A stretch of 64,000 nucleotides of DNA, from positions 102,402 to 166,401 of the forward strand of contig JAEPNY010000002.1 in NCBI GenBank assembly GCA_017643165.1, given 5' to 3'. Below, one piece after another: positions 1 through 64,000 of the stretch. The notes below the pieces were generated by a model that saw only the letters and a list, made by a program, of their open reading frames with translations, was not told the origin of the DNA and searched no databases. The position numbers and the translations under genes were made by a program. Every line of letters starts with the position of its first letter. Position 1 is the stretch's first letter. This DNA comes from Psychroserpens sp. GTDB taxonomy: Bacteria > Bacteroidota > Bacteroidia > Flavobacteriales > Flavobacteriaceae.

Positions 1-135
1 AAAGTTGCAGTCTCCCAACACTCTAATCCAGTTGGCGCCGGAGGCTGAGTTCCACTTACTTCCCAAGCACATGTTGTATAATTATAAGTTGCAGTTTCCC
101 AACATTCAAGACCAGTTGGAGCATCTTGTAAATCT
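1..135 (-). repeat. Tandem GLECWETAT protein repeat at window edge
   Basis: Reading the minus strand, the unit A-P-T-G-L-E-C-W-E-T-A-T-[YF] occurs at about 88-125 and again at 1-40, separated by a stretch coding for NYTTCAWEVSGTQPP. The repeat therefore spans about 28 residues and is still continuing at position 1. It has two Cys and two Trp per unit. It is the end-proximal repeat of the big carboxypeptidase and probably extends outside the window. Confidence 0.8.
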
Positions 136-3100
136 ACAGTTACTACAGCAATACAAGTATCAATATTACCACTTGTATCAGTGACAGTTAAAGTTACATT
201 ATTTGTTCCCTCATCGGAACAAGTAAATGCTGTTTGAGATGCAGATATTGATGCAATTCCACAATTATCTGATGATCCATTATTGATATCACTTGGTGTA
301 ATAGTAGCATTTCCAGATCCGTCTAATTGGATTGTAACATTTTGACAAACAGCAACTGGGTTAGTTGTATCCGGTACAATTGTAACATTAAAAGATGCTG
401 TAGCCGTGTTACCAGAATCATCTGTAACAGAATAACTAATTACTGTTAAACCATTAGGGAATGTGTCACCACTGTTGAGTCCGGTACCATCGGTACGAAC
501 TACAGTTAGTGTGGTATCACAGTTATCTGTTGCTGTTGGATCGGTCCAAGTTGGTTGATTATTTCCACAGGTTAATGATATATTACCAGGAACACCAACA
601 AATTGAGGATCTATAGAATCTTCGACAGTCACTTGTGCAACACAAGTATCAGTTTGTAAGTCACCATCAGTTACAGTTAAGGTAACGTCAACAGGTGTAC
701 CAATATTAGAACAATCGAAGGTATCGATGTCAATACTGTAGCTCGTAATTCCAACATCATCAGTAGAACCACCATCGACATCCGTAGCAACAATTGTTGC
801 ATTACCAGCGCTATCTAGTTGTACAGTAATATTTTGACATACAGCATTTGGAGGTGCTGATCCTGTTACTTCATCAGAAGTAATTCCGAAGTTATCAATT
901 GAGATATCACCTTGCCAACCTGTTGTTCCGTCTGAACTCGTTACTGCTCTAAATCGTAATTTAATTACGGCACCATCATACGCACTCAGATCAACGACTT
1001 GAGTATTCCATGGATCGGTGTGACTTGTATTTTGTTCTCCTGAAAGTGTGGCTGCAGGAATCGTTGTAAAGGAAGCACCATCGTCTAAACTTACTTCTAA
1101 ATATAAATCTCCCATGAATCCACCAAACATATGATAGTCATAAGAAAAAGATGCATTTTCTCTTCCTGTAAAATCGATACACGGACTCAATAAGTTTGCC
1201 GTACGACTAGGGAAGTTTGGATTTGATGCCTCGGTAAACAAGAAGTATTGTCCGTCTGAGGCCAGGGCAGGACCAGTATTATTTGAAGGTGTTGAGTTCC
1301 CATCACCTTCTTCAATTTTACGTGTCCAATCAAAATTATCACTACCATCTTGTGACCATAAGCCGAATCCAGATTCAAAACTTTCCGAATATGGGAATGT
1401 ATCAATTACAGACCCTGTACATGGCACAACTGCGTCTGTTGTAAATGTTTCTGTTGTTGAGTATGCAGAAGTAGCCGTTGTACAGCGTGTTCTAACTTCT
1501 ACGTCATAATCGGTTGAAGCCGTTAATCCAAAAATTAAATAAGAATTTGTAGCTATATCTGATACAGTAATCCAACCTCCAGCACCAGATCCAGTTTCTC
1601 TGTATCGAAGGTCGTAGGTAGCGGAAGGAATAGCGTCCCAATCTACCTGAGCAGTTACTGTTGTAATATTTGAAACTGCAACATTTGTAGGTACTGTAGT
1701 TACACATGGAATCTGAACGCTGATGATCTTAAAATCATCGATAAAGAAACCGTCGTTAGTGGTGGTGTAGTTTTCATCTACATTACTTCCGTCTGTTCTG
1801 AATAAGAATCGGATTTGAACGTTATTAGAGCTCAATAAGGACGCATAGGTATTATCGATGGTTATCTCTTCCATTACCCAAGTATCCATACGATCTCCGT
1901 CATAAATTTGACCGTCACTATTCGCTTGGAAATTCGAGGCACCACCTTTATTATCATGATTTGTAGTATCACTTGTTGCGTTAGGTTTTGTATAATTTCC
2001 ACATAATGGAATCCAACTTGATCCACCATCAGGAGATCCTAATACCTCGACGTAGTCATAATTTCTTTCAATGTCCCATTTTGTATAAAACTGAATGAGT
2101 ACTTCCGTAGAATTTGAAAAGTCGTACGAGTTAGTTGTTGTTAATGTTTTAGTTGTATTGTTTGGATAAGATCCTGAACTGATCGCTCCTGAACCTGAAT
2201 ACACATCGAAACCGTTGTTAGAGGACGAGTTCTCAACTGCCCAAGTTCCAGATGTCGACCAACCTGTTAATCCAGATGCATCTGGATCATGATCAAATAA
2301 AAGCGTAGGTTGGTAATACTTTTCGTAGTTGACACTATAAATAACACCATCATCATTAGCTAAGGTTACATTGTATTCAATTTTATCGTTAGCAGCGATG
2401 GCTGGATTTAAATCGATTGTAGCTGTAACTGTTCTTTGGTGTCTTTGAGTTGGATTCGTTGTTGTATTAATTGGAATTCCAGATTCTGCTCCCGGATTGG
2501 TGACTGAAGTGATATTAGCAGAAATTGGCGTTACTGTAACAGTGAAATCACTTTGTGTTTGACCAATTCTTTCAATTCCGAAATCTAATGGAACATTCGT
2601 TGTTCCTGAAATATTACTCTGTGTTAAGTCATGAAGCTTTGCATACTTTCCTCCGTAATAAGCAGTTCCTAAAGAGATACGCATCGATCTTTTGGCAATA
2701 GGTACGATATCTGAAGGTGACGGCCAAAATCCAGTACTACCATGTTCAGGTGTTGTTGCGATAACATTTTGACTGAATCCAGTAGAACCATTATTATCAG
2801 GAGCACCACCCATCATCCAATCATCTGGTAACCCATTTGACTCGTAAAATATGGTTGCACCATAGACATATCGGTTATATCGTGACATTTCTTCGTGCCA
2901 TCGATAATATTCATCTTCTCGGTTAGAAGCTTGAGTTGGGACACCACCATATGGATGCGGTATGGAATTTGCAAACGAGTGATTCCAAACCCCAGATTTA
3001 ATGAATCGGTTTTCAATAAAATCAACCATAATCTGAGTTTCTGGCTCAGATTCAGGACTTGGTCCTCTATATGTGCTACTCGTCTGAGTTCCTGATGACC

Positions 3101-4115
3101 CAATATTATTTATACCCCAGAAGTAATCAAAGTTACGGTTCAGGTCAACCCCACGGTTGTTTGATGTATTACCTGTTCCACCAGTGTTTGGGCGTAAATT
3201 TTTACGCTGTAAACCACCACCAGATGAACTCAAGTGTTCATTCCATCGTAACCCATCAGGATTTACTACGGGTACAAAGTATAATTCGTTATTATCTACT
3301 AATTCCTGAATAGCAGGATCTGTATTATAATTTTCAATAATGTACCACATGAAGAAAATGTTATTCATCAAGGCACTCACCTCACGCGAGTGGATCATGG
3401 ATGTAAATAACATTTGAGGTTTAGAGTTTTCAGGAGTCGTGCTTTGATTTCCTGTTATTCTAACATAATAAACAGTATTAGGATCCCATCTTGAAGTACC
3501 TTGACCAGAATATGTCAATCCGTTATTTGTTATGGTACTTGATGGGTTACCCCAAGTTGTAACACCTGTAGAAGACGCATCTGCTTTTTGAGCCACAATA
3601 TCCAAACCATTAGTTTGAGAATAGGTGTACATTTCATCAAGCTCGGCTTCCATTTCACTCAATGTCAAACAACCGGCCATGGACCCTAGATTAAAGTTTG
3701 CTGGTGTTGCCCAGTCTATCTCATCACAGCCCGTATACTGTATGACGTTATCTAAAACGACACTAGAGACCGATGCTCTATTTGCAGTCATTGCTTTATC
3801 GGCTTCTAATTCTGCAATTGCACGAGGCATATCGCGTTTGGCTCTATCAGCATAAAACTTTTGCATGTCATCGATAAGTACTGTGAATGCAATGTTGTTT
3901 TCTTTGAGGGCGTTTAATTCTAATTCTGAAACTTCTAGAATTAAATCGTCGTGATCGTGCTTTGCACCACATTCTAAATCAAGTCCTAAAGAACCCATAG
4001 TATTTGCCATACGCTGGTCAGGATGTTGAATCTTGATTCGAGAATATTTGTCTTGCGCAAAGGAGGTTTGCACTATTAGGATTAATAGCACAATTAAGCA
4101 AGTAATTTTTCTCAT
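1..4115 (-). CDS. Secreted M14 zinc carboxypeptidase with adhesive C-terminal repeats (3' end outside window)
   Basis: At least 1371 codons read without a stop from the ATG at 4115 to the window edge, so the C-terminus is missing. An N-terminal signal peptide (about residues 1-20, ending TSFAQ) indicates export. The peptidase domain, about residues 110-460, shows the M14 zinc site H242-S-R-E245, the substrate-binding segment NPDG-R290 and D-L-N326-R327-N, a third zinc ligand H379 (NHSFAN) and the likely catalytic E457 (PEHGSTGFW). It is followed by MAM/jelly-roll-like segments, a fibronectin-III-like unit (about 800-880), HYR/Ig-like units rich in Thr and Val (about 1080-1330) and Cys/Trp repeats at the edge. 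Such proteins in this phylum are normally exported by the type IX system through a C-terminal sorting domain, which is not visible here. It faces the amidase gene divergently. Function as a cell-surface or secreted protein degrader is inferred from the family. Confidence 0.9.
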   Translation of the reverse strand, partial: MRKITCLIVLLILIVQTSFAQDKYSRIKIQHPDQRMANTMGSLGLDLECGAKHDHDDLILEVSELELNALKENNIAFTVLIDDMQKFYADRAKRDMPRAIAELEADKAMTANRASVSSVVLDNVIQYTGCDEIDWATPANFNLGSMAGCLTLSEMEAELDEMYTYSQTNGLDIVAQKADASSTGVTTWGNPSSTITNNGLTYSGQGTSRWDPNTVYYVRITGNQSTTPENSKPQMLFTSMIHSREVSALMNNIFFMWYIIENYNTDPAIQELVDNNELYFVPVVNPDGLRWNEHLSSSGGGLQRKNLRPNTGGTGNTSNNRGVDLNRNFDYFWGINNIGSSGTQTSSTYRGPSPESEPETQIMVDFIENRFIKSGVWNHSFANSIPHPYGGVPTQASNREDEYYRWHEEMSRYNRYVYGATIFYESNGLPDDWMMGGAPDNNGSTGFSQNVIATTPEHGSTGFWPSPSDIVPIAKRSMRISLGTAYYGGKYAKLHDLTQSNISGTTNVPLDFGIERIGQTQSDFTVTVTPISANITSVTNPGAESGIPINTTTNPTQRHQRTVTATIDLNPAIAANDKIEYNVTLANDDGVIYSVNYEKYYQPTLLFDHDPDASGLTGWSTSGTWAVENSSSNNGFDVYSGSGAISSGSYPNNTTKTLTTTNSYDFSNSTEVLIQFYTKWDIERNYDYVEVLGSPDGGSSWIPLCGNYTKPNATSDTTNHDNKGGASNFQANSDGQIYDGDRMDTWVMEEITIDNTYASLLSSNNVQIRFLFRTDGSNVDENYTTTNDGFFIDDFKIISVQIPCVTTVPTNVAVSNITTVTAQVDWDAIPSATYDLRYRETGSGAGGWITVSDIATNSYLIFGLTASTDYDVEVRTRCTTATSAYSTTETFTTDAVVPCTGSVIDTFPYSESFESGFGLWSQDGSDNFDWTRKIEEGDGNSTPSNNTGPALASDGQYFLFTEASNPNFPSRTANLLSPCIDFTGRENASFSYDYHMFGGFMGDLYLEVSLDDGASFTTIPAATLSGEQNTSHTDPWNTQVVDLSAYDGAVIKLRFRAVTSSDGTTGWQGDISIDNFGITSDEVTGSAPPNAVCQNITVQLDSAGNATIVATDVDGGSTDDVGITSYSIDIDTFDCSNIGTPVDVTLTVTDGDLQTDTCVAQVTVEDSIDPQFVGVPGNISLTCGNNQPTWTDPTATDNCDTTLTVVRTDGTGLNSGDTFPNGLTVISYSVTDDSGNTATASFNVTIVPDTTNPVAVCQNVTIQLDGSGNATITPSDINNGSSDNCGIASISASQTAFTCSDEGTNNVTLTVTDTSGNIDTCIAVVTVDLQDAPTGLECWETATYNYTTCAWEVSGTQPPAPTGLECWETAT

Positions 4116-4379
4116 TAGTTTGGGGTTTAATGAATTTTATTGATTAATTAGGCTGCTAATATATCACTTTATTTGAATTTTTATCCATAAAAAGCAAAAA
4201 AAACCGATGAAATGCATTTTTTTAACATCTGTTAATTTGTGTAAATCGAAGTTGTTCTTACGTTATTTATACACTGTTTTGTTGTAAAACAGGTACTTAT
4301 ACCTGAATGTATTGTGCTTAAATTTTATAAATTACATTATTAATTTGATTTTGGCAATTCTTTTAAAACATAAAGACCG
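4116..4379. other. Divergent intergenic region
   Basis: AT-rich spacer between the divergent carboxypeptidase and amidase genes. It holds a small hairpin, CTGTTTT (4274-4280) / AAAACAG (4286-4292), with a 5-nt loop and no T-tract typical of a terminator. No open frame and no clear TTG-N19-TAnnTTTG promoter was found. Both genes presumably have promoters here. Confidence 0.4.
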
Positions 4380-4976
4380 ATGATTGTATTATTAGATAAT
4401 GGACATGGCGGTGTAATTAACACAGAGTATCAAACCCCTGGAAAACGATTTGATTGGGGAAATGAAGGTATTATATATGAAGGCGAATTTAATAGGGCAA
4501 TAGTTGGAGGAATTATAGAGGCGCTAACAAAGTTGAAGATTCCATATGTTAATTTAGCTCCTGAGTATAGGGATGTCAGATTAGAAACGCGCGTAAAGCG
4601 TGCTAATAAATATCCAAAAAGTAAATGCTTCTATCTAAGTGTTCATAGTAATGCTGGTGGTGGACATGGCAGTGAAATCTTTACGTCACCAGGAGATACT
4701 AAAAGTGACAAGATCGCTACAATCTTTGGTCAGGAGTATAAAAGTGTATTTCCGGATAGAAAACTCCGTGAAGATTGGTCTGATGGCGATTTGGACAAAG
4801 AACGTCGCTTTTATGTATTGACTAAAACCAAAATGCCTGCAATTCTAACTGAGAGTTTCTTTATGGATAATTTTGAAGAATTTAAAACCATACTTAATAC
4901 AAGGGAAGGTCGTCAACAAATAGTAGACTATCATGTTAACGCCATACTTAGAACAAAGAATGAAATATTTAGTTGA
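4380..4976 (+). CDS. N-acetylmuramoyl-L-alanine amidase (Amidase_3 type)
   Basis: A 198-residue single-domain zinc amidase that cuts the amide between MurNAc and the L-Ala of peptidoglycan stem peptides. The zinc site is visible as H9 (DNGHGG), E34 (YEGEFN) and H89 (SVHSN), with the catalytic glutamate E158 in LTESFF. No signal peptide, SPOR or LysM domain is present, unlike the periplasmic AmiC-type enzymes. The start DNGHG and the compact size resemble phage endolysins found in Bacteroidota prophages, but no other phage gene is nearby. It stands alone, followed by a good terminator. Catalytic class is clear; whether it acts in cell-wall turnover, lysis or competition is open. Confidence 0.88.
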   Translation: MIVLLDNGHGGVINTEYQTPGKRFDWGNEGIIYEGEFNRAIVGGIIEALTKLKIPYVNLAPEYRDVRLETRVKRANKYPKSKCFYLSVHSNAGGGHGSEIFTSPGDTKSDKIATIFGQEYKSVFPDRKLREDWSDGDLDKERRFYVLTKTKMPAILTESFFMDNFEEFKTILNTREGRQQIVDYHVNAILRTKNEIFS

Positions 4977-4998
4977 ATTAAAATTTCATTTTAAGAAG

Positions 4999-5030
4999 AG
5001 CTAAGACTAAGAATCTTAGCTTTTTTTTTT
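4999..5030 (+). terminator. Rho-independent terminator of the amidase gene
   Basis: An 8-bp stem AGCTAAGA (4999-5006) / TCTTAGCT (5014-5021) with a 7-nt loop, followed by a run of T to 5030, 23 bp after the amidase stop. Confidence 0.85.
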
Positions 5031-5153
5031 GCTGTAACTAGAACTAGATTTACAGAATCCTTCATAGTTGTCTTGACAATAACATAGGATAATGCGTTGC
5101 ATGACTATTTTTATTCTTATACATTGTAAAGCAAGCTTTTTAGCAATAAATGA

Positions 5154-5184
5154 AAAAGTCCAATACTAATCGTATTGGACTTTT
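5154..5184. terminator. Bidirectional terminator, mainly for tRNA-Met
   Basis: A perfect 13-bp inverted repeat, AAAAGTCCAATAC (5154-5166) / GTATTGGACTTTT (5172-5184), with a 5-nt loop. It lies 8 bp beyond the 3' end of the minus-strand tRNA-Met gene and has A and T runs at the two ends. Confidence 0.85.
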
Positions 5185-5191
5185 ACTGTTG

Positions 5192-5265
5192 TAGCGAGAA
5201 CGAGATTTGAACTCGTGACCTCCGGGTTATGAATCCGACGCTCTAACCAACTGAGCTACCTCGCC
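5192..5265 (-). tRNA. tRNA-Met (CAT), elongator type
   Basis: The minus strand folds as a 74-nt cloverleaf: acceptor GGCGAGG with TCTCGCT (G-U pairs at both ends), D arm GCTC/GAGC with AGTTGGTTA loop, anticodon loop TTCATAA, and T arm ACGAG/CTCGT with loop TTCAAAT. The anticodon is CAT. The anticodon stem TCGGA/CCCGG has an A31-C39 mismatch, which I believe recurs in Bacteroidota tRNA-Met. It lacks the unpaired 1-72 ends expected of initiator tRNA, so it is called elongator. A lysidine-modified Ile tRNA is the less likely alternative. The CCA end is not encoded. Confidence 0.92.
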
Positions 5266-5278
5266 GTTTATGAGGGTG

Positions 5279-5308
5279 CAAATATAAAAACAAAATTTGT
5301 CAGGACAA
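5279..5308 (-). promoter_or_regulatory. Consensus promoter of tRNA-Met
   Basis: On the minus strand TTG (5308-5306), exactly 19 nt, then TATATTTG (5286-5279). This is the full Bacteroidota -33/-7 consensus and would start transcription about 6 nt upstream of the mature tRNA. Confidence 0.85.
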
Positions 5309-5394
5309 ACATAAAAACAGCAAATTATTTTTTTTGACAATTAGTTTTAAACTCAACAATTAATGTATATATTGAGCAACCTAACAACACTATT

Positions 5395-5787
5395 ATGGAA
5401 GACAAAGTTAAATTTGAAATGGAGTTCGTAATCCACGCTTCTCCGTCACTTTTATATCAATATATATCGACACCTTCAGGATTATCTGAGTGGTTTGCTG
5501 ATAATGTAAATTCCAGAGGAGAGTTGTTTACTTTCATTTGGGATGGGAGTGAAGAAAAAGCGAAGTTGTTAAGTAAGAAAAGTGGAGAACGGGTGAAGTT
5601 CAGATGGTCGAGTGATGAAGAGGATGGCGCTACCTATTATTTTGAAATACGTATTCAAGTAGATGAAATCACAAAAGATGTTTCACTGATAGTAACAGAT
5701 TTTGCTGAAGATGATGAAGTAGATGAAGCGAAGATGTTATGGGATAATCAGATCGCCGATTTAAAACAAGTTTTAGGATCTGCTTAA
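5395..5787 (+). CDS. START/AHSA1-like domain protein
   Basis: A 130-residue soluble protein of the SRPBCC fold. The N-terminus EMEFVIHASPSLLYQYIS followed by LSEWFADNV is the classic beta-strand plus helix start of AHSA1/START-like proteins, and the acidic C-terminal helix (about 105-128) closes the hydrophobic cavity. The family binds lipids or other hydrophobic ligands, or acts as a cochaperone; the ligand here is unknown. It is a widespread single-copy flavobacterial gene. The start is the ATG at 5395 because upstream codons run into AT-rich spacer. A terminator follows directly and abuts the next gene. Confidence 0.82.
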   Translation: MEDKVKFEMEFVIHASPSLLYQYISTPSGLSEWFADNVNSRGELFTFIWDGSEEKAKLLSKKSGERVKFRWSSDEEDGATYYFEIRIQVDEITKDVSLIVTDFAEDDEVDEAKMLWDNQIADLKQVLGSA

Positions 5788-5809
5788 GAATTAACCCTGA
5801 TAATAGTTT

Positions 5810-5817
5810 TATATTTG
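5810..5817 (+). promoter_or_regulatory. Possible -7 box of the aminotransferase gene
   Basis: TATATTTG matches TAnnTTTG, but no TTG lies 19 nt upstream. If used, transcription would start within the following hairpin, so the new transcript would not contain the complete terminator. Confidence 0.4.
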
Positions 5818-5843
5818 TCTCGAATTTAATCGAGACTTTTTTT
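5817..5843 (+). terminator. Terminator ending immediately before the next start codon
   Basis: Stem GTCTCGA (5817-5823) / TCGAGAC (5830-5836), 6-nt loop, then seven T (5837-5843). The T-tract touches the ATG of the aminotransferase gene at 5844, so it separates the START-like gene from its downstream neighbour with no room for a leader. Confidence 0.8.
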
Positions 5844-6689
5844 ATGATAAATTTTGATGGAAAACTTGTTGATAAAACAGATGTAATCACTAATGAAAAT
5901 CGAGGTTACAAATTTGGTGATGCTGTATTTGAAACCATTAAAGTTGTGCATGGCAAGATTCTATTTTGGGAAGATCATTATTTCAGATTAATGTCGGCTA
6001 TGCGTATTATGCGTATGGAAATCCCAATGAATTTTACAATGGAGTTTTTAGAGTCGGAAATTATAAATACCGTCGAAGCTAATGGTCTCTTAAAGTCAAC
6101 TGCTAGAGTTCGATTAAATGTTGATAGAGGTGATGGCGGAAAATATCTACCTAAAAAAACTTCGATTAGTTATAATATTATTGCTGAGGCTTACGACCAA
6201 GACTTTTATACCATTACGACAGATAACGATTATACGGTTGATTTATATAAAGATTATTATGTGTCTCCTGACCTGTTATCAACTTTGAAGACCAATAATA
6301 AAGCCATTAACGTACTTGGAAGTATATACGCTAATGAAAATGGTTGGCAAAACTGTTTGTTGTTAAATACCAATAAACAAGTGGTAGAAGCACTTAATGG
6401 AAATATCTTTTTAATCAAAGGTGAGACCATAAAAACACCACCGCTAGAAGATGGTTGTTTAAAGGGCGTAATGCGCAAACAATTAATTGATGTAATTCTT
6501 AACTCTGGGGATTATGTATTAGATGAGTCTTCGATTTCTCCATTTGAACTTCAAAAAGCGGATGAGATATTCATAACAAATGTCATAGTTGGTATTCAGC
6601 CCATTCTGAAGTATCGTAAAAAATCGTTTACGACCACCATAACGGAAGATTTATTACGTCGTTTAAATTTAAAATTGCGATTAGCTTAA
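5844..6689 (+). CDS. Class IV PLP aminotransferase (PabC/branched-chain/D-amino acid family)
   Basis: 281 residues, full length for fold-type IV PLP enzymes. The N-terminal substrate segment NRGYKFGDAVFET (about 19-31) and the Schiff-base lysine K149 in STLKTNNK are visible, followed by the GCLKGVMR segment (about 203-210) and the C-terminal EIFITNV strand. The family covers 4-amino-4-deoxychorismate lyase, branched-chain and D-alanine aminotransferases; sequence alone does not decide, although solitary copies of this length in flavobacteria are often called aminodeoxychorismate lyase or plain aminotransferase. The start is fixed by the family N-terminus MINFDG, even though no ribosome-binding leader exists. 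Its stop overlaps the stop of convergent yqgE. Confidence 0.85.
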   Translation: MINFDGKLVDKTDVITNENRGYKFGDAVFETIKVVHGKILFWEDHYFRLMSAMRIMRMEIPMNFTMEFLESEIINTVEANGLLKSTARVRLNVDRGDGGKYLPKKTSISYNIIAEAYDQDFYTITTDNDYTVDLYKDYYVSPDLLSTLKTNNKAINVLGSIYANENGWQNCLLLNTNKQVVEALNGNIFLIKGETIKTPPLEDGCLKGVMRKQLIDVILNSGDYVLDESSISPFELQKADEIFITNVIVGIQPILKYRKKSFTTTITEDLLRRLNLKLRLA

Positions 6690-7246
6690 TTATAACTCGG
6701 ATTTTCTGGAGCATTTGACCAAAGCGAATAATCACCGCCAAGTTCTAACATTTTTTCTTTCCAGAATGAATCACAACTTTTTTCGATAAGTTCGTTTTTA
6801 TAACTATTCTCAGAAACGATCCAAGCATTTGATTCAAGTTCGTCATCTAACTGTTTTGCATCCCAACCTGAATATCCCAAAAAGAAACGAATATCAGAAC
6901 TGGTTAATTTTTGTTCCTTAAGTAATTGCAAAACTACATTAAAATCGCCTCCCCAAAACACACCATTTGATATCTCTATGCTTTCGGGTATCAATTCTGG
7001 TACTCTATGAATAAAATAAAGATTGTCTTGTTCTACAGGTCCACCATTGTGAACTTTAAATGTAGAATCTGTTTCGGGAATAAGTTCGTTAAGCGTATAT
7101 TCCAAAGGTTTATTAAGAATAAAACCGATTGAGCCCGCTTCATTATAATCTGCCAATAGAATAACAGAACGGTTGAATGAAATGTCACCGATGATAGAAG
7201 GTTCGGCGATCAAAAGATGACCTTTTTTGGGCTTTGAGATAATCAT
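6686..7246 (-). CDS. YqgE/AlgH family protein
   Basis: 186-residue member of the UPF0301 family. Conserved segments are KGHLLIAEPSI (8-18), F-RSVILL (24-31), GFILNKPL (41-48), the glycine-rich GGPVEQD (68-74) and FFLGYSGW (122-129). The cellular role is not firmly established; in Pseudomonas AlgH was linked to alginate control. It is convergent with the aminotransferase and their stop codons share the sequence TTAA. Downstream of HU on the same strand but separated from it by a strong terminator, so it is transcribed separately. Confidence 0.92.
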   Translation of the reverse strand: MIISKPKKGHLLIAEPSIIGDISFNRSVILLADYNEAGSIGFILNKPLEYTLNELIPETDSTFKVHNGGPVEQDNLYFIHRVPELIPESIEISNGVFWGGDFNVVLQLLKEQKLTSSDIRFFLGYSGWDAKQLDDELESNAWIVSENSYKNELIEKSCDSFWKEKMLELGGDYSLWSNAPENPSYN

Positions 7247-7326
7247 ATGATCATGATTTACGTTTAAATCTAAAACATATTTTTATAATAACCAACAAAA
7301 TCGTTGATTTCTAAGGTGGTATAACT

Positions 7327-7357
7327 AAAAAAGCCCACTCGAAAGTGGGCTTTTTTT
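7327..7357. terminator. Bidirectional terminator between HU and yqgE
   Basis: GCCCACT (7333-7339) / AGTGGGC (7344-7350) with a CGAA tetraloop, six A on the left and seven T on the right. On the minus strand it terminates the HU gene 19 bp after its stop. Confidence 0.9.
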
Positions 7358-7375
7358 ATAGTTTTTAAAGAAATA

Positions 7376-7648
7376 CTAGTTTACAGCATCACTTAAATCA
7401 GATCCAGCCTTAAACTTTACTACGTTTTTAGCTTTGATTTGTATCGTTTTTCCTGTTTGTGGGTTTCTTCCTTCTCTTGCAGATCTTCTAGAAACTGACC
7501 ATGAACCAAATCCTACTAAAGAAACTCTATTTCCTTTTTGTAAAGCTCCTTCGATGTCAATTAATAATGAATCTAATGCTTTCTTAGCAGCTGCTTTTGT
7601 AATTCCAGCATTTTCTGCCATCCCATTGATTAAATCTGTTTTGTTCAT
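7376..7648 (-). CDS. HU-family nucleoid protein
   Basis: 90 residues, the usual length for bacterial HU. It starts MNKTDLINGMAE, has the helical dimerisation part (about 1-45), the GFGSWSVSRRSAREGRNPQTG beta-arm region (about 47-67; the R-x-G-R-N-P-x-T-G motif intercalates at DNA kinks) and the closing K-V-KFKAGSDL helix. It bends and compacts DNA as a dimer. Monocistronic, with a perfect consensus promoter about 64 bp upstream and a strong terminator, as expected for an abundant protein. Confidence 0.95.
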   Translation of the reverse strand: MNKTDLINGMAENAGITKAAAKKALDSLLIDIEGALQKGNRVSLVGFGSWSVSRRSAREGRNPQTGKTIQIKAKNVVKFKAGSDLSDAVN

Positions 7649-7711
7649 AAAATGTATATTTTAAATTGTTAAAAAAATAGTTGGGTAAAACGTTATCGTT
7701 AAATCCGTCTA

Positions 7712-7741
7712 CAAATTTATACGTAAAATCCAGCTACGCAA
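7712..7741 (-). promoter_or_regulatory. Consensus promoter of the HU gene
   Basis: On the minus strand TTG (7741-7739), 19 nt, TAAATTTG (7719-7712), a perfect match to the Bacteroidota consensus. It implies an untranslated leader of roughly 55-60 nt, with no other gene between it and HU. Confidence 0.82.
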
Positions 7742-7846
7742 GTAATAGCAAGGGAAATACGAATATTTGTTGATAACTTAGAGCATTTGTTAATAACGGC
7801 TTGCATTTCGTCGGATTTTTTTCAAATATCAGTATATACAAGGGTT

Positions 7847-8800
7847 TTAGAGCATTTTTGCATTTTCTTCAAATTTGTACCCATTCAATAAAGATTTAAC
7901 ATCCATTTTTCGCTTTCCTGGCAGTTGAATTTCTATGACATTTATATAACCTCCTGGTACTGCAACTTTTAGTTTGTTTTTGGAAATAGTTATTGTGCCT
8001 TGGTTTAAATTGTGAGTATCCGATTCCATAGTAACACCAAAAAGTTTAACACTTAATTTTTCCTCTCCGTTGATTAAGTAACACCATGCCGCAGGAAATG
8101 GATTAAGTCCTCTTATTTTGTTGTACACTTTATCTACATTTTCACTCCAGTCAATTCTGCAGTTCTCCTTGTTTAATTTGTAAGCAGTTTTTAAATCATC
8201 AGATTTAGGTTGTATTGTTGTTTCTACTGCATCCTCCCTTATTAGTTCAACTGTTTTAATTACGAGTGCACTTCCAGTATTCATCAAGCGATCATGTAAT
8301 ACACCCACAGTATCATCTTCGGCAATATTGACTTTTTCTTGTAAAATCATGGCACCTGTGTCTATTTTCTCATCAATAAAAAACGTAGTAACTCCAGTAA
8401 TTGTCTCACCATTAATAACAGCCCAATGTATTGGTGCCGCACCGCGATAGTCTGGCAATAATGAAGCGTGTAAATTAAATGTGCCGAACTTAGGCATGTC
8501 CCATACGACCTTTGGCAACATTCGAAAAGCCACAACAATTTGCAAGTTTGCATTTAGTTGTTCTAATTCATTAATAAATGCTTCGCTTTTTAAATTGGTT
8601 GGTTGAAGCAAGTTGAGACCGTTTGATACCGCATATTTTTTTACGGCCGACTCGTTTAGTTTTCTACCTCGTCCAGCGGGTTTGTCCGGAGCGGTGATTA
8701 CCCCAACAATATTATAATTATTATCTACAAGCGCCTTCAACGTCGCAACTGCAAAGTCTGGCGTTCCCATAAATACTATTCTTAATTTTTCCTTATTCAT
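7847..8800 (-). CDS. fmt: Methionyl-tRNA formyltransferase
   Basis: 317 residues, full length. It formylates initiator Met-tRNA with 10-formyl-tetrahydrofolate. The N-terminal formyltransferase domain (about 5-185) carries the catalytic triad N109, H111 and D147 and the signature HASLLPDYRGAAPIHWA (111-127). The C-terminal OB-fold domain (about 205-305) binds the tRNA. The start codon lies inside recQ (8-bp overlap), so the two are translationally coupled; it is the last gene of the kinase-recQ-fmt operon. Confidence 0.97.
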   Translation of the reverse strand: MNKEKLRIVFMGTPDFAVATLKALVDNNYNIVGVITAPDKPAGRGRKLNESAVKKYAVSNGLNLLQPTNLKSEAFINELEQLNANLQIVVAFRMLPKVVWDMPKFGTFNLHASLLPDYRGAAPIHWAVINGETITGVTTFFIDEKIDTGAMILQEKVNIAEDDTVGVLHDRLMNTGSALVIKTVELIREDAVETTIQPKSDDLKTAYKLNKENCRIDWSENVDKVYNKIRGLNPFPAAWCYLINGEEKLSVKLFGVTMESDTHNLNQGTITISKNKLKVAVPGGYINVIEIQLPGKRKMDVKSLLNGYKFEENAKML

Positions 8801-10697
8801 TATGTTTAATTATATATGTGTTAGTCGAAGTCGCAACAATTATTTCCTCTTCGAGAAGATCACGAATAACATTTAAAATGTCACTTTTATCTTCACCTAA
8901 TTTTTCTGTTATAGCTCTTGAGCTTAATGCCTCGTTCTCTAGAATTTCCAATACTGCCATGCGCATTGCTTCAGTATCGCTGCTTACAGTATTAGTCTGA
9001 TTTTGACAAACAGTACACTTTCCACAATTACTTGAGTGGTATTCTCCAAAATATTCTAATAGTAGTCGCTGTTTGCATTTGTCATCATTATTAATATAAT
9101 TGATTACAGACCTTACTTGATTTTGTTTTAGTTGCTGTTGTTGTTCAACAACCTTAGCAATTCTATTTATTGTTTTGTCATCTTCTCTAGGCTGGAGGAA
9201 GATAATTTCAGAATCTGAATTTGAAAACAAGAAATCTACGATTTCATCTTTATGTAATTGCTGTAAAATGGCAATGATTTCCTTTTCTGAACATCCTGAT
9301 TTTTTTGCAACCAAACCTAAGTTAATTGCTAATTGATGCTCAAAAATACCACCATAAGTTCTCAGTATCGTCTTTATAACAAGACTAAAATGACTATGTG
9401 TTTCTAAATAAGAAAACATAGCAGTGTTGCTAACAATGAACTGCAATTTGGTCTTGTAGTTAAACTGCTGAGACATTTTAATGATGCTATTGCGATCTAA
9501 TAGTTGAAGAATATTGAATGTTTTTCCTGCTTTGAAATCGTAAGCTTTACAAAACTCACTAAAATTGAACTGGTGCGATGTTAATTCACCTTCACCATAA
9601 GAGATCTGAAAAAAATTGCAGAGTTTCCGATAGACCATTTTTATATCATTAATAGACGGCAGGTTTAGTATGAACTGTTTCTTTAATATTTGTTCATCTG
9701 AGCTATTTGTTAAAATAGTAGCAAACGCATCATTGTTATTACGCCCTGCACGACCTGCTTCCTGATAGTAACTTTCTAAACTCTCTGGTAAATTAATATG
9801 GATAATGTTTTTAACATCAGGTTTATCAATTCCCATACCAAAAGCGGTAGTAGCTACCATGATTTGCTTTTGATCATTCATCCATTGTGTAAGACGATCT
9901 TGCTTGTCTTTAGTTGGAATGCCTCCATGATAAAACGTAGAACTAAATCCTTTTTGTACTAACGCGTTATGGATTTCAATAGTCGATTTTCGACTTCTTA
10001 CATATATAATTGCTGAACCTGGATGCTTAAGCAATAATTGCTCAAGGTCATAAAGTTTATCTTCAGAGTAATTAACTTGATATGCAAGATTTGGTCGACT
10101 AAAAGATGCTTGAAAAACTTTCGGATCAATAAAATCTAACTCCGAAAGTGTTTCGGCTACGACTTCAGGTTTTGCGGTTGCTGTTAGTGCAATAACATTA
10201 ACACTTGGATGTAATTCTCTAAGTATTTTAATATGCTTATATGCAGGCCTAAAGTCATTGCCCCATTGACTTATGCAATGAGCTTCATCTACAGCTATCA
10301 GGTTCACATTCATTTGTGCGATGCGCTGTTTTACGATTTCTTGCTGAAGACGTTCGGGGGAAAGATATAGGAATTTATAATTACCGTATATGCAATTATC
10401 TAAAAGCGTATCCAATTCGGCATATTTTATTCCGCTAGTAATTGCCATCGCTTTAATTCCCTTGTTTTGTAAGTTATTCACCTGATCTTTCATTAAAGCA
10501 ATTAATGGAGAGATAACAATGCAAATACCTTCTTTGATCAGGGCTGGTATTTGAAAGCAAATTGATTTTCCTCCACCAGTTGGCAATAGGGCAAAGGTAT
10601 CTTCATTATCCAATACCGCATTGATGATCTCTTCTTGATATGGTCTAAATGAGGTAAAGTTCCAATACTGTTCTAATATGTTTATTGGGTGTGCCAT
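8793..10697 (-). CDS. recQ: RecQ-type ATP-dependent DNA helicase
   Basis: 634 residues. A 3'-5' DNA helicase for recombination and fork repair. Visible elements are Walker A LLPTGGGKS (about 38-46), the DEAH box VDEAHCISQWG (about 136-146), motif VI QEAGRAGRN (about 317-325), and the zinc-binding subdomain with Cys in KCKQRLLLEYFG and NCGKCTVC (about 548-572). A winged-helix C-terminus follows (about 575-630). No convincing HRDC domain is seen, so it is shorter than E. coli-like forms with that module. The start directly abuts the upstream kinase gene stop (0-bp gap) and the end overlaps fmt. Confidence 0.95.
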   Translation of the reverse strand: MAHPINILEQYWNFTSFRPYQEEIINAVLDNEDTFALLPTGGGKSICFQIPALIKEGICIVISPLIALMKDQVNNLQNKGIKAMAITSGIKYAELDTLLDNCIYGNYKFLYLSPERLQQEIVKQRIAQMNVNLIAVDEAHCISQWGNDFRPAYKHIKILRELHPSVNVIALTATAKPEVVAETLSELDFIDPKVFQASFSRPNLAYQVNYSEDKLYDLEQLLLKHPGSAIIYVRSRKSTIEIHNALVQKGFSSTFYHGGIPTKDKQDRLTQWMNDQKQIMVATTAFGMGIDKPDVKNIIHINLPESLESYYQEAGRAGRNNNDAFATILTNSSDEQILKKQFILNLPSINDIKMVYRKLCNFFQISYGEGELTSHQFNFSEFCKAYDFKAGKTFNILQLLDRNSIIKMSQQFNYKTKLQFIVSNTAMFSYLETHSHFSLVIKTILRTYGGIFEHQLAINLGLVAKKSGCSEKEIIAILQQLHKDEIVDFLFSNSDSEIIFLQPREDDKTINRIAKVVEQQQQLKQNQVRSVINYINNDDKCKQRLLLEYFGEYHSSNCGKCTVCQNQTNTVSSDTEAMRMAVLEILENEALSSRAITEKLGEDKSDILNVIRDLLEEEIIVATSTNTYIIKHNE

Positions 10698-11237
10698 TTA
10701 TTGATTTAAGGCATCTATAATAAAGTCTGCTCTTTTTTCAACGGTATCAAAAGGTACGTCTAACAATTCATAATCAAAATTCTTATAAGTGTTCAATAAA
10801 GCATGATGAATCTCTACTGCTTGATTGAAATTCTCATAACGTTCGCTATCACTTACAAAGATCTCCTGCCATGGAGAAAGTACAAATACCTTATCATATT
10901 TGTACCGTTCACAGGTCTCAATGAAGTATTTTGGATATATACTTTTTGCATAATCCATATACGCCAGAACGTCAGGTAATCCTCGATCTAAAAACACGGT
11001 ATTCGCATCAACTGATTCGGCATCGATAAATTGCTGCGTTCTAGCTTCCAATAATCGTTCACTAAATAATAACGGTTTGGTAAGAAACAGCTGTTCTATG
11101 CCATCTTTTCGTGCATCTAAGGTCACTTGTCTTGAAACTTCTTCAAAGCACGTATAGTCACGTTTAATCAATTCATTTATGATTGAAGATTTACCGGTTC
11201 CTGGTCCACCAGTAATGACAATTCGTTTGGTATTCAA
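10698..11237 (-). CDS. AAA_28/NadR-like P-loop ATPase
   Basis: 179 residues. It starts with a Walker A loop GGPGTGKSS (about residues 10-18) and continues with FEEVSRQV (31-38), an FLDRGLPD segment (about 82-89, the lid and nucleophile region in NadR-like kinases) and a C-terminal helix. The family includes ATP/GTP-binding kinase-like proteins of unknown substrate. It heads the operon with recQ and fmt, running from a promoter box shared divergently with the DUF493 gene. No substrate can be assigned. Confidence 0.8.
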   Translation of the reverse strand: MNTKRIVITGGPGTGKSSIINELIKRDYTCFEEVSRQVTLDARKDGIEQLFLTKPLLFSERLLEARTQQFIDAESVDANTVFLDRGLPDVLAYMDYAKSIYPKYFIETCERYKYDKVFVLSPWQEIFVSDSERYENFNQAVEIHHALLNTYKNFDYELLDVPFDTVEKRADFIIDALNQ

Positions 11238-11276
11238 TTTGGCAAGGTTTTGGCTGTAAAATTACTAATAATAATG

Positions 11277-11308
11277 CAAAGTTAAATTCAAACTAAAATG
11301 TATCTTTG
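11277..11308. promoter_or_regulatory. Back-to-back promoter boxes
   Basis: TAACTTTG on the minus strand (11284-11277) points to the kinase-recQ-fmt operon, and TATCTTTG on the plus strand (11301-11308) points to the DUF493 gene. Both match TAnnTTTG and are 16 bp apart, so the -33 region of each overlaps the -7 box of the other. Neither has TTG at exactly 19 nt. Confidence 0.6.
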
Positions 11309-11325
11309 CATCCCAAGAATATGTT

Positions 11326-11619
11326 ATGAGCCCAGAAAAACGATCAGAAGAATTTTATAAAAAGTTACGTGTTCAGTTGTATGAAACTACAACGTGGCCT
11401 TCAATTTATCTTTACAAATTTATTGTCCCGACGGACCCTAAAAAAATACGTCAGATTGAGGACCTATTTGATAATCTTGGAGCTGTTATAACAACGAAGG
11501 CATCAGGAAAAGGGACATATACAAGTGTATCGGTGAATCTTCAGATGAAAGATCCTGAGGCTGTGATACTTAAATATCAGGAAGTAGCCTCAAAAGTAGA
11601 GGGTGTTATTTCTTTGTAA
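11326..11619 (+). CDS. DUF493 (YbeD-like) family protein
   Basis: 97 residues with the ferredoxin-like DUF493 fold: the conserved core YKFIVP (about 26-31), then a KASGKGTYTSVSVNL strand pair (about 64-78) and VISL at the end. The biochemical role is unknown; the E. coli homologue YbeD sits near lipoate genes, and an ACT-like regulatory role has been suggested. The start ATG is 17 bp after the promoter box TATCTTTG. Confidence 0.88.
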   Translation: MSPEKRSEEFYKKLRVQLYETTTWPSIYLYKFIVPTDPKKIRQIEDLFDNLGAVITTKASGKGTYTSVSVNLQMKDPEAVILKYQEVASKVEGVISL

Positions 11620-11709
11620 AAAATAGGGTCTCTTATGATCTTTTTTGTATTTTGCAGCTGATGCAGTAGAACTTCATGCACAATATTTATTTACTACACA
11701 TTTTATATT

Positions 11710-12345
11710 TTGATAGACGATTTAGAATACAATACAGAACGCGAGCATTTGATTATTCCAGAATATGGAAGACATCTTCAAAAGATGGTTAATCATGCTA
11801 AAGCGTTGCCAACAAAAGAAGAGCGTAATAAGGTGTCTAAGGCCATTATTAACGTCATGGGTAATCTGCAGCCACATCTCAGAGATGTGCCAGATTTCCA
11901 ACACAAATTGTGGGATCAGCTATTTATCATGTCCAATTTCGAATTGGATGCCGATTCTCCATATCCTAAACCTTCAAAAGAAGAGTTAAGTGAAAATCCT
12001 GAGCCTCTTAGATATCCTCAAAACCATCCGAAATATCGTTTTTACGGTAATAATATTAAGACGATGATTGATGTTGCTAATACCTGGGATGAGGGCGAAA
12101 TGAAAGAGGCGTTGGTGTATACGATTGCCAACCATATGAAGAAATGCTTCCTAAATTGGAATAAAGACACCGTAGAAGATGCGGTTATTTTTGAACATTT
12201 ATACGAACTTTCTGATGGAAAAATTAACTTGAAATCTAGCGATGAAGATCTTTCAGATTCAAGCAGTTTAATGCGCCATAAAAAGAAATATTCAGGCGGT
12301 AAAAAGCATAAAAAAGGTTCTAATCGAAATAGAAAACGTTACTAA
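11710..12345 (+). CDS. DUF4290 family protein (TTG start)
   Basis: 211 residues, a Bacteroidota-restricted family of unknown function. The conserved opening LEYNTEREHLIIPEYGRHLQ is near residues 5-24 and the segment PEPLRYPQNHPKYRFYGNN around 97-115. The C-terminus (about 190-211) is very basic (KKKYSGGKKHKKGSNRNRKRY region), suggesting nucleic acid or ribosome binding. The first in-frame codon is TTG at 11710 because no ATG precedes the conserved N-terminus. It is 9 bp upstream of murA, an arrangement common in flavobacteria, and probably co-transcribed with it. Confidence 0.85.
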   Translation: MIDDLEYNTEREHLIIPEYGRHLQKMVNHAKALPTKEERNKVSKAIINVMGNLQPHLRDVPDFQHKLWDQLFIMSNFELDADSPYPKPSKEELSENPEPLRYPQNHPKYRFYGNNIKTMIDVANTWDEGEMKEALVYTIANHMKKCFLNWNKDTVEDAVIFEHLYELSDGKINLKSSDEDLSDSSSLMRHKKKYSGGKKHKKGSNRNRKRY

Positions 12346-12354
12346 TCCCTATTC

Positions 12355-13671
12355 ATGTCTACATTTATTATTGAAGGAGGGCACCAACTAAAAGGAAAAA
12401 TTCAACCTCAAGGTGCAAAAAATGAAGCACTACAGATTTTATGTGCTGTATTATTAACTGATCAAGAAGTTAGAATTGATAATATCCCAGATATTGTTGA
12501 TGTCAATAAACTTATCTCTTTATTAAAGAAGCTTGGTGTTAAAGTCAATCACGTTGGAAAAGGGTCATATACCTTTAAGGCTGATGAAATTGATTTAGAC
12601 TATTTAGAGTCTGAAGCTTTCAAAAAAGATGGAAGCGGGTTAAGAGGTTCTATAATGATTGTCGGACCTTTGTTAAGCCGATTTGGTAGAGGTTATATCC
12701 CAAAACCAGGAGGAGATAAAATTGGACGTCGTCGATTAGATACCCATTTCGAAGGCTTTATTAAACTAGGTGCGAAATTTAGATATAACAGAGAAGATCA
12801 CTTTTATGGTGTTGAGGCCGAAAAACTCCACGGAACACACATGCTTCTTGATGAAGCTTCCGTAACTGGAACTGCGAATATCGTCATGGCTGCAGTATTG
12901 GCTGAAGGCACAACAACGATTTATAACGCTGCCTGTGAACCTTATTTACAGCAATTGTGTAAAATGCTCAATCGAATGGGAGCGAAAATTGGCGGTATTG
13001 GCTCAAACTTATTAACTATTGAAGGTGTTGATAAACTCGGTGGTACAGAACATCGAATGCTGCCTGATATGATTGAAATTGGAAGTTGGATTGGGCTGGC
13101 GGCAATGACTAAAAGTGAACTTACAATCACAAATGTGAGTTGGGATGATTTGGGGCTAATTCCGAATGTATTCAGAAAATTAGGAATCACAGTTGAACGT
13201 CAGGGTGACGACATACATATTCCAGCACATAAAGATGGTTATGAAGTTCAAAGCTACATAGATGGTTCTATTTTAACCATCTCAGATGCACCTTGGCCAG
13301 GGTTTACTCCAGACTTATTGAGTATTGTATTGGTAGTCTTGACCCAAGCAAGAGGAAGTGCTTTGGTACATCAGAAGATGTTTGAAAGTCGTTTGTTCTT
13401 CGTAGATAAGCTTATCGATATGGGAGCAAAGATTATCTTATGTGATCCGCATAGAGCTACCGTTATTGGTCACGACTTTAAGTCGCAATTAAAAGCAACG
13501 ACAATGACTTCGCCTGATATTAGAGCTGGAGTATCACTATTAATCGCTGCTTTATCTGCTAAAGGTACATCTACAATCCATAATATCGAGCAAATTGATA
13601 GAGGCTATGAGAATATAGATGAACGACTTAGAGCAATTGGAGCACATATTAAGCGCGTAGAAGGAAACTAG
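12355..13671 (+). CDS. murA: UDP-N-acetylglucosamine 1-carboxyvinyltransferase
   Basis: 438 residues, the first committed step of peptidoglycan synthesis: enolpyruvyl transfer from PEP to UDP-GlcNAc. It contains the EPSP-synthase-like inside-out barrel, with K22-N23 of GAKNEALQ near the N-terminus and the loop PGGDKIGRRRLD (118-129). The loop residue corresponding to E. coli Cys115 is D121, the change known to make MurA insensitive to fosfomycin in mycobacteria and chlamydiae. DxxPG-like PWPGFTPDLLS (about 312-322) is also present. It follows the DUF4290 gene by 9 bp and ends at a bidirectional terminator. Confidence 0.96.
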   Translation: MSTFIIEGGHQLKGKIQPQGAKNEALQILCAVLLTDQEVRIDNIPDIVDVNKLISLLKKLGVKVNHVGKGSYTFKADEIDLDYLESEAFKKDGSGLRGSIMIVGPLLSRFGRGYIPKPGGDKIGRRRLDTHFEGFIKLGAKFRYNREDHFYGVEAEKLHGTHMLLDEASVTGTANIVMAAVLAEGTTTIYNAACEPYLQQLCKMLNRMGAKIGGIGSNLLTIEGVDKLGGTEHRMLPDMIEIGSWIGLAAMTKSELTITNVSWDDLGLIPNVFRKLGITVERQGDDIHIPAHKDGYEVQSYIDGSILTISDAPWPGFTPDLLSIVLVVLTQARGSALVHQKMFESRLFFVDKLIDMGAKIILCDPHRATVIGHDFKSQLKATTMTSPDIRAGVSLLIAALSAKGTSTIHNIEQIDRGYENIDERLRAIGAHIKRVEGN

Positions 13672-13693
13672 AATTCCAAATGAAATAGCAATT

Positions 13694-13723
13694 AAAAAGC
13701 CTCGATTTTTTATCGAGGCTTTT
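13694..13723. terminator. Bidirectional terminator between murA and photolyase
   Basis: GCCTCGAT (13699-13706) / ATCGAGGC (13712-13719) with a 5-T loop, A-run on the left and T-run on the right. It serves murA on the plus strand and the photolyase end of the long minus-strand block. Confidence 0.9.
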
Positions 13724-13727
13724 ATTT

Positions 13728-15032
13728 TTAACTGACAGCTGCTTTATATGTTGTCAAACAACGTTCTCTTGCAAATTTATGGTCTACCATTGGCTGTGGG
13801 TAAGTTAATTCTTGATATTCAGGAACCCATTTTTTAATGTAGTCATGGTTTTTATCAAACTTTTGTATTTGCGAAGTGGGGTTGAATATTCGGAAATATG
13901 GTGCGGCATCAACACCAGAGCCCGCAACCCATTGCCAATTTCCAACATTACTCGCCATTTCATAGTCATGTAATTTTTCGGCAAAGTAAGCTTCACCCCA
14001 ACGCCAATCTATGAGTAAGTGTTTACATAAAAAACTACCCACGAGCATACGCACGCGATTGTGCATAAAGCCAGTTTCATTAAGTTCACGCATACCAGCG
14101 TCTACCAAAGGATAACCTGTGTTACCATCACACCATTTTTTAAAGTCTTCTTCATTATTTCGCCATTCGATACGATCATATTTTGCTTTAAACGATCGAT
14201 CTTTTGTATAGGGGAAGTGCCATAATATTTGCATAAAGAATTCGCGCCAAATTAACTCCTGCCAAAAGATCTCATTCTCTTCTGCAATCGCTTTTTTGAC
14301 CATTTGTCTGATGCTCACGGTTCCAAAGCGTAGGTGAGGACCTAATTTGGATGTAGCATCTAACGCAGGGAAATTGCGGGTTGCTTCGTACTCTTGGATC
14401 AACTGAGGTGTTACGGAGTAGTGAGCAATTTTTTGATCAGAGTGTTCAAAGCCAATATCTGACAAACTTAAATTTACTAAGTCATTGTCTTCAATGCAAT
14501 TCTGTAACAAGGCTTTTGAATCAAAATATGTTATATCTGAATCTTGAAACTTGGCTTTCCAGGAACGCATATAGGGCGTATAAACTACATATGGATTACC
14601 ATCTTTTTTTACGACTTCATTTTGCTCAAATATGACCTGGTCTTTATAGGTTTTGAATTCACAATTATGAGCGCTTAATAAGTTTTCAATAGCGGAGTCA
14701 CGCTCGTCAGCATAAGGTTCATAATCGCGATTTGTGTAAACAGATTGAATATTGTATTCAGAAAGCAGCTGTTCAAATATTTCAATAGGCTGTCCACTAT
14801 AAATAGCTAAACTTCGATTGTATTCTGACTTTAAGAGATTTTGCATCTCTTGCAGTATGTCATGAATAAAGTTTACGCGCGCATCTCTTTTTGGTAGTTT
14901 ATTTAATATTTCAGTGTCAAATATAAATATAGGCAGTACAGGTATACTACTATTTAATGCATGAAAAAGACCGACATTATCGTCGAGACGTAAGTCTCTT
15001 CTGAACCAAAATACCGCTATAGGTTGCTTCAT
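13728..15032 (-). CDS. phrB: Class I CPD photolyase (deoxyribodipyrimidine photo-lyase)
   Basis: 434 residues. It reverses cyclobutane pyrimidine dimers using reduced FAD and blue light. The N-terminal antenna domain starts VFWFRRDLRLDDN (8-20); the FAD-binding helical domain occupies about 200-430. The electron-transfer tryptophans are recognisable in KKWCDGNTGYP, IDWRWGEAYF and SNVGNWQWVAG, and the Asn of the last motif, typical of CPD photolyases, is kept. It is the last gene of the minus-strand light-response block, 5 bp after an SRPBCC gene, and is the most canonical of four photolyase/cryptochrome genes in 10 kb. Confidence 0.95.
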   Translation of the reverse strand: MKQPIAVFWFRRDLRLDDNVGLFHALNSSIPVLPIFIFDTEILNKLPKRDARVNFIHDILQEMQNLLKSEYNRSLAIYSGQPIEIFEQLLSEYNIQSVYTNRDYEPYADERDSAIENLLSAHNCEFKTYKDQVIFEQNEVVKKDGNPYVVYTPYMRSWKAKFQDSDITYFDSKALLQNCIEDNDLVNLSLSDIGFEHSDQKIAHYSVTPQLIQEYEATRNFPALDATSKLGPHLRFGTVSIRQMVKKAIAEENEIFWQELIWREFFMQILWHFPYTKDRSFKAKYDRIEWRNNEEDFKKWCDGNTGYPLVDAGMRELNETGFMHNRVRMLVGSFLCKHLLIDWRWGEAYFAEKLHDYEMASNVGNWQWVAGSGVDAAPYFRIFNPTSQIQKFDKNHDYIKKWVPEYQELTYPQPMVDHKFARERCLTTYKAAVS

Positions 15033-15037
15033 ATTTA

Positions 15038-15511
15038 TTAATTTTTAGTTGGCATTGCTCCAAAAAGGTTTTCTAATTTTTCAGTACGGTATTTGAAAAT
15101 TTCTTCCAGTTTTGGTTTAACCAGAATAGGGTGAAATAATTGTCCTAACCAACCTAATGGTACCTTGTAGTCGATGATATCTTCCATTTCAATACCGCCT
15201 TCAATTTCGTTTATAAAGTGCTTGTGATGCCAGAGTGAATAAGGACCAAAACGCTGCTCGTCCACGAAGTACTCACCTTCAACAACGTGGGTGATTTCGG
15301 TAACCCATTTGGTTTTTATTCCTAATAAAGGGGTAACAATATATTGAATAATTTGTCCTGCGAACATGGGTCTGTCAGCGCCAGACAAAATATTAAAACC
15401 CATGTAATCTGGTGTAATCGTTTTAAGGTTTCTTGGGTCTGACAGAAATGTCCAAGCTTCAGATTTAGATATTGGAAGTTGTTGTTTTTTGTGAAGTCGA
15501 TATATTTTCAT
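15038..15511 (-). CDS. SRPBCC family protein next to photolyase
   Basis: 157 residues from the ATG at 15511 (M-K-I-Y-R-L-H); an upstream in-frame ATG at 15529 would add six residues but has no family support. SRPBCC/polyketide-cyclase-like fold: PISKSEAWTFLSDPRNLKTI (about 15-34) opens the cavity and the C-terminal helix from about residue 125 closes it. Relatives are often annotated as cell division inhibitor SulA-like or ligand-binding SRPBCC proteins and are frequent neighbours of photolyases. It is 5 bp upstream of the photolyase start, so probably translated from the same mRNA. Ligand unknown. Confidence 0.85.
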   Translation of the reverse strand: MKIYRLHKKQQLPISKSEAWTFLSDPRNLKTITPDYMGFNILSGADRPMFAGQIIQYIVTPLLGIKTKWVTEITHVVEGEYFVDEQRFGPYSLWHHKHFINEIEGGIEMEDIIDYKVPLGWLGQLFHPILVKPKLEEIFKYRTEKLENLFGAMPTKN

Positions 15512-15568
15512 TGTGACTATAAAATACAATAGTTAGGCATGAGATATTGTACCCATACCAGAAATGTG

Positions 15569-15576
15569 CAAAGTTA
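15569..15576 (-). promoter_or_regulatory. Possible internal promoter for SRPBCC-photolyase
   Basis: TAACTTTG on the minus strand matches TAnnTTTG, 58 bp before the SRPBCC start. No TTG lies 19 nt upstream. It could give this pair its own transcription start in addition to read-through from the genes above. Confidence 0.4.
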
Positions 15577-15598
15577 GCTTCTAGAAATACTAGTTTAT

Positions 15599-15766
15599 CT
15601 ACTTTTGAAGTTCTTCTATTTGATCTAAGATACGCTGTGCTTCAGCATATTTTCTGTCACTTTCAGCTCTGTTAGTCGTAGATAAAGCATGCCAATCCTT
15701 CATGTAATTCTCATATTGTTTTTGCAGCCTATCTAACGCAGAGCGCTTTTTAAAAATTCCTAACAT
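15599..15766 (-). CDS. Small Lacal_2735-family protein
   Basis: A 55-residue protein, MLGIFKKRSALDRLQ at its N-terminus, then YENYMKDWHALSTTNR and a C-terminal amphipathic helix EAQRILDQIEELQK. The pattern GxFKK...L...Y...A..LS-TNR..SD.KYAEA is that of the small flavobacterial proteins annotated Lacal_2735 family, of unknown function. It is charged and helical with no membrane segment. It lies 5 bp downstream of the glutathione peroxidase gene, hence in the same operon. Confidence 0.82.
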   Translation of the reverse strand: MLGIFKKRSALDRLQKQYENYMKDWHALSTTNRAESDRKYAEAQRILDQIEELQK

Positions 15767-15771
15767 ATCGT

Positions 15772-16308
15772 TTATTTTAAGTGTTTTGTGATTTTTGAAT
15801 TTGTAGGTGACGTCATAGAATAGAAATAATCAATAAGGTCGCCTTCTGGGTTAACCAAGTATTTCTGAAAATTCCATTTCACACTGGAATTTTTTAAACC
15901 GTTCTTTTGTTTTTGAGTTAGCCATGCATATAATGGATGTTGCTGAGCGCCTTTGACATTGATTTTTTCTGTTATTGGAAATGTTACACCATAATTAACT
16001 TCACAGAAGGTTTCAATTGCATTTGCATCTCCTGGTTCTTGATTACCAAATTGATTACATGGCACTCCAATCACTGTGAGTTTCTCTTTAAATGTATCTG
16101 AAAGAAGTTGTAGCTCTTTATATTGCGGCGTAAATCCGCATTTAGATGCGACATTTACAAACAAAATGTACTTGCCTTCAAAACTTGATAGCTCAAAAGA
16201 TTTACCATTTAAAGCGTTTATTTGAATATCGTACAGATTAATCTTTTCTATAGATTCTGATGATTGTTTCGATAAAAGCGTACCTAAAAACATTTTGAAC
16301 GGATTCAT
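15772..16308 (-). CDS. Glutathione peroxidase (thiol type)
   Basis: 178 residues of thioredoxin fold, reducing hydroperoxides. The peroxidatic residue is cysteine, not selenocysteine: NVASKCGFT with C57; partner residues are Q86 in CNQFGNQEPG and the Trp of VKWNFQKYLV. The missing dimer loop is typical of monomeric bacterial GPx that use thioredoxin. The N-terminal 20 residues are mildly hydrophobic but do not form a clear signal. It is 2 bp from the SDR gene upstream and 5 bp from the small gene downstream, so its place in the photolyase block suggests removal of lipid peroxides formed by light. Confidence 0.93.
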   Translation of the reverse strand: MNPFKMFLGTLLSKQSSESIEKINLYDIQINALNGKSFELSSFEGKYILFVNVASKCGFTPQYKELQLLSDTFKEKLTVIGVPCNQFGNQEPGDANAIETFCEVNYGVTFPITEKINVKGAQQHPLYAWLTQKQKNGLKNSSVKWNFQKYLVNPEGDLIDYFYSMTSPTNSKITKHLK

Positions 16309-16310
16309 AA

Positions 16311-16994
16311 TTAAATTTTAAAACTTACAATCCCACAATCCATTTCAAATACTTGACCCGAAATTGATCCCGCTTTTTCAGATAGTAAAAACTCGGCCAT
16401 TCCAGCAACATCTTCGGGTTGTAAGAATTTCTTCATTGGATGACGTTCCTTAATGTTTTCTACCATTTTGTCATTACGAAGCAATTTTGAAGCCAAGTCA
16501 GTATTTGTTACAGTAGGTGCTATTGCATTTATTCTTAGCGTTGTGGCTAATTCAGCTCCTAAAGATTTTACTAAACCTTCTACTCCTGATTTGGCTGCTG
16601 CTACACTAGCGTGGAATGGCATCCCTAATTTTGCAGCGACAGTACTAAATAAAACAATGGAAGGATCTTCACTGTTTTTTATGATGTTTAAATACGTCTG
16701 GATGGCTTTTACAGCGCCTATGACATTAATCTCATAATCGTCGCGGAATTCGTCTAATTTAAAACGACCAATTGGCTTTAAATTAATACTTCCTGGACAG
16801 TAGACTAAACCGTCAGCTGCTTCAATTTCCGGTAGATCATCAGTAAGAATATCACAATCATAGTGTTCGAGATTAGGATGTGTTAGTTCAGGAGCATTTC
16901 TACTTATATTAATCACTTTTGAATGACTCAATAAACTATTTACGATGGCATTTCCAATGCCTCTGCTGCCACCTATTACTATGTATGTTTTCAT
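16311..16994 (-). CDS. SDR-family oxidoreductase lacking the catalytic tyrosine
   Basis: 227 residues, Rossmann fold. The NAD(P) loop GGSRGIGNA (8-16) and the NAG-like region YCPGS (about 65-69) are present, as is the active-site serine region VLFSTVAAK (114-122). The usual YxxxK reads V131-A-A-A-K135, so the catalytic Tyr is replaced by Val while Lys is kept (MPFHASVAAAKSGVEG region). Related proteins with HAS-[VI]-AAAK occur widely, so this looks like a natural subfamily, not damage. It may bind a dinucleotide without standard SDR chemistry. Co-transcribed with the glutathione peroxidase gene. Confidence 0.85.
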   Translation of the reverse strand: MKTYIVIGGSRGIGNAIVNSLLSHSKVINISRNAPELTHPNLEHYDCDILTDDLPEIEAADGLVYCPGSINLKPIGRFKLDEFRDDYEINVIGAVKAIQTYLNIIKNSEDPSIVLFSTVAAKLGMPFHASVAAAKSGVEGLVKSLGAELATTLRINAIAPTVTNTDLASKLLRNDKMVENIKERHPMKKFLQPEDVAGMAEFLLSEKAGSISGQVFEMDCGIVSFKI

Positions 16995-17078
16995 TACAAT
17001 TTGCTTTATAGTTAGACGAGCGCAACAGATAATTAATAGTTACCTATTACGCTCGGCTTGATATAGAGAGAGTAGGGC

Positions 17079-17303
17079 TTATACTGTTAATGGAGCACCT
17101 TTCAAACGTTTTTCGACTTTACGTTTAATAGCTGTCAAACGTTTCATGATATCCATAATGTTTTCATCTTTTCGTTCTTTATAGATTTGGTTTAAATCTA
17201 AAATTAACGCTTTCGCTTCACGAGAAATTTTCACACGATCACTAGTTGAAAGCGATCTCATTTTTCTCTTCTCAAATTCCAATGCTCTGTTTATTAATTC
17301 CAT
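17079..17303 (-). CDS. Conserved hypothetical, 74 residues, helical
   Basis: Highly charged, helix-rich protein (MELINRALEFEKRKMRSLST start, then NQIYKERKDENIMDIMKRL) with no membrane segment, signal peptide or recognisable motif. I recall similar short proteins beside folE in flavobacteria but cannot name the family. It starts 4 bp after the folE stop on the same strand, so it is probably translated from the same mRNA. An 84-bp spacer follows before the SDR gene; it holds inverted repeats CGAGCG/CGCTCG and TAATAG/CTATTA. Confidence 0.65.
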   Translation of the reverse strand: MELINRALEFEKRKMRSLSTSDRVKISREAKALILDLNQIYKERKDENIMDIMKRLTAIKRKVEKRLKGAPLTV

Positions 17304-17307
17304 GATT

Positions 17308-18000
17308 CTAATTATTTATGTAGTTGTGTAATTCTGTGATTTTTTCTGGAGTATTGAACTGTCCGCCATAATAGGTTGTCACAGTTGCAGATGTATCATC
17401 TTTTATTCCTCTAGAGGATACACACAAATGCTTTGCATCTATAATCACTGCGATATCTTCTGTGTCAAGAATCGCTTTCAATTCTTCAGCAATCTGGTTT
17501 GTTAAACGTTCCTGTACCTGTGGACGTTTAGCATAATATTGTACAATTCGATTTAATTTTGATAACCCGATCACTTTACCCGAAGAGATATAAGCGACAT
17601 GTGCTTTCCCAATGATTGGAACAAAGTGATGCTCGCAGTTGGAATAGAATGTTATATTCTTTTCAACCAACATTTGATTATACTGATACTTATTATCGAA
17701 TAAGGCCACCTTAGGTTTATTTGCAGGATTTAATCCGGAGAAAATTTCGTCAATATACATTTTAGCAACGCGCTGCGGTGTGCCTTTCAATGAATCATCG
17801 GTGAGGTCTAATCCCATCACATCCATGATTTCTTCAAAAAGAATTGCAATGCGCTCTTTTTTCTCTTGATCACTTAATTTGAAGGCATCTGATTTCATTG
17901 GTGTTTCTAAACCAGTGAATAGATGATCATCTCCTATTTCAGAAGTTGTAAATCCGTTTAACTCGTGACCGTTTTTAATTTTTAATGTGTCTGTACTCAT
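17308..18000 (-). CDS. folE: GTP cyclohydrolase I
   Basis: 230 residues. It converts GTP to dihydroneopterin triphosphate, the entry into folate and pterins. The zinc ligands C122 and H125 are in NCEHHFVPIIG, and C193 is in HLCVSSRGI; the substrate region GLSKLNRIVQYYAKRPQVQE (145-164) is intact. The N-terminal 40 residues precede the core. Its position within a photolyase block suggests a second role beyond general folate supply: photolyases and CRY-DASH use methenyltetrahydrofolate as antenna. It is 53 bp after the TIGR03643 gene and 4 bp before the 74-residue gene. Confidence 0.96.
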   Translation of the reverse strand: MSTDTLKIKNGHELNGFTTSEIGDDHLFTGLETPMKSDAFKLSDQEKKERIAILFEEIMDVMGLDLTDDSLKGTPQRVAKMYIDEIFSGLNPANKPKVALFDNKYQYNQMLVEKNITFYSNCEHHFVPIIGKAHVAYISSGKVIGLSKLNRIVQYYAKRPQVQERLTNQIAEELKAILDTEDIAVIIDAKHLCVSSRGIKDDTSATVTTYYGGQFNTPEKITELHNYINN

Positions 18001-18053
18001 CTGTTGTCTTTTTTATGTGCTGTCTCAAGGCTTGTATCCCTGAACAAAGCACG

Positions 18054-18326
18054 TTATCGTTTCGATATTTTGTTGTGGGTAATTTGTTTTTGTCTCGAAC
18101 ATTTAAATCTACCCTCTGAAAATGTTCTCAGTTTTTCATGTTTCGTTTTTCGACCTTGAACTCGTGCTCGCCACATTTTGAAACTTTTAGGTTTCATTTC
18201 ACGTCTCATAAGCTCAATAACTTCCTGTTCTTTTAAACCAAATTGAAACTCAATTGCTTCAAAAGTGGTTCGGTCTTCCCAGGCCATTTCTATTATTCTA
18301 TCAGTCGTTCTTTCGTCCAATTCCAT
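18054..18326 (-). CDS. TIGR03643 family protein
   Basis: 90 residues. It opens LDERTTDRIIEMAWEDRTTF and continues with IEFQFGLKEQEVIELMR and KSFKMWRARV, the pattern of TIGR03643. The N-terminal part looks like a helix-turn-helix (about 8-50: helix, FGL-EQEV turn, helix) and the C-terminus is basic. The family is repeatedly found beside cryptochromes and photolyases in diverse bacteria; its biochemical role is not known to me. It starts 3 bp after the upstream gene, so both are transcribed from the operator-bearing promoter at 18.78 kb. Confidence 0.88.
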   Translation of the reverse strand: MELDERTTDRIIEMAWEDRTTFEAIEFQFGLKEQEVIELMRREMKPKSFKMWRARVQGRKTKHEKLRTFSEGRFKCSRQKQITHNKISKR

Positions 18327-18329
18327 ACG

Positions 18330-18758
18330 TTATATGTACTGAAAATCATATTGTTCATCGTACTTAACCTTGGCATCTAGTAACTTTTTAAAGAAACTTT
18401 TATTCTCTTTAAATGTTTTAGTATTCTTAAAATGAACAAACTTTCCTTGCGCATGAATACTAGCACCATTCGTTTTATACAAGACTAACTGATAATACGG
18501 AATGATCCATGTGAAATTTTTTAATCCCTTGTTAATGTATAAAATGATTCCGCCAGATCTTAATTCGATATTTGCATAGTTAATATCCGACACATCATTT
18601 AAGTACTTTTCGAGATTAGGGCTTACCTGACCAATAATCATTCGTTTTGAACCAACACCTCCCATTTTCCAAGATTCCATGAACGAATAAGGCTTGCCAA
18701 CAAGATCATTAATCATGTGTTTATGTTCCTTATTTGTATGTGTAGAATCAAGTATCAT
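18330..18758 (-). CDS. Conserved hypothetical protein, first gene of operon 2
   Basis: 142 residues from the ATG at 18758. An in-frame TTG at 18776 is rejected because it lies within the -7 box. No signal peptide or membrane segment. It contains HKHMINDLVGKPYSF, IELRSGGIILYINKG and FTWIIPYYQLVLYKTNG, which suggest a beta-rich, PH-like fold, but this is only an impression. No function is assigned. As the first gene behind the shared operator it is likely to respond most strongly to the regulator, and it is followed closely by the TIGR03643 gene and folE. Confidence 0.75.
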   Translation of the reverse strand: MILDSTHTNKEHKHMINDLVGKPYSFMESWKMGGVGSKRMIIGQVSPNLEKYLNDVSDINYANIELRSGGIILYINKGLKNFTWIIPYYQLVLYKTNGASIHAQGKFVHFKNTKTFKENKSFFKKLLDAKVKYDEQYDFQYI

Positions 18759-18773
18759 ACCGTAATTTCTACT

Positions 18774-18837
18774 CAAATATAAAAAATGTTTAACCTTTAA
18801 CTGTATATCTTAAACAAAAATTAACATAATGCTATAG
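18774..18837 (-). promoter_or_regulatory. Operon 2 promoter with shared operator palindrome
   Basis: Minus-strand -7 box TATATTTG (18781-18774), 5 bp, then the palindromic operator: arms 18787-18795 (TGTTTAACC on the plus strand) and 18808-18816 (TCTTAAACA) separated by 12 bp. After 4 more bp comes TTAACATAATGCTATA (18821-18836). The same modules at the same spacing occur at 27316-27377 in front of the TetR-type gene (38 of 50 positions identical from 18787). I infer binding of the same repressor at both. Confidence 0.75.
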
Positions 18838-18878
18838 ATTTTAATTATAACACACGTAAGCATCAGTAATACAGGGGT

Positions 18879-20360
18879 TTAAGTTTGTTGGTTTGAGCCT
18901 CTTAGTGTGTGTTTATTAAGAATTCGGCGGCTTTCTTGTTTAACAGTTCTGTTTTTTCGAAGATTCCAGAGAATGTCACTCGCTTTCTTTCGGGTTTCAT
19001 CAATATCAACAATTGGCCAAGGATAATCTATACCAAGTTTAAAGTTGTAGAGCTGCTGTTCCATTTCTGTCATGAGGTAGGGTTCATGTACAAAAGCAGT
19101 TTCTAGATTGCGGAGTTCAGGAACCCATTTTTTAATAAATGTTCCGTCGGGATCATGCTCCATGCTATTCTTAATAGGATTATATATGCGAAGTAAATTA
19201 GTTCCTGTTTCACCAGCTTGCATTTGCAATTGCGGAAAATGAATTCCAGGTTCAAAATCCAGAAACATACGTGATAGGTGTTGTGAAGCGGCTTGCCACG
19301 GTTGCCATAAATTATGAGTGAAGAAAGAAACCGTAAGGGCACGCATTCTAAAGTTAAGGTACCCCGTTTCATTTAAACAACGCATCGCTGCATCGACTAA
19401 AGGGAAACCAGTTTGGCCGGTTCTCCACGCTTCTTGGTAAGTTTTGGAAATCTCTTTTTTCAACTTTCGGAACCCTTTATTAATGCTTTCCTGTTCCATT
19501 ATATGTTCCATTTCAAATTTCTGAATGAAATGCGATTGCCAACGTAATCTTGACATAAACGCTTCTAATGCCTTTTTATGCTCAGAAGTCTGTTTTAAAT
19601 GGAATGCTTTACGATACACTTCTCTTACGGATAAATTTCCCCAAGCAATGTAAGGCGACAATCGACTACAACTCATTCGTGCCAGCTCTGGCTTTGAAAT
19701 ATGGAACATATAATTCACATAGCGTTTTTGTAAGAATGAATTCAAATAACGTAAAGCATATGTTCTTCCGCCGTTTTGAAATGGGCTATCATCAGGAGTT
19801 TCTAATGAAGGGATGGTAAAGAACGATTCTAAAGCTTCTATTTCCTTAATGGTCAGCATTTGATTTTCGGATGGTTCAAATCTAAGAGGTTCAATTGCAA
19901 AATACGTGTTACAAGCTTCAGTCCACTTGGTGCGATCTTTTAGGCCGCGTTGTACACCATTATTGATATTTTCATGCCATTCAATTAGATTGTTCTTGCA
20001 GAATCGCTTAAATAATTTGTCGCGATTGTAAGTGACAAGTATTCCAGTTTCTTGATGCGAATAAATATCTTTAATATTATAAACTTCCATCAACTGATTA
20101 ATGGTGGCGATAATATCGGCTTCGATTGTTAGTACTTTCGAATTATAAGGTTCTAATCGCGCATTTAAATCTCTAATGGATTCTTTGATGAAATTCCAAT
20201 GACGTTGGCTGTAGTGATCATCTTCTAATAGGATATGTTCGAATGCATAGATTAATAATGTACGCTTTCCACTGGATAAGGCATTGAAAATAGCTTCGTT
20301 ATCTTCAAGTCTCAAATCTCTTTTTAACCAAACTACATTTATCTGTTCTCGCTTTATCAT
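18879..20360 (-). CDS. Divergent cryptochrome/photolyase family protein
   Basis: 493 residues. N-terminal photolyase domain opens VVWLKRDLRLEDNEAIF (9-25); the FAD domain contains SRLSPYIAWGNLSVREVY, TGQTGFPLVDAAMRCLNETG and LLRIYNPIKN. Relative to CPD photolyase the segment after DFEPGIHF reads PQLQMQAGETGTN, so the FAD-proximal Trp of the canonical triad is Leu and the conserved Asn is His by my alignment. Two outer triad positions (EAWRTGQ and QPWQAAS) retain Trp. The group is usually annotated as deoxyribodipyrimidine photo-lyase; a sensor or repair role is undecided. Its start overlaps the end of the PF04244 gene by 4 bp, and it closes operon 1. Confidence 0.88.
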   Translation of the reverse strand: MIKREQINVVWLKRDLRLEDNEAIFNALSSGKRTLLIYAFEHILLEDDHYSQRHWNFIKESIRDLNARLEPYNSKVLTIEADIIATINQLMEVYNIKDIYSHQETGILVTYNRDKLFKRFCKNNLIEWHENINNGVQRGLKDRTKWTEACNTYFAIEPLRFEPSENQMLTIKEIEALESFFTIPSLETPDDSPFQNGGRTYALRYLNSFLQKRYVNYMFHISKPELARMSCSRLSPYIAWGNLSVREVYRKAFHLKQTSEHKKALEAFMSRLRWQSHFIQKFEMEHIMEQESINKGFRKLKKEISKTYQEAWRTGQTGFPLVDAAMRCLNETGYLNFRMRALTVSFFTHNLWQPWQAASQHLSRMFLDFEPGIHFPQLQMQAGETGTNLLRIYNPIKNSMEHDPDGTFIKKWVPELRNLETAFVHEPYLMTEMEQQLYNFKLGIDYPWPIVDIDETRKKASDILWNLRKNRTVKQESRRILNKHTLRGSNQQT

Positions 20361-21832
20361 ACTAGTTGGGTCATAAATTTATTAGCATTCTCAAAATGTC
20401 CTTCTTTGGTTTCTGGTTTCATTTTGTCAAATGTTCTTATGAGCATCCCTAGTCTGGGATTAGATAAGAAGAATTCACGATGTTTATCCATGAAAGTCCA
20501 GAAAAGTCCGTCCCATGTAGCTTGCCAATCCCCCTTACTGTAATTACTCATTTTCATAATGTAATTACTACTACTAATATATGGTTTGGTCGACATGAGT
20601 CCGCCATCTGCAAATAGGCTCATACCATATACGTTTGGTACCATCACCCAATCATAGGCGTCAATGAAAAGCTCCATAAACCATTGATAAACGTCATCAG
20701 GATCAAATTCACAAAGCACCATAAAATTTCCGAGAATCATCAAGCGCTCAATATGATGTGCATAACCTGTTTTAAGTACCTTTTTTATGACATCATCGAT
20801 AGGTGTGATACCTGTTGTGCCGTCATAAAATGACTTCGGAATTTTTCTATTGAAATTCCAGAAGTTCTTCGTGCGTTCTTCCGAACCTTTAACTTCATAA
20901 ACTCCTCGAATAAACTCGCGCCAACCCAAAATTTGTCGCACAAATCCCTCAGTAGAGTTAAGCGGAACTTCATGAGCTATCGCGTAGTCTATAGCTGTCC
21001 TGATAACGTACATCGGGTCTAATAAGCCTACATTAATGAGCGGTGATAAGAGACTATGATTCAAAAAATGCTCTTCTTTAACGATAGCATCTTCATAGAT
21101 GCCGAACTCGTGGAAACGGAATTCAAAAAATTGTTGGAGCCAAGATTCGGCAGATTCGTGATCTATGGGATAACTCACAAAATCAGATAATTCGCCATAG
21201 TGCGTCTCAAAATTTTGCTGAACGTATGCTATAGCTTCTTTATGATATATGGATAATTCGGGGAATTGGATACTTGGTGGTGTTTTTCCTTTTGGGTATT
21301 TCTTTCTATTATCGGCATCATAGGTCCATTTACCACCTTCTGGACTACCATTAACCATTAATATGTTATGTGTTTTTCGTTGATCTTTATAAAAAGCGGT
21401 TTGAAAGAACTTCTTTTTAGAGGGTTTGAAAAAGGGTTGTAAGTCTTCTTTGTTGTTGATAAATAGTGGGTTTTCGTACCAAGTAAGAGCAACGCCTGCC
21501 GACACTGATTTGATATGTTTTTCTAACCAGTTGTCGGTAGGATCGATGATATGAAACGTTTGAACACCTTCATGAAATAGGTGTGGTATGAGTTGCCTAA
21601 CATCAGAAAGTGATGACGTCGAATCGATGTAAGTAACGGAATGGCCTTTGGATGCTAAATCATTAGCATACGATTTCATACTAGCACGATGAAAAGCGAT
21701 CTTTTGTTTGTGAAATTTATAATGTTTGAAGAATAAAAATTCTTCTACCAAGTAGATATCACAATTCAATTTTAATATTGGAGAATCATTAAAAAGTTGA
21801 TGTGGGAATACTATTGCTGCTTCTTTAGTCAT
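20357..21832 (-). CDS. PF04244 photolyase-related protein without Fe-S cysteines
   Basis: 491 residues of the FeS-BCP/PhrB-(6-4) photolyase lineage: it opens AIVFPHQLFNDSPIL, and has GYAHHIERLMILGNF, the YADAFEW-like FIDAYDWVMVPNVYGMSLFADGG and MSTKPYISSSNYI. Family members such as Agrobacterium PhrB bind a [4Fe-4S] cluster through four Cys. Here the positions read P344, S432 and D435 (MSNYSKGDW), and the loop holding the fourth Cys is deleted, so no cluster can form. FAD-binding parts appear intact. It lies between CRY-DASH (18-bp gap upstream) and the divergent cryptochrome (4-bp overlap). (6-4) repair is a family-based guess. Confidence 0.88.
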   Translation of the reverse strand: MTKEAAIVFPHQLFNDSPILKLNCDIYLVEEFLFFKHYKFHKQKIAFHRASMKSYANDLASKGHSVTYIDSTSSLSDVRQLIPHLFHEGVQTFHIIDPTDNWLEKHIKSVSAGVALTWYENPLFINNKEDLQPFFKPSKKKFFQTAFYKDQRKTHNILMVNGSPEGGKWTYDADNRKKYPKGKTPPSIQFPELSIYHKEAIAYVQQNFETHYGELSDFVSYPIDHESAESWLQQFFEFRFHEFGIYEDAIVKEEHFLNHSLLSPLINVGLLDPMYVIRTAIDYAIAHEVPLNSTEGFVRQILGWREFIRGVYEVKGSEERTKNFWNFNRKIPKSFYDGTTGITPIDDVIKKVLKTGYAHHIERLMILGNFMVLCEFDPDDVYQWFMELFIDAYDWVMVPNVYGMSLFADGGLMSTKPYISSSNYIMKMSNYSKGDWQATWDGLFWTFMDKHREFFLSNPRLGMLIRTFDKMKPETKEGHFENANKFMTQLV

Positions 21833-21850
21833 TTAAATTAAGTAGGTATA

Positions 21851-23161
21851 TTAAAATAAGGTTTCTTGTAGCCACATTCTTTGGAACTTACCATTCGCAT
21901 CATAACGTTCGGCTTGCAAATCAACGTTGAATTTTCGATCTCTAGGATCATTACCAACTCCAGCTACATACATCCAATTTCCATAGTTGCTATGGACATC
22001 ATAATCAATCAACATAGCTTCAAAATACGCTGCACCAATACGCCAGTCTACAAACAAGTCCTTGGCTAAAAATGAACCTACATTTTGACGTCCGCGATTA
22101 CTCATCCAGCCAGTTTTCTTTAATTCTATCATATTGGCATTAACAAAGTTGGAACGCGTTTCACCATTGATCCAACTATTTATAAGGCGTTCATCGCTCT
22201 TCCATTCATAATCTTTATGTAGAATACCACCAATTTTGAAAATGGCATTTTCATGTTTGAGTGAGACATATTTAAAATAGTCACGCCATATCAATTCGAA
22301 AATAAGCCAATACGTGGATTGATTTTTAAAAAAGTCGCGCTCAAATCGCTTAACTTGATGATAAATGGTTCGTGCGGAGATACAACCATTTGCTAGCCAT
22401 GGTGAAAACTTAGAACTGAAATCTTTACCGATTAATCCATTCCTAGTTTTTTTATACACACCCAACTTCTTTGTTTTGAAAAAGTAATCATTCAGACGTT
22501 CAAGTGCTTGCGATTCCCCACCTTTGAATGGGAACGCAGAATCTGGAATAGCTTCAAAATTTGAAAGCCCAAGATCTGAAAGATCTGGAATGGTGGTGTG
22601 GTTTTCAATCTCAAGAATTGCATTTGTAGTTGCAACAGTAATAGAAGGTCTAACAGCTCTGTATTTTTCTACTTTCTTTCTAAAAACTGTGAATACCTGG
22701 GGAATCTCTGAAATGGCCATTGGAATATCCTCTGGATGAAATAAAAATTGATCATAGATCTCATGATAAGCAATATGAGCTGGCAAATTGTTTTTCACCT
22801 TATCAAGTACATTAATTTCTTCGCTAGTCCATTCGTTTTGTAAATAGATATTTTTAACTGAATAGATAGCGGTCAATTTTTCTAGAACAACTTCGGGATA
22901 TTCATGAAACACGAATAATTCAACATTAAGTTCTTTTAAATTTTTCCGAAGTTCGTGCACGGATTCAATAATGAATTGTGCTCTAAACCGTTCTGTTTTC
23001 TTAAAACCATACTTGGTCATTTCGTAATGCCTTGGATCAAAACAATAACAGGCTATGATTGACTCACAATCTGCAATCGCTTTTTGTAATACGGCATTGT
23101 CTTGGACTCTTAGGTCATTTCTAAACCAGACTAATCCTATGTTGTTTTGTTTCTTCTGCAT
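21851..23161 (-). CDS. DASH-type cryptochrome
   Basis: 436 residues. The N-terminus [15 protein letters not shown] (8-22) and the C-terminal signature [15 protein letters not shown] are those of CRY-DASH, which repairs CPDs in single-stranded or looped DNA and binds FAD plus methenyltetrahydrofolate. Tryptophans in [20 protein letters not shown] and NWMYVAG conserve the electron chain. [18 protein letters not shown] marks the FAD pocket. Its first 25 bp overlap the DUF2256 gene in another frame, so the two are translationally coupled. folE in the sister operon could supply its folate antenna. Confidence 0.95.
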
Positions 23162-23280
23162 CGTTCACTACAATATTTTACGTGCTCCCAATTCTTTTCC
23201 CATTTTTTGCGCCAACTGAACGGAAGTCCACAGGTGACACATATTTTTTCTGGCAAATACAGCTTCTTATGTTTAGACAT
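23137..23280 (-). CDS. DUF2256 zinc-ribbon microprotein
   Basis: A 47-residue protein, [18 protein letters not shown] at the N-terminus and [13 protein letters not shown] at the end. Two Cys pairs (C-V-T-C near 14-17 and C-S-E-R-C near 37-41) and [10 protein letters not shown] between them match the DUF2256 family, a predicted zinc ribbon. It overlaps the SDR gene upstream by 8 bp and CRY-DASH downstream by 25 bp, so it is locked into operon 1. DUF2256 genes are recurrent neighbours of cryptochromes in unrelated bacteria, which makes an accessory role in photolyase function plausible but unproven. Confidence 0.9.
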
Positions 23281-24697
23281 CTACCAATTTGTTTATCATT
23301 CCTGAAAAAATAAAGCCGTGGAAGGGTAGAACAGCATACCAGTATAATCGTCCCCATAATCCGCGTGGTCTAAATGTCGCGGTCTGTTTTAATACGCCAT
23401 CTTCGATCTTAAATTCTAACCAGGCCTCACCAGGTAAGCGCATTTCGGCATACAACAACAGTTTTTGCTGTGTTTTACTGGCAAATATTACACGCCAAAA
23501 ATCCAAGGCATCACCTGCATCAAGATTGGTTGGACTTGTTCTACCTCTTCTTAAGCCAATACCACCAAAGAGTTTATCAATATATCCGCGTATTTTCCAA
23601 AGAAAAGTTCCGTAATACCAGCCTTGGTTGCCACCTATTCGCCAAATTTTTTCGATAGTTTTTTCAGCATCTCTTACGCGTCGTTCTTTTATGTCTTTAA
23701 AACATCCAAACTTAGGTACATTGATATAACGATGTAAGTTTTTCTTTAAACGTCCGCTACTTATCATTGAATCTTTCCAGCTAGACACAATACTGTTTTG
23801 CTCGATTTTTACAAAAGCCAATTCGACTGCTTGCTTATAGGTGAGTGGTTTTACATCTAATAATTCATTGATGTTACTAGGCTTGCCGATAATCTGAACG
23901 CCCATACTGTCTACTAAAGATACTGCAAGTTTGTATGAGGTTGATGTTACAAAATACAACCAATACGACGATAATCTCGGCGTCATTACAGGAACCGTTA
24001 AGATATAGCGTTTGAGCCCTCGGACTTGCGCAAATTGAAGGAGCATTTCTTTATAGGTCAAAACTTCCGGCCCAAAAACGTCATAAGATTGATTAAATGT
24101 TTCGGTTTTACCAGCACTTCGAGACAAAAAGTATAACACATCTCTTACAGATAAAGGTTGCGTCTTCGTATTTAACCATTTTGGTGCGATCATAAATGGT
24201 AATTTCTCAACCAAGTCTCTTATAATTTCAAACGACGAACTTCCCGATCCTACAATGATTCCTGCTTTAAAGATCGTTAGTGCATAAGCGTCAGATTTTA
24301 GAACCTCTTCAACATTTTTTCTAGACTGCAAATGCTTAGAAAGTTGATCCTCGTTGGTAATACCACTTAGGTAAATCACCTGTTTCACATTTGTTGTTTC
24401 GATATAATTCTTAAAGTTTTGAGCGCATTGGGCTTCTAAACTTTCGAAGTCTTTTGAAGAATTTGACATTGAGTGTATTAAATAATACGCGACATCAATG
24501 TCTTTTGGAATATTGTGAAAGGTATTCGGTTTTAAGAAATCAGCTTCTATGACGTCTATGAAATCATCATCCGAATAGCGTTTATCGGCTCGTAACTCAT
24601 CTCTAACGGCACAGGTGACATGATGGTGTTCATTGGCTAGCAACGGAATTAGTCGCTTTCCTATGTATCCAGTCGCTCCTGTCACGAGAATCTTCAT
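23273..24697 (-). CDS. SDR/NAD(P)-binding protein with C-terminal DUF2867
   Basis: 474 residues. Atypical SDR with the NAD(P) loop [14 protein letters not shown] (about 4-17) and VIYLSGI region (about 107-113); the last 150 residues ([14 protein letters not shown] through [20 protein letters not shown]) match the SRPBCC-like DUF2867 domain, with a hydrophobic stretch near the C-terminus that could associate with membrane. Such fusions are commonly near photolyases in marine bacteria; the substrate is unknown. It follows the flavin reductase gene by 8 bp and overlaps DUF2256 by 8 bp. Confidence 0.88.
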
Positions 24698-24705
24698 GCG
24701 AGTAT

Positions 24706-25320
24706 TTATTTAGGTCTTTGGTAGCCAAAACGTGTTTTTAATTCTGGTATCGCATAACCGTCTAAGCCATTGATTGCCGATACTTTAGCTTTTGATAAGT
24801 TAATGAATCCGTCGTCTTCTAACAAATCTTCATCAACATATAATCCTGTAATCTTTCCTATTAATAGGATAGTGTTATTTGCCTTAATCTCATATTCTTC
24901 GACATATTCCATTGCTAATTGAACGGGAGCTCCTTTTACAAATGGTGCTTGAAAATCATTTTTATATTCTGGATGCAGATTGGTTTTGTCAAATTCTGAA
25001 ATATTGGCGTCATACTTTGCCGATGTATGATGTGCATCTTCTAGTATTGCTTCGTGAATATGGTTGATCGTATATACGCCTGTGGTTTTGATATTTTCAT
25101 AGGTGTTTCTTAAAACGGTTGTTGGTCTTAGGAAAAAACCGAGCATTGGCGGATTAGAACCAATATGTGTTACTGAACTGAATACTGCAACATTTTCAAT
25201 GCCTTCTTTAGATACTGAACCCAATAAATTAGCCGACTTATAACCAGAGCAACTGTTGATTAAGTTGATGCGATAGATGTGATGGAAATTGTCGAGCTGT
25301 TCATTGCTGATATAGGTCAT
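24706..25320 (-). CDS. Flavin reductase-like (FMN split-barrel) protein
   Basis: 204 residues of the flavin reductase domain family PF01613. The core SCSGYKSANLLGSVSKEG, GSNPPMLGFFLRP and TTGVYTINHI lines the FMN pocket; WYS-type tails are absent. Members bind FMN and reduce flavins or act as partner of monooxygenases. Being between the UbiB-like kinase (stop/start share one base) and the SDR gene in the same operon as three flavoproteins, it could keep photolyase flavin reduced in the dark, but this is inference. Confidence 0.88.
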   Translation of the reverse strand: MTYISNEQLDNFHHIYRINLINSCSGYKSANLLGSVSKEGIENVAVFSSVTHIGSNPPMLGFFLRPTTVLRNTYENIKTTGVYTINHIHEAILEDAHHTSAKYDANISEFDKTNLHPEYKNDFQAPFVKGAPVQLAMEYVEEYEIKANNTILLIGKITGLYVDEDLLEDDGFINLSKAKVSAINGLDGYAIPELKTRFGYQRPK

Positions 25321-26630
25321 TATAACGTGTTGAAATTATTGATCTTAATATCTTGTGCTTTTAAGTCGAACATCAAATTGTATAATCCGAAGAAGGTTCT
25401 ATTCATGTAGATGAAGTGCTTAGATCCACGATTACCATTCATCTTTCGCAATTCAGTATTCTTAGAGTATTTTTCGCTTAGCTCACCAATCTTTCCGAAG
25501 AAACTGTTGTCTGAAAAGTCAAAAGTTTCTGCATGAAAAGGTTGTGTAAACAAACTTAACATCTCGTGGAAAAGCTCAGTGAAGAATTCCAATTCTTTCG
25601 GACTATCATCTGCCCTTAAAATCTCCAATTCATAAAGTTTCTGAACGAAATACTCACGATTCTCTATACTTTCTTTCCGTGCAAGCTCGAAGTACGGTAC
25701 ATAGAACTCGTCTGGAATGGTTTTCATACATCCAAAATCTAATGCGATTAGTTGGCCTTCCTTAGATATGAGGAAATTTCCAGGATGAGGATCTGCATGT
25801 ACTTTTTTGAGTTTATGGATTTGGAACATGTAGAAATCCCAAAGGGCCTGACCTAATTGATTTGCAAATGCTTGATTCGTATTGTGCGCCGCAAACTCAG
25901 AAAGATGTTCTCCGTGCATGTAGTCCATTGTGATGATGCGTTCGGACGACATCTCTTCATAATATTGAGGAAACAAAAGATTCGGGATGTGAGCGCATTT
26001 ATGAGCAATTTCTTTACTTTGCTCGACTTCCAGAATGTAATTTGTTTCCTCAATTAATTTACCTTCAACTTCTTTAAAGTACTTGTCAGAGTCTTTTCCT
26101 TTAATGTTGAACATGCTCATGGCAATTGGTTTGACCATGGCTAGATCTGAAGCGATACTTTCAGCAACTCCTGGATATTGGATTTTCACAGCAAGTTTTT
26201 TCCCGTTTTTCTCTGCAACATGGACTTGTCCAATGCTAGCAGCGTTCACAGAAGTTGCGTTGAAGGTATCATATATGTCGCTCGGCAATTTTTCGAAATA
26301 TTTTTTAAATGTCTTCATCACTAAAGGCGGTGATAAAGGTGGAACTGAAAACTGCGCTAGCGAGAACTTTTCTACGTAGGCTTGAGGCAAAATACTTTTT
26401 TCCATGCTTAGCATCTGAGCAACTTTGAGTGCGCTACCTTTCAATTGCTTTAGTCCATCATAAATGTCATCAGCATTATTTTGGTTAAGACGTTCTTTAG
26501 CTTCCGACTCAGATTTTGTAAGCTTATCTCCATAATATTTCAAATAGTTAACACCAACCTTAGCTCCTGTAGAAACTAGCTTAGTGGCTCTTTGAATTTT
26601 AGAAGTGGGTATTTTGTCTATGGTTTTCAT
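25320..26630 (-). CDS. ABC1/UbiB-family atypical kinase
   Basis: 436 residues. Hallmarks of the UbiB (ADCK/COQ8) family: the K-x-x-Q N-terminal motif in LKGSALKVAQMLS (about 63-75), the nucleotide lysine in KKLAVKIQYPG (about 144-154), the catalytic HADPHPGNFL and LDFG. Members are ATPases or kinases acting in isoprenoid-lipid metabolism such as quinone synthesis. No membrane helix is obvious. The gene is 10 bp after the TetR-type regulator and shares one base with the flavin reductase gene, so it is in operon 1 rather than a quinone operon. Confidence 0.93.
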   Translation of the reverse strand: MKTIDKIPTSKIQRATKLVSTGAKVGVNYLKYYGDKLTKSESEAKERLNQNNADDIYDGLKQLKGSALKVAQMLSMEKSILPQAYVEKFSLAQFSVPPLSPPLVMKTFKKYFEKLPSDIYDTFNATSVNAASIGQVHVAEKNGKKLAVKIQYPGVAESIASDLAMVKPIAMSMFNIKGKDSDKYFKEVEGKLIEETNYILEVEQSKEIAHKCAHIPNLLFPQYYEEMSSERIITMDYMHGEHLSEFAAHNTNQAFANQLGQALWDFYMFQIHKLKKVHADPHPGNFLISKEGQLIALDFGCMKTIPDEFYVPYFELARKESIENREYFVQKLYELEILRADDSPKELEFFTELFHEMLSLFTQPFHAETFDFSDNSFFGKIGELSEKYSKNTELRKMNGNRGSKHFIYMNRTFFGLYNLMFDLKAQDIKINNFNTL

Positions 26631-26640
26631 TCAGGGCAAA

Positions 26641-27297
26641 TTAATTCATGTGCATTTTTTCTTTGATCAAAAACTTTCCTAGATCGATCAAACTTCTAAC
26701 AGGTGCTACATTTAGAACATCGAAACTCGTATTTACAGATTTCTCAATAAAGATGTCTGTTTTTTCAAAACCTTTCGATGTATCATCCATCCAGAACTTC
26801 ATTGTTAATAACAATTGAAGCCAAGCGGTCTCTTTTAAACCACGACGTTGAATGCGATCAATTTGTTCCTGTTTAATATCAATTAATTCAATACCTAGGT
26901 GTTCAATATAAGTAGTGAAGGCATGCTTTAATTCGGCTAAAGATGCTAGGCCTTTCATACTATTTTTGTGTTTTTCTAAGGCATACTTAACATAACTTCT
27001 ATTGGCTGTCAAGTTTTCAAAAAAGGTAAAATAGAAGCTCAGCAATTTATTACGTGCATCAAAGGAATTGTAATCTTCACTTTTCTCCAATACATCAATG
27101 CTGTTTTGAAAAAATGCTTTGAACACGTGTTTTTCAATTGCTTCAAAAGAACCAAAGAATTCATAAAACTTTTGTTCTTCGAAGTTATTCGCTTTGGCGA
27201 AGGCATACACGGTCTTTGGCTGCGTATTATGCTCGAGCACATAATCCATGTAAAAACTGATTATGTCGTCGCTCTTGATATTTTTTTTCTTTGCCAT
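26641..27297 (-). CDS. TetR-type transcriptional regulator, head of operon 1
   Basis: 218 residues from the ATG at 27297 (M-A-K-K-K-N-I-K-S-D-D); in-frame ATGs at 27306 and 27303 are possible, while a TTG at 27318 lies in the -7 box and is excluded. The N-terminal helix-turn-helix is recognisable as IISFYMDYVLEHN, VYAFAKANNFEEQKFYEFFGS (about 13-55), followed by a helical ligand-binding C-terminal domain. It is autogenously positioned: a perfect palindrome lies 4 bp from its -7 box. The same element precedes operon 2. I infer a repressor of both operons; the inducing signal (light product, peroxide, porphyrin, lipid) is unknown. Confidence 0.85.
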   Translation of the reverse strand: MAKKKNIKSDDIISFYMDYVLEHNTQPKTVYAFAKANNFEEQKFYEFFGSFEAIEKHVFKAFFQNSIDVLEKSEDYNSFDARNKLLSFYFTFFENLTANRSYVKYALEKHKNSMKGLASLAELKHAFTTYIEHLGIELIDIKQEQIDRIQRRGLKETAWLQLLLTMKFWMDDTSKGFEKTDIFIEKSVNTSFDVLNVAPVRSLIDLGKFLIKEKMHMN

Positions 27298-27315
27298 GTT
27301 CATCATTTTATAACA

Positions 27316-27377
27316 CAAAGATATAAATGTTTAACCTTTTATAAAAATGGTTAAACAAAATTTAACATGATGCTATG
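27316..27377 (-). promoter_or_regulatory. Operon 1 promoter with perfect palindromic operator
   Basis: Minus-strand -7 box TATCTTTG (27323-27316), 4 bp, then TGTTTAACC (27328-27336 on plus strand), 12 bp, GGTTAAACA (27349-27357): a perfect 9+9 inverted repeat of 30 bp covering the -33 region, where a repressor would block RNA polymerase. A further half-site-like block TTAACATGATGCTATG (27362-27377) follows at a spacing of 4 bp. It is shared with the element at 18774-18837. Confidence 0.8.
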
Positions 27378-27466
27378 ACTTTAATTTAAGTTTTTGTTAA
27401 CAGCCAGAGGAATGGCATGTTTGTAACTTTACGTGTAATTTAAAACTAATCAATAATTCCAGTAAA

Positions 27467-28315
27467 ATGAAAAAATTATTACTTGCATTTGCTATATGTG
27501 CGATGACGTTCAATGCTAATGCACAAATTCAAACACCACAGCCTAGTCCTGCTGCGAAATTGACACAGAAAGTTGGTCTTACCGATATTACTGTAGAGTA
27601 TTCTAGACCAGGCGTGAAAGGAAGAACTATTTTTGGTGGTTTAGAGCCTTGGGGAACTGTATGGAGAACAGGTGCTAATAAAAACACTACGATAACATTT
27701 AGCGATGATGTAACATTTGCCGGTCAAGATGTAAAGGCAGGTTCTTATGCAATCTTCACAAAACTAAACTCTGCAAAAGAGTGGGATGTTATGCTTTACA
27801 GTGATACAAACAATTGGGGCGTACCAAGAGAGTGGGACGACTCTAAAGTTGTAGCTACAGCAAAAGTAAACGTAATGGAAATCCCATTTAACGTAGAGAC
27901 ATTTGCAATAGACATTAATAACATTACAGATAACGGAGGATCATTAGAATTGATCTGGGAGAAATCTTATGCAGCAATTCCTTTTACAGTACCAACAGAT
28001 AAAACGGTATCGGCTGCTATTGATAAGGTTATGAATGGGCCAGGTGCTGCTGATTACTATGCATCTGCTGTGTATTACATGAATGCAGGAAAAGATATCA
28101 ATCAAGCAAAAGCTTGGATGGAGAAAGCTATGTCTATGATAGAAAAACCAGGATTCTGGCAATTAAGACAGCAATCATTAATTTATGCAAAAGCTGGTGA
28201 AAAAGATAAAGCGATCGCTACTGCTAAAAAGTCTTTAGAGGGCGCAAAGGCAGCTGGTAATCAAGGATATGTCAAAATGAACATGGATTCTTTAAAAGAA
28301 TGGGGAGCTATGTAA
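27467..28315 (+). CDS. Secreted DUF2911 family protein
   Basis: 282 residues. Signal peptide of about 19 residues (KKLLLAFAICAMTFNANAQ). The DUF2911 domain (about 25-175) is a beta-rich module with VEYSRPGVKGRTIFGGL and WGTVWRTGANKNTTITFS; the C-terminal third (about 185-280) has TPR-like helix pairs (KAWMEKAMSMIEKPGFWQL). It is an exported protein common in Bacteroidota, function unknown. It is divergent from the TetR-type gene but 110 bp from its operator, so control by the same regulator cannot be excluded. Ends at a strong terminator. Confidence 0.88.
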   Translation: MKKLLLAFAICAMTFNANAQIQTPQPSPAAKLTQKVGLTDITVEYSRPGVKGRTIFGGLEPWGTVWRTGANKNTTITFSDDVTFAGQDVKAGSYAIFTKLNSAKEWDVMLYSDTNNWGVPREWDDSKVVATAKVNVMEIPFNVETFAIDINNITDNGGSLELIWEKSYAAIPFTVPTDKTVSAAIDKVMNGPGAADYYASAVYYMNAGKDINQAKAWMEKAMSMIEKPGFWQLRQQSLIYAKAGEKDKAIATAKKSLEGAKAAGNQGYVKMNMDSLKEWGAM

Positions 28316-28340
28316 TCGTTTCGATTGAATAATATACATA

Positions 28341-28371
28341 AGGTCTTAGTTTAGTGCTAAGACCTTTTTTT
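28341..28371. terminator. Terminator between DUF2911 and symporter genes
   Basis: AGGTCTTAG (28341-28349) / CTAAGACCT (28357-28365) with a 7-nt loop followed by T to 28371. It overlaps the final bases of the convergent symporter gene (stop codon 28370-28372). Confidence 0.88.
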
Positions 28372-30067
28372 ATGCTATTTGTTTTTTAGGAGTCACTGAT
28401 TGTATTAAACAAGCGATGACGATGACTATCAAACAACCCACAAAATTCAACCACAAGAATGGCAAATTAATGATTTCATATTCGTTCAATAAGAATAGCG
28501 CAATGACTAGGATTTGTGTGATTAGGGCAGCAGTGAAGACGGCATTCGCTTTTACAAACTTAAAAAAGAATGCAAGCAGGAAAATACCTAAAACATTACC
28601 ATAGAAAATAGATCCAATAATATTCACAAGTTGGATCAAGTTCTCTGCGAGATTTGCAACGCATGCTACACCAATTGCAACAATTCCCCAACCTAAGGTG
28701 AATAACCTTGAGGCTTTAACCATTTCAGCATCACTCTTCTTTGATGTATTACGTTTGTATAGATCCATGGTGGTTGTACTTGCAAGTGCATTCAATTCAC
28801 TAGACGTACTGGACATCGCGGCACTTAAAATAACTGCTAGCAGTAAACCAATTAGTCCACGCGGAAGGTTATTTAGGATAAAATGAATGAAGACATAATC
28901 TTTATCATTACTCTCTACCTTTAGGTTTTTAGAATCTCCAGCTTTTACAATTAATGTTCTAGCCTTGGCTCGTAGAGAATCACTCGCGTTATTATAAATA
29001 GTGATCATTTCTGGATCAACTTTTCCATCGGTATTTGAAAATTCATTGATAATGTCACGCTTCATTTCAAAGACTTGTTGTTGTTTCGATTGAAGTGATT
29101 GATATTCATTCGCATACTCTGAGCTCATGACGACCTCTGTTGCCGTAGGATTAAAATTGAGTGGTGCTGCATTGAATTGATAGAATACAAACACCATAAC
29201 TCCTACGAGTAGAATAAAGAACTGCATAGGAACTTTTAATAGTCCGTTGAACATCATACCGATCTGCATTTCTTTCAATGACTTACCTGAGAGATAGCGT
29301 TGCACCTGACTTTGGTCGGTTCCGAAATATGATAACATAAGAAAAGTGCCTCCAATGAAACCACTCCAAACCGTGTAACGATTGTTGAGGTTGAAAGAGA
29401 AATCTAAGACTTCCATTTTGCCACTAGCGCCAGCAATATCGAGCGCTTTGGAAAACGTAATGCCTTCCGGTAGTTTATTGATGATAAGTATAAATGCTAT
29501 GATCATTCCTGTAAAGATCACGACCATCTGATGTTTTTGAGTAACATTAACGGCTTTAGTTCCACCTGAAACGGTGTATATAATAACCAGTACTCCAATA
29601 ATCACATTCAATAAGAGTAGATTCCATCCAAGTACTGCCGAAAGTATTATTGCAGGTGCAAAAATGGTAATTCCGGCCGCTAATCCGCGTTGGATTAAAA
29701 AAAGGATTGCTGTTAAAGACCGCGTTTTTAGATCAAAACGATCTTCTAGAAACTCATATGCCGTATATACTTTTAAGCGATGATATAAAGGAATGAACAC
29801 CATACAAATGATGACCATGGCTATGGGTAATCCGAAGTAAAATTGGACGAATCCCATGCCGTCATTAAAAGCCTGTCCAGGTGTTGATAAAAATGTAATG
29901 GCGCTTGCTTGAGTAGCCATAACCGATAAGCCTATGGTCCACCATTTAGACGTATTACCGCCTTTTAAGTAGTCTTTTACATTCTTGCTGCCGCGAGATT
30001 GATAGGTCCCATAAATGACAATGAGCAATAGCGTACCAATAAGTACAATCCAGTCTAGTGTTTGCAT
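28370..30067 (-). CDS. Sodium:solute symporter (SSS family)
   Basis: 565 residues with about 13 membrane helices and the SSS fold. Family segments include the unwound helix 1 region, STPGQAFNDGMGFVQFYFGLP (about 62-82), GGTKAVNVTQKHQ (about 168-180) and the SSTSSELNALASTT sodium-binding helix (about 405-420). A large soluble loop (about 310-390) is inserted between helices. Substrate cannot be read from sequence. It is coupled to a PIG-L deacetylase and a 31-residue membrane peptide upstream, suggesting uptake of a sugar-like product generated by the deacetylase. Confidence 0.92.
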   Translation of the reverse strand: MQTLDWIVLIGTLLLIVIYGTYQSRGSKNVKDYLKGGNTSKWWTIGLSVMATQASAITFLSTPGQAFNDGMGFVQFYFGLPIAMVIICMVFIPLYHRLKVYTAYEFLEDRFDLKTRSLTAILFLIQRGLAAGITIFAPAIILSAVLGWNLLLLNVIIGVLVIIYTVSGGTKAVNVTQKHQMVVIFTGMIIAFILIINKLPEGITFSKALDIAGASGKMEVLDFSFNLNNRYTVWSGFIGGTFLMLSYFGTDQSQVQRYLSGKSLKEMQIGMMFNGLLKVPMQFFILLVGVMVFVFYQFNAAPLNFNPTATEVVMSSEYANEYQSLQSKQQQVFEMKRDIINEFSNTDGKVDPEMITIYNNASDSLRAKARTLIVKAGDSKNLKVESNDKDYVFIHFILNNLPRGLIGLLLAVILSAAMSSTSSELNALASTTTMDLYKRNTSKKSDAEMVKASRLFTLGWGIVAIGVACVANLAENLIQLVNIIGSIFYGNVLGIFLLAFFFKFVKANAVFTAALITQILVIALFLLNEYEIINLPFLWLNFVGCLIVIVIACLIQSVTPKKQIA

Positions 30068-30068
30068 T

Positions 30069-30164
30069 CTAAAACGCTTTAGTTATAAAATAAAATGCAA
30101 GAATATAAAGTGCGTTTGCCACAAGCACAAGCGTGTACATGCGGTTCCATTTGTACTTATTCAT
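30069..30164 (-). CDS. 31-residue membrane peptide coupled to the symporter
   Basis: A short frame, MNKYKWNRMYTLVLVANALY then ILAFYFITKAF, consisting of a basic N-terminus and one transmembrane helix (about residues 9-28). Its ATG shares the A of the TAA stop of the PIG-L gene (TAATG), and its stop is 1 bp before the symporter ATG, so all three are translationally coupled. This layout and the positive-inside topology argue that it is a real small subunit or regulator of the symporter. No function is known. Confidence 0.75.
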   Translation of the reverse strand: MNKYKWNRMYTLVLVANALYILAFYFITKAF

Positions 30165-32689
30165 TAGTTCTTGATTTGATTATTAGGTGTAATGTCGTTC
30201 TTTCCTAAAGACAGCATATTAGCAAATAGGCGATAAGCTCCTGAAACTCCAGCAGGAAATTCTCTAAAGAAACTTAAACCTGTGTATATGTAATGACCTT
30301 TGCCATATGACGCGACTAATAAACTTCCTTGTTTTGAAGATTCGCCTTTATCATTCATAGCAAGAATAGGTGTAAACTCAGCAGCCCAATCATTAGGGAA
30401 GTAAAGCCCACGTTCTTGGGTCCAGCCTTCAAAATCTTTAGTAGTTATTTTATTCGGAACATTTAATACTTCATGGTCTTTGGCAATGAGATCTACTTTA
30501 GCATATTCATCGGTAACACGATCTCTTGATAATCTAAGGTTATATGGTGCAATCTGATCTACTTTAACTCGTCGGTTCGTATTGTATTGAACAATCATAT
30601 TGCCGCCTTCAGCTACGTAATTAAAGAGAATGTCTTGTTTGAACTTTAATTCGTCAACGGTATTATAAGCACGTATTCCTACAACAATTGCGTCAAATCG
30701 TTTGAGATTCTCTTCAGTAATATCTTCTGGTTTAATAATAGCGACGTTATAGCCAATTTGCCTTAGGCTCTCTGGTACAACATCACCAGCACCTTCTATA
30801 TAACCTATGTTTTCACCACGTTTTTGAATATCCAAACGTACAATCTTACTTTCACTTGGTAAAAGAACGGTTTGAAACGGAATATGATCATAATCTATTT
30901 CTATGAGTTCCCGTGTGTAAACATTCTCGCCAATATGTACCATAGGCGTGAAGAGTCCTTCACTTTGACCTTTTGGAGGAATTACCGTGAAAATTAAACG
31001 CGCTTCTTGACCTTTATTCTTAATGGCGACTTTTTGTTGTTTTGGATAAACACTCCAATCGTTAGGATGTGCAATTTGAACATAGCCTTCAAGGTTATCG
31101 CTACCAGATTTTACGATGACTTCAATATCACGCTGTGCATCCGAATCAATTATAATCACTTTTTCGGAAATTTTAGCCGAAGCCTCTGGAATGATTTCGA
31201 AAGGTTTGTAGACTTCACCTTTAACCGGATCATTTGTTTTATAAACGATAGGTTTGGTAAAGGAAATTGGTACGTTCTCTATATTTAAATTGAACCTTAC
31301 ATTTAATGCACGTGGCGTTTCTGGATTCCCTATTAATGATTTATCCTCAACTTTATACATTCCTAACGATCCTTTCTTGGTTAACCAATAAGGAGTAGAT
31401 ACGGCTTGAGTATCTGGTAATAAGGCTGTTTCTTTAAAATCAAAACCGGTATTGTTATCTAGTTTAATACCCTTTTCTACGGCTGTACCATTTGGCGTAA
31501 CATAATTAACCAATCGTATATTTGAGTCGCTTCTATTGATAACTTCAAGGTTTAAGTTGATAGACGATCCTGGACTCGTATGATTTGTATTTGCTGTTGC
31601 CTCCAAATATAATCCTGCACAAGCTTCTATAATTCCTTTGATCTCTTCAGTTTTGATGCGTTTCCAATGGCTATCTTCTAGATTTTGTATCAAGCTGTAC
31701 GCTCTAACCAATTCTGGAATCGAGGCTGCTGGATTTTTAAAATCATAATTGTTTTGAACGGCATTTAAAACTTCTCCTACAGCAGCACCACCTTCAACGC
31801 GATTCCAGGTGGTATCAACACCTTCGAATATATTAGATTTATCTTTTGGAAGTTCACCTTTAATTAATTCGACGTATTCGTTTTGAGTACCTCTACTTCC
31901 TGTGCTTCCGAAGCCTTGCGATTTATGCTGACTGCGACTTAGTGCTGCAATTTCTGGATTACTCAATCCTAAATCGGCATAATAGACACCAGTGTCTATT
32001 TCTAATAAGTTGGTTTTGTCGGCTTTTTCAAAGTTTTCACGACTTCCATAAAACCACCATGATGTGTTAAAGAAAAGGCGTTTAGGTTGCCATAATTCGG
32101 TTGTTTGCAATTGCTCTGGATAGGCATTTGCATCTGCCACCAAATCAAAAGCTTCAATACTTAGCATCGCTGAACCTGTATGGTGACCGTGTGTGGTTCC
32201 TGGATTTCGATGGTTAAATCGATTTATTATAACATCTGGTTTAAACTGGCGAATCGCCAAAACTACATCACTTAAGACTTCTTCTTTATTCCAGATTGCA
32301 AAAGTTTCGTCTGGATGTTTTGAATAACCGAAATCATTAGCTCGTGTGAAGCGTTGTTCGCCTCCATCGGTACGTCTGGCTGCTAATAATTCCTGAGTTC
32401 TAATCACACCCAATAATTCTCGTATCTCAGGTCCGATGAGGTTTTGTCCACCGTCACCACGTGTTAAAGATAAGTACGCTGTTCTTGCGTGGACCTCATT
32501 TGCCATATAGGAAATAAGGCGTGTGTTTTCATCATCGGGATGCGCAGCAACATATAATACAGAACCTAAGAAATTCAGTTTTTTTATAGACTCAAAAATC
32601 TCAGATGATGATGGTTTTTTAGGTTGTTGTGCCTGAACGATGAACGATGACACAAGAAAAAAGAACAGTAAGCGTAATGTATTATGCAT
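30164..32689 (-). CDS. Secreted PIG-L family deacetylase with C-terminal GATase-like domain
   Basis: 841 residues, signal peptide of about 20 residues (LFFFLVSSFIVQAQQ). The zinc deacetylase domain (about 40-290) has the H50-P-D-D-E54 motif in AAHPDDEN and a second zinc His in HGHH (GTTHGHHTG). A middle beta-rich region (about 360-600) resembles alpha-galactosidase NEW3-type modules, and the end (about 620-835) has a class I glutamine-amidotransferase-like fold (AIVVGIRAYNT, GGNMIVQYN, KGHYIYTGLSFFREF). Acts on the cell surface or periplasm on N-acetylated sugars by family. Co-transcribed with the 31-residue peptide and symporter. Confidence 0.9.
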   Translation of the reverse strand: MHNTLRLLFFFLVSSFIVQAQQPKKPSSSEIFESIKKLNFLGSVLYVAAHPDDENTRLISYMANEVHARTAYLSLTRGDGGQNLIGPEIRELLGVIRTQELLAARRTDGGEQRFTRANDFGYSKHPDETFAIWNKEEVLSDVVLAIRQFKPDVIINRFNHRNPGTTHGHHTGSAMLSIEAFDLVADANAYPEQLQTTELWQPKRLFFNTSWWFYGSRENFEKADKTNLLEIDTGVYYADLGLSNPEIAALSRSQHKSQGFGSTGSRGTQNEYVELIKGELPKDKSNIFEGVDTTWNRVEGGAAVGEVLNAVQNNYDFKNPAASIPELVRAYSLIQNLEDSHWKRIKTEEIKGIIEACAGLYLEATANTNHTSPGSSINLNLEVINRSDSNIRLVNYVTPNGTAVEKGIKLDNNTGFDFKETALLPDTQAVSTPYWLTKKGSLGMYKVEDKSLIGNPETPRALNVRFNLNIENVPISFTKPIVYKTNDPVKGEVYKPFEIIPEASAKISEKVIIIDSDAQRDIEVIVKSGSDNLEGYVQIAHPNDWSVYPKQQKVAIKNKGQEARLIFTVIPPKGQSEGLFTPMVHIGENVYTRELIEIDYDHIPFQTVLLPSESKIVRLDIQKRGENIGYIEGAGDVVPESLRQIGYNVAIIKPEDITEENLKRFDAIVVGIRAYNTVDELKFKQDILFNYVAEGGNMIVQYNTNRRVKVDQIAPYNLRLSRDRVTDEYAKVDLIAKDHEVLNVPNKITTKDFEGWTQERGLYFPNDWAAEFTPILAMNDKGESSKQGSLLVASYGKGHYIYTGLSFFREFPAGVSGAYRLFANMLSLGKNDITPNNQIKN

Positions 32690-32785
32690 GGCTGTATTAG
32701 TTAGTGACGACCAAATATAATGAAGTCTAAAAGTGGATGCCTAGTATTTAGTTTTTCTTTAACGTTAGATCTGTTAAGCCGTGTG

Positions 32786-33130
32786 TTATTCTGACCAAAC
32801 AGCTAGTTCATTTCCGCTGGGATCAAGAAACTGAAAACGCTGTCCTCCAGGAAAGGAAAAGATGTCAACTGAGATTTTACCACCAGCATTGATTACCTTA
32901 TTTTTTAGCTTCGGAAGGTCGTTGTGATAGAGCACAATTAAAGCGCCGTTTATTACAGGTTCATCGCTCAGTTCGAAACCACCATCAAGACTACCATCTG
33001 TGAAGGCTGTATAGCCATCGCCATAATCAGTGAAGGTCCATTCGAAGACTTCAGTGTAAAATGCTTTGGTCTTCGTAAGATCGTTTGATTTGAATTCGAT
33101 GTAATCTATTTGATGATTTGTTTGTTTCAT
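32786..33130 (-). CDS. VOC superfamily (glyoxalase-like) protein
   Basis: 114 residues with one VOC unit of two beta-alpha-beta-beta-beta motifs: IDYIEFKSNDLTKTKAFY (8-25), TFTDYGDGYTAF, GGFELSD and the typical end FPGGQRFQFLDPSGNELAVW. Metal ligands would be E in YIEF and E in NELAVW; the second motif has no obvious His. Substrate unknown; the group includes lactoylglutathione lyase-like and bleomycin-resistance-like proteins. Confidence 0.88.
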   Translation of the reverse strand: MKQTNHQIDYIEFKSNDLTKTKAFYTEVFEWTFTDYGDGYTAFTDGSLDGGFELSDEPVINGALIVLYHNDLPKLKNKVINAGGKISVDIFSFPGGQRFQFLDPSGNELAVWSE

Positions 33131-33142
33131 TGCAAATACAAA

Positions 33143-33682
33143 TTAGGCTTCTATAGCATCTTTTTCTAATAAGGTTACTGCTTTTTGTAGAATAAGATTG
33201 TTGGGATAGGTAACCAAATCACCATTGTCCAATCGTAGGTGTAACTGAAATGCACGAATATCTTCGATAACAGCTTCTAATGGAAAATCCTTATCGTGAA
33301 TCTGGATTTTATCACCCACTTTATAAGGAAATGAAAAGAACATGATGATCCCAGAAGTGACGTTGCTAAGAATAGACCAAATGGCGAAAAGACCAATTCC
33401 GATCACAGCGAAAACTGACGATACTATGAGTGTTAAATCTTTAAATTCAACACCTAAAATCGCGATTTGAATAGTTAAAGCTATTATTAATAGTGTAACT
33501 GTTATATATCTTTTAATCAGATTGATACGAGCTTCGTTAATTCCGCTTTTCTTTCCTATGCGTTTTACTAACGCATGACTTAATCCGCGTATTATTAAAA
33601 GAACAACAAAGAGTATGGCGGTGGCAATTAACTCAAACTGATAGGTTTCAAAAAAAGACATAAGCGTTGGATATTTACTCAA
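33143..33682 (-). CDS. Small mechanosensitive channel family protein
   Basis: 179 residues. Three membrane helices (about 16-34, 57-78, 82-112), the pore-like third with GIGLFAIWSILSNVTSGIIM, and a beta domain of the MS channel family (FSFPYKVGDKIQIHDKD, IRAFQLHLRLDNGDLVTYPN). It ends after the beta domain, so the large alpha-beta C-terminal vestibule of MscS is missing; the whole protein is 100 residues shorter than E. coli MscS. Probable osmotic release channel or small variant. It is 12 bp from the VOC gene downstream. Confidence 0.87.
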   Translation of the reverse strand: MSKYPTLMSFFETYQFELIATAILFVVLLIIRGLSHALVKRIGKKSGINEARINLIKRYITVTLLIIALTIQIAILGVEFKDLTLIVSSVFAVIGIGLFAIWSILSNVTSGIIMFFSFPYKVGDKIQIHDKDFPLEAVIEDIRAFQLHLRLDNGDLVTYPNNLILQKAVTLLEKDAIEA

Positions 33683-33707
33683 ATATACAACCTATTTTAA
33701 AAGTAAT

Positions 33708-34658
33708 TTAATCTAATTGAAGCGTTTCGCGAAGTGTTTCATCAGCATTCGAATTTTTGCTCCAGTAAGGCGATTTGATCGTCTTTAATTTTGTCGCTTT
33801 TGTTGTTAATGTTTTTGCCTTTGAGCCATAACCATCGCGATAAGAATCTTCCCAGCCTAGAATGTCGTATGGAAATTCAGTATTGTATGAAATAGACAAG
33901 GTTCGTCCTAATTCAGGATAAGTAATAGTGTAATTCCCATCAGATAAAGTTGCATTTGCAGTATAGGATTTTAGTGGGATATGTTTCAGACGAATAAATT
34001 CAAAAGATGGAATAACAGCAATAGTTCCTATTGGCAAGCTCTTTGGATCAATTCGTAATTGCGTCCAAAGCTCATTTTCAAGAATTGCTTTATCTAGGTT
34101 AAATTCTTGATCACCTTCTGTAGCGAAATAGCTATGACCTTTAATTTCAAATTGCTCCCGATTATTAAGTTGTGAATACACATGTCCACACCACTCTTGA
34201 ACAGAGCAACTCACTTTGATCGCATGCTTGTTATTGCTCACAGGATAGAAGGTAGATTGCATGATTGAATAAGGATAAACGCCAGTATTAAAATTTTTAG
34301 TAGCATTTAACTTTAATACAGAGGTATTCGATTTACTATAATTATCGGCTTTAACTTGTGCATCTGGTAAGAAGTCTTCCGTAACATAAACCAATACTGC
34401 AGTTCCGTCACGTAATTCCCCATAACGCGCCTGCTCTAACTTGTATGAAGATAATTCGGCTTCACCTGCATACCAGTACGCTTTAAAGGCTTCAGATTGT
34501 TTAAAGGCTGGTTTGGTGATAGTAGCTGCTGGTACATCGGTTTCAGACGTTGCTAACATTTCAGAAGACGCCTCTGAAGTGGCTTCTTTACAATTTTGAA
34601 CGCTTATAATGAGGATACCTATTAAGGCAATTCTGAAGTACGTAACTAACTTTTTCAT
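33708..34658 (-). CDS. Probable outer-membrane lipoprotein of unknown function
   Basis: 316 residues. Signal sequence ending IISVQNC23-K, which looks like a lipoprotein signal, but with Asn instead of Gly/Ala/Ser before the Cys. Low-complexity Ser/Thr/Glu linker (24-50), then a beta-rich region (YWYAGEAELSSYKLEQARYG, VLVYVTEDFL, SVQEWCGHVYSQL). Relatives in flavobacteria sometimes carry the name of their neighbour Maf by misannotation; nothing here resembles Maf. Upstream neighbour on the same strand is maf (37-bp gap). Confidence 0.75.
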   Translation of the reverse strand: MKKLVTYFRIALIGILIISVQNCKEATSEASSEMLATSETDVPAATITKPAFKQSEAFKAYWYAGEAELSSYKLEQARYGELRDGTAVLVYVTEDFLPDAQVKADNYSKSNTSVLKLNATKNFNTGVYPYSIMQSTFYPVSNNKHAIKVSCSVQEWCGHVYSQLNNREQFEIKGHSYFATEGDQEFNLDKAILENELWTQLRIDPKSLPIGTIAVIPSFEFIRLKHIPLKSYTANATLSDGNYTITYPELGRTLSISYNTEFPYDILGWEDSYRDGYGSKAKTLTTKATKLKTIKSPYWSKNSNADETLRETLQLD

Positions 34659-34695
34659 ATCGTAACACTTAAATTACAAAGTTACGACTGAAAGA

Positions 34696-35283
34696 TTAGT
34701 CTACCATACTGTTTAACGTTTTGTAAACGAGGTGTGTTGGTAATCCAACGACATTGGTGTACGAGCCTTCAATTTTTGTAATTCCTATTTGTCCGATCCA
34801 CTCTTGAATCCCATAAGCACCTGCTTTGTCGTAAGGCTCGTAAGTGTCGATATAGTAGTTGATTTCGTCTTTTGAAAGGGCTTTAAAGGTCACTTTTGTT
34901 ATGGCGTTTACCGTTTTCTGAGTGTTCTTGGTTGTGAAGCATACAGATGTAATAACCTCATGCGTTTGATCGCTCATCGAAGCTATCATTTGAAATGCCT
35001 CTTCATGCGATCTCGGTTTACCTAATGCACTTTCGTTATGCCATACAATGGTATCTGAAGTAATTAATATATCGTTTTCTTTTAGTTCTTCTTTGAAAGG
35101 TAAGGATTTCAGTTGCGCTAAATAATCGCTAATTTCAAAATGCCTTAACCGATGTGGATATTCTTCTTTGACAGGTTTTAACCGAATTTCAAAATCTAAA
35201 CCTAACTCCTTAAAGAACTGTTGACGACGCGGAGAACCTGACGCTAAGATGATATTGAAGTTCTTTAAACGATTATTAAGCAT
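34696..35283 (-). CDS. maf: Maf-family nucleoside triphosphate pyrophosphatase
   Basis: 195 residues, full length. Cleaves non-canonical or dTTP/UTP-type nucleotides to monophosphates. ASGSPRRQQFFKELG (15-29) is the substrate loop, ITSDTIVWH (about 74-82) holds the catalytic Asp, LGKPRSHEEAFQM (about 87-99) follows, and the end DKAGAYGIQEWIG (about 152-164) is diagnostic of Maf. Start is 4 bp from the UbiA-type gene upstream, so both are in one operon. Confidence 0.95.
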   Translation of the reverse strand: MLNNRLKNFNIILASGSPRRQQFFKELGLDFEIRLKPVKEEYPHRLRHFEISDYLAQLKSLPFKEELKENDILITSDTIVWHNESALGKPRSHEEAFQMIASMSDQTHEVITSVCFTTKNTQKTVNAITKVTFKALSKDEINYYIDTYEPYDKAGAYGIQEWIGQIGITKIEGSYTNVVGLPTHLVYKTLNSMVD

Positions 35284-35287
35284 AGTG

Positions 35288-36205
35288 CTAAGATTTCAGA
35301 AAAAAAGGATACAATAACAAAGATAAGATACCAAGTAACATCACCAACTTATAAATATTGCTAATGTGTTTGTAGTGCTTTTGATGTTCGGCACTAAACG
35401 TTTTAATTGTCGCATAAATCATAGGTGCAACAACTGCTGCAAGAAAGTAAATGGCAATAACTTGTTGCTGGTACAAATAAGTCACGACGAAATAAATAAC
35501 TGCAGCTATAGGAATCAAACTTACTATAAACGCAATTTTTGTGGCACGATCGCGGCCTAATACGATAGGTAACGTCTTAAGTTCAGCTTTGTGATCACCA
35601 TCCACATCTTGTATGTCTTTAATGATCTCACGGATCAAATTGATTAAAAACGCAAATATGGCGTAGTCCAAAACGATTTCAAAGAATGTCAATTGTGTGT
35701 CTCTATTCTGCGGAATAATTACTGGTAAGAGATCAAAGATGCCAACGATCAAAATACTCATACCTACTAAAAGCGAGATTAGAATATTTCCGAAGAGCAC
35801 AGTTCCTTTTAGATATGAGGCATAAGTGTACAGTGCAATTGAGATCAAGACGAAAATAGTAAAGAACGCTGATTTACCGACGCTATGAGAAATGTAAAAG
35901 CCAATGACAATTCCGATGATATTCAGAACAAAAAAAAGATTGTAGGCAAGTTTTTCAGATACGCATTTGCCAACGATGACCTTTTCTGGTTTATTGACCA
36001 TGTCAGTTTCCACATCGTAAATGTCATTAATGATATTACCAGCCGCAGCGAGGCAAACTGTTACAATCACTAAAAGTGTAAAGCCAAAGTTACTAAGTGT
36101 CACCTGAACATTAAAAGCATCGAATAAGGCATATTTTATCAAAATCTGAGCAACAATAATTAGTAACAGATTTTTCCAACGAATAAGATTTAAGATGTTT
36201 AGCAT
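35288..36205 (-). CDS. UbiA-family prenyltransferase (geranylgeranylglycerol-phosphate type)
   Basis: 305 residues with about nine membrane helices. Two Asp-rich motifs typical of UbiA enzymes are present: NIINDIYDVETDMVN (about 57-71) and DIQDVDGDHKAELKTLP (about 196-212), binding prenyl diphosphate through Mg. Flavobacterial members are annotated geranylgeranylglycerol-phosphate geranylgeranyltransferase, but the substrate is not shown by sequence. Operon: the KdsC-like phosphatase is 15 bp upstream, maf 4 bp downstream. Confidence 0.9.
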   Translation of the reverse strand: MLNILNLIRWKNLLLIIVAQILIKYALFDAFNVQVTLSNFGFTLLVIVTVCLAAAGNIINDIYDVETDMVNKPEKVIVGKCVSEKLAYNLFFVLNIIGIVIGFYISHSVGKSAFFTIFVLISIALYTYASYLKGTVLFGNILISLLVGMSILIVGIFDLLPVIIPQNRDTQLTFFEIVLDYAIFAFLINLIREIIKDIQDVDGDHKAELKTLPIVLGRDRATKIAFIVSLIPIAAVIYFVVTYLYQQQVIAIYFLAAVVAPMIYATIKTFSAEHQKHYKHISNIYKLVMLLGILSLLLYPFFLKS

Positions 36206-36220
36206 TAAGAGGTCTTAGGA

Positions 36221-36751
36221 TTAATCGTATTTAGCATCAAAATTTCCGTCCCATTTATCCTGAACTTTCATCACCTGTTCGATGATATCGCGAACCGCGC
36301 CTTTGCCGCCATGACGATGTGAAATGTATTTAGATACAGCCTTTACTTCAGGAACAGCGTCTTGTGGACAAGTGGCTAATCCGACTAATTTCATTACTGG
36401 AATATCTGGAATGTCATCGCCCATGTACAACACTTGATCAGCACTGATGTCATTGGTTTCGAGATAATCATTATACTGTTCGATTTTATTATGTGCACCA
36501 AGGTATATATCAGTAATTCCTAAACCTTCCAAGCGCTTTTGCACACCTAAATTCGAGCCTCCTGAAATGATGCAAATATTAAAACCAGCATCTTTGGCAG
36601 TTTTGAGTGCATAACCATCCTTGATATTCATGCGTCTTAGCATATCGCCATTGGTCATTATGGTGACTGTACCATCAGTGAGCACACCATCCACATCAAA
36701 TATGAAGGTGGTTATATGTTCCAAATACTCTTTATAACTTTTATCGTCCAT
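36221..36751 (-). CDS. HAD phosphatase, KdsC-like
   Basis: 176 residues, a cap-less HAD-IIIA enzyme. Motif I FDVDGVLTDG with D19 and D21, motif II ISGG, motif III K and motif IV MGDDIPDIPVM are visible. The family removes phosphate from 3-deoxy-D-manno-octulosonate 8-phosphate in lipopolysaccharide synthesis. No kds genes are next door, so the substrate is by family only. Its start overlaps the end of the DUF2520 gene by 11 bp. Confidence 0.9.
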   Translation of the reverse strand: MDDKSYKEYLEHITTFIFDVDGVLTDGTVTIMTNGDMLRRMNIKDGYALKTAKDAGFNICIISGGSNLGVQKRLEGLGITDIYLGAHNKIEQYNDYLETNDISADQVLYMGDDIPDIPVMKLVGLATCPQDAVPEVKAVSKYISHRHGGKGAVRDIIEQVMKVQDKWDGNFDAKYD

Positions 36752-37499
36752 GTGTTTTTTGAATTGAAGCCGTTAATAGCTCGTATATGTCTTTATGATG
36801 CTCATTTTCGAGCAGCTTAAGATGTCGTTTTATCGTTTTTTTATCATGGCGTTTGGCTGGTCCAGTTTGTGCCAAATACGGCGACAATTCCTGAATTTTA
36901 TTAGCCGTTTCCATGATGAGTGGTTTTAAAAGATCAAATTCTGTACTTTCTGATTCTGTGATCTCATGTGCTACACGAAATAGCTGATTCGTGAAATTAT
37001 TTACAAAAACAGCGGCAAGATGCAAAGCTGCACGCTGATTGCTGTTAACACGCTTAACGGTGTTCGAAACACTTTCTGCTAAGGATTTTAAGACTTGATA
37101 ATCCGATTTGTTTAACGTCTCTAGACAGAGTGGGACTTGACTAAAATCTAAATCCACATCTTTTGAAAAGGTTTGTAACGGATAAAAAACACCGCGACGA
37201 TTCTTTTTATCTAAATCATGAATACTAGCACTACCAGAGGTATGAACCACAAATCGATCTTCGAAAGGTAATGCTGATGACAACTGTGCGATTGCATCAT
37301 CACTTACGGCAATGACATAAATATCAGCGTCTAACAACTTGTTGAGGTCATCAGTAACATTCACCGTAGTTTTATACGGTTCCAGCGTCCTAATCGAACG
37401 ATTATACCATTGCTTGATTTGTACATTTTCTGAAGCAGAAAAGGCATTATATAAATGATGAGCTACATTACCAGCTCCCAGAAGTACTACTGAAATCAT
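36741..37499 (-). CDS. Rossmann-like/DUF2520 protein (NADP-dependent oxidoreductase-like)
   Basis: 252 residues from ATG 37499. An upstream in-frame start at 37547 would add a 16-residue hydrophobic stretch not shared by the family. The N-terminus ISVVLLGAGNVAHHLYNAF is a nucleotide-binding Rossmann loop; the DUF2520 helical domain (about 125-245) resembles F420/NADP or pyrroline-5-carboxylate reductase dimerisation domains. Substrate unknown. It is divergent from the truncated haemoglobin gene and overlaps the KdsC-like gene downstream. Confidence 0.88.
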   Translation of the reverse strand: MISVVLLGAGNVAHHLYNAFSASENVQIKQWYNRSIRTLEPYKTTVNVTDDLNKLLDADIYVIAVSDDAIAQLSSALPFEDRFVVHTSGSASIHDLDKKNRRGVFYPLQTFSKDVDLDFSQVPLCLETLNKSDYQVLKSLAESVSNTVKRVNSNQRAALHLAAVFVNNFTNQLFRVAHEITESESTEFDLLKPLIMETANKIQELSPYLAQTGPAKRHDKKTIKRHLKLLENEHHKDIYELLTASIQKTHGR

Positions 37500-37576
37500 A
37501 GCGCTAAAATACAATAGAAATACGAATTTCAAACAGGTGACAGTCAATTCTAAGTTATGACTTATCTTCGTATTCC

Positions 37577-37981
37577 ATGAAAGCAGATATTCAATCTCGA
37601 GAAGATGTTCGAAACCTCGTCACGACCTTTTATAAAAAAGTACGTGCTAATGACCTTTTAGGTCCGTTTTTTAATGAGACGATAAGCGATTGGGAGGCGC
37701 ACTTTGAATTACTTACGACATTTTGGGAAAGTAGTTTGTTTATTACACGACAACTCGAGCAACGTTATCAAGGAAATCCAATTGAAGCACATATCGATGT
37801 TGATCATAAGTTTGAAGAACGTATTACTGAAATGCATTTTGGCGTCTGGTTAAATCTCTGGTATGAAACGATAGAAGCCCTTTTTCAAGGGCCTGTTGCC
37901 GATAATGCCAAGCGAAGAGCTCGCAAAATGGGAACGTTTATTTATCTGAAGATATTCGAAGCCAGACAAAAGCGAAACTGA
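37577..37981 (+). CDS. Group III truncated haemoglobin
   Basis: 134 residues, 2-over-2 globin fold. The proximal haem His is likely H87 in TEMHFGVWLNLW, the distal region includes FFNETISDWEAHFELLTTFW (about 31-50). Group III proteins bind O2 or NO and are seen in micro-aerobic or NO-stressed bacteria. It sits just upstream of the cytochrome c maturation gene, 95 bp away. Confidence 0.92.
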   Translation: MKADIQSREDVRNLVTTFYKKVRANDLLGPFFNETISDWEAHFELLTTFWESSLFITRQLEQRYQGNPIEAHIDVDHKFEERITEMHFGVWLNLWYETIEALFQGPVADNAKRRARKMGTFIYLKIFEARQKRN

Positions 37982-38042
37982 GTGCTGTTTTTTTAACAGA
38001 TATTTGATAGCATTTCGCCAAGCTTAAAATAACTAAATTGGT

Positions 38043-38050
38043 TATCTTTG
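38043..38050 (+). promoter_or_regulatory. Likely -7 box of the cytochrome c maturation gene
   Basis: TATCTTTG matches TAnnTTTG and lies 26 bp before the ATG at 38077. It argues against the upstream TTG start at 38038, which would fall in front of the box. Confidence 0.6.
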
Positions 38051-38076
38051 CACAACGAAAAATTAAGCCTCCAGCT

Positions 38077-41000
38077 ATGCAAAAGAAACTTGCGAATATT
38101 TTATTTTCAACACGTCTTACAGGTATATTATTTATTGTTTATGCGGTAGCCATGATCGTAGGGACTTTCCTAGATGCAGGTCAGGAAACCTCACCAACAC
38201 CTTTTACAAGGCATTACATATACAATGCATGGTGGTTTGAGGCGATCATGATTCTTTTCATGATTAATTTTATTGGAAATATTTTTCGTTATCGTTTACT
38301 CCGTAAGGAAAAGTGGGCGACGCTTATTTTACACCTGGCTTTCATTTTTATTTTGCTTGGTGCCGGAATTACAAGATATATTGGTTATGAAGGTTGGATG
38401 CCAATCCGTGAGGGTCAAACAGAGAATTCATTTTTAACACGTGATATCTATCTTACCACTTATGTGGATGGTGACCTTGTAATCAATGGTCAGCAGCAGC
38501 GTCGTGTGGTGCAGGAGCGTGTTGATTTTTCAGAGCGACTGGATAATGATTATGAGCATACAACGAACTATAATGGTACGGACGTAACCATTGAAGTAAA
38601 GAAATTTGTCAAGGATGCCGAGTTAGATATTCTTCCAGCAGATGAAGGCGAGTCGTATCTAAAATTAGTTGAGGCAAGTGATGATGGTGGTTCACATAGC
38701 CACTTTATCAAAGATGGTGATGACGAGTTGATCCATAACGTGGTATTTACATTGAACAATCCAAAGCCAGGCGCCATCAATATTACCGAAAAGGACGGAC
38801 AATTATTCATGGAATCGCCGTTTGAAGGCGATTATATGACCATGGCGACCCAAGCCACAGGCAAGGTTTACCCAGATTCAATTCAGCCATTAGCTTTGCG
38901 TTCTAGATATCAGATTGGAACTATGGCAATGGTATTTCCGAAACCAGTTATCAAAGGACAATTCGGAATCGTAAAAAAATCGCAATTGCTCAGGAGTCGT
39001 GAGGATGGTGTTGTTGTTGATGTGACTGCAAATGGCGAAACCAAGACCTTGAATCTATTAGGAGGCTTATACGTTAATGGACGTTTTGAGCAAGCTAAAG
39101 TTGGCGGTTTGGATGTAGCTGTAAAGTATGGTTCCATCGTTAAAGAATTACCGTTTAGTATTAAATTGAACGATTTTATTGCGGAACGCTATCCTGGTAC
39201 TGAAGATAATTTCTCTGCTTTCGCAAGTGAAGTAACAGTGGTCAAGCCAAACCAAGAGCCATATGATTACCGCATCTTTATGAATAATATATTGGATGAA
39301 GGCGGATATCGCTTCTTCCAAGCGAGTTTCTTCCCAGATGAGCAAGGCACAAAACTTTCGGTAAATCATGATCGATGGGGAACTTGGGTGACGTATTTTG
39401 GTTATTTCTTATTGTACTTCGGATTGATGGCCATCTTATTTGATCGTAAAACGCGTTTTGCAGATTTGAAACGTATGCTGGACAAGGTAAAAAACAAGAA
39501 ATCAAAATTGATGATGGTCTTGTTTCTAAGTTTAGCTTTGTCGGGCTTCGCTCAAGAACATACTGCAGACGATGGTCATGATCATGGTGATCAAGTAGCT
39601 TTTGAAAAGCCTGCAAAAGCAACAATCGATTCTGTTATTCGCGCTAATGTGGTGCCGAAAGAACATTCTGATCGCTTCGCTGAATTGGTGATACAAGATT
39701 ACAGCGGACGAATGATGCCGATGAATACATTTGCTTCAGAAGTGGTTCGAAAACTTAGTAAGCGTGATTACTATGAAGACCTTGATGCCAATCAAGTGTT
39801 GCTATCGATGCAGGAAAGTCCATTGTTCTGGTATAATGTGCCTATCATTTACTTGGCAAAACGTAAAGGTGATTCCATTAGAAAAATTATTGGTGTTCCA
39901 ACAGATCAAAAGTATGTGGCAATCACAGATTTCTTGACGGAAGACGGTCGAAATAAGCTTGGGCCATATCTTGAAGAAGCTTATGCTGCTGAAGTACCTA
40001 ATGGATTTCAAACGCAATTTAGAGAAACTTATGATCGTATGAGCTTGTTATTTAATACGCTCGACGGACGCTCGATGAAGATCTTTCCAGTGCCAGAAGA
40101 TGATAAGAATACATGGATTTCTTCAGTAGAATATAGAGAGACGTACAATACGCGCATAAAAGATACGCTCTACGGAAAGTTTATTGAGAATAGTTTCGGC
40201 TATTATTTAGGTGAATTGTATAAAGCCAGAGAAACCGGAGATTGGGCGACAGCTGATCGCTTATTGGATGGTTTCAAAAAGAATCAACAGCAGGCTGGGA
40301 GCGAGGTGATGCTTTCAGATGATAAGATCAGAACCGAAATTCTATACAACAAGTACGACATTTTTAAAATGATATTCGCCTACTACATGATTGCAGGTGG
40401 CGTTTTATTTATCTTATTAATCGCACAAATCTTTAGCTCGAAAAATAAGTTCTTAGATAACCTGATCAAAGTTTTTGGTATAGGGATTCTCGTGATTTTC
40501 TTAGTGCATACTGCAGGATTAATTGTACGTTGGTATATTTCTGGTCACGCACCTTGGAGTGATGCGTATGAGTCGATGATCTATGTGGCATGGGCTACGA
40601 TGTTCTTTGGATTGGCCTTCGGACGAAAGAGTATGCTCACTATGGCCGCAACAGCATTTGTAACCTCGATGATCTTAATGGTAGCACACTGGAGTTGGAT
40701 GGATCCAGCAATAGCTAACTTACAACCTGTGTTGGATAGTTACTGGTTAATGATTCACGTTGCGGTTATTGTAGGTAGTTATGGACCGTTTACTTTGGGT
40801 ATGGTATTAGGACTCACAGTGTTATTATTAATGATTTTCACAACGAAGTCGAACAAAGCCAAAATGGATTTAAATATTAAAGAATTGACGATCATTAATG
40901 AGATGTCCTTAACCGTTGGGTTGGTGATGTTAACGATTGGTAATTTCCTTGGAGGTATGTGGGCAAATGAAAGTTGGGGTCGCTATTGGGGCTGGGATCC

Positions 41001-41286
41001 AAAAGAAACTTGGGCACTTATTAGTATTATGGTATATGCCTTTATCATTCATATGCGCTTAATTCCAGGTTTACGCGGACGTTATGGATTCAATCTTGCA
41101 GCGATCCTAGGATTTGCGAGTATCCTTTTTACTTATTTTGGAGTTAATTTTTATCTGTCGGGATTACACTCTTACCAATCAGGGCAGCAGATATTGAGTT
41201 ATCAATACATAGGTATTACCCTTGCGATTATAGCAATTATTGGATTCTTTGCGTACCGTAAATATGCGAAGTTTTACAGGAAGTAA
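38077..41286 (+). CDS. ccsBA: Fused ResB-CcsA cytochrome c maturation protein
   Basis: 1069 residues from ATG 38077. System II haem lyase: delivers haem to apocytochrome c on the outer face of the inner membrane. The N-terminal ResB/Ccs1-like half (about 1-460) has four membrane helices and a large periplasmic beta domain; after a linker the CcsA half (about 780-1065) has several helices with the haem-binding motif WGRYWGWDPKETWALIS and histidines in the surrounding loops (HAPWSDAYESM, WMIHVAVI region). A His-rich stretch HTADDGHDHGDQ (about 500-512) lies in the linker. It follows truncated haemoglobin on the same strand but has its own promoter box. Confidence 0.95.
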   Translation: MQKKLANILFSTRLTGILFIVYAVAMIVGTFLDAGQETSPTPFTRHYIYNAWWFEAIMILFMINFIGNIFRYRLLRKEKWATLILHLAFIFILLGAGITRYIGYEGWMPIREGQTENSFLTRDIYLTTYVDGDLVINGQQQRRVVQERVDFSERLDNDYEHTTNYNGTDVTIEVKKFVKDAELDILPADEGESYLKLVEASDDGGSHSHFIKDGDDELIHNVVFTLNNPKPGAINITEKDGQLFMESPFEGDYMTMATQATGKVYPDSIQPLALRSRYQIGTMAMVFPKPVIKGQFGIVKKSQLLRSREDGVVVDVTANGETKTLNLLGGLYVNGRFEQAKVGGLDVAVKYGSIVKELPFSIKLNDFIAERYPGTEDNFSAFASEVTVVKPNQEPYDYRIFMNNILDEGGYRFFQASFFPDEQGTKLSVNHDRWGTWVTYFGYFLLYFGLMAILFDRKTRFADLKRMLDKVKNKKSKLMMVLFLSLALSGFAQEHTADDGHDHGDQVAFEKPAKATIDSVIRANVVPKEHSDRFAELVIQDYSGRMMPMNTFASEVVRKLSKRDYYEDLDANQVLLSMQESPLFWYNVPIIYLAKRKGDSIRKIIGVPTDQKYVAITDFLTEDGRNKLGPYLEEAYAAEVPNGFQTQFRETYDRMSLLFNTLDGRSMKIFPVPEDDKNTWISSVEYRETYNTRIKDTLYGKFIENSFGYYLGELYKARETGDWATADRLLDGFKKNQQQAGSEVMLSDDKIRTEILYNKYDIFKMIFAYYMIAGGVLFILLIAQIFSSKNKFLDNLIKVFGIGILVIFLVHTAGLIVRWYISGHAPWSDAYESMIYVAWATMFFGLAFGRKSMLTMAATAFVTSMILMVAHWSWMDPAIANLQPVLDSYWLMIHVAVIVGSYGPFTLGMVLGLTVLLLMIFTTKSNKAKMDLNIKELTIINEMSLTVGLVMLTIGNFLGGMWANESWGRYWGWDPKETWALISIMVYAFIIHMRLIPGLRGRYGFNLAAILGFASILFTYFGVNFYLSGLHSYQSGQQILSYQYIGITLAIIAIIGFFAYRKYAKFYRK

Positions 41287-41351
41287 CCTCCTCAAATTCT
41301 GACCTCCTAAAATCACACCTCCTCAAATTCTGAGTGTTAACTCAGAATTTG
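41287..41351. repeat. Direct and inverted repeat upstream of the DUF559 gene
   Basis: CCTCCTCAAATTCTGA occurs at 41287-41302 and 41318-41333. The second copy continues into the hairpin CAAATTCTGAG (41324-41334) / CTCAGAATTTG (41341-41351) with TGTTAA loop. To the right are further short inverted parts, GCGGAC (near 41367) / GTCCGC (near 41430). The pattern is that of a small mobile repeat associated with DUF559 genes in flavobacteria; whether this copy moves is not known. Confidence 0.6.
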
Positions 41352-41487
41352 GTCCTCCTTACAAGGCGGACAATTATTTCGGATGTTTAATAAAATTTAC
41401 AGAGTGATCCTTCCATAGGATAGGGAAGGTGTCCGCTGGACGGATGGGTCTGTACAATATTATAGAAAATAGTCTATATTTGTACTT

Positions 41488-41847
41488 ATGCGAATACATA
41501 ATTACAAAGTACTTAAAGACAAGCGTAGAGCTCTAAGGAAAAACCAAACACCAGCAGAAGCACAACTCTGGAAATATTTAAGAGGACGACAATTACAGGG
41601 TCGGAAATTTCGTAGGCAGCACAGTATCATGTATTTTATTGTTGATTTTTATTGTCCACAAGAACAACTTATCATTGAGCTCGATGGTGAATACCATAAT
41701 GACATTCTTCAGCAAGCATATGATGCAAAACGTACTTGTTTACTTCAAAAACATGGATTTAAAGTCATTCGGTTTGAGAATAAAGACGTGTTTGAGTCTA
41801 TAGAAAATGTGCTACTAGAGATTATTTCAGCATTCAAATCATCTTAG
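41488..41847 (+). CDS. DUF559 (Vsr/PD-(D/E)XK-like) endonuclease
   Basis: 119 residues, full length for the family. It opens KDKRRALRKNQTPAEAQLW and has HSIMYFIVDFYCPQEQLII followed by ELDGEYH, where the D of FIVDF and E-L-D form a PD-(D/E)XK nuclease-like metal site. Standalone copies are numerous in Bacteroidota genomes and spread between core genes. Target unknown; a small mobile unit or repair enzyme is likely. The 3' end overlaps the convergent membrane protein gene by 14 bp. Confidence 0.88.
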   Translation: MRIHNYKVLKDKRRALRKNQTPAEAQLWKYLRGRQLQGRKFRRQHSIMYFIVDFYCPQEQLIIELDGEYHNDILQQAYDAKRTCLLQKHGFKVIRFENKDVFESIENVLLEIISAFKSS

Positions 41848-42259
41848 TATTTATAAATTCCACCAGACTCCACACGAACAAGCCCGACCATAGAAAAGTG
41901 CGCCACCAATTGCGCTTTACAAGATTCTGAAGTGTTCTATCGCTATGCAGGTTTTGACCAATGGCATTGTGCAGTGGCACAAAAATCGCGAAGGTTAGAA
42001 TCCATTGTATTAGGACTATTGCAAAACCAAGAATAGGGAAGGGGTCTTGTGATTGAATGAGCTGATAGCCATAAATACCCAACTGTCCGAACATTAACGG
42101 AATCACAATTACCGCTATTCCTACGGTGTATTTCTGGTGCCATTGTACCAAATCTTCACGAGCGTAGTATAGAAATGACGGATAGATGTTCAATTGCACC
42201 ATCCAGATGAGTATTACCAATCCGAAGTCTATAAGTAGTCTTGTGAGTTCTATTGTCAT
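41834..42259 (-). CDS. Four-helix membrane protein, hypothetical
   Basis: 141 residues. Hydrophobic helices at about 6-25, 47-66, 78-100 and 121-137 predict an integral membrane protein with a conserved-looking N-terminus LIDFGLVILIWMVQLNIYPSF. No motif ties it to a known transporter or enzyme. It is convergent with the DUF559 gene and lies at the edge of the repeat region. Confidence 0.7.
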   Translation of the reverse strand: MTIELTRLLIDFGLVILIWMVQLNIYPSFLYYAREDLVQWHQKYTVGIAVIVIPLMFGQLGIYGYQLIQSQDPFPILGFAIVLIQWILTFAIFVPLHNAIGQNLHSDRTLQNLVKRNWWRTFLWSGLFVWSLVEFINTKMI

Positions 42260-42300
42260 TTATGTTTTAAATTTCATTTCAAAGTTAAGGACTTATTTAT

Positions 42301-42446
42301 CTTCATTTTGCCTTGATGCAAAACGAAGCAAAAAATCAAAATAATTATTAGGAACTTTTGCTTCGCAAACCTCTCAAATCTGCGTTGCATGCTTAATGCT
42401 TCGCATTGCACTTCCACTTGATTTTTCATTAGTTCTTTTAATCATT
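42301..42446. repeat. Dispersed repeat, copy A
   Basis: About 145 bp that recurs at 45407-45556 with roughly four in five bases the same; the best-kept part is ACCTCTCAAATCTGCGTTGC. It starts with CCTTGATGCAAAACGAAGC. A related sequence in inverted orientation lies at 42655-42700 (TTTTTGATCGATGCAAAAAA), so the 42.3-42.7 kb spacer looks like an element of about 400 bp with inverted ends. The only open frame inside (42477-42680) has no sign of being a gene. Confidence 0.7.
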
Positions 42447-42699
42447 GAGTTCTAATTAGATAATTGACCTTAAGATTTGCCAGGCGAGTGTCAACACAAA
42501 GAAACGGACGTTAAAAATAAAATGCTGTCTGAACTTCTTCCTACGAAGCCTTTCAGCCTACATAGCCATTTCGGCGAAGGACGCTGGCGAAGTAGGAGAG
42601 TGAGTTCATTTTATTTAGGTAGTGATTTGATGGAAGACCGCCGAAAATCTAAGTCTAGATTTTTTTGTTTACTTTTTTGATCGATGCAAAAAAGTGAAG
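42447..42699. repeat. Interior and inverted end of the 42.3-42.7 kb element
   Basis: Contains short direct and inverted words (GAAGTAGGAGAGTGAGTTC, CGGCGAAGGACGCTGGCGAAG) common to flavobacterial intergenic repeats and ends in a palindrome CTTTTTTG ATCGAT GCAAAAAAG. No coding potential. Confidence 0.5.
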
Positions 42700-43101
42700 T
42701 TAAACCTTTTTCCACATCTGTTCCGAATTCAATTCAAAACTCCCGATATAGTCAAAATTACAGTCCGTAGGCGCAATAATTGATAGAAACGGTTGTTCCT
42801 TCTTATCACGATAGAGGTGGTAGGTTTCACCTACAATAGGTTCAAAATTAAAGCGTGCCGAGTAGACGAGATTGTTATATTCCAATTCCTCAAGCATGGC
42901 ATCATACTGCGCTTTGATCTCGAGGTATTTCGTCTTAAGCTGTTTGTTAGCCTTGTGAATATTGCGCTTTTTCCAAGCAGTGACATCTTCAACTTGGATT
43001 GCGGGAGCACCCACATTTGTGGCATAAGGCTTTAGTGCGGCATCGTAGGTCTGTTGCTCCTCATCAAATACAACTTGGTCTGGTTTTTTCGCTTTAGACA
43101 T
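42700..43101 (-). CDS. DUF2452 family protein
   Basis: 133 residues. It has the family-like features: PDQVVFDEEQQTYDAALKPYAT at the N-terminus, a basic coiled helix (IHKANKQLKTKYLEIKAQYD), then YSARFNFEPIVGETYHLY and FLSIIAP. Cytoplasmic, no signal. Function unknown. It is next to the repeat element, but base composition is like its surroundings. Confidence 0.82.
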   Translation of the reverse strand: MSKAKKPDQVVFDEEQQTYDAALKPYATNVGAPAIQVEDVTAWKKRNIHKANKQLKTKYLEIKAQYDAMLEELEYNNLVYSARFNFEPIVGETYHLYRDKKEQPFLSIIAPTDCNFDYIGSFELNSEQMWKKV

Positions 43102-43242
43102 GTGGCAATTGCTTTTTGCAAAGATACCACCAATTTGGGAATTGCTATTTAAAAAAGCTATAACCTGATAGAGAATTCTGACAAAGAAATGTTAAAGCAA
43201 TCGTATTTTTTTCTAAATTGCATAGGAATCAACCCATTATTA

Positions 43243-43428
43243 ATGAATTTCATAAAAAAAATAGGACCCACGAATCTTTTTATGTTGGCGCTTACGGCGC
43301 TTATTATTGTGGTGGCCGAATACTTATTCTTACGAGGTGATGAACTTCACGGGATATTTATCGGACTGTGGGCACCGACCCTCCTCGGTATAGTCATCTT
43401 TATAAAACAGATCAAAAATGAGCGCTAA
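43243..43428 (+). CDS. Small membrane protein, 61 residues
   Basis: MNFIKKIGPTNLFMLALTAL begins the protein, with two helices at about 10-28 and 38-54 and a positively charged ends. The longer frame beginning at 43189 is possible but has a less convincing start. It overlaps the next small frame by 11 bp. No relatives recognised. Confidence 0.55.
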   Translation: MNFIKKIGPTNLFMLALTALIIVVAEYLFLRGDELHGIFIGLWAPTLLGIVIFIKQIKNER

Positions 43429-43528
43429 CGACATCGTATTATACTTCTCGGGCTTTGTGGCGCTATGCGTTGTGATTTGGGCTGTGGTGATTATTAGAGC
43501 CTATGATCGGATTGATAGGGATCGATAG
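43418..43528 (+). CDS. 36-residue single-helix membrane protein
   Basis: ATG 43418 inside the 3' end of the previous gene encodes MSANDIVLYFSGFVALCVVI, then WAVVIIRAYDRIDRDR: one transmembrane helix and a charged C-terminus. The 11-bp overlap suggests translational coupling, so the two small proteins may act together. Function unknown. Confidence 0.5.
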   Translation: MSANDIVLYFSGFVALCVVIWAVVIIRAYDRIDRDR

Positions 43529-43539
43529 GTGGTTAATTT

Positions 43540-44438
43540 CTATTGTATCCGAACCTTCGTGTTTGTAATACCTCCTTCCACAATATTTTTAATTGCAGTT
43601 TTTCCTGGTTGAAGTGTAGCTTTCCCATTAACTATTAGTTTGGCAACATAAAATAGTTTTTCTACCTCTCGTTTTGCATTTACAGTGTATTCTAACCGAA
43701 TTATATTTCCACTTTTATCCTTGACTTTAGAATTGATTTCTCTCACTAGATTATAGAAATCCATCAGCATATCTTTAAATGTTTCACCATTTAAACCACT
43801 TAGGCTTAATAGATGTTCGGTATCTAAAAATATTGTTAGTTTATTTTTCCATATTTTTTATCATTAAAATCATTTGTGTAATGGATGCCTTTTAAAATAG
43901 TAGCTCCTTCTCTGATTAAATTCAACTCTTTTAAAAAGTCTGAGTCGTCTTCATTTTTTACAATAAATGCACTTATCAATGCGGTATAATCATCGTCCTT
44001 TGAATTATCAAAAAGATATTCAATAAAGCTATTTTCAAGAAGATCCTTGTTTTTTGTTCGTAGTGTGCCCTGATGAAACTCCACATAATCAATCAGCTTA
44101 TTTACAATCTTAGATTGAAGTTCCTTTTTTTCATTTAGATCCTCTGTTATATAGGACCTTGCATTTCTATCTGAGGCATTAATAACAAATTGACCTCCAG
44201 TTTTAGTGAGTACATTTTCTTTAATTAGTTTCTTGAGTTGAGTCCTCACAATAGCTTCTGGAACATCTATATAGAAATGACTAACAAGTTCACTGCGTAT
44301 TTGGCTTGAGTCCTGCGAATATGTTTCATTCAGTATATATGTACTTATTATAAACTCATTTATAATTTTTTGTAAATCAACTCTGTTATTTGCCATTTCA
44401 GCAAATACAGAAGTTGACGCTAGGAATTCTTTGTTCAT
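43540..44438 (-). pseudogene. Frameshifted hypothetical gene
   Basis: Two frames on the minus strand join at about 43855. The first, from ATG 44438, encodes MNKEFLASTSVFAEMANNRV and a winged-helix-like part (IRSELVSHFYIDVPEAIVRT) and stops at 43836 after FNDKKYGKIN. The second starts in the next frame with WKNKLTIFLDTEHLLSLSGL and runs to the stop at 43540. Read through the A-run at 43848-43857 with one base changed, they give one continuous protein of about 300 residues. So the gene is broken by a 1-bp indel in a homopolymer, or the assembly has an error there. The TIFLDTEHLL segment resembles a PIN-like start. Confidence 0.7.
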
Positions 44439-44448
44439 TAAGTGTTTT

Positions 44449-44925
44449 TTAATTTCTATTATCTTCTGCAACCATCTCCAGCTTGTCCTTTGCCCCACCA
44501 ACGGTAACCTGCCCATTCATAAGCATGGGTAATAACCAATCGCGTAAGGAAGCAAGTTTTTGGTTTTCAACTTGAAGTTTTTCTCTTTTTCTGCGTATAG
44601 GTAAGACGATCTTTTCTTTAATGACCTCTTGACCATCTAATACGTTATTGATAGGGTCAGGAAATATATAACCGTATGAAAACGTACCTAGCCAGCTAAC
44701 TATAATTGCTCCTAAAACAGTGCTCATAGCTTTATTTTCTATCTTTTTCCACTTGCCTAAAGTGTAGTCATAATTGCCAGTTTTTTTAAGATATAGATAA
44801 GTTAGGGCAATATTAGATATTAATAAACTCAGGAACGCGATAGTAAAAGAGAATTTCCAAAAAAGTATAATCCCTATTATAACATTTATTATAATAAAAA
44901 TAATCGTCGCAAAGTGTTTTTTCAT
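44449..44925 (-). CDS. Membrane protein carrying an HsdS C-terminal tail
   Basis: 158 residues. Helices at about 5-23, 27-46 and 67-87. The last 45 residues (from about 104) match the C-terminal coiled coil and tail of type I restriction-modification specificity subunits: NQKLASLRDWLLPMLMNGQV, then TVGGAKDKLEMVAED. The rest of HsdS (two target-recognition domains) is absent, and no hsdM or hsdR is nearby. It is therefore either a relic produced by recombination of hsdS with an unrelated membrane gene, or a new composite protein. It lies 10 bp upstream of the frameshifted gene. Confidence 0.65.
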   Translation of the reverse strand: MKKHFATIIFIIINVIIGIILFWKFSFTIAFLSLLISNIALTYLYLKKTGNYDYTLGKWKKIENKAMSTVLGAIIVSWLGTFSYGYIFPDPINNVLDGQEVIKEKIVLPIRRKREKLQVENQKLASLRDWLLPMLMNGQVTVGGAKDKLEMVAEDNRN

Positions 44926-45043
44926 ATTATTAATATTTCGTCTTGAATATTAATTAAAGTGTATTTGCTATTTATTAAAAAGGGAGAACATAAAGATAAA
45001 AAAACCGTGATGACTAGAAAGTGATTTATGTCATAAAATCAAT

Positions 45044-45331
45044 TTAATCTTCTCGATAACTTATGCGATCTCTTATCCCGCCACTTTCTCTGTGTATGAT
45101 CACATCCGCCTTATAGCGCTTCGCCAAAGTTTTAGCTTTACGAATTGCCGTGCTTTGCTTTCGGTGTTTTGAAGTAATACGCTTGTTACCTTCCCGACGT
45201 ACAGCCCAACCTTTTTCGTGTGGTACTACGTGTTGGTGCCAGGTGCGTTTGCGGCCAATGTCTTGGCCTAAAGCTTTTAATATGGCTTCGATTAGTTTTT
45301 GAAATGCGTCGGCTAGGTTGTTTTTTGACAT
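45044..45331 (-). CDS. DUF2188 family protein
   Basis: 95 residues, very basic. The pattern HQHVVPHEKGWAVRREGN followed by KQSTAIRKAKTLAKRYKADVIIHRESGGIRD is that of DUF2188, a small alpha/beta domain common in accessory regions. The N-terminal 25 residues are a helix (LADAFQKLIEAILKALGQD). Function unknown. It is beside repeat copy B. Confidence 0.8.
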   Translation of the reverse strand: MSKNNLADAFQKLIEAILKALGQDIGRKRTWHQHVVPHEKGWAVRREGNKRITSKHRKQSTAIRKAKTLAKRYKADVIIHRESGGIRDRISYRED

Positions 45332-45406
45332 TTGGTTGTTTTATGTAGAGCTGCTTTTGTAAATGTAGTTAATTGTATTGAGTTTGGGAGTCTTAATATT
45401 TGTTCT

Positions 45407-45556
45407 CTTCATTTTTTTCTTGATAAAAAAACGAAGCAAAAAAATCAAAACGATTTTAGGAACTTTTGCTAACGCAAACCTCTCAAATCTGCGTTGCATG
45501 CGTAATGCTTCACATTGCACTTCCACTTGATTTATCGTTAGTTCTGAAAATCGTTG
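45407..45556. repeat. Dispersed repeat, copy B
   Basis: Direct repeat of 42301-42446, in the same orientation: the shared part runs from CTTCATTTT...TTGAT through ACCTCTCAAATCTGCGTTGC to CACTTCCACTTGATTT. Copies A and B bracket a 3-kb segment with the broken gene and the HsdS relic. The frame at 45341-45526 is a by-product of the repeat and not called. Confidence 0.7.
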
Positions 45557-45578
45557 GGAAAAAAAGTATAAATCAATA

Positions 45579-46244
45579 TTAAGCTGTAGCTAATATCTTC
45601 TCCAAATTATCAAAAGATATAGCCTCAAAATCAGATACCACCAAATCGGCTTTGGTATAATCCTGATCTTCGCTGTGATAACTGTCAAAGCCTATGCAAT
45701 AAATATTCGCGGCTTTGGCTGCTGCGATTCCGTTAGTAGAATCTTCAATCACAAAACAATCACTACGTTCGTGACCTGCAATCTCTGCAGCTTTGATAAA
45801 GATCTCAGGATGTGGTTTGGATGCTTTTAAATCGGCGCCAGAGATCTTGCCAACAAAGTACTGATCCAGATCGAAACGCTTAAACACACGCTCGATATTC
45901 GGCATTGAGGCTGAAGAAGCGAGTACCAATTGCAAACCATGACGATGATAATCTTGAATTAGCTCTAATACACCATCAATTAATCCTAAGGATGCATCCG
46001 TTTCAAATAAATGCTTGAAATGGGAACGCTTGATGTCAACCAAGGTTTGTGGACCTAAAGGTAATTTGAAATGCTTAACCAGATCTTCACAGATTTCTAA
46101 TGTGGTTTTTCCGGTAAAAGACGCATATAAGTTATCGGAGACTTGAATATTGACATCCGCGAACATTTGATAGTATGCCTTGTTGTGTAGTGGTTCCGAA
46201 TCTACCACGACACCATCCATGTCAAATAAAGCTGCTTTGAACAT
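45579..46244 (-). CDS. HAD-family phosphatase, beta-phosphoglucomutase-like
   Basis: 221 residues. Motif I FDMDGVVVDSEPLH (D8, D10), helical cap (about 15-80), motif II LASSASM, motif III lysine in KASKPHPEIF, motif IV FVIEDSTNGIAAAKAA. The signature and size fit the beta-phosphoglucomutase/sugar-phosphate phosphatase group of subfamily I. Monocistronic, exact substrate unknown. Confidence 0.92.
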   Translation of the reverse strand: MFKAALFDMDGVVVDSEPLHNKAYYQMFADVNIQVSDNLYASFTGKTTLEICEDLVKHFKLPLGPQTLVDIKRSHFKHLFETDASLGLIDGVLELIQDYHRHGLQLVLASSASMPNIERVFKRFDLDQYFVGKISGADLKASKPHPEIFIKAAEIAGHERSDCFVIEDSTNGIAAAKAANIYCIGFDSYHSEDQDYTKADLVVSDFEAISFDNLEKILATA

Positions 46245-46433
46245 AATTGGTTGATTTAATAGCGTAACGAAGATATAGAAATATCATCTGATTATCAATA
46301 CGTTTGGGGTCAGTTTCTTGCATTTGGTCGTTTATGTGAATTTAAGTCCGATGAAGTGTGTTTCTCCAAAGCTTTTTCTATGAAGAGCTGATGATGGTGT
46401 TTTCCGTCTACGTCGGAATGATGATCGAATACT
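46245..46433. other. Intergenic spacer, no gene seen
   Basis: AT-rich spacer between the divergent HAD and MATE genes, left of the REP-like palindromes. I see no coding frame and no consensus promoter in it. Confidence 0.4.
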
Positions 46434-46503
46434 CACATTTCGACTCCGCTCAATGTGACATAAATTAAAGTTAGATGTCAGTCTGAGCGAAGTCGAAGAC
46501 TGA
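46434..46503. repeat. REP-like inverted pair
   Basis: Two short hairpins facing each other: CACATTtcgactccgctcAATGTG (46434-46457) and CAGTCTgagcgaagtcgAAGACTG (46479-46502). Their cores CGACTCCGCTCA and TGAGCGAAGTCG are reverse complements except for one base. Such GTCGGAAA/TGAGCGGAGTCGA palindromes are abundant in flavobacterial intergenic regions. Confidence 0.7.
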
Positions 46504-46670
46504 ACATGTAAAAATAAATCGACTTATCATATTTTGATATCTCAAAATAAAATCCGAGCTTTGAACCTTATGATTGTTTAAATCCACCCTTCAGAACGCA
46601 TCACAGTCATGTGATACCTATAGCAACGAAGCATCTTGTGTTTCGCAATGTTTATTTATATCTAACAATC

Positions 46671-48077
46671 ATGTCAAAATCATTACCAACTATACAATCA
46701 TTTTTCAAAAACCTTAAAATCGCTGTTTCTGGCAAGGAACAAGAATTTACCAAAGGCAGTATTAGACGCGCAGTCTTCATGCTATCTATTCCCATGATCC
46801 TCGAAATGCTCATGGAATCTATCTTTGCCGTAGTCGATATCTTTTACGTTTCACGAGTAAGCGTGAATGCCGTAGCAACAATCGGACTAACAGAATCAGT
46901 TGTCACTTTAGTTTACGCCGTAGCTATCGGACTTAGTATGGCGGCAACGGCCATTGTTGCGCGACGTATCGGTGAGAACGATAGAGAAGGGGCTTCTAAA
47001 GCAACAGTACAAGTGATTTTTCTAGGAGTTGCTGTGGCAGCTATTATTAGTGTTATCGGAATTCTATTTCCGAAAGATATCTTAGCTCTTATGGGTGGCG
47101 AACCTGACCTTATTGCGGAAGGCTATGGGTATACGCAAGTCTTACTCGGTGGAAATGTCACCATCATGCTGCTGTTTCTCATCAACGCTGTATTCCGTGG
47201 TGCAGGAGACGCCTCCATTGCCATGTGGACTTTGATCTTATCCAACGGACTTAATATCATCTTGGACCCAATGTTTATTTTTGGATTTGGACCAATTCCA
47301 GCATTCGGTGTTGAAGGTGCTGCCATTGCTACCACAATAGGTCGTGGATCTGCAGTATTATTCCAACTGGCAGTCTTATTTTATGGCTGGTCCAAGATTA
47401 AGATCGGATTTAAAGATCTCGTTTTACGTGTTGGTGTGATGCTAAACTTGGTGAAAGTATCTTTAGGTGGTATCGGACAGTTCCTTATCGGAACATCATC
47501 TTGGGTATTCTTAATGCGTATCATGAGTGAATTTGGAAGCGAAGTGCTTGCAGGTTATACCATTGCGATTCGCGTCATGATGTTCACCTTTATGCCAGCT
47601 TGGGGAATGAGTAATGCAGCAGCAACTCTAGTCGGTCAAAATCTTGGTGCCAAACAACCTGATCGTGCTGAGCAGTCGGTATGGCAAACGGGTAAGTACT
47701 GTGCCGTTTTTATGGGATTAGTATCCTTAGCTTATTTATTCTTTGCACCTGAAATCATAAGCTGGTTTACAAACGAAGCGAATGTTATCGAGAATGGAAG
47801 TCTCTGCTTACGTGTCATTGCGGCAGGTTATATATTCTATGCCTACGGAATGGTAGTAATCAATTCCTTTAATGGCGCAGGTGATACCGAAACACCAACC
47901 ATTATTAATTTCATTTGTTTCTGGTTATTCCAATTACCGTTTGCTTATCTCATGGCGATCACCTTCGATTTTGGGCCAACTGGTGTCTTTTTAGCGATTG
48001 TATTGGCTGAAGTTTTAATCTCAGTTATTGCAATTATCTGGTTCAGAAAAGGGAAGTGGAAATTGAAACAGGTCTAG
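46671..48077 (+). CDS. MATE family efflux transporter
   Basis: 468 residues from ATG 46671. A GTG at 46611 would add 20 residues of spacer-like sequence and is rejected. Twelve membrane helices in two homologous halves; FTKGSIRRAVFMLSIPMILEMLMES is helix 1 and MATE-typical glutamine and glycine-rich segments follow (GAGDASIAMWTLILSNGLNI, and the parallel GAGDTETPTIINFICFW in half two). Na+ or H+ driven export of organic cations or other drugs. Substrate unknown. The PLP enzyme gene starts 39 bp after it. Confidence 0.93.
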   Translation: MSKSLPTIQSFFKNLKIAVSGKEQEFTKGSIRRAVFMLSIPMILEMLMESIFAVVDIFYVSRVSVNAVATIGLTESVVTLVYAVAIGLSMAATAIVARRIGENDREGASKATVQVIFLGVAVAAIISVIGILFPKDILALMGGEPDLIAEGYGYTQVLLGGNVTIMLLFLINAVFRGAGDASIAMWTLILSNGLNIILDPMFIFGFGPIPAFGVEGAAIATTIGRGSAVLFQLAVLFYGWSKIKIGFKDLVLRVGVMLNLVKVSLGGIGQFLIGTSSWVFLMRIMSEFGSEVLAGYTIAIRVMMFTFMPAWGMSNAAATLVGQNLGAKQPDRAEQSVWQTGKYCAVFMGLVSLAYLFFAPEIISWFTNEANVIENGSLCLRVIAAGYIFYAYGMVVINSFNGAGDTETPTIINFICFWLFQLPFAYLMAITFDFGPTGVFLAIVLAEVLISVIAIIWFRKGKWKLKQV

Positions 48078-48116
48078 TAATTATTCGTAAATTTAGACGT
48101 GAAAAAATAAGAACTC

Positions 48117-49283
48117 ATGTCTAAGAAAAAACTAGGAACAAATACGATTTGCACGCACGTTGGAGAGATTAAGGATAAACAATTTAAAGGTGCTATATCG
48201 CCAATTTATTTGTCGACCTCATACGAATTTGATAACGTGGATATTAAACGCTATCCACGTTATTTTAATACACCCAACCAAGAATATTTATCAAAGAAGA
48301 TTGCAGCTTTAGAACATGCTGAAGCTGCCATGATCTTTGGAAGTGGAATGGCTGCGATCAGTCATATGTTCTTCGCCTTTTTGAAACAAGGCGATCATAT
48401 TGTGGTTCAAAATGCATTATATGGCGGAACGACGAATTTTATTCGTGAAGAGTTTCCGAAGCATGGTATTGAATTTACCTTTACCGATGGATATGCAGTA
48501 GAAGATTTTGAAGCAGCAATTCAGGACAATACGAAACTGATCCATTTAGAAACACCTTCTAATCCCTTGCTAACCGTAACCGATGTGAGAGGTATAGCTA
48601 AGCTCGCTAAGAAACGTGGAATCACGACGACCATAGATAATACCTTCGCAAGTCCGATCAATCAAAATCCCATCGATCTTGGAATTGATATTGTCATGCA
48701 TTCCGCGACCAAATATCTTGGAGGTCATAGCGATATCCTAGCTGGAGCTGTTGCCAGTAACCAAGAACATATGGATCGCATTTGGAATGTCTCTAAAAAT
48801 CTTGGTGGCAGTCTAAGTGATTTTACGGTATGGATGTTAGAGCGCAGTATGAAAACCCTGGCACTGCGCGTAAAAGCACAGACGAAGAATGCCAAGAAAC
48901 TAGCAAAATTCTTAGATGAGCATGATGATGTCGCAAAGGTGTACTATCCTGGATTGAAGTCACACCCTGAACATAAATTGGCGAGATCACAGATGCACGA
49001 TTTCGGGGCAATGCTATCATTTGAACTTAATGAAGGGATCGATGCTATGGCATTTCAGAAGCAATTGCAATTAATTAAATCGTCAATGAGTTTAGCAGGT
49101 GTAGAAAGTACCATGTTATTACCTTCGGAAACCTCTCATGCCTTGTTAACGCTAGAACAGCGTGCAGATTTGGGTATAAGTGATCAACTCATTCGTTTTT
49201 CTGTAGGTATTGAAACCTTTAAAGACCTCAAAAACGATATCAAACAGGCGATTGCTAAGACAAAAGTTGAGGTCCTTGCATAG
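48117..49283 (+). CDS. Cys/Met-metabolism PLP enzyme (cystathionine gamma-synthase/methionine gamma-lyase type)
   Basis: 388 residues. PLP-binding lysine K199 in MHSATKYLGGHSD, conserved D174 of TIDNTFASP, and the substrate region SYEFDNVDIKRYPRYFN with the neighbouring-subunit Tyr. The group includes cystathionine synthase, cystathionine lyase and methionine gamma-lyase; the sequence does not separate these. It overlaps the rlmF start by 8 bp. Confidence 0.92.
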   Translation: MSKKKLGTNTICTHVGEIKDKQFKGAISPIYLSTSYEFDNVDIKRYPRYFNTPNQEYLSKKIAALEHAEAAMIFGSGMAAISHMFFAFLKQGDHIVVQNALYGGTTNFIREEFPKHGIEFTFTDGYAVEDFEAAIQDNTKLIHLETPSNPLLTVTDVRGIAKLAKKRGITTTIDNTFASPINQNPIDLGIDIVMHSATKYLGGHSDILAGAVASNQEHMDRIWNVSKNLGGSLSDFTVWMLERSMKTLALRVKAQTKNAKKLAKFLDEHDDVAKVYYPGLKSHPEHKLARSQMHDFGAMLSFELNEGIDAMAFQKQLQLIKSSMSLAGVESTMLLPSETSHALLTLEQRADLGISDQLIRFSVGIETFKDLKNDIKQAIAKTKVEVLA

Positions 49284-50136
49284 TCGGAATGTACATCGCG
49301 ATGGCTATGATTTTCCAGCTTTGATTCGAAGTTGTCCAGAACTTGAAGACTATACGTTTCATAATGTACAAGGTAATTTGAGTATTGACTTCGCGAATCC
49401 CAGTGCTGTTAAAGTGCTAAACGCCGCATTACTAAAACATCATTATGGGATTGACTATTGGGATTTTCCAGATGAGCATTTATGTCCGCCAATTCCAGGT
49501 CGTGTAGAATACATTCATATACTTAAAGATCTCTTGGACGCTTCTGACATTCGCGAAGAGAGAACAATTCTTGATATTGGTACAGGAGCCACATGCATCT
49601 ATCCTTTGTTGGGAAATTCAACCTATGGTTGGAATTTTATAGGTTGTGATGTGGATGAACATTCCCTTCAGAACGCGCAAAAGATTATTAATAAGAATCA
49701 GTTGCAAGATGTGGTTGAACTACGACTTCAAAAACATCCAAAACATATACTGAGGGATATCATTAATCCTTCAGAAGTTATTACCGCTACACTATGTAAT
49801 CCCCCATTTTATAAGAACGAAGCAGAAGCAATAGCGAATACAAGTCGAAAACTTAAAGGTTTAGGTAAGTCTTCCGAAGCTACCATCCGAAACTTTAGTG
49901 GTACCGCCAAAGAGTTGTGGTATCCAGGAGGGGAAGAACGCTTTTTAAAACATTATATGACCGAAAGTGCAGAATTTAGATCAAATGTAAGATGGTTCAC
50001 CAGTTTGGTATCTAGAAAAGATTATGTGCGTCCTATGAAAGTTGTACTTAAAAAGTTAGGTGTCAAAGAGGTAAAGGTATTGGACTTAAGTTTAGGCAAT
50101 AAAAAAAGTAGAGTAGTGGCCTGGACCTTTCGATAG
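49276..50136 (+). CDS. rlmF: 23S rRNA (adenine1618-N6)-methyltransferase
   Basis: 286 residues. It methylates A1618 of 23S rRNA using SAM. The start is taken as TTG 49276, giving HSRNVHRDGYDFPALIRSCP, the standard family N-terminus; an ATG at 49210 would prepend residues read from within the upstream gene. The SAM motif ILDIGTGATCIYPLLG (about 97-112) and the catalytic NPPF in ATLCNPPFYKNE are clear. It is translationally coupled to the PLP enzyme gene. Confidence 0.9.
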   Translation: MHSRNVHRDGYDFPALIRSCPELEDYTFHNVQGNLSIDFANPSAVKVLNAALLKHHYGIDYWDFPDEHLCPPIPGRVEYIHILKDLLDASDIREERTILDIGTGATCIYPLLGNSTYGWNFIGCDVDEHSLQNAQKIINKNQLQDVVELRLQKHPKHILRDIINPSEVITATLCNPPFYKNEAEAIANTSRKLKGLGKSSEATIRNFSGTAKELWYPGGEERFLKHYMTESAEFRSNVRWFTSLVSRKDYVRPMKVVLKKLGVKEVKVLDLSLGNKKSRVVAWTFR

Positions 50137-50166
50137 CCCAAGCCATACGCTACTTCATATTAAAAA

Positions 50167-50232
50167 ATGAGGCTGGCAAATGATATTTATGAATTAACCT
50201 TTTATTGCTATGATCACCAGCCTCATAAAAAA
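50167..50232. terminator. Terminator between rlmF and pckA
   Basis: A 10-bp stem ATGAGGCTGG (50167-50176) / CCAGCCTCAT (50217-50226) with a 40-nt loop and A-run on the left, A-run on the right. The long loop is unusual; it serves the convergent genes only if it folds as such. Confidence 0.55.
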
Positions 50233-50236
50233 GAAT

Positions 50237-51868
50237 CTATACGTGATCGTTTAGGTGATGGTGTTCATCAATTAATGGACCACCTTCGATAATTTGTTGT
50301 GATGCCTGACTCGCAAATTTTTCAAAATTCAAGTGGAACGAGTGTGCCAATTGTATGGACTTACTCACATAGGCACCTTTCTGTAGCCAAGTATTCATCG
50401 GATCTAACATTTCAGAAGGAACGCCGTCACATTCGGTTGGCATAAACAATCCAAAGATTGGGTGCTGCTCGAATTTAACGTCATCTAATTTACCTTCTAA
50501 GATCGATGTGATCATTGCTCTAGTGTATTTCAGTTTAATACGAGAACCTACACCATAAGGTCCGCCACTCCAACCTGTGTTGATCAGCCATACATTAACG
50601 CCAGCATCCTGCATTTTTTCGCTAAGCATTTCAGCATATTTAGTTGGATGTAATGGCATAAACGGCTCACCAAAACATGCAGAGAATGATGGTACTGGCT
50701 CGTCAATTCCTGCTTCTGTTCCTGCTACCTTAGCTGTATATCCAGAAATAAAATGATAAGCTGCTTGTCCAGGTGTTAATTTAGATACTGGAGGTAGTAC
50801 ACCAAAAGCATCACAAGTCAAGAAGAATATGTTTGTTGGATTCTCAGCATAAGATGGTGTCTGGATGTTATCAATATGATAGATTGGATAACTCACACGA
50901 GTGTTCTGTGTGATGGTACTATCCATATAATCCACTTCACCATTATCCTTAAAGATCACATTCTCTAGTATCGCACCAGGTTTGATCGCTCTGTAGATGT
51001 CTGGTTCTTTCTCTTCGGTAAGATCAATTACTTTAGCATAACAGCCACCTTCGAAATTGAAGATACTGTCTTCTGCAGTCCATCCATGTTCATCATCACC
51101 AATCAATCTACGATCTGGATCGGCTGATAAGGTTGTTTTTCCTGTTCCTGATAACCCAAAGAATAAGGCGGTGTCTCCAGCTTCTCCTACGTTAGCAGAA
51201 CAGTGCATCGGTAATACGTTCTTATCTACTGGTAGAATCATATTTAAGGCAGAGAAGATCCCTTTCTTCATCTCACCTGTATATGCTGATCCACCAACAA
51301 GGGCAATCTTCTTAGTAAAGTTTAAGATTGAGAAATTACCTTGACGTAAGCCATATTTATCAGGCTCAGGACATGAATAACCAGGCGCACAAAGCACTAA
51401 CCATTCTTCTTGGAAATTCTCGAGTTCTTCTTCCGTAGGACGTAAGAACATGTTATAGATAAACATGTTAGACCATGGATACTCAGTAATGGTTCTAACG
51501 TTCATTTTATACTTCGGGTCAGCACAAACGTAACCATCTCTTACAAAGATTTCTTTTCCGCTTAGATACTGTTCGATCTGTGATTGTAAGTAATCAAAGT
51601 TTTCAGGTGAGATTCCTTTATTGGTTTTTCCCCACCAAACACGGTCTTTCGTATAATCATCTTCAACCAAGAAACGGTCTTGTGGAGAACGACCTGTAAA
51701 CTTTCCTGTATTGATAGCGAGCGTGCCATCTGAAGTTTCTTTTCCTAAACCTTTTTCAACAGTAATGCGCTGCAATTCTTCTGGTGGAAGTTGATAATGC
51801 GCTTTAACATCTTTCAGGTTATAGACACTGAGATCGGGCGTTTTGGGATGCATTGTTGGATATTCCAT
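50237..51868 (-). CDS. pckA: Phosphoenolpyruvate carboxykinase (ATP)
   Basis: 543 residues, full length. It converts oxaloacetate to PEP in gluconeogenesis. The P-loop GLSGTGKTTLSAD (238-250), the substrate RSPQDRF (about 60-66), the NVGEAGDTALFFG segment and the GPYGVGSRI segment near 445-453 match the ATP-type enzyme. It lies 27 bp downstream of the SLC13 permease gene, which may import dicarboxylates, so a shared transcript makes metabolic sense: uptake then gluconeogenesis. Confidence 0.97.
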   Translation of the reverse strand: MEYPTMHPKTPDLSVYNLKDVKAHYQLPPEELQRITVEKGLGKETSDGTLAINTGKFTGRSPQDRFLVEDDYTKDRVWWGKTNKGISPENFDYLQSQIEQYLSGKEIFVRDGYVCADPKYKMNVRTITEYPWSNMFIYNMFLRPTEEELENFQEEWLVLCAPGYSCPEPDKYGLRQGNFSILNFTKKIALVGGSAYTGEMKKGIFSALNMILPVDKNVLPMHCSANVGEAGDTALFFGLSGTGKTTLSADPDRRLIGDDEHGWTAEDSIFNFEGGCYAKVIDLTEEKEPDIYRAIKPGAILENVIFKDNGEVDYMDSTITQNTRVSYPIYHIDNIQTPSYAENPTNIFFLTCDAFGVLPPVSKLTPGQAAYHFISGYTAKVAGTEAGIDEPVPSFSACFGEPFMPLHPTKYAEMLSEKMQDAGVNVWLINTGWSGGPYGVGSRIKLKYTRAMITSILEGKLDDVKFEQHPIFGLFMPTECDGVPSEMLDPMNTWLQKGAYVSKSIQLAHSFHLNFEKFASQASQQIIEGGPLIDEHHHLNDHV

Positions 51869-51895
51869 GATAATAAAAATTAAAAGGTTAATAGT

Positions 51896-53734
51896 TTAAA
51901 ATGGCCAAATTAATGGCACTATAATTAGAGTTGTGGCCAGAAACAGTAATAGTAACGGGAACCCAACTTTAAAATAATCTGAAAATTTGTAGCCACCTGC
52001 AGTCAATACCATTGCATTGGTAGTGGTTCCTACTGGTGTTAAAAATGCTGTTGATGCACTAATCGCTACCGCAATCATAAATGGAGCAGCGGATATGTTT
52101 AAAGCATTAGCGGCCAGAATGACGATAGGCGCCATTAAAACTGCTGTTGCCGAATTATTGATGACTTGGCTAAATGTGGTGGTTAATAAAAATACACCGG
52201 CTAATAATACTACAGGATGCACACTACCAAGAGAGGTTACAAGACCATTAGCCATAACTTCTGCGAGTCCGGTTTTTTGAAGTGCCAATCCCATAGGAAT
52301 CATTGCCGCAATCATTACGACGCTAATCCAACTAATGCCTTTATACGCTTTAGAAATTGGGACACATCCCGAAATCAATATAATACCTGCAGAAATTAAA
52401 GCCGCAACAGCACCTGGTACAATATTGAGTACCAACAACACGATCATTAGTACCAATGAGAATAAGGCAATATAAGATTTGATCGTAATGTTTGTAACGG
52501 TTTTGGCTATACCTTCTGGACTTCCACAGATCACTAAATTTTCATGGTGCTCGTGTAGTTGTTCTATATCACTCCATATACCTCGAATAAGAAAAGCATC
52601 ACCAGCTTTAACTGTAATCTCTCGATCAGTAAGTGGCTTATTATTTCTTGAAGCCGCCATGAGTTGCACGCCGAATCGTTTAAAGAAATTACCTAATCGG
52701 ATTTTACGTCCAACCAATACGGATTTTGGAGTTACAATTACTTCAGTCATTCCAACCTCTTGGTTGATGAGGTTATTACGAAGCTCGTCAGCTATTGGCT
52801 CCAATGGTAAAAGTCCTAGTCTGAACTTAATCATGATGGCGTTAATCGCTTGAGTATCGCCTTTAACAGTGATGATGTCATGATATTTGAACTCGGTATT
52901 GTCATCTGGGAATTCAATAAATGGTTCATTCCCTTTTAATCGGTTGGGATGTCTACGTTTAATTCTAATAATAGAAACCTGATGATCATTTTCGAAACTC
53001 CATTTCCCAATCTTAGTTTCTAATAACGGCGATACAGAACGTACTCTTAAACGATAATAATCATCGTCTACTTTATAGGCTTCAATCCACTTGTGAAGTG
53101 TTGTACTAATGTCTACGGGCTTATTATTTGTTTTATTGCTCGGTAATAAACGATAGCCAATAAATCTAAAATATAAAAGTGTTATGATTAAGAGTGGTAA
53201 TCCAATGAGTGCGAATTCGAAGAATGAAAATCCTTCAAGTCCACTTTCAATCATTGTATTATTCACAATAATATTTGGAGGTGTCCCTGTTAGTGTTAAA
53301 AGCCCACCTGTATTCGAACCAAATGCGACAGGCATTAATAATTTTGATGGAAGTGTTCCTATATTCCAAGCAGAGGAAATAGTTACAGGTAATAAGGTTG
53401 CGACTGTACCAGTGTTGCTTACAACGCCAGAAAGTAATCCTGCACCTAAAGTTGTGATCGTTAATAACCGTGAGGTGCTTTTTCCTGCTAGTTCCATGAA
53501 TTTCTGCCCAGCAACTGCTGTCCAACCTGTTTGTGATAATCCTTCGCCTATAATAAATAAAGCGGCAATCATAATCACAGTAGGATTACTAAAACCACTT
53601 AGAGTTTCATTTAGATCAAGTATGCCAAAAAGAAACAAACTTATCATGGATAAGAGGGCGACTATGTCGGGTGTGAATTTCCCCCAAATGAAAAGTACGA
53701 TAGTGATTCCTAAAATAATAAGCATGAGATACAT
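51896..53734 (-). CDS. SLC13/DASS permease with TrkA-C domains
   Basis: 612 residues with about 11-12 membrane helices. Typical DASS segments SNTGTVATLLPVTISSAWNIG (about 105-125) and SNTGGLLTLTGTPPNIIV, then the second half FSQVINNSATAVLMAPI and TPVGTTTNAMVL. Two TrkA-C/RCK-C units lie in the central loop (about 215-400; FKYHDIITVKGD and GNFFKRFGVQL). The family moves Na+ with dicarboxylates or sulfate. The same-strand gene downstream is pckA. Confidence 0.92.
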   Translation of the reverse strand: MYLMLIILGITIVLFIWGKFTPDIVALLSMISLFLFGILDLNETLSGFSNPTVIMIAALFIIGEGLSQTGWTAVAGQKFMELAGKSTSRLLTITTLGAGLLSGVVSNTGTVATLLPVTISSAWNIGTLPSKLLMPVAFGSNTGGLLTLTGTPPNIIVNNTMIESGLEGFSFFEFALIGLPLLIITLLYFRFIGYRLLPSNKTNNKPVDISTTLHKWIEAYKVDDDYYRLRVRSVSPLLETKIGKWSFENDHQVSIIRIKRRHPNRLKGNEPFIEFPDDNTEFKYHDIITVKGDTQAINAIMIKFRLGLLPLEPIADELRNNLINQEVGMTEVIVTPKSVLVGRKIRLGNFFKRFGVQLMAASRNNKPLTDREITVKAGDAFLIRGIWSDIEQLHEHHENLVICGSPEGIAKTVTNITIKSYIALFSLVLMIVLLVLNIVPGAVAALISAGIILISGCVPISKAYKGISWISVVMIAAMIPMGLALQKTGLAEVMANGLVTSLGSVHPVVLLAGVFLLTTTFSQVINNSATAVLMAPIVILAANALNISAAPFMIAVAISASTAFLTPVGTTTNAMVLTAGGYKFSDYFKVGFPLLLLFLATTLIIVPLIWPF

Positions 53735-54022
53735 AAGCGATAGTTTTGTATATCAATATAGTAAAGTTAGCCTTATGAGTGCCCAATTCATATGACATAT
53801 ATCATAGATTTAACGTCTAGGTAACTTTTGCGATTTTGCCTATTTTTGACCTATTCTATTGAAGATATTCTTAACGAAAACGAATTCGTAGTATTGAGTT
53901 ATAAATAGTAGCTTTGTTTTCTATTAGATTTTTGAATAGTATGAAATGCAAAACGTAATAATTTGCATTTTTTCCGACGAATTTAAAGTCAATTATTGGC
54001 TTTAATTAAAGATAACTTTGTT
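53735..54022. other. Divergent spacer with hairpin
   Basis: The spacer between SLC13 and bshB1 holds AAATGCAAA (53944-53952) / TTTGCATTT (53962-53970) with T-run to 53973, a terminator-like hairpin upstream of bshB1, and TAGCTTTG (53909-53916) and TAACTTTG (54013-54020) as promoter-like boxes. The second box is too close to the ATG at 54023 to start a normal leader. Confidence 0.4.
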
Positions 54023-54739
54023 ATGAAATTAGACATATTAGCCTTTGGAGCACATCCTGACGATGTTGAATTAGGATGTGGTGCAACAATTGCCAAGGAG
54101 GTTGCAAATGGAAAGAAAGTAGGCATCATTGATTTGACCAGAGGAGAATTAGGTACACGAGGAACTGCTGAGACACGTGATGCTGAAGCTGCAGCTGCGG
54201 CTGGTATTTTAGGTGTTCAGGTTCGTAGGAATTTAGGTTTCGCAGATGGTTTCTTCGTGAATGATAAAGAGCACCAACTTGAAATTATTAAAGTACTTCG
54301 TACCTACCGACCAGACGTTGTACTTTGTAATGCGATTGAAGATCGCCACATTGATCATGGAAAGGGTAGTAGACTAGTGAGTGATGCTTGTTTTTTAAGT
54401 GGACTGTTGAAAGTCGAAACTCAATTGGATGGTGAAAATCAAAAACAATGGCGACCAAAGCAGGTCTATCATTATATTCAATGGAAGAACTTAGATCCTG
54501 ATATTGCCGTTGATGTTACTGGTTTTATGGATACTAAAATGAAAGCCGTTTTAGCATATCAAACGCAGTTTTATGATCCTAAGAGTAAGGAGCCAGAAAC
54601 ACCGATCTCCAGCAAAAATTTCACGGATAGCGTCAAGTATAGAGCAAGAGATCTAGGACGAATTATTGGAACTGAATATGCAGAAGGCTTCAATGTTGAG
54701 CGTCATGCTGCTGTGGATAGTTTGTTTGATCTGATCTAA
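54023..54739 (+). CDS. bshB1: Bacillithiol biosynthesis deacetylase
   Basis: 238 residues from ATG 54023, giving MKLDILAFGAHPDDVELG. An in-frame TTG at 53996 is rejected because it does not fit the family N-terminus. It deacetylates GlcNAc-malate in the making of bacillithiol. The zinc motif is H11-P-D-D14, with H in EDRHIDHGKGS as further ligand; the length fits BshB1. No other bsh gene lies in the window. Bacillithiol would serve redox balance together with the peroxidase genes elsewhere, but no direct link is visible. Confidence 0.93.
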   Translation: MKLDILAFGAHPDDVELGCGATIAKEVANGKKVGIIDLTRGELGTRGTAETRDAEAAAAAGILGVQVRRNLGFADGFFVNDKEHQLEIIKVLRTYRPDVVLCNAIEDRHIDHGKGSRLVSDACFLSGLLKVETQLDGENQKQWRPKQVYHYIQWKNLDPDIAVDVTGFMDTKMKAVLAYQTQFYDPKSKEPETPISSKNFTDSVKYRARDLGRIIGTEYAEGFNVERHAAVDSLFDLI

Positions 54740-54756
54740 TAATTTTTAAAAAAACT

Positions 54757-54786
54757 TTGTAGTAACTACGAAATAAATTACCTTTG
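54757..54786 (+). promoter_or_regulatory. Consensus promoter of the tRNA-His locus
   Basis: TTG (54757-54759), 19 nt, TACCTTTG (54779-54786): a perfect TTG-N19-TAnnTTTG promoter. It lies 25 bp before a broken tRNA-His copy and 95 bp before the intact one. Confidence 0.85.
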
Positions 54787-54811
54787 CCCACGCATTGTAA
54801 AAATGCAGAAT

Positions 54812-54852
54812 CATGGTGGTTCTTTCATTTGGTTAGAGCATTCCTTTGTTAA
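54812..54852 (+). pseudogene. Broken 5' part of a tRNA-His gene
   Basis: CATGGTGGTT, then diverged, then TTGGTTAGAGCATT matches the 5' part of the intact tRNA (54878 onwards), including the same three bases before it (CAT). The D-stem is destroyed and the anticodon is not readable. It lies within the transcript from the 54757 promoter. Confidence 0.75.
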
Positions 54853-54880
54853 GTTTTTTAAACTTAAAATAAAATTACAT

Positions 54881-54955
54881 GGTGGTTGTAGCTCAGTTGG
54901 TTAGAGCATTGGTTTGTGGTACCAAGGGTCGTGGGTTCGAATCCCATCATCCACC
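54881..54955 (+). tRNA. tRNA-His (GTG)
   Basis: Full cloverleaf: G-1 at 54881, acceptor GTGGTTG / CATCCAC, D arm GCTC/GAGC with loop AGTTGGTTA, anticodon stem TTGGT/ACCAA with loop TTGTGGT (anticodon GTG), T arm GTGGG/CCCAT with TTCGAAT. The extra G-1 opposite C73 is diagnostic of tRNA-His. Position 5-68 is a U-U mismatch; GTGGATG would pair fully. The CCA end is not encoded. Confidence 0.94.
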
Positions 54956-54966
54956 CAGAGCATTAA

Positions 54967-54995
54967 AACCAGTCCAGAAAAGGGCTGGTTTTTTT
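54967..54995 (+). terminator. Terminator of tRNA-His
   Basis: AACCAGTCC (54967-54975) / GGGCTGGTT (54982-54990) with one G-U pair and a 6-nt loop, followed by T to 54995. Confidence 0.88.
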
Positions 54996-55049
54996 ATGCG
55001 CCATTCTCAACTTCATTAGTTATATCGAAGCATAATTAAAGGCAATTCA

Positions 55050-55128
55050 GATGATGGGATCAATGCCATTAATCCCATCATCCACCCAGAGAATTAAAAC
55101 CAGTCCTGAAAAGGGCTGGTTTTTTTTG
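55050..55128 (+). repeat. Second copy of tRNA-His 3' end and terminator
   Basis: The segment 55071-55128 repeats 54940-54997 (58 bp with two differences), that is, T-arm and acceptor 3' half plus the terminator hairpin. Just upstream GATGATGGGAT (55050-55060) forms an inverted repeat with ATCCCATCATC (55072-55082). No 5' half is present, so it is not a functional tRNA. Confidence 0.85.
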
Positions 55129-55133
55129 TTTAT

Positions 55134-55160
55134 AAAAAAAGCGTCACTCAGGTGACGCTT
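55134..55160 (-). terminator. Terminator of the first M28 peptidase gene
   Basis: AAGCGTCAC (55139-55147) / GTGACGCTT (55152-55160) with a 4-nt loop; on the minus strand it is followed by T (A run at 55134-55140). It lies 26 bp beyond the stop at 55187. Confidence 0.85.
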
Positions 55161-55186
55161 AATTCTTTATTGAAAAGAAATCTTAA

Positions 55187-56773
55187 TTATGGTTGTGATT
55201 CCTCTGCTTTGTCAACAACAACTCGCGTATCACGATTTGCAACTTCCCAAGCGGTATAGAATACTAATCTCGTTCTATTCTCAAGCAGATCATATTCAAT
55301 CTTGTCTGGTGTGTCTCCTGGTTGATGGTAGTCATCATGCGTACCATTGAAATAGAAAATAATTGGAATATTATTCTTTGCAAAGTTATAGTGATCGCTT
55401 CGGTAATAGAAACGATTTGGATCATTTTCATCGTTGTATGTATAATCGAATTCGATATTCATGTATTTATTGTTCACCTCTTCTGAAAGGTTGTGCAACT
55501 CGGTACTTAACTTATCACTTCCAATTAAGTAAACATAGTTTCTATCGCCTGTACGTTTTGGATCGATACGACCGATCATGTCAATGTTTAAGTTAGCTAC
55601 AGTGTTTTCAAGAGGGAATATTGGATCATTATCTGTGTAATGTCTAGATCCTAAAAGACCTTTCTCCTCACCAGTTACATGTAAGAATAAAATAGAACGT
55701 TTAGGCGTGTAACCGTCGTTAACCGCTTCTTTAAAGGCTTCCGCAATCTCAACAACAGCAACTGTACCAGATCCGTCGTCATCTGCACCATTATAAATTT
55801 CGCCGTCATTAACACCAACGTGGTCTAAGTGTGCAGAGATTACTAGAATTTCGTCTGGCTTTTCTGATCCACGAATAAAGGCTACAACATTTTCGGAATC
55901 AACTTTTTCCGCTTGACTAGAAATAGTACCTGTGATTTTAGTTGATACCATTTTGGCCTCATTTGAACTATTAATATCTGGATGAATTGCACTTGCAAAA
56001 TTTTCACCAACCATGACGAACATCATGCTTGGCTCATTACTCTTTAAAGAAATTCGTCCTGCGCGTCCTGATTCTGCCATTTGTCTGTAATATGCGCCAT
56101 ATTGACCAATCATATCTTGATTCATAAATAGCAAGGCTTTTGCACCATTATCTCGAGCAGCATCGCGCTTCGATGAAAGCGACTGACGTCCATAACTCCA
56201 TTTCGTATTTTCAGCAGTTCCTGAGGTTACATAATTTCCATTAGCATCTTTTGGCTCTCCGGCTTTAACTAATACGATCTTTCCTTTTACATCTAAATCT
56301 TTGTAATCAGAATAGTTTTCTGCATCGATACCATACCCAGCAAATACAACTTCGTTAATATTTAACTCTTGAGAATCTGCGCTACCCAGTACTAAAAAAT
56401 CATCGTAGTTGTTAAATGACGTACCATTGACAGCCATCGTTACTGTTGGCGCTTTTTGTCGTTCTAAAGGAACTTCTTGAAAATAGTCCTCACCCGATAA
56501 AGGTGATGGAATACCTAAGGTCATATATTGCTCTTTTAGATAGTTTGAAGCTTTCTTTTGACCAGCCGAACCTGTATCACGGCCTTCGAAATCGTCAGAA
56601 GCATAAATGTATAAATGCTCTTTAAGTTCTTCAGCGGTAATGGTGTTTCCATATACAGTAGGATCTGCGGGAGGTTTAGGTGCTGTTTTGGCAGTCGTGC
56701 TATTATTTGAGCTGCCGCAAGCAACTAATAACAGCGCTGCCGCAAAAATGCGTAGTGAGGTTTTCATAGACAT
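55187..56773 (-). CDS. M28 family zinc metallopeptidase lipoprotein with PA domain
   Basis: 528 residues. Lipoprotein signal with Cys19 (AAALLLVAC). A PA insert lies in about 105-290, followed by the M28 catalytic core (about 295-515): zinc ligands H315 and D317 of SAHLDHVG, D332 of GADDDGSG, E369-E370 of VTGEEKG, D398 of NIDMIG and H483 of DDYHQPGDTPD; H461 in RSDHYNF also conserved. An aminopeptidase acting in the envelope. It is followed by a terminator, and a smaller relative (56943-57977) lies just upstream on the same strand. Confidence 0.94.
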   Translation of the reverse strand: MSMKTSLRIFAAALLLVACGSSNNSTTAKTAPKPPADPTVYGNTITAEELKEHLYIYASDDFEGRDTGSAGQKKASNYLKEQYMTLGIPSPLSGEDYFQEVPLERQKAPTVTMAVNGTSFNNYDDFLVLGSADSQELNINEVVFAGYGIDAENYSDYKDLDVKGKIVLVKAGEPKDANGNYVTSGTAENTKWSYGRQSLSSKRDAARDNGAKALLFMNQDMIGQYGAYYRQMAESGRAGRISLKSNEPSMMFVMVGENFASAIHPDINSSNEAKMVSTKITGTISSQAEKVDSENVVAFIRGSEKPDEILVISAHLDHVGVNDGEIYNGADDDGSGTVAVVEIAEAFKEAVNDGYTPKRSILFLHVTGEEKGLLGSRHYTDNDPIFPLENTVANLNIDMIGRIDPKRTGDRNYVYLIGSDKLSTELHNLSEEVNNKYMNIEFDYTYNDENDPNRFYYRSDHYNFAKNNIPIIFYFNGTHDDYHQPGDTPDKIEYDLLENRTRLVFYTAWEVANRDTRVVVDKAEESQP

Positions 56774-56942
56774 GTAGTTTAAATTATTGCGAAAATAATC
56801 GCAATATTTTGATAATCAGTTAGTTGTTTAGATAATAAAACGTGCCAATTCGGGATTTTGGAATTTGCAGCCTAATATTACGAAAAATACTGATCATTAC
56901 AGCTTCATGCTTTAAGTCTTTAAGCAAAGTTTAACAACTTTA

Positions 56943-57977
56943 TTAGGCGTCGATGTCTACTTCGAGACGATTGTCGGCATTAGCAAGATACCATGCCGTA
57001 GCGAAAATAAGCTTGGTGCGTTTTTCAAGTAAACGATAGTTAATCTTATCTGGCGTGTCTGTTGGTTCTGTGTAATCTTCATGTTCACCATTAAAATAAA
57101 AGATTACAGGTACGCCTTTAAGTGCAAAATTATATTGATCAGATCGGGAAAAGTACTGATTAGGATCGTTGTCTTTATTAAATCGATAATCCAATTCTAA
57201 ATTCGTGAAAATAGAATTAGCTTCTTCGGAAATATAATGTAGTTCAGTACTTAATTGATCGGAACCAATAAGATATATGTAATCTTCATTATCTGTGTGT
57301 GCTTCATCTACGCGTCCAATCATGTCAATATTGAGATTAGCTACCGTATTCTTCATTGAAAACACAGGATATTTAGTATAATATCTGGAGCCTTCTAAGC
57401 CTATTTCTTCCCCTGTAAGATGTAAAAATACCACACTTCGTTTTGGACGATGACCATTAGCCGCTGCTATTTTAAATGCTTGCGCTAATTCAAATACTGC
57501 GGCTGTTCCAGAACCGTTATCATCGGCTCCATAATAAATTTCAGAATCTGTATAGCCTTCATGATCTGAATGTGCGGATAAAATAATGACCTCATTAGGC
57601 TTCTCACTTCCTTCAATAAATGCGATCACGTTTTGTGAGTCTTTTATACCATTTGAAAAATGAGATTCAGGAATGTATTGATAATATTTTGAACCTAAAG
57701 GGGATTTGATACCTTCACTGATATAGTAATCTTTAATAAACTTTGATGCTTTGTGATGACCTGGTTCACCAGTGCGTCTTCCTTGAAATTCTTCGTTGCA
57801 AAAACCATAGACGTGCGATTCTAATTCTGAAGCAGTAATTGTATTAAGATAGGATGATATTGTTTCGGTATCTTCGAATTTTATGCTTGATTTGAGTTGA
57901 TCAATTTTTTCAGAATGACGCATGGATACGCAAGAACCAACAAGAGTAAATGAGAGGGCAACAAGTAAGTTTTTCAT
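56943..57977 (-). CDS. Degenerate-site M28 peptidase paralogue
   Basis: 344 residues, lipoprotein signal with Cys16 (SFTLVGSC). It aligns end to end with the neighbour except that the PA insert is missing: its residues 101-116 join directly to the catalytic core. H136, D138, D152, E190-E191 and D218 are kept, but the last zinc-ligand His is T303 (EDYTEPTD) and the conserved His of RSDH is Q281 (RSDQ). So the second zinc site is incomplete and the enzyme may be inactive or bind differently. Same-strand neighbour by tandem duplication. Confidence 0.9.
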   Translation of the reverse strand: MKNLLVALSFTLVGSCVSMRHSEKIDQLKSSIKFEDTETISSYLNTITASELESHVYGFCNEEFQGRRTGEPGHHKASKFIKDYYISEGIKSPLGSKYYQYIPESHFSNGIKDSQNVIAFIEGSEKPNEVIILSAHSDHEGYTDSEIYYGADDNGSGTAAVFELAQAFKIAAANGHRPKRSVVFLHLTGEEIGLEGSRYYTKYPVFSMKNTVANLNIDMIGRVDEAHTDNEDYIYLIGSDQLSTELHYISEEANSIFTNLELDYRFNKDNDPNQYFSRSDQYNFALKGVPVIFYFNGEHEDYTEPTDTPDKINYRLLEKRTKLIFATAWYLANADNRLEVDIDA

Positions 57978-58068
57978 GGTTGGATTAAATAACTAGCTGA
58001 TAATGATTCAAATAACGCAAAAAAATAGGTAAAACCGAAGCATTACCTATTTAATTTTAATAATTATT

Positions 58069-58395
58069 TTATTCAAAATCCATGCCCTCTAAATCCTTAA
58101 GTGACTCTTCTTCAAGCTCTTCTTCTTTTTGTTCTAGTTGTTCTGTGTCACCAACTTCAACAGTATTGAAAACTGCTTTATAGGTCGTAACAACAAGTGC
58201 AATGATTGTCATTAAGAACATGAGTTGAATTGATTTCTTGGAACTCGAATCGCCTTTTTTGATAAAAAGTGCTACGATACCACATATAAGGGCTGCTCCT
58301 GATGGCATAAAGGCGATCTTAGACAATGGTGTCGCAGATAAAATCAAGGCTAAAATTGCCGCAGTAAAACCGAGTATAACAAATAGTTTTTTCAT
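58069..58395 (-). CDS. Small membrane protein with acidic tail
   Basis: 108 residues with three predicted helices (about 4-22, 29-48 and 57-76) and an acidic, Glu-rich C-terminus (about 80-108; EQLEQKEEELEEESLKDLE). No motif. Function unknown. It follows the DUF3108 gene by 8 bp, so it is in the same operon. Confidence 0.65.
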   Translation of the reverse strand: MKKLFVILGFTAAILALILSATPLSKIAFMPSGAALICGIVALFIKKGDSSSKKSIQLMFLMTIIALVVTTYKAVFNTVEVGDTEQLEQKEEELEEESLKDLEGMDFE

Positions 58396-58403
58396 AGCTT
58401 ATC

Positions 58404-59183
58404 TTAATATTTTAATCCGCTAGCCGACTTAATCTTTAGCTCTCCATTACCAACTGGAATTTTGAATTTGGCGTAAACTGGGATTTTATTCTTATCCGCT
58501 GTAAGCCAAATGAGGTTGTTTTGGCTACCTTGAAGTACGTCACTATTCGCTAATCCTATCGAAAGTTTATAACATTCTTTTCTTCCTAAAGCGGTATTAA
58601 TAGTTTCTTTACTGACATAAGTTATGGTGACATTCCTTTCTTCATTATCAAAAATAATTGTAAAGTTCTGACGATCACCAACTGAAGCCTTGTCGATATC
58701 TAGGTTTCTAATATGGTAAAGTGTTGACACCAAATCTCTGGTATTAGATCCTATTCTTACTTTGTTCTTTTCAGTCCAATATTCATCCTGTCTATTTTTT
58801 TTGCGTTTTTCACTGTCAACAGTACGTGTTTTATGATTGAACTTATACTTCATTCGTTTTTCATAACCGCCTTCATAGATGTCTCGATTATAGAGATAAG
58901 GTTTTAGACTTGAAGGATTTACATAACTTTCGTATAAATCTCTAATCTTAAAAAAACTGTCCCATTTGCTGTAGGTTGCAGCAGTACACTTCAATTTGAG
59001 TAGAGTAGATTTTGACGTTTTAACTTCACTAGTTTCCATAGTAACCTGAGCGATCTCGTTTAATATACCAGACATGTTGTAAGTGGCACTAAAAACCAGT
59101 TTTTCGCCTGCAGCGATGGTTTTATTCTGAGCTGAAATTGCTACGGTGCAGAAGAATAGAAGCGCTGTAATTAGTTGTTTCAT
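58404..59183 (-). CDS. DUF3108 family exported protein
   Basis: 259 residues, N-terminal signal of about 18 residues (LITALLFFCTVAISAQ). DUF3108 domain follows: KLVFSATYNMSGILNEIAQV, YLYNRDIYEGGYEKRMKYKF, YHIRNLD, RKECYKLSI and the end KIPVYAKFKIPVGNGELKI. Periplasmic beta protein; the family is poorly characterised. Upstream of the small membrane protein gene. Confidence 0.87.
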   Translation of the reverse strand: MKQLITALLFFCTVAISAQNKTIAAGEKLVFSATYNMSGILNEIAQVTMETSEVKTSKSTLLKLKCTAATYSKWDSFFKIRDLYESYVNPSSLKPYLYNRDIYEGGYEKRMKYKFNHKTRTVDSEKRKKNRQDEYWTEKNKVRIGSNTRDLVSTLYHIRNLDIDKASVGDRQNFTIIFDNEERNVTITYVSKETINTALGRKECYKLSIGLANSDVLQGSQNNLIWLTADKNKIPVYAKFKIPVGNGELKIKSASGLKY

Positions 59184-59369
59184 CTTGATGAGTTTAGTTT
59201 TATTAACGAGAATAATAACATTTATTGTGCCGAAAATACAATGCTAATTGTTTTCAAACTAATTTTAAATGAAGTTTTAAATAACTCAATCCTGCGTGAA
59301 GCTGACTTTTATCATTATTTATTAGCATCCTTGTTATTAACTTAGAGTATCATCAATAGTACGATTATT

Positions 59370-60227
59370 ATGAAGACTATTTTATTACCTACCGATTTCT
59401 CTGAAAATTCTAAGAACGCTATACGCTATGCATTGGAATATTTTGAAACCGAGCCATGTAAATTCATTATTTTGAATGTTCAAAAAGTATCATCTTTTGT
59501 TACTGACGATCTTATGGCGATGCATCCTTCAGATACTATTTTTAAGAGTTTAATAGAATCATCAAAGCAGAAGGTAGTTCAATTTATCAAGGAGCTTAAG
59601 GAAACGTACAATAACACTTTACATCAATTTGAATCTAAGGTTGACTATGACAATTTTATTGATGCCATAAATCAGGTTATTGAATTAGAAGGTATTGAAC
59701 TCATTGTTATGGGCACAAAAGGAGCCTCTAACATTGCTAAGACCATATTTGGATCTAATGCTGCTCGCGTGATACAACGAGCTAATTGTCCGGTTCTGGC
59801 CATTCCCAATGATTATACCTTTAATGGTATAAAACACATTGCATTTCCGTCAAATTATTTTACTGAATATAATATTGATGATCTTAAACCTTTACTGGCT
59901 CTTACCAATAAAACGGATAGTAAAGTAAGTGTCTTACATGTTAAAGACGAAGAGCATCTTAGTGAATATCAAGAAAATAATCGCGCCTTTTTAGATCAAT
60001 GTTTTTCAAACCAACATCATGAATTTATTGACCTTGAGCAAGGAAATCTATTTAAGAAAATCACTAATTATATTGTTGAGAACGACGTTGATTTATTGGC
60101 CATGATGAGCAGGAAACATTCCTTCATAGAACGCGTGTTTGCGAGACATGCTGCCGAAAGTTTTGCTTTCAATCCGAAAGTTCCACTTTTAGTCATGGAA
60201 AACACTGGGAATTTCTACCTAAAATAG
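59370..60227 (+). CDS. Tandem universal stress protein
   Basis: 285 residues with two USP-A domains. Domain 1 (about 1-145) ends in the ATP-binding pattern MGTKGASNIAKTIFGSNAAR (G-x2-G-x9-G-S) and CPVLAIP; domain 2 (about 150-285) lacks a full motif. Regulates stress survival; binding of ATP is by family. It is divergent from the lipoprotein gene, and related to two more USP genes at the window end. Confidence 0.92.
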   Translation: MKTILLPTDFSENSKNAIRYALEYFETEPCKFIILNVQKVSSFVTDDLMAMHPSDTIFKSLIESSKQKVVQFIKELKETYNNTLHQFESKVDYDNFIDAINQVIELEGIELIVMGTKGASNIAKTIFGSNAARVIQRANCPVLAIPNDYTFNGIKHIAFPSNYFTEYNIDDLKPLLALTNKTDSKVSVLHVKDEEHLSEYQENNRAFLDQCFSNQHHEFIDLEQGNLFKKITNYIVENDVDLLAMMSRKHSFIERVFARHAAESFAFNPKVPLLVMENTGNFYLK

Positions 60228-60245
60228 TTTGTAAGCAACGGAATC

Positions 60246-60917
60246 TTAGTTGATGGTATCCTTGAGATCATCTTTAGTATCAGCGTCAACTGAGCGTATT
60301 AGCTGTTCTTCTTCCAAAACAACAACAGCCAAACGCACATAATCTTTCACTGTTTGTTCAATGTTTGTTGGATCGGTTATATCGATATAACCCTTCCAAA
60401 TCAACTCACGATCTTTAGTCGGACAGATACAGAACATAGATGTTTCCGCATGATAGATGGTATATTCTTTATAATATTCAGGGTTGTAAAACACATCTTG
60501 ATACATCAAATATTCTTCATTAAATCGACGTCTTGTTTCATCATAGCCACCATAGTCTTTCCTATAGGCGATTCGATCATCAACACCTATAATTTTCGTA
60601 AGCAGTATGGTGTCATATTCGTCTAGTATTAGTTGTGTTTCAAGTGCATTGAGATCAGATTCAGTCATGCGTTCGTTTAGTTTTGCTTCGTCTAGCACAT
60701 CTATACTCATCATAGCTTCAACGCCGCGTGATTGAAACTCTTTTTTGAGCTGTTTTTCAAATTTTTTTCTGACTTTTATATCTGAAGTTAAACCAACGAT
60801 TAGAATTTTAGTGGGTTCATAACTATCGATATCTGGATTTTTCCAACTCTCAACGAGATGTGTACTGGTGCAGCTTGATACAATAAGTGTTAACAGTAAT
60901 AAGATGATCTTTTTCAT
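60246..60917 (-). CDS. Hypothetical lipoprotein
   Basis: 223 residues with a lipoprotein signal (LLLLTLIVSSC). A KILIVGLTSDIKVRKKFEKQ segment and a VVVLEEEQLIRS end suggest a Rossmann-like or DUF4136-like fold, without firm assignment. Probably in the outer membrane. It shares the operon with a small helical protein (4-bp gap). Confidence 0.7.
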   Translation of the reverse strand: MKKIILLLLTLIVSSCTSTHLVESWKNPDIDSYEPTKILIVGLTSDIKVRKKFEKQLKKEFQSRGVEAMMSIDVLDEAKLNERMTESDLNALETQLILDEYDTILLTKIIGVDDRIAYRKDYGGYDETRRRFNEEYLMYQDVFYNPEYYKEYTIYHAETSMFCICPTKDRELIWKGYIDITDPTNIEQTVKDYVRLAVVVLEEEQLIRSVDADTKDDLKDTIN

Positions 60918-60921
60918 GATT

Positions 60922-61365
60922 TTATTTTTTATCGATGAATCGGTTATGTTTGTCTTGTTTTTTTAATTCTATAATTACGGAAAATGTATTTTGTTTTAAG
61001 GATTTAAACGCACTCAAAAATTCACGTATCAACAATGATAACTCATAATGATCTTTGGTGTAGGCGTCTTCTTTTTTTAATTCATCAATACCATCTAGCA
61101 TTATTTTTAGTTCATTTTCGTGCGTTTGTACGGCTTCAATGAGTAAGATGTTTTGTTTTTTAGAGGCATCCAATTCTTCTATAAGAATTTTACTAGAAGG
61201 AAATTGTTCTTCTTTTATTAGCAAGCGCGTATATTCTGTAATGAGGTCATCGAAAAATCGATGCTCATCAAGTGCAAATTTCAATTCAGACAACCATTCT
61301 TGTGAAGCGGCATGTAATTCATCAGCGCTCAACCATTCGATGTATTTGGCATTTTTATATAGCAT
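60922..61365 (-). CDS. Helical coiled-coil protein
   Basis: 147 residues, rich in Glu, Lys and Leu with long helices: SADELHAASQEWLSELKFAL, SLLIREFLSAFKSLKQN. No signal or membrane segment. Function unknown. It is 4 bp upstream of the lipoprotein gene and 72 bp downstream of the Hsp20 gene, within a stress-gene cluster. Confidence 0.6.
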   Translation of the reverse strand: MLYKNAKYIEWLSADELHAASQEWLSELKFALDEHRFFDDLITEYTRLLIKEEQFPSSKILIEELDASKKQNILLIEAVQTHENELKIMLDGIDELKKEDAYTKDHYELSLLIREFLSAFKSLKQNTFSVIIELKKQDKHNRFIDKK

Positions 61366-61394
61366 GATAATTTAGTTTTATGACTAAGGAAAAA

Positions 61395-61428
61395 GGCAGA
61401 GCGTGCATCCTCTAATTCACGCTCTGCC
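61395..61428 (-). terminator. Hairpin downstream of Hsp20
   Basis: A perfect 11-bp stem GGCAGAGCGTG (61395-61405) / CACGCTCTGCC (61418-61428), 9 bp beyond the Hsp20 stop, with a short A-run to the left. The T-tract is weak, so it may act as an RNA-stabilising hairpin. Confidence 0.65.
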
Positions 61429-61437
61429 ATCAAATGA

Positions 61438-61887
61438 TTACAGAATTTCAATCACCCTCTTTGATTGTTCTTTAAAATCTTCTTTCTTCTGTAATTTAAG
61501 TTTCAATATGCCATCTTTGTAAGTCGCTTTCACGTCTTGATCCATATTTACAGACTTAGGTAAAGCTAATGAGCGTTTAAAAGAGCTATAACTAAATTCT
61601 CGTCTTGTGAATTCTTCTTCTTTTTCTTCTAGTTCTTTCTTTTTCTCACCCGTTACATTAAGAATGTTGTCATCAATTGTTACTTCAAAATCTTCTTTAG
61701 AGAAACCGGGAGCCGCGAATTCTATTTCATAATCCATGTCATGTTCTTTGACATTCATCGCTGGCATAAGGCTATCTTCCTCAAGAAAATTATGTGTGAA
61801 GAAAGCGTCATCACTAAGAAAGCTTTTTAGACCTTCATTTGTCCAAGGGAAGAATCTGTTTCGTTTGTTAAATTTAATGAGTGACAT
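61438..61887 (-). CDS. Hsp20/alpha-crystallin family small heat-shock protein
   Basis: 149 residues. The alpha-crystallin domain (about 48-140) shows YEIEFAAPGFSKEDFEVTID (53-72), FTRREFSYSSFKRSLALP and the IEIL-like IXI C-terminus (RVIEIL). It prevents aggregation of unfolded proteins as an oligomer. It is in the same cluster as the USP genes, but no CIRCE or HrcA-type site was seen upstream. Confidence 0.94.
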   Translation of the reverse strand: MSLIKFNKRNRFFPWTNEGLKSFLSDDAFFTHNFLEEDSLMPAMNVKEHDMDYEIEFAAPGFSKEDFEVTIDDNILNVTGEKKKELEEKEEEFTRREFSYSSFKRSLALPKSVNMDQDVKATYKDGILKLKLQKKEDFKEQSKRVIEIL

Positions 61888-61996
61888 AATCTTTACATAT
61901 TAGAGTTAAACTTATAGTCTACCCAAAATACGAAACGCTTAAGGGTATTAAAATGATTAATATCAGTTCTTTAAATATGTGGAATAGTAGAAATTA

Positions 61997-62032
61997 GAAA
62001 CTGCCACAACACTTAGCAGTCATGGCAGTTTC
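61997..62032 (-). terminator. Hairpin downstream of 62059 gene
   Basis: A 10-bp stem GAAACTGCCA (61997-62006) / TGGCAGTTTC (62023-62032), placed 27 bp after the stop at 62059. Confidence 0.6.
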
Positions 62033-62058
62033 AATCACCAACTAATAATTGTCGAAAC

Positions 62059-62466
62059 TTAATTCGACGCAAAAAAATCTCTTACCCAGGCTTTGATTTG
62101 ATTATCGGTCATTGCATCGGCTTTTACGACAGCTATGACTTTTGAGCTTAAAGTTTTATAATTATTATCTACTTCAGATTTCAGCTTTTCATTTGTACCT
62201 GCAGGTCCAAATATGACCAATTGATCCGCATCGCTAACTTTGGAAATAATAGCTTTAAAGTAGTTCTTGAATTGTTGCTTTTCACGATTTAAGAACGTAC
62301 TATCCTTTATTACATCTTGGGGACCACTAGTAAATCGCGATCCTGTGCCACCTTTGACACGATATCGTTCGATATCTGAAGTGACGGTTGCCATCTGTTC
62401 TAATTCACCTTCAAGGGTTACTATATGGGCTTTTTCTTTATCGATCCAAATTCCTGCGCGTTTCAT
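62059..62466 (-). CDS. baeRF/eRF1-like or host-attachment-like small protein
   Basis: 135 residues. Starts RAGIWIDKEKAHIV, the beta-strand pattern of eRF1/Pelota-like N-terminal domains and host-attachment proteins, and contains QLVIFGPAGTNEKL. It is shorter than eRF1-family members. Function is unknown; a link to ribosome state would suit the stress cluster, but this is inference. The start is 12 bp after the USP gene upstream, so it is in the same transcript. Confidence 0.65.
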   Translation of the reverse strand: MKRAGIWIDKEKAHIVTLEGELEQMATVTSDIERYRVKGGTGSRFTSGPQDVIKDSTFLNREKQQFKNYFKAIISKVSDADQLVIFGPAGTNEKLKSEVDNNYKTLSSKVIAVVKADAMTDNQIKAWVRDFFASN

Positions 62467-62478
62467 ACGTATTAAAGT

Positions 62479-63333
62479 TTAGTTTCTTAAATCATGCATA
62501 ACGAGTATCGGAACTTTCGAATGAAAGGCTATACCTTTTACTAAAGGTTTCGTTAGTAAACTTCCGAAAAACATATGCTTTTTATTTATAAATGCTACCA
62601 TATCACTATCCCGACTTTCAACGAAAATGTTTATTGCAGGTTCTACTGAATTCCCTGAAATAAAATGGAAACTGTATTCAACCGTTTCAAGAATCTCTTT
62701 AAGAAGATCTTGATTCTCTTTTTGTTCTTTATCTAGTTTATCATCCTTAGAAATGTGTAATACTGCAATACGTGCATTGCACTTCGTTGCGATATCGGTG
62801 AGATAGGTCAATTCTCGTCGTTTGTAATGCGTCTTGTAACTTGTCGGGAATACAATTTCTTTTGGAAGGGTTTTTTTAGCGCGAGATGGCACTACAATAA
62901 CAGGACAGTTTCGAACTTTTTCCATGACATAAACGGCAATACTTCCGAAGAATGACTCATCAGCATCGGTTTCACCTTTCGTACCCATAATAATCATTTC
63001 AATATCCTTTTTCTCCACAACATATTTAATAGCTTCAATAGTGTTGTTGAACATGGAAATGGTTTCGAAACGATGTTTTGGATTATCATAATCACTCATC
63101 GTGATCATATCGTAAACCTTAGCCAAACCATTTTCAGACTGTAGTTTAGCTGTTTCATACAATTCACTTCCTGGCTCCATATTTAGAAGACTGTCAAAGA
63201 TGTTACTGGTCGCTGAAAACACATTCAGAAGATAAAAATCACAATTCTCATTTTTATACAACTGTTGCGCATACTGAATGGCGTGATACGCATTCTTTGA
63301 AAAATCTGTAGGAAGTAAGACCTTACGACGCAT
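62479..63333 (-). CDS. Tandem universal stress protein (second copy)
   Basis: 284 residues, two USP domains. It starts RKVLLPTDFSKNAYHAI; motif in domain 1 is MGTKGETDADESFFGSIAVY with CPVIVVP. Domain 2 (about 150-284) is less conserved. It belongs to the same family as 59370-60227 and 63407-64000. It is followed by the eRF1-like gene with 12 bp between. Confidence 0.92.
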   Translation of the reverse strand: MRRKVLLPTDFSKNAYHAIQYAQQLYKNENCDFYLLNVFSATSNIFDSLLNMEPGSELYETAKLQSENGLAKVYDMITMSDYDNPKHRFETISMFNNTIEAIKYVVEKKDIEMIIMGTKGETDADESFFGSIAVYVMEKVRNCPVIVVPSRAKKTLPKEIVFPTSYKTHYKRRELTYLTDIATKCNARIAVLHISKDDKLDKEQKENQDLLKEILETVEYSFHFISGNSVEPAINIFVESRDSDMVAFINKKHMFFGSLLTKPLVKGIAFHSKVPILVMHDLRN

Positions 63334-63406
63334 TGTTTTTAGATTTAGATTATAGAAATAAATTTAAAGCTTCGTCCTCGTAATAAAAATGATAATTATC
63401 AACTTA

Positions 63407-64000
63407 TTAATCTGGGATCACATAAAATGGAACAATAGGGTGGAACCCAATTTTTTTAATTACAGGTTCTTTTACAATACTTTCAATGAAACTGTGTTTA
63501 TAATTGACCATAGCCAACATGTTGACTTCTAACATTTCAATAAAATCATTGATTTCTTCTGTTTTTTTAGCGTAGTTAGGCATAAAATGGAAGCTATAAT
63601 CATAGTCCTCTAAATAGCTTTCTAACATGGTCATATTGTATTCCTGAACACCTGTGAGTTTGTCTTTAGATAAAATGCATACGATTCTAATTTTTGAATC
63701 GTAAAGCTCTATTAGAGATCTTAAGTATTTCAATTCACGATCGGCATAATCCCTTGTAAAATCTGTTGGAAAAGCAATTTGACTTGGGATTGCAAAGTCA
63801 AAATCGTCAGGTACAACTAAAAGCGGACATTGTTTAGTCTTCTTTATGATACGTACCGTATTGCTTCCAAAGAAAATTTCTTTTGCACCAGTAGATCCTT
63901 TAGTACCCATAACGACCAAATCAATATGATGTTTGGCAATCGCCATACTCATGGCATCTTCAAGATTATCGGCACTGAGTATAATATCAAACTCATGATT
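63407..64000 (-). CDS. Universal stress protein, 5' end outside window
   Basis: The frame continues to the window end, so the N-terminus is missing. The visible 197 residues cover the end of domain 1 (NHEFDIILSADNLEDAM, VVMGTKGSTGAKEIFFGS) and domain 2 (VCILSKDKLTGVQEYN, NMLAMVNYKHSF). It is upstream of the second USP gene by 73 bp. An internal ATG at 63952 is not the start because the conserved ATP motif begins too close to it. Confidence 0.88.
   Translation of the reverse strand, partial: NHEFDIILSADNLEDAMSMAIAKHHIDLVVMGTKGSTGAKEIFFGSNTVRIIKKTKQCPLLVVPDDFDFAIPSQIAFPTDFTRDYADRELKYLRSLIELYDSKIRIVCILSKDKLTGVQEYNMTMLESYLEDYDYSFHFMPNYAKKTEEINDFIEMLEVNMLAMVNYKHSFIESIVKEPVIKKIGFHPIVPFYVIPD

Follow-up and report, generated by a model that had tools for sequence, protein, structure and literature searches.

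A cluster of four photolyase/cryptochrome genes is arranged as two operons

The window analyzed here is a 64,000-nucleotide stretch of the genome of a Psychroserpens sp. It contains 17 minus-strand genes that span positions 13728 to 27318 (Table 1). Counted from the coordinates, neighboring genes overlap or are separated by less than 10 bp at 10/16 junctions. The DUF2256 ORF (47 amino acids) and the Lacal_2735 ORF (55 amino acids) fell below the 60-amino-acid cutoff of the first ORF list and were picked up afterwards. A profile search of the 3.14-Mb genome found four PF03441 matches, all inside the cluster. The family matches and the tight junctions confirm the set of 17 genes with four photolyase/cryptochrome members described in an earlier reading made from the sequence alone. 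That sequence-only reading treated the genes as one consecutive run; they do share a strand, but they form two operons, with the promoter of operon 2 in the 102-bp gap at 18777 to 18878. The start of orf148 was placed at an ATG downstream of this promoter, while the ORF list gives a TTG start at 18776. An Rfam scan of the whole window found two tRNAs and nothing else.

Assignments within the photolyase superfamily differ in firmness. For the photolyase at 13728, TIGR03556 and PRK10674 scored best, yet below their own cutoffs; in the PDB, its best matches are photolyases of the class I type. The divergent protein encoded at 18879 reached no family cutoff in an NCBIfam search. Four columns of the PF04244 alignment, which we take to be the [4Fe-4S] cysteine positions known from PhrB, hold cysteines in 37/61 aligned sequences and lack them in 24/61, the window's protein included, and this protein does not show the four-cysteine pattern of FeS-BCP/CryPro. 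A Pfam search of the genes at 15038, 17079, and 18330 gave no match for any of them; the first product is presumably SRPBCC-like.

Table 1. Genes and putative regulatory elements of the cluster, in order of transcription
Feature	Position in window	Strand	Evidence and remarks
Operator of operon 1, TTGTTTAA-N16-TTAAACA	27328..27358	-	Exact; pattern search
Putative -7 element TATCTTTG	27316..27323	-	4 bp past operator of operon 1
TetR-fold protein, degenerate HTH (COQ9L)	26641..27297	-	First gene of operon 1; PF17931 (TetR_C_23), E 1e-46
UbiB/COQ8-like ABC1 atypical kinase	25320..26630	-	PF03109, E 6e-53; PDB matches include COQ8A, COQ8B
Flavin reductase-like protein	24706..25320	-	PF01613
NAD(P)-binding + DUF2867 protein	23273..24697	-	PF13460, PF11066
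DUF2256 small protein	23137..23280	-	PF10013
CRY-DASH	21851..23161	-	TIGR02765, 510 bits (cutoff 317); PDB 1np7, E 5e-118
PF04244 photolyase-related protein	20357..21832	-	PF04244; PDB matches PhrB/CryPro
Divergent cryptochrome/photolyase	18879..20360	-	Last gene of operon 1; PF03441, E 1e-62
Operator of operon 2	18787..18817	-	Exact; pattern search
Putative -7 element TATATTTG	18774..18781	-	5 bp past operator of operon 2
orf148, conserved protein	18330..18758	-	First gene of operon 2; present in 76/155 relatives' loci
TIGR03643/DUF2805 protein	18054..18326	-	TIGR03643 above cutoff
folE, GTP cyclohydrolase I	17308..18000	-	NF006824, 282 bits (cutoff 202)
74-aa conserved protein	17079..17303	-	No Pfam/NCBIfam match; recurs in relatives
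SDR oxidoreductase	16311..16994	-	PF13561
Glutathione peroxidase	15772..16308	-	PF00255
Lacal_2735 family protein	15599..15766	-	NF033487 above cutoff
SRPBCC-like protein (presumed)	15038..15529	-	No family match; recurs in relatives
Class I-type CPD photolyase	13728..15032	-	Last gene of operon 2; PF00875 + PF03441

Gene order is retained in relatives

We compared 155 relatives' loci (75 in one set and 80 in a named set), all from the same family, taken as Flavobacteriaceae from the named relatives. After overlapping matches were resolved, at least three of nine marker genes were found in 91/155 loci; an earlier count without overlap resolution in the named set gave 94. In 84 of these 91 loci, every detected cluster gene lies on one strand and the window's order is kept, the seven departures being L061, L064, L078, L107, L176, L178, and L188. 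Random gene order in relatives, which the sequence-only reading had named as a result that would speak against it, was not seen. The "lone" group of 46 loci has none of the nine markers, and a flavin reductase or DUF2867 gene is still present in 10 of them. Because 11/155 loci are shorter than 12 kb, marker absence in those may reflect truncation.

Both operons begin with the same operator

The two operon starts share the operator TTGTTTAA-N16-TTAAACA, with a putative -7 element 4 to 5 bp further on. The operator is an inverted repeat with TnnACA cores and a fixed 16-bp middle. Allowing 0 or 1 mismatch, it was found upstream of the TetR-fold gene in 140/155 relatives' loci (both strands, at most 350 bp of upstream sequence and 60 bp of the gene), a count that is not independent for the named loci because the operator was first read by eye upstream of these. 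The genome-wide, MerR, and class-level tests below are independent of that discovery. At the same stringency, 67/76 loci have the operator in the 250 bp before orf148. TAnnTTT follows it in 120/135 relatives' sites, at a spacing of 5 bp in 109 and 4 bp in 11.

The 11-bp CarH consensus was tried as a description of the operator and rejected, as only the TnnACA core matches. Only 54/135 right half-sites have the A that the longer CarH consensus calls for; 76/135 left half-sites have T.

In this genome, one-mismatch operators lie between the proteorhodopsin gene and its retinal-forming dioxygenase gene (blh), before crtI, and near katG. The co-regulation that the sequence-only reading had proposed is thus supported at the level of predicted sites, since the operator heading both operons is also found at carotenoid and proteorhodopsin genes; the same sites favor its description of the cluster as a light-damage gene set. 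A search of both strands of this genome with two mismatches allowed gave 82 matches versus 59 for the control. Sites of this kind are singly unreliable, so one before merR, with two mismatches, was not counted.

The crtI and proteorhodopsin sites recur in relatives. Among loci L260 to L309, in which six genomes occur twice, the crtI count is 21/30, covering sites no more than 12 bp before an ATG; 17/44 merR/crtI loci lack an operator with at most one mismatch. Of 19 proteorhodopsin genomes with a strong MerR ortholog (defined below), 11 have such an operator just upstream of proteorhodopsin. The other eight have none there, and two of these eight have a two-mismatch site.

The operator tracks a CarH-like MerR gene

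A MerR gene outside the cluster adjoins crtI (G000:C3:452104-453000) and is the only regulator-like gene recognized in the crt locus. Its product combines an HTH domain (PF13411, E 3e-16) with a B12-binding domain (PF02607, E 3e-8), and its PDB matches are 3whp and CarH 5c8d. The best NCBIfam match is CarH NF052513, at 75 bits against a 400-bit cutoff, so we call the protein a CarH-like homologue rather than an NF052513 equivalog. It carries the CarH signatures Wx9EH and E/DxHxxG: W143, E153, E191, H193, and G196 are invariant in 20/20 aligned orthologs, and H154 is kept in at least 90%. A B12-binding mutase is also encoded in the genome.

In a family sample of 120 genomes from 119 genera, exact operators occurred in 85/87 genomes with a strong MerR ortholog versus 4/33 without one (Fisher p 3e-21). 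A strong ortholog was defined by a best E of 4.4e-67 or less, a split chosen after seeing the gap from 4.4e-67 to 3.9e-46; at E ≤ 1e-20, the cut used in the search, the counts were 88/96 versus 1/24. The pattern extends beyond the family. In 286 further genomes of the class, taken to be Bacteroidia, exact operators were found in 132/175 genomes with MerR and 7/111 without (p 1e-33), leaving 43/175 MerR genomes with no exact operator. Both p values overstate independence because the genomes share kinship. A backwards control pattern gave 15 matches in 11/120 genomes, compared with the operator in 89/120.

Among genomes that lack the TetR-fold gene, exact operators were present in 18/19 with a strong MerR ortholog and in 1/25 without. 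Where the gene is present, the operator before it was missing in 5/67 genomes with strong MerR and in 5/8 without (present in 3/8). The genome sets for the TetR-fold-lacking, proteorhodopsin, and class-level tables were transcribed by hand from listings. By these counts, the link between operator and MerR is independent of the TetR-like gene. The sequence-only reading had placed a TetR-type regulator where Proteobacteria have sigma-E or LitR; the operator instead follows a LitR/CarH-type MerR gene.

The TetR-fold protein is probably a partner of the UbiB-like kinase

The same reading had taken the 26641 to 27297 product for the regulator itself. Its fold is TetR-like and may resemble that of COQ9, COQ9 structures being among the matches, and the TetR_N HTH domain (PF00440) gave no match at E ≤ 1. 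The HTH region, residues 9 to 50, is acidic, with a mean net charge of -3.3, versus +2 in a genuine TetR encoded by this genome, the single comparator. Conservation is mixed (0.58 for residues 9 to 50, 0.69 for 150 to 210, and 0.50 for 51 to 83). The UbiB-like gene adjoins the TetR-fold gene in all family loci compared (75/75 and 80/80). The protein is therefore not the likely regulator of the cluster and is probably a partner of the UbiB-like kinase.

Membership in the COQ9 family was considered and rejected (PF08511, 13.2 bits against 20.5; TIGR02396, 18.1 against 74.55). A PDB profile search ranked FadR, a TetR regulator, first (E 7e-4) and returned no COQ9 entry at E ≤ 1. Since the COQ9 cutoffs were missed and FadR ranked first, we say only that the protein may work like COQ9. 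In mitochondria, COQ8 and COQ9, an ABC1 kinase and a TetR-fold protein, share one pathway; here, in contrast, the pair is bacterial and stays below the COQ9 family cutoffs. The quinone of these bacteria is probably menaquinone.

A proposed B12-dependent light regulon

We favor, with a probability of about 0.78, a reading in which the cluster makes up the DNA-repair branch of a light-responsive regulon under the CarH-like, B12-binding MerR repressor encoded beside crtI. From the sequence comparisons we infer all three of its elements: MerR binding of the operator, release by light, and repression rather than activation. In the dark, the repressor with AdoCbl bound would occupy the promoter operators of both photolyase operons, crtIBZY, and proteorhodopsin/blh. 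Light would break the Co-C bond, the repressor would leave, and all targets would be expressed together. Judged by family, photolyases would repair UV lesions, Gpx and KatG would detoxify peroxides, carotenoids would quench singlet oxygen, and proteorhodopsin would harvest light. The sequence-only reading also saw FolE and the flavin reductase as possible suppliers of photolyase cofactors. The TetR-fold/UbiB-like pair would be an output of the regulon, perhaps in prenyl-lipid handling.

Other arrangements were weighed against these data. It is unlikely that MerR binds the operator independently of B12 and light, as CarA does, or works with a separate photoreceptor, as class II LitR does with LOV: precedents for both appear in the available portions of PMC8156234 and PMC9758184, but the W-x9-E and ExHxxG motifs are invariant in all 20 aligned orthologs. 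Slightly less likely still is recognition of the operator by another DNA-binding protein that co-occurs with merR and crt. Co-occurrence cannot tell merR from genes co-inherited with it, and seven non-family genomes have the operator without a MerR match. Against such a protein stand the absence of any other recognized regulator-like gene in the crt locus and the exact operators within 500 bp of merR in 21/30 genomes that have both places among the matches listed.

That the TetR-fold protein is the regulator and the operator its own site is very unlikely. Its gene heads operon 1 with the operator upstream in most loci, and its fold and FadR profile match would suit the role; however, the charge and HTH results above argue against it, as does the frequent loss of the operator before the gene in genomes without strong MerR. 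Autoregulation through the operator was rejected because operators persist in genomes without the gene, and stand beside merR/crtI in 11/19. We give least credence to an inherited cluster without shared regulation. Inheritance alone could yield the conserved gene order, but one operator is common to both operons and to unlinked crt and proteorhodopsin loci, and the backwards pattern is far rarer than the operator.

Relation to known light-response systems

The proposed MerR regulon resembles that of class I CarH/LitR proteins (Myxococcus, Thermus, and Bacillus megaterium), which, in the available text of PMC8156234 and PMC9304148, share the MerR HTH and B12 domains, Wx9EH, the His ligand, a gene beside crt genes, and an operator that overlaps the promoter. 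In Thermus and Bacillus, CarH recognizes 11-bp direct repeats arranged in tandem (PMC8156234), whereas the operator here is an inverted repeat with a 16-bp middle; CarH operators are described as very plastic in the portion available of PMC9304148. The targets here also differ in including proteorhodopsin and four photolyase/cryptochrome genes.

As far as the accessible part of PMC9758184 goes, class II LitR of Pseudomonas putida/mendocina is similarly associated with light-induced phrB, cryB, and folE and adjoining SDR genes; it differs in its partner, a short LOV photoreceptor, and that part of the text names neither proteorhodopsin nor a UbiB/TetR-fold pair. In Vibrio cholerae, a MerR-like gene lies in a photolyase operon and photolyase genes are light induced, while the ChrR/sigma-E pathway governs most of the blue-light response (PMC5241685, as excerpted). 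A gene-proximity cluster of photolyase and photolyase-related genes was found in 2018 to be enriched in proteorhodopsin-bearing Flavobacteriia (PMC5932025); that text does not contain the term "MerR", and its available portion gives no operator. Among the literature matches listed, with subscription journals mostly outside the search, none linked CarH/LitR to proteorhodopsin or the photolyase cluster.

The analysis puts forward a candidate regulator together with a defined operator and a list of targets, all of which can be tested in cultured marine strains. Many marine bacteria must import vitamin B12, and the regulon, if real, would tie this vitamin to light use and UV repair. A broader reading, which we hold only tentatively and at somewhat less than even odds, is that a Bacteroidia-wide B12 light switch coordinates proteorhodopsin with retinal, pigment shielding, photorepair, and a prenyl-lipid module of the COQ8/COQ9 kind; B12 supply would then time phototrophy and repair in marine Bacteroidota, and the TetR-fold/UbiB pair would be a phylum-wide bacterial COQ9/COQ8 counterpart without ubiquinone. 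The data further suggest that, in many Bacteroidota, what is annotated as a transcriptional regulator gene may code for the partner of a UbiB-type kinase instead.

Some further operator sites are candidates from the scan of this one genome. They lie near fasciclin, amidohydrolase, beta-lactamase-fold, TetR/ABC, and GLPGLI genes, a 77-amino-acid ORF, and a contig-end ORF; the katG site likewise comes from the scan of this genome.

Two operons carry all photolyase/cryptochrome genes of the genome

In the window (G000:C2:102402-166401), the 17 genes between 13728 and 27318 all lie on the minus strand and form two operons, separated by a 102-bp gap with a putative promoter. That four of them encode photolyases or cryptochromes, as the sequence-only reading had claimed, was borne out: the genome has four PF03441 matches, all inside the cluster. 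The cluster proteins encoded at 18330-18758 (orf148) and 17079-17303 recur in relatives and have no family match; orf148 was found in 76/155 loci of the family (taken as Flavobacteriaceae).

Features of the cluster and operator sites in the genome (G000)
Feature	Position or sequence	Strand	Remark
Class I-type photolyase	13728-15032	minus	PF03441 match
Divergent cryptochrome	18879-20360	minus	PF03441 match
PF04244 protein	20357-21832	minus	PF03441 match
CRY-DASH	21851-23161	minus	above curated cut-off
Operon 1	26641-27297 down to 18879-20360	minus	8 genes
Operon 2	orf148 down to 13728-15032	minus	9 genes
Putative -7 element, operon 1	TATCTTTG	minus	4 bp downstream of operator
Putative -7 element, operon 2	TATATTTG	minus	5 bp downstream of operator
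Five exact sites outside cluster			near fasciclin protein, amidohydrolase, beta-lactamase-fold protein, unnamed 77-aa ORF, contig-end ORF
One-mismatch site			between proteorhodopsin (PF01036) and retinal-forming dioxygenase (PF15461)
One-mismatch site			immediately 5′ of crtI in crtI-crtB-crtZ-crtY
One-mismatch site			between katG and DUF2007 gene
One-mismatch site	G000:C2:698156		before TetR/ABC operon
One-mismatch site			before GLPGLI gene

Conservation of the cluster and of the TetR-fold/UbiB pair

In a fixed draw of 120 family genomes, PF03441 was matched in 106, PF03109 (the UbiB-like kinase) in 87, PF17931 (the TetR-fold gene, 26641-27297) in 76, as a single copy each, and PF04244 in 56. 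Neighbourhoods of up to 20 kb around PF17931 were taken from the 75 PF17931 genomes of this sample other than the window's own. The UbiB-like gene follows the TetR-fold gene in all 75 loci and also follows it in 80/80 named loci, which include Psychroserpens, Lacinutrix, Winogradskyella, Algibacter, Polaribacter, Tenacibaculum, and others. Of the 155 family loci, 91 have three or more members of a set of nine markers. The gene set proposed from the sequence proved to be ordered in relatives: 84 of these 91 loci keep the window's order, with all detected cluster genes on the same strand. Single cluster genes are absent from many family loci.

In all 20 loci taken from other families, at the level of order, class, and phylum, the TetR-fold gene likewise has the kinase gene downstream of it on the same strand, immediately adjacent in 18 and 0.7-0.8 kb off in L207 and L213; photolyase-type genes are nearby in L200, L201, L204, L207, L211, and L213. 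Of 37 family-sample loci lacking all nine markers, 27 have an htpG-like gene upstream on the opposite strand and 28 have a ketoacyl-ACP synthase III (FabH)-like gene downstream; the counts come from computed clusters, and both gene names are presumed. In one other family, only about 1.2-1.9 kb separates many PF17931 matches from the start of their contig (genomes G226, G256, G260, G145, G180, G165, G351, G319, and G219), as if the pair sat beside an assembly-breaking repeat.

A symmetric candidate operator precedes both operons

A candidate control site (operator), TTGTTTAA-N16-TTAAACA, is two-fold symmetric and constant upstream of the named relatives' genes, usually with TAnnTTT(G/A), which we take to be the Bacteroidetes -7 element, 5 bp past it. 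The window has an exact operator at both operons. With at most 1 mismatch in 15 positions, the operator precedes the TetR-fold gene in 89/94 loci with at least three markers (94 with overlapping matches unresolved, 91 with them resolved), 13/15 with one or two, and 38/46 with none; in shuffled sequence the best match had about 4.3-4.5 mismatches. It also precedes the second operon in 67/76 loci. Across 135 promoters, TAnnTTT starts 5 bp after the operator in 109 and 4 bp after it in 11.

The operator co-occurs with a CarH-like MerR gene

A 299-aa MerR protein (PF13411 and PF02607) adjoins crtI (L258:6102-7001). Among NCBIfam families CarH matches it best (E 5e-21; 75 bits, below the 400-bit cut-off), and the top PDB matches of its profile are 3whp ("probable transcriptional regulator") and 5c8d (CarH). 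W143, E153, E191, H193, and G196 are invariant among 20 aligned orthologs, and H154 is conserved in at least 90%; these residues are the Wx9EH and B12-ligand motifs that, in the part of PMC8156234 available, are said to define CarH homologues. The B12 cofactor is probably available to the cell, because its genome encodes a B12-binding mutase.

MerR matches (E ≤ 1e-20) occurred in 96/120 family genomes. Of these, 87 have a strong ortholog (best E ≤ 4.4e-67); in the other 9 the best match falls between 3.9e-46 and 1e-40. An exact operator was present in 85/87 genomes with a strong ortholog versus 4/33 without (Fisher p 3e-21, a value that overstates independence among related genomes and follows a strong/weak split chosen after seeing the gap). 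Those four are G007, G025, and G028, each with a weak match, and G079, which is 81% complete. A backwards control pattern matched in 11/120. Among the 44 genomes without the TetR-fold gene, the exact operator was found in 18/19 with strong MerR versus 1/25 without; where that gene is present, the operator before it was kept in 62/67 versus 3/8. Beside merR/crtI, an operator with at most 1 mismatch occurred in 11/19 genomes without the TetR-fold gene and 16/25 with it, and seven control patterns gave zero matches at merR/crtI loci. Outside the family (286 genomes of the same class), 132/175 genomes with a MerR match had the exact operator versus 7/111 without; among the matches listed with both positions, it lay within 500 bp of merR in 21/30 genomes.

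At merR-crtI loci, TAnnTTTG lies inside the operator at 21/30 sites ≤12 bp before the ATG, some genomes being counted twice. Either placement of the -7 element, after or inside the operator, would fit repression through a block to RNA polymerase. Some operators are paired, at spacings of about 40-45 or 61-64 bp, as seen in G488, G515, G380, G482, G044, G019, G532, G600, G457, L312, L324, and L321, several near merR or proteorhodopsin; they may reflect a higher-order repressor complex.

Operator sites at proteorhodopsin and elsewhere

Scanning the whole genome for the operator turned up seven distinct exact copies, the two in the cluster plus five outside it, and five more with one mismatch. 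Among the crt genes, crtZ has no Pfam match and is presumed from its position. A true TetR gene (L255:6228-6935; PF00440) lies before a transporter-like operon and has a one-mismatch operator upstream, which may be chance.

PF01036 matched in 26/120 family genomes. We scanned 24 proteorhodopsin loci, leaving out G045 (below cut-off) and G104 (stop-broken); 19 of the 24 belong to strong-MerR genomes. In these 19, an operator with at most 1 mismatch lies just 5′ of the gene in 11, and a two-mismatch operator in two more. The five loci without strong MerR include a one-mismatch site in G079 and a two-mismatch site in G055. The G056 locus has an exact operator. Four control patterns combined gave 8 sites at ≤2 mismatches in the same 85 kb.

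Comparison with known systems

In the portions of the papers available, LitR of Pseudomonas is known to control genes for photolyase, cryptochrome, and FolE (PMC9758184), a Vibrio photolyase operon includes a MerR-like gene (PMC5241685), a photolyase cluster is enriched in proteorhodopsin-bearing Flavobacteriia (PMC5932025), and a flavobacterial crt cluster has a MerR gene (PMC11855829). The literature searched yielded no description of the operator, of its link to the MerR gene, or of one regulon joining proteorhodopsin, carotenoids, four photolyase/cryptochrome genes, and the TetR-fold/UbiB pair. CarH operators in the literature consulted, as far as it was available, are direct repeats, whereas the operator here is inverted.

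Variants of the PF04244 protein

Four cysteines taken to bind [4Fe-4S] are present in 37/61 aligned PF04244 sequences and all missing in 24/61, including the window's protein. The twelve least similar homologues listed, at 31-34% identity to it, are all of the cysteine type. The cysteine and cysteine-free subfamilies seem to swap at one cluster position.
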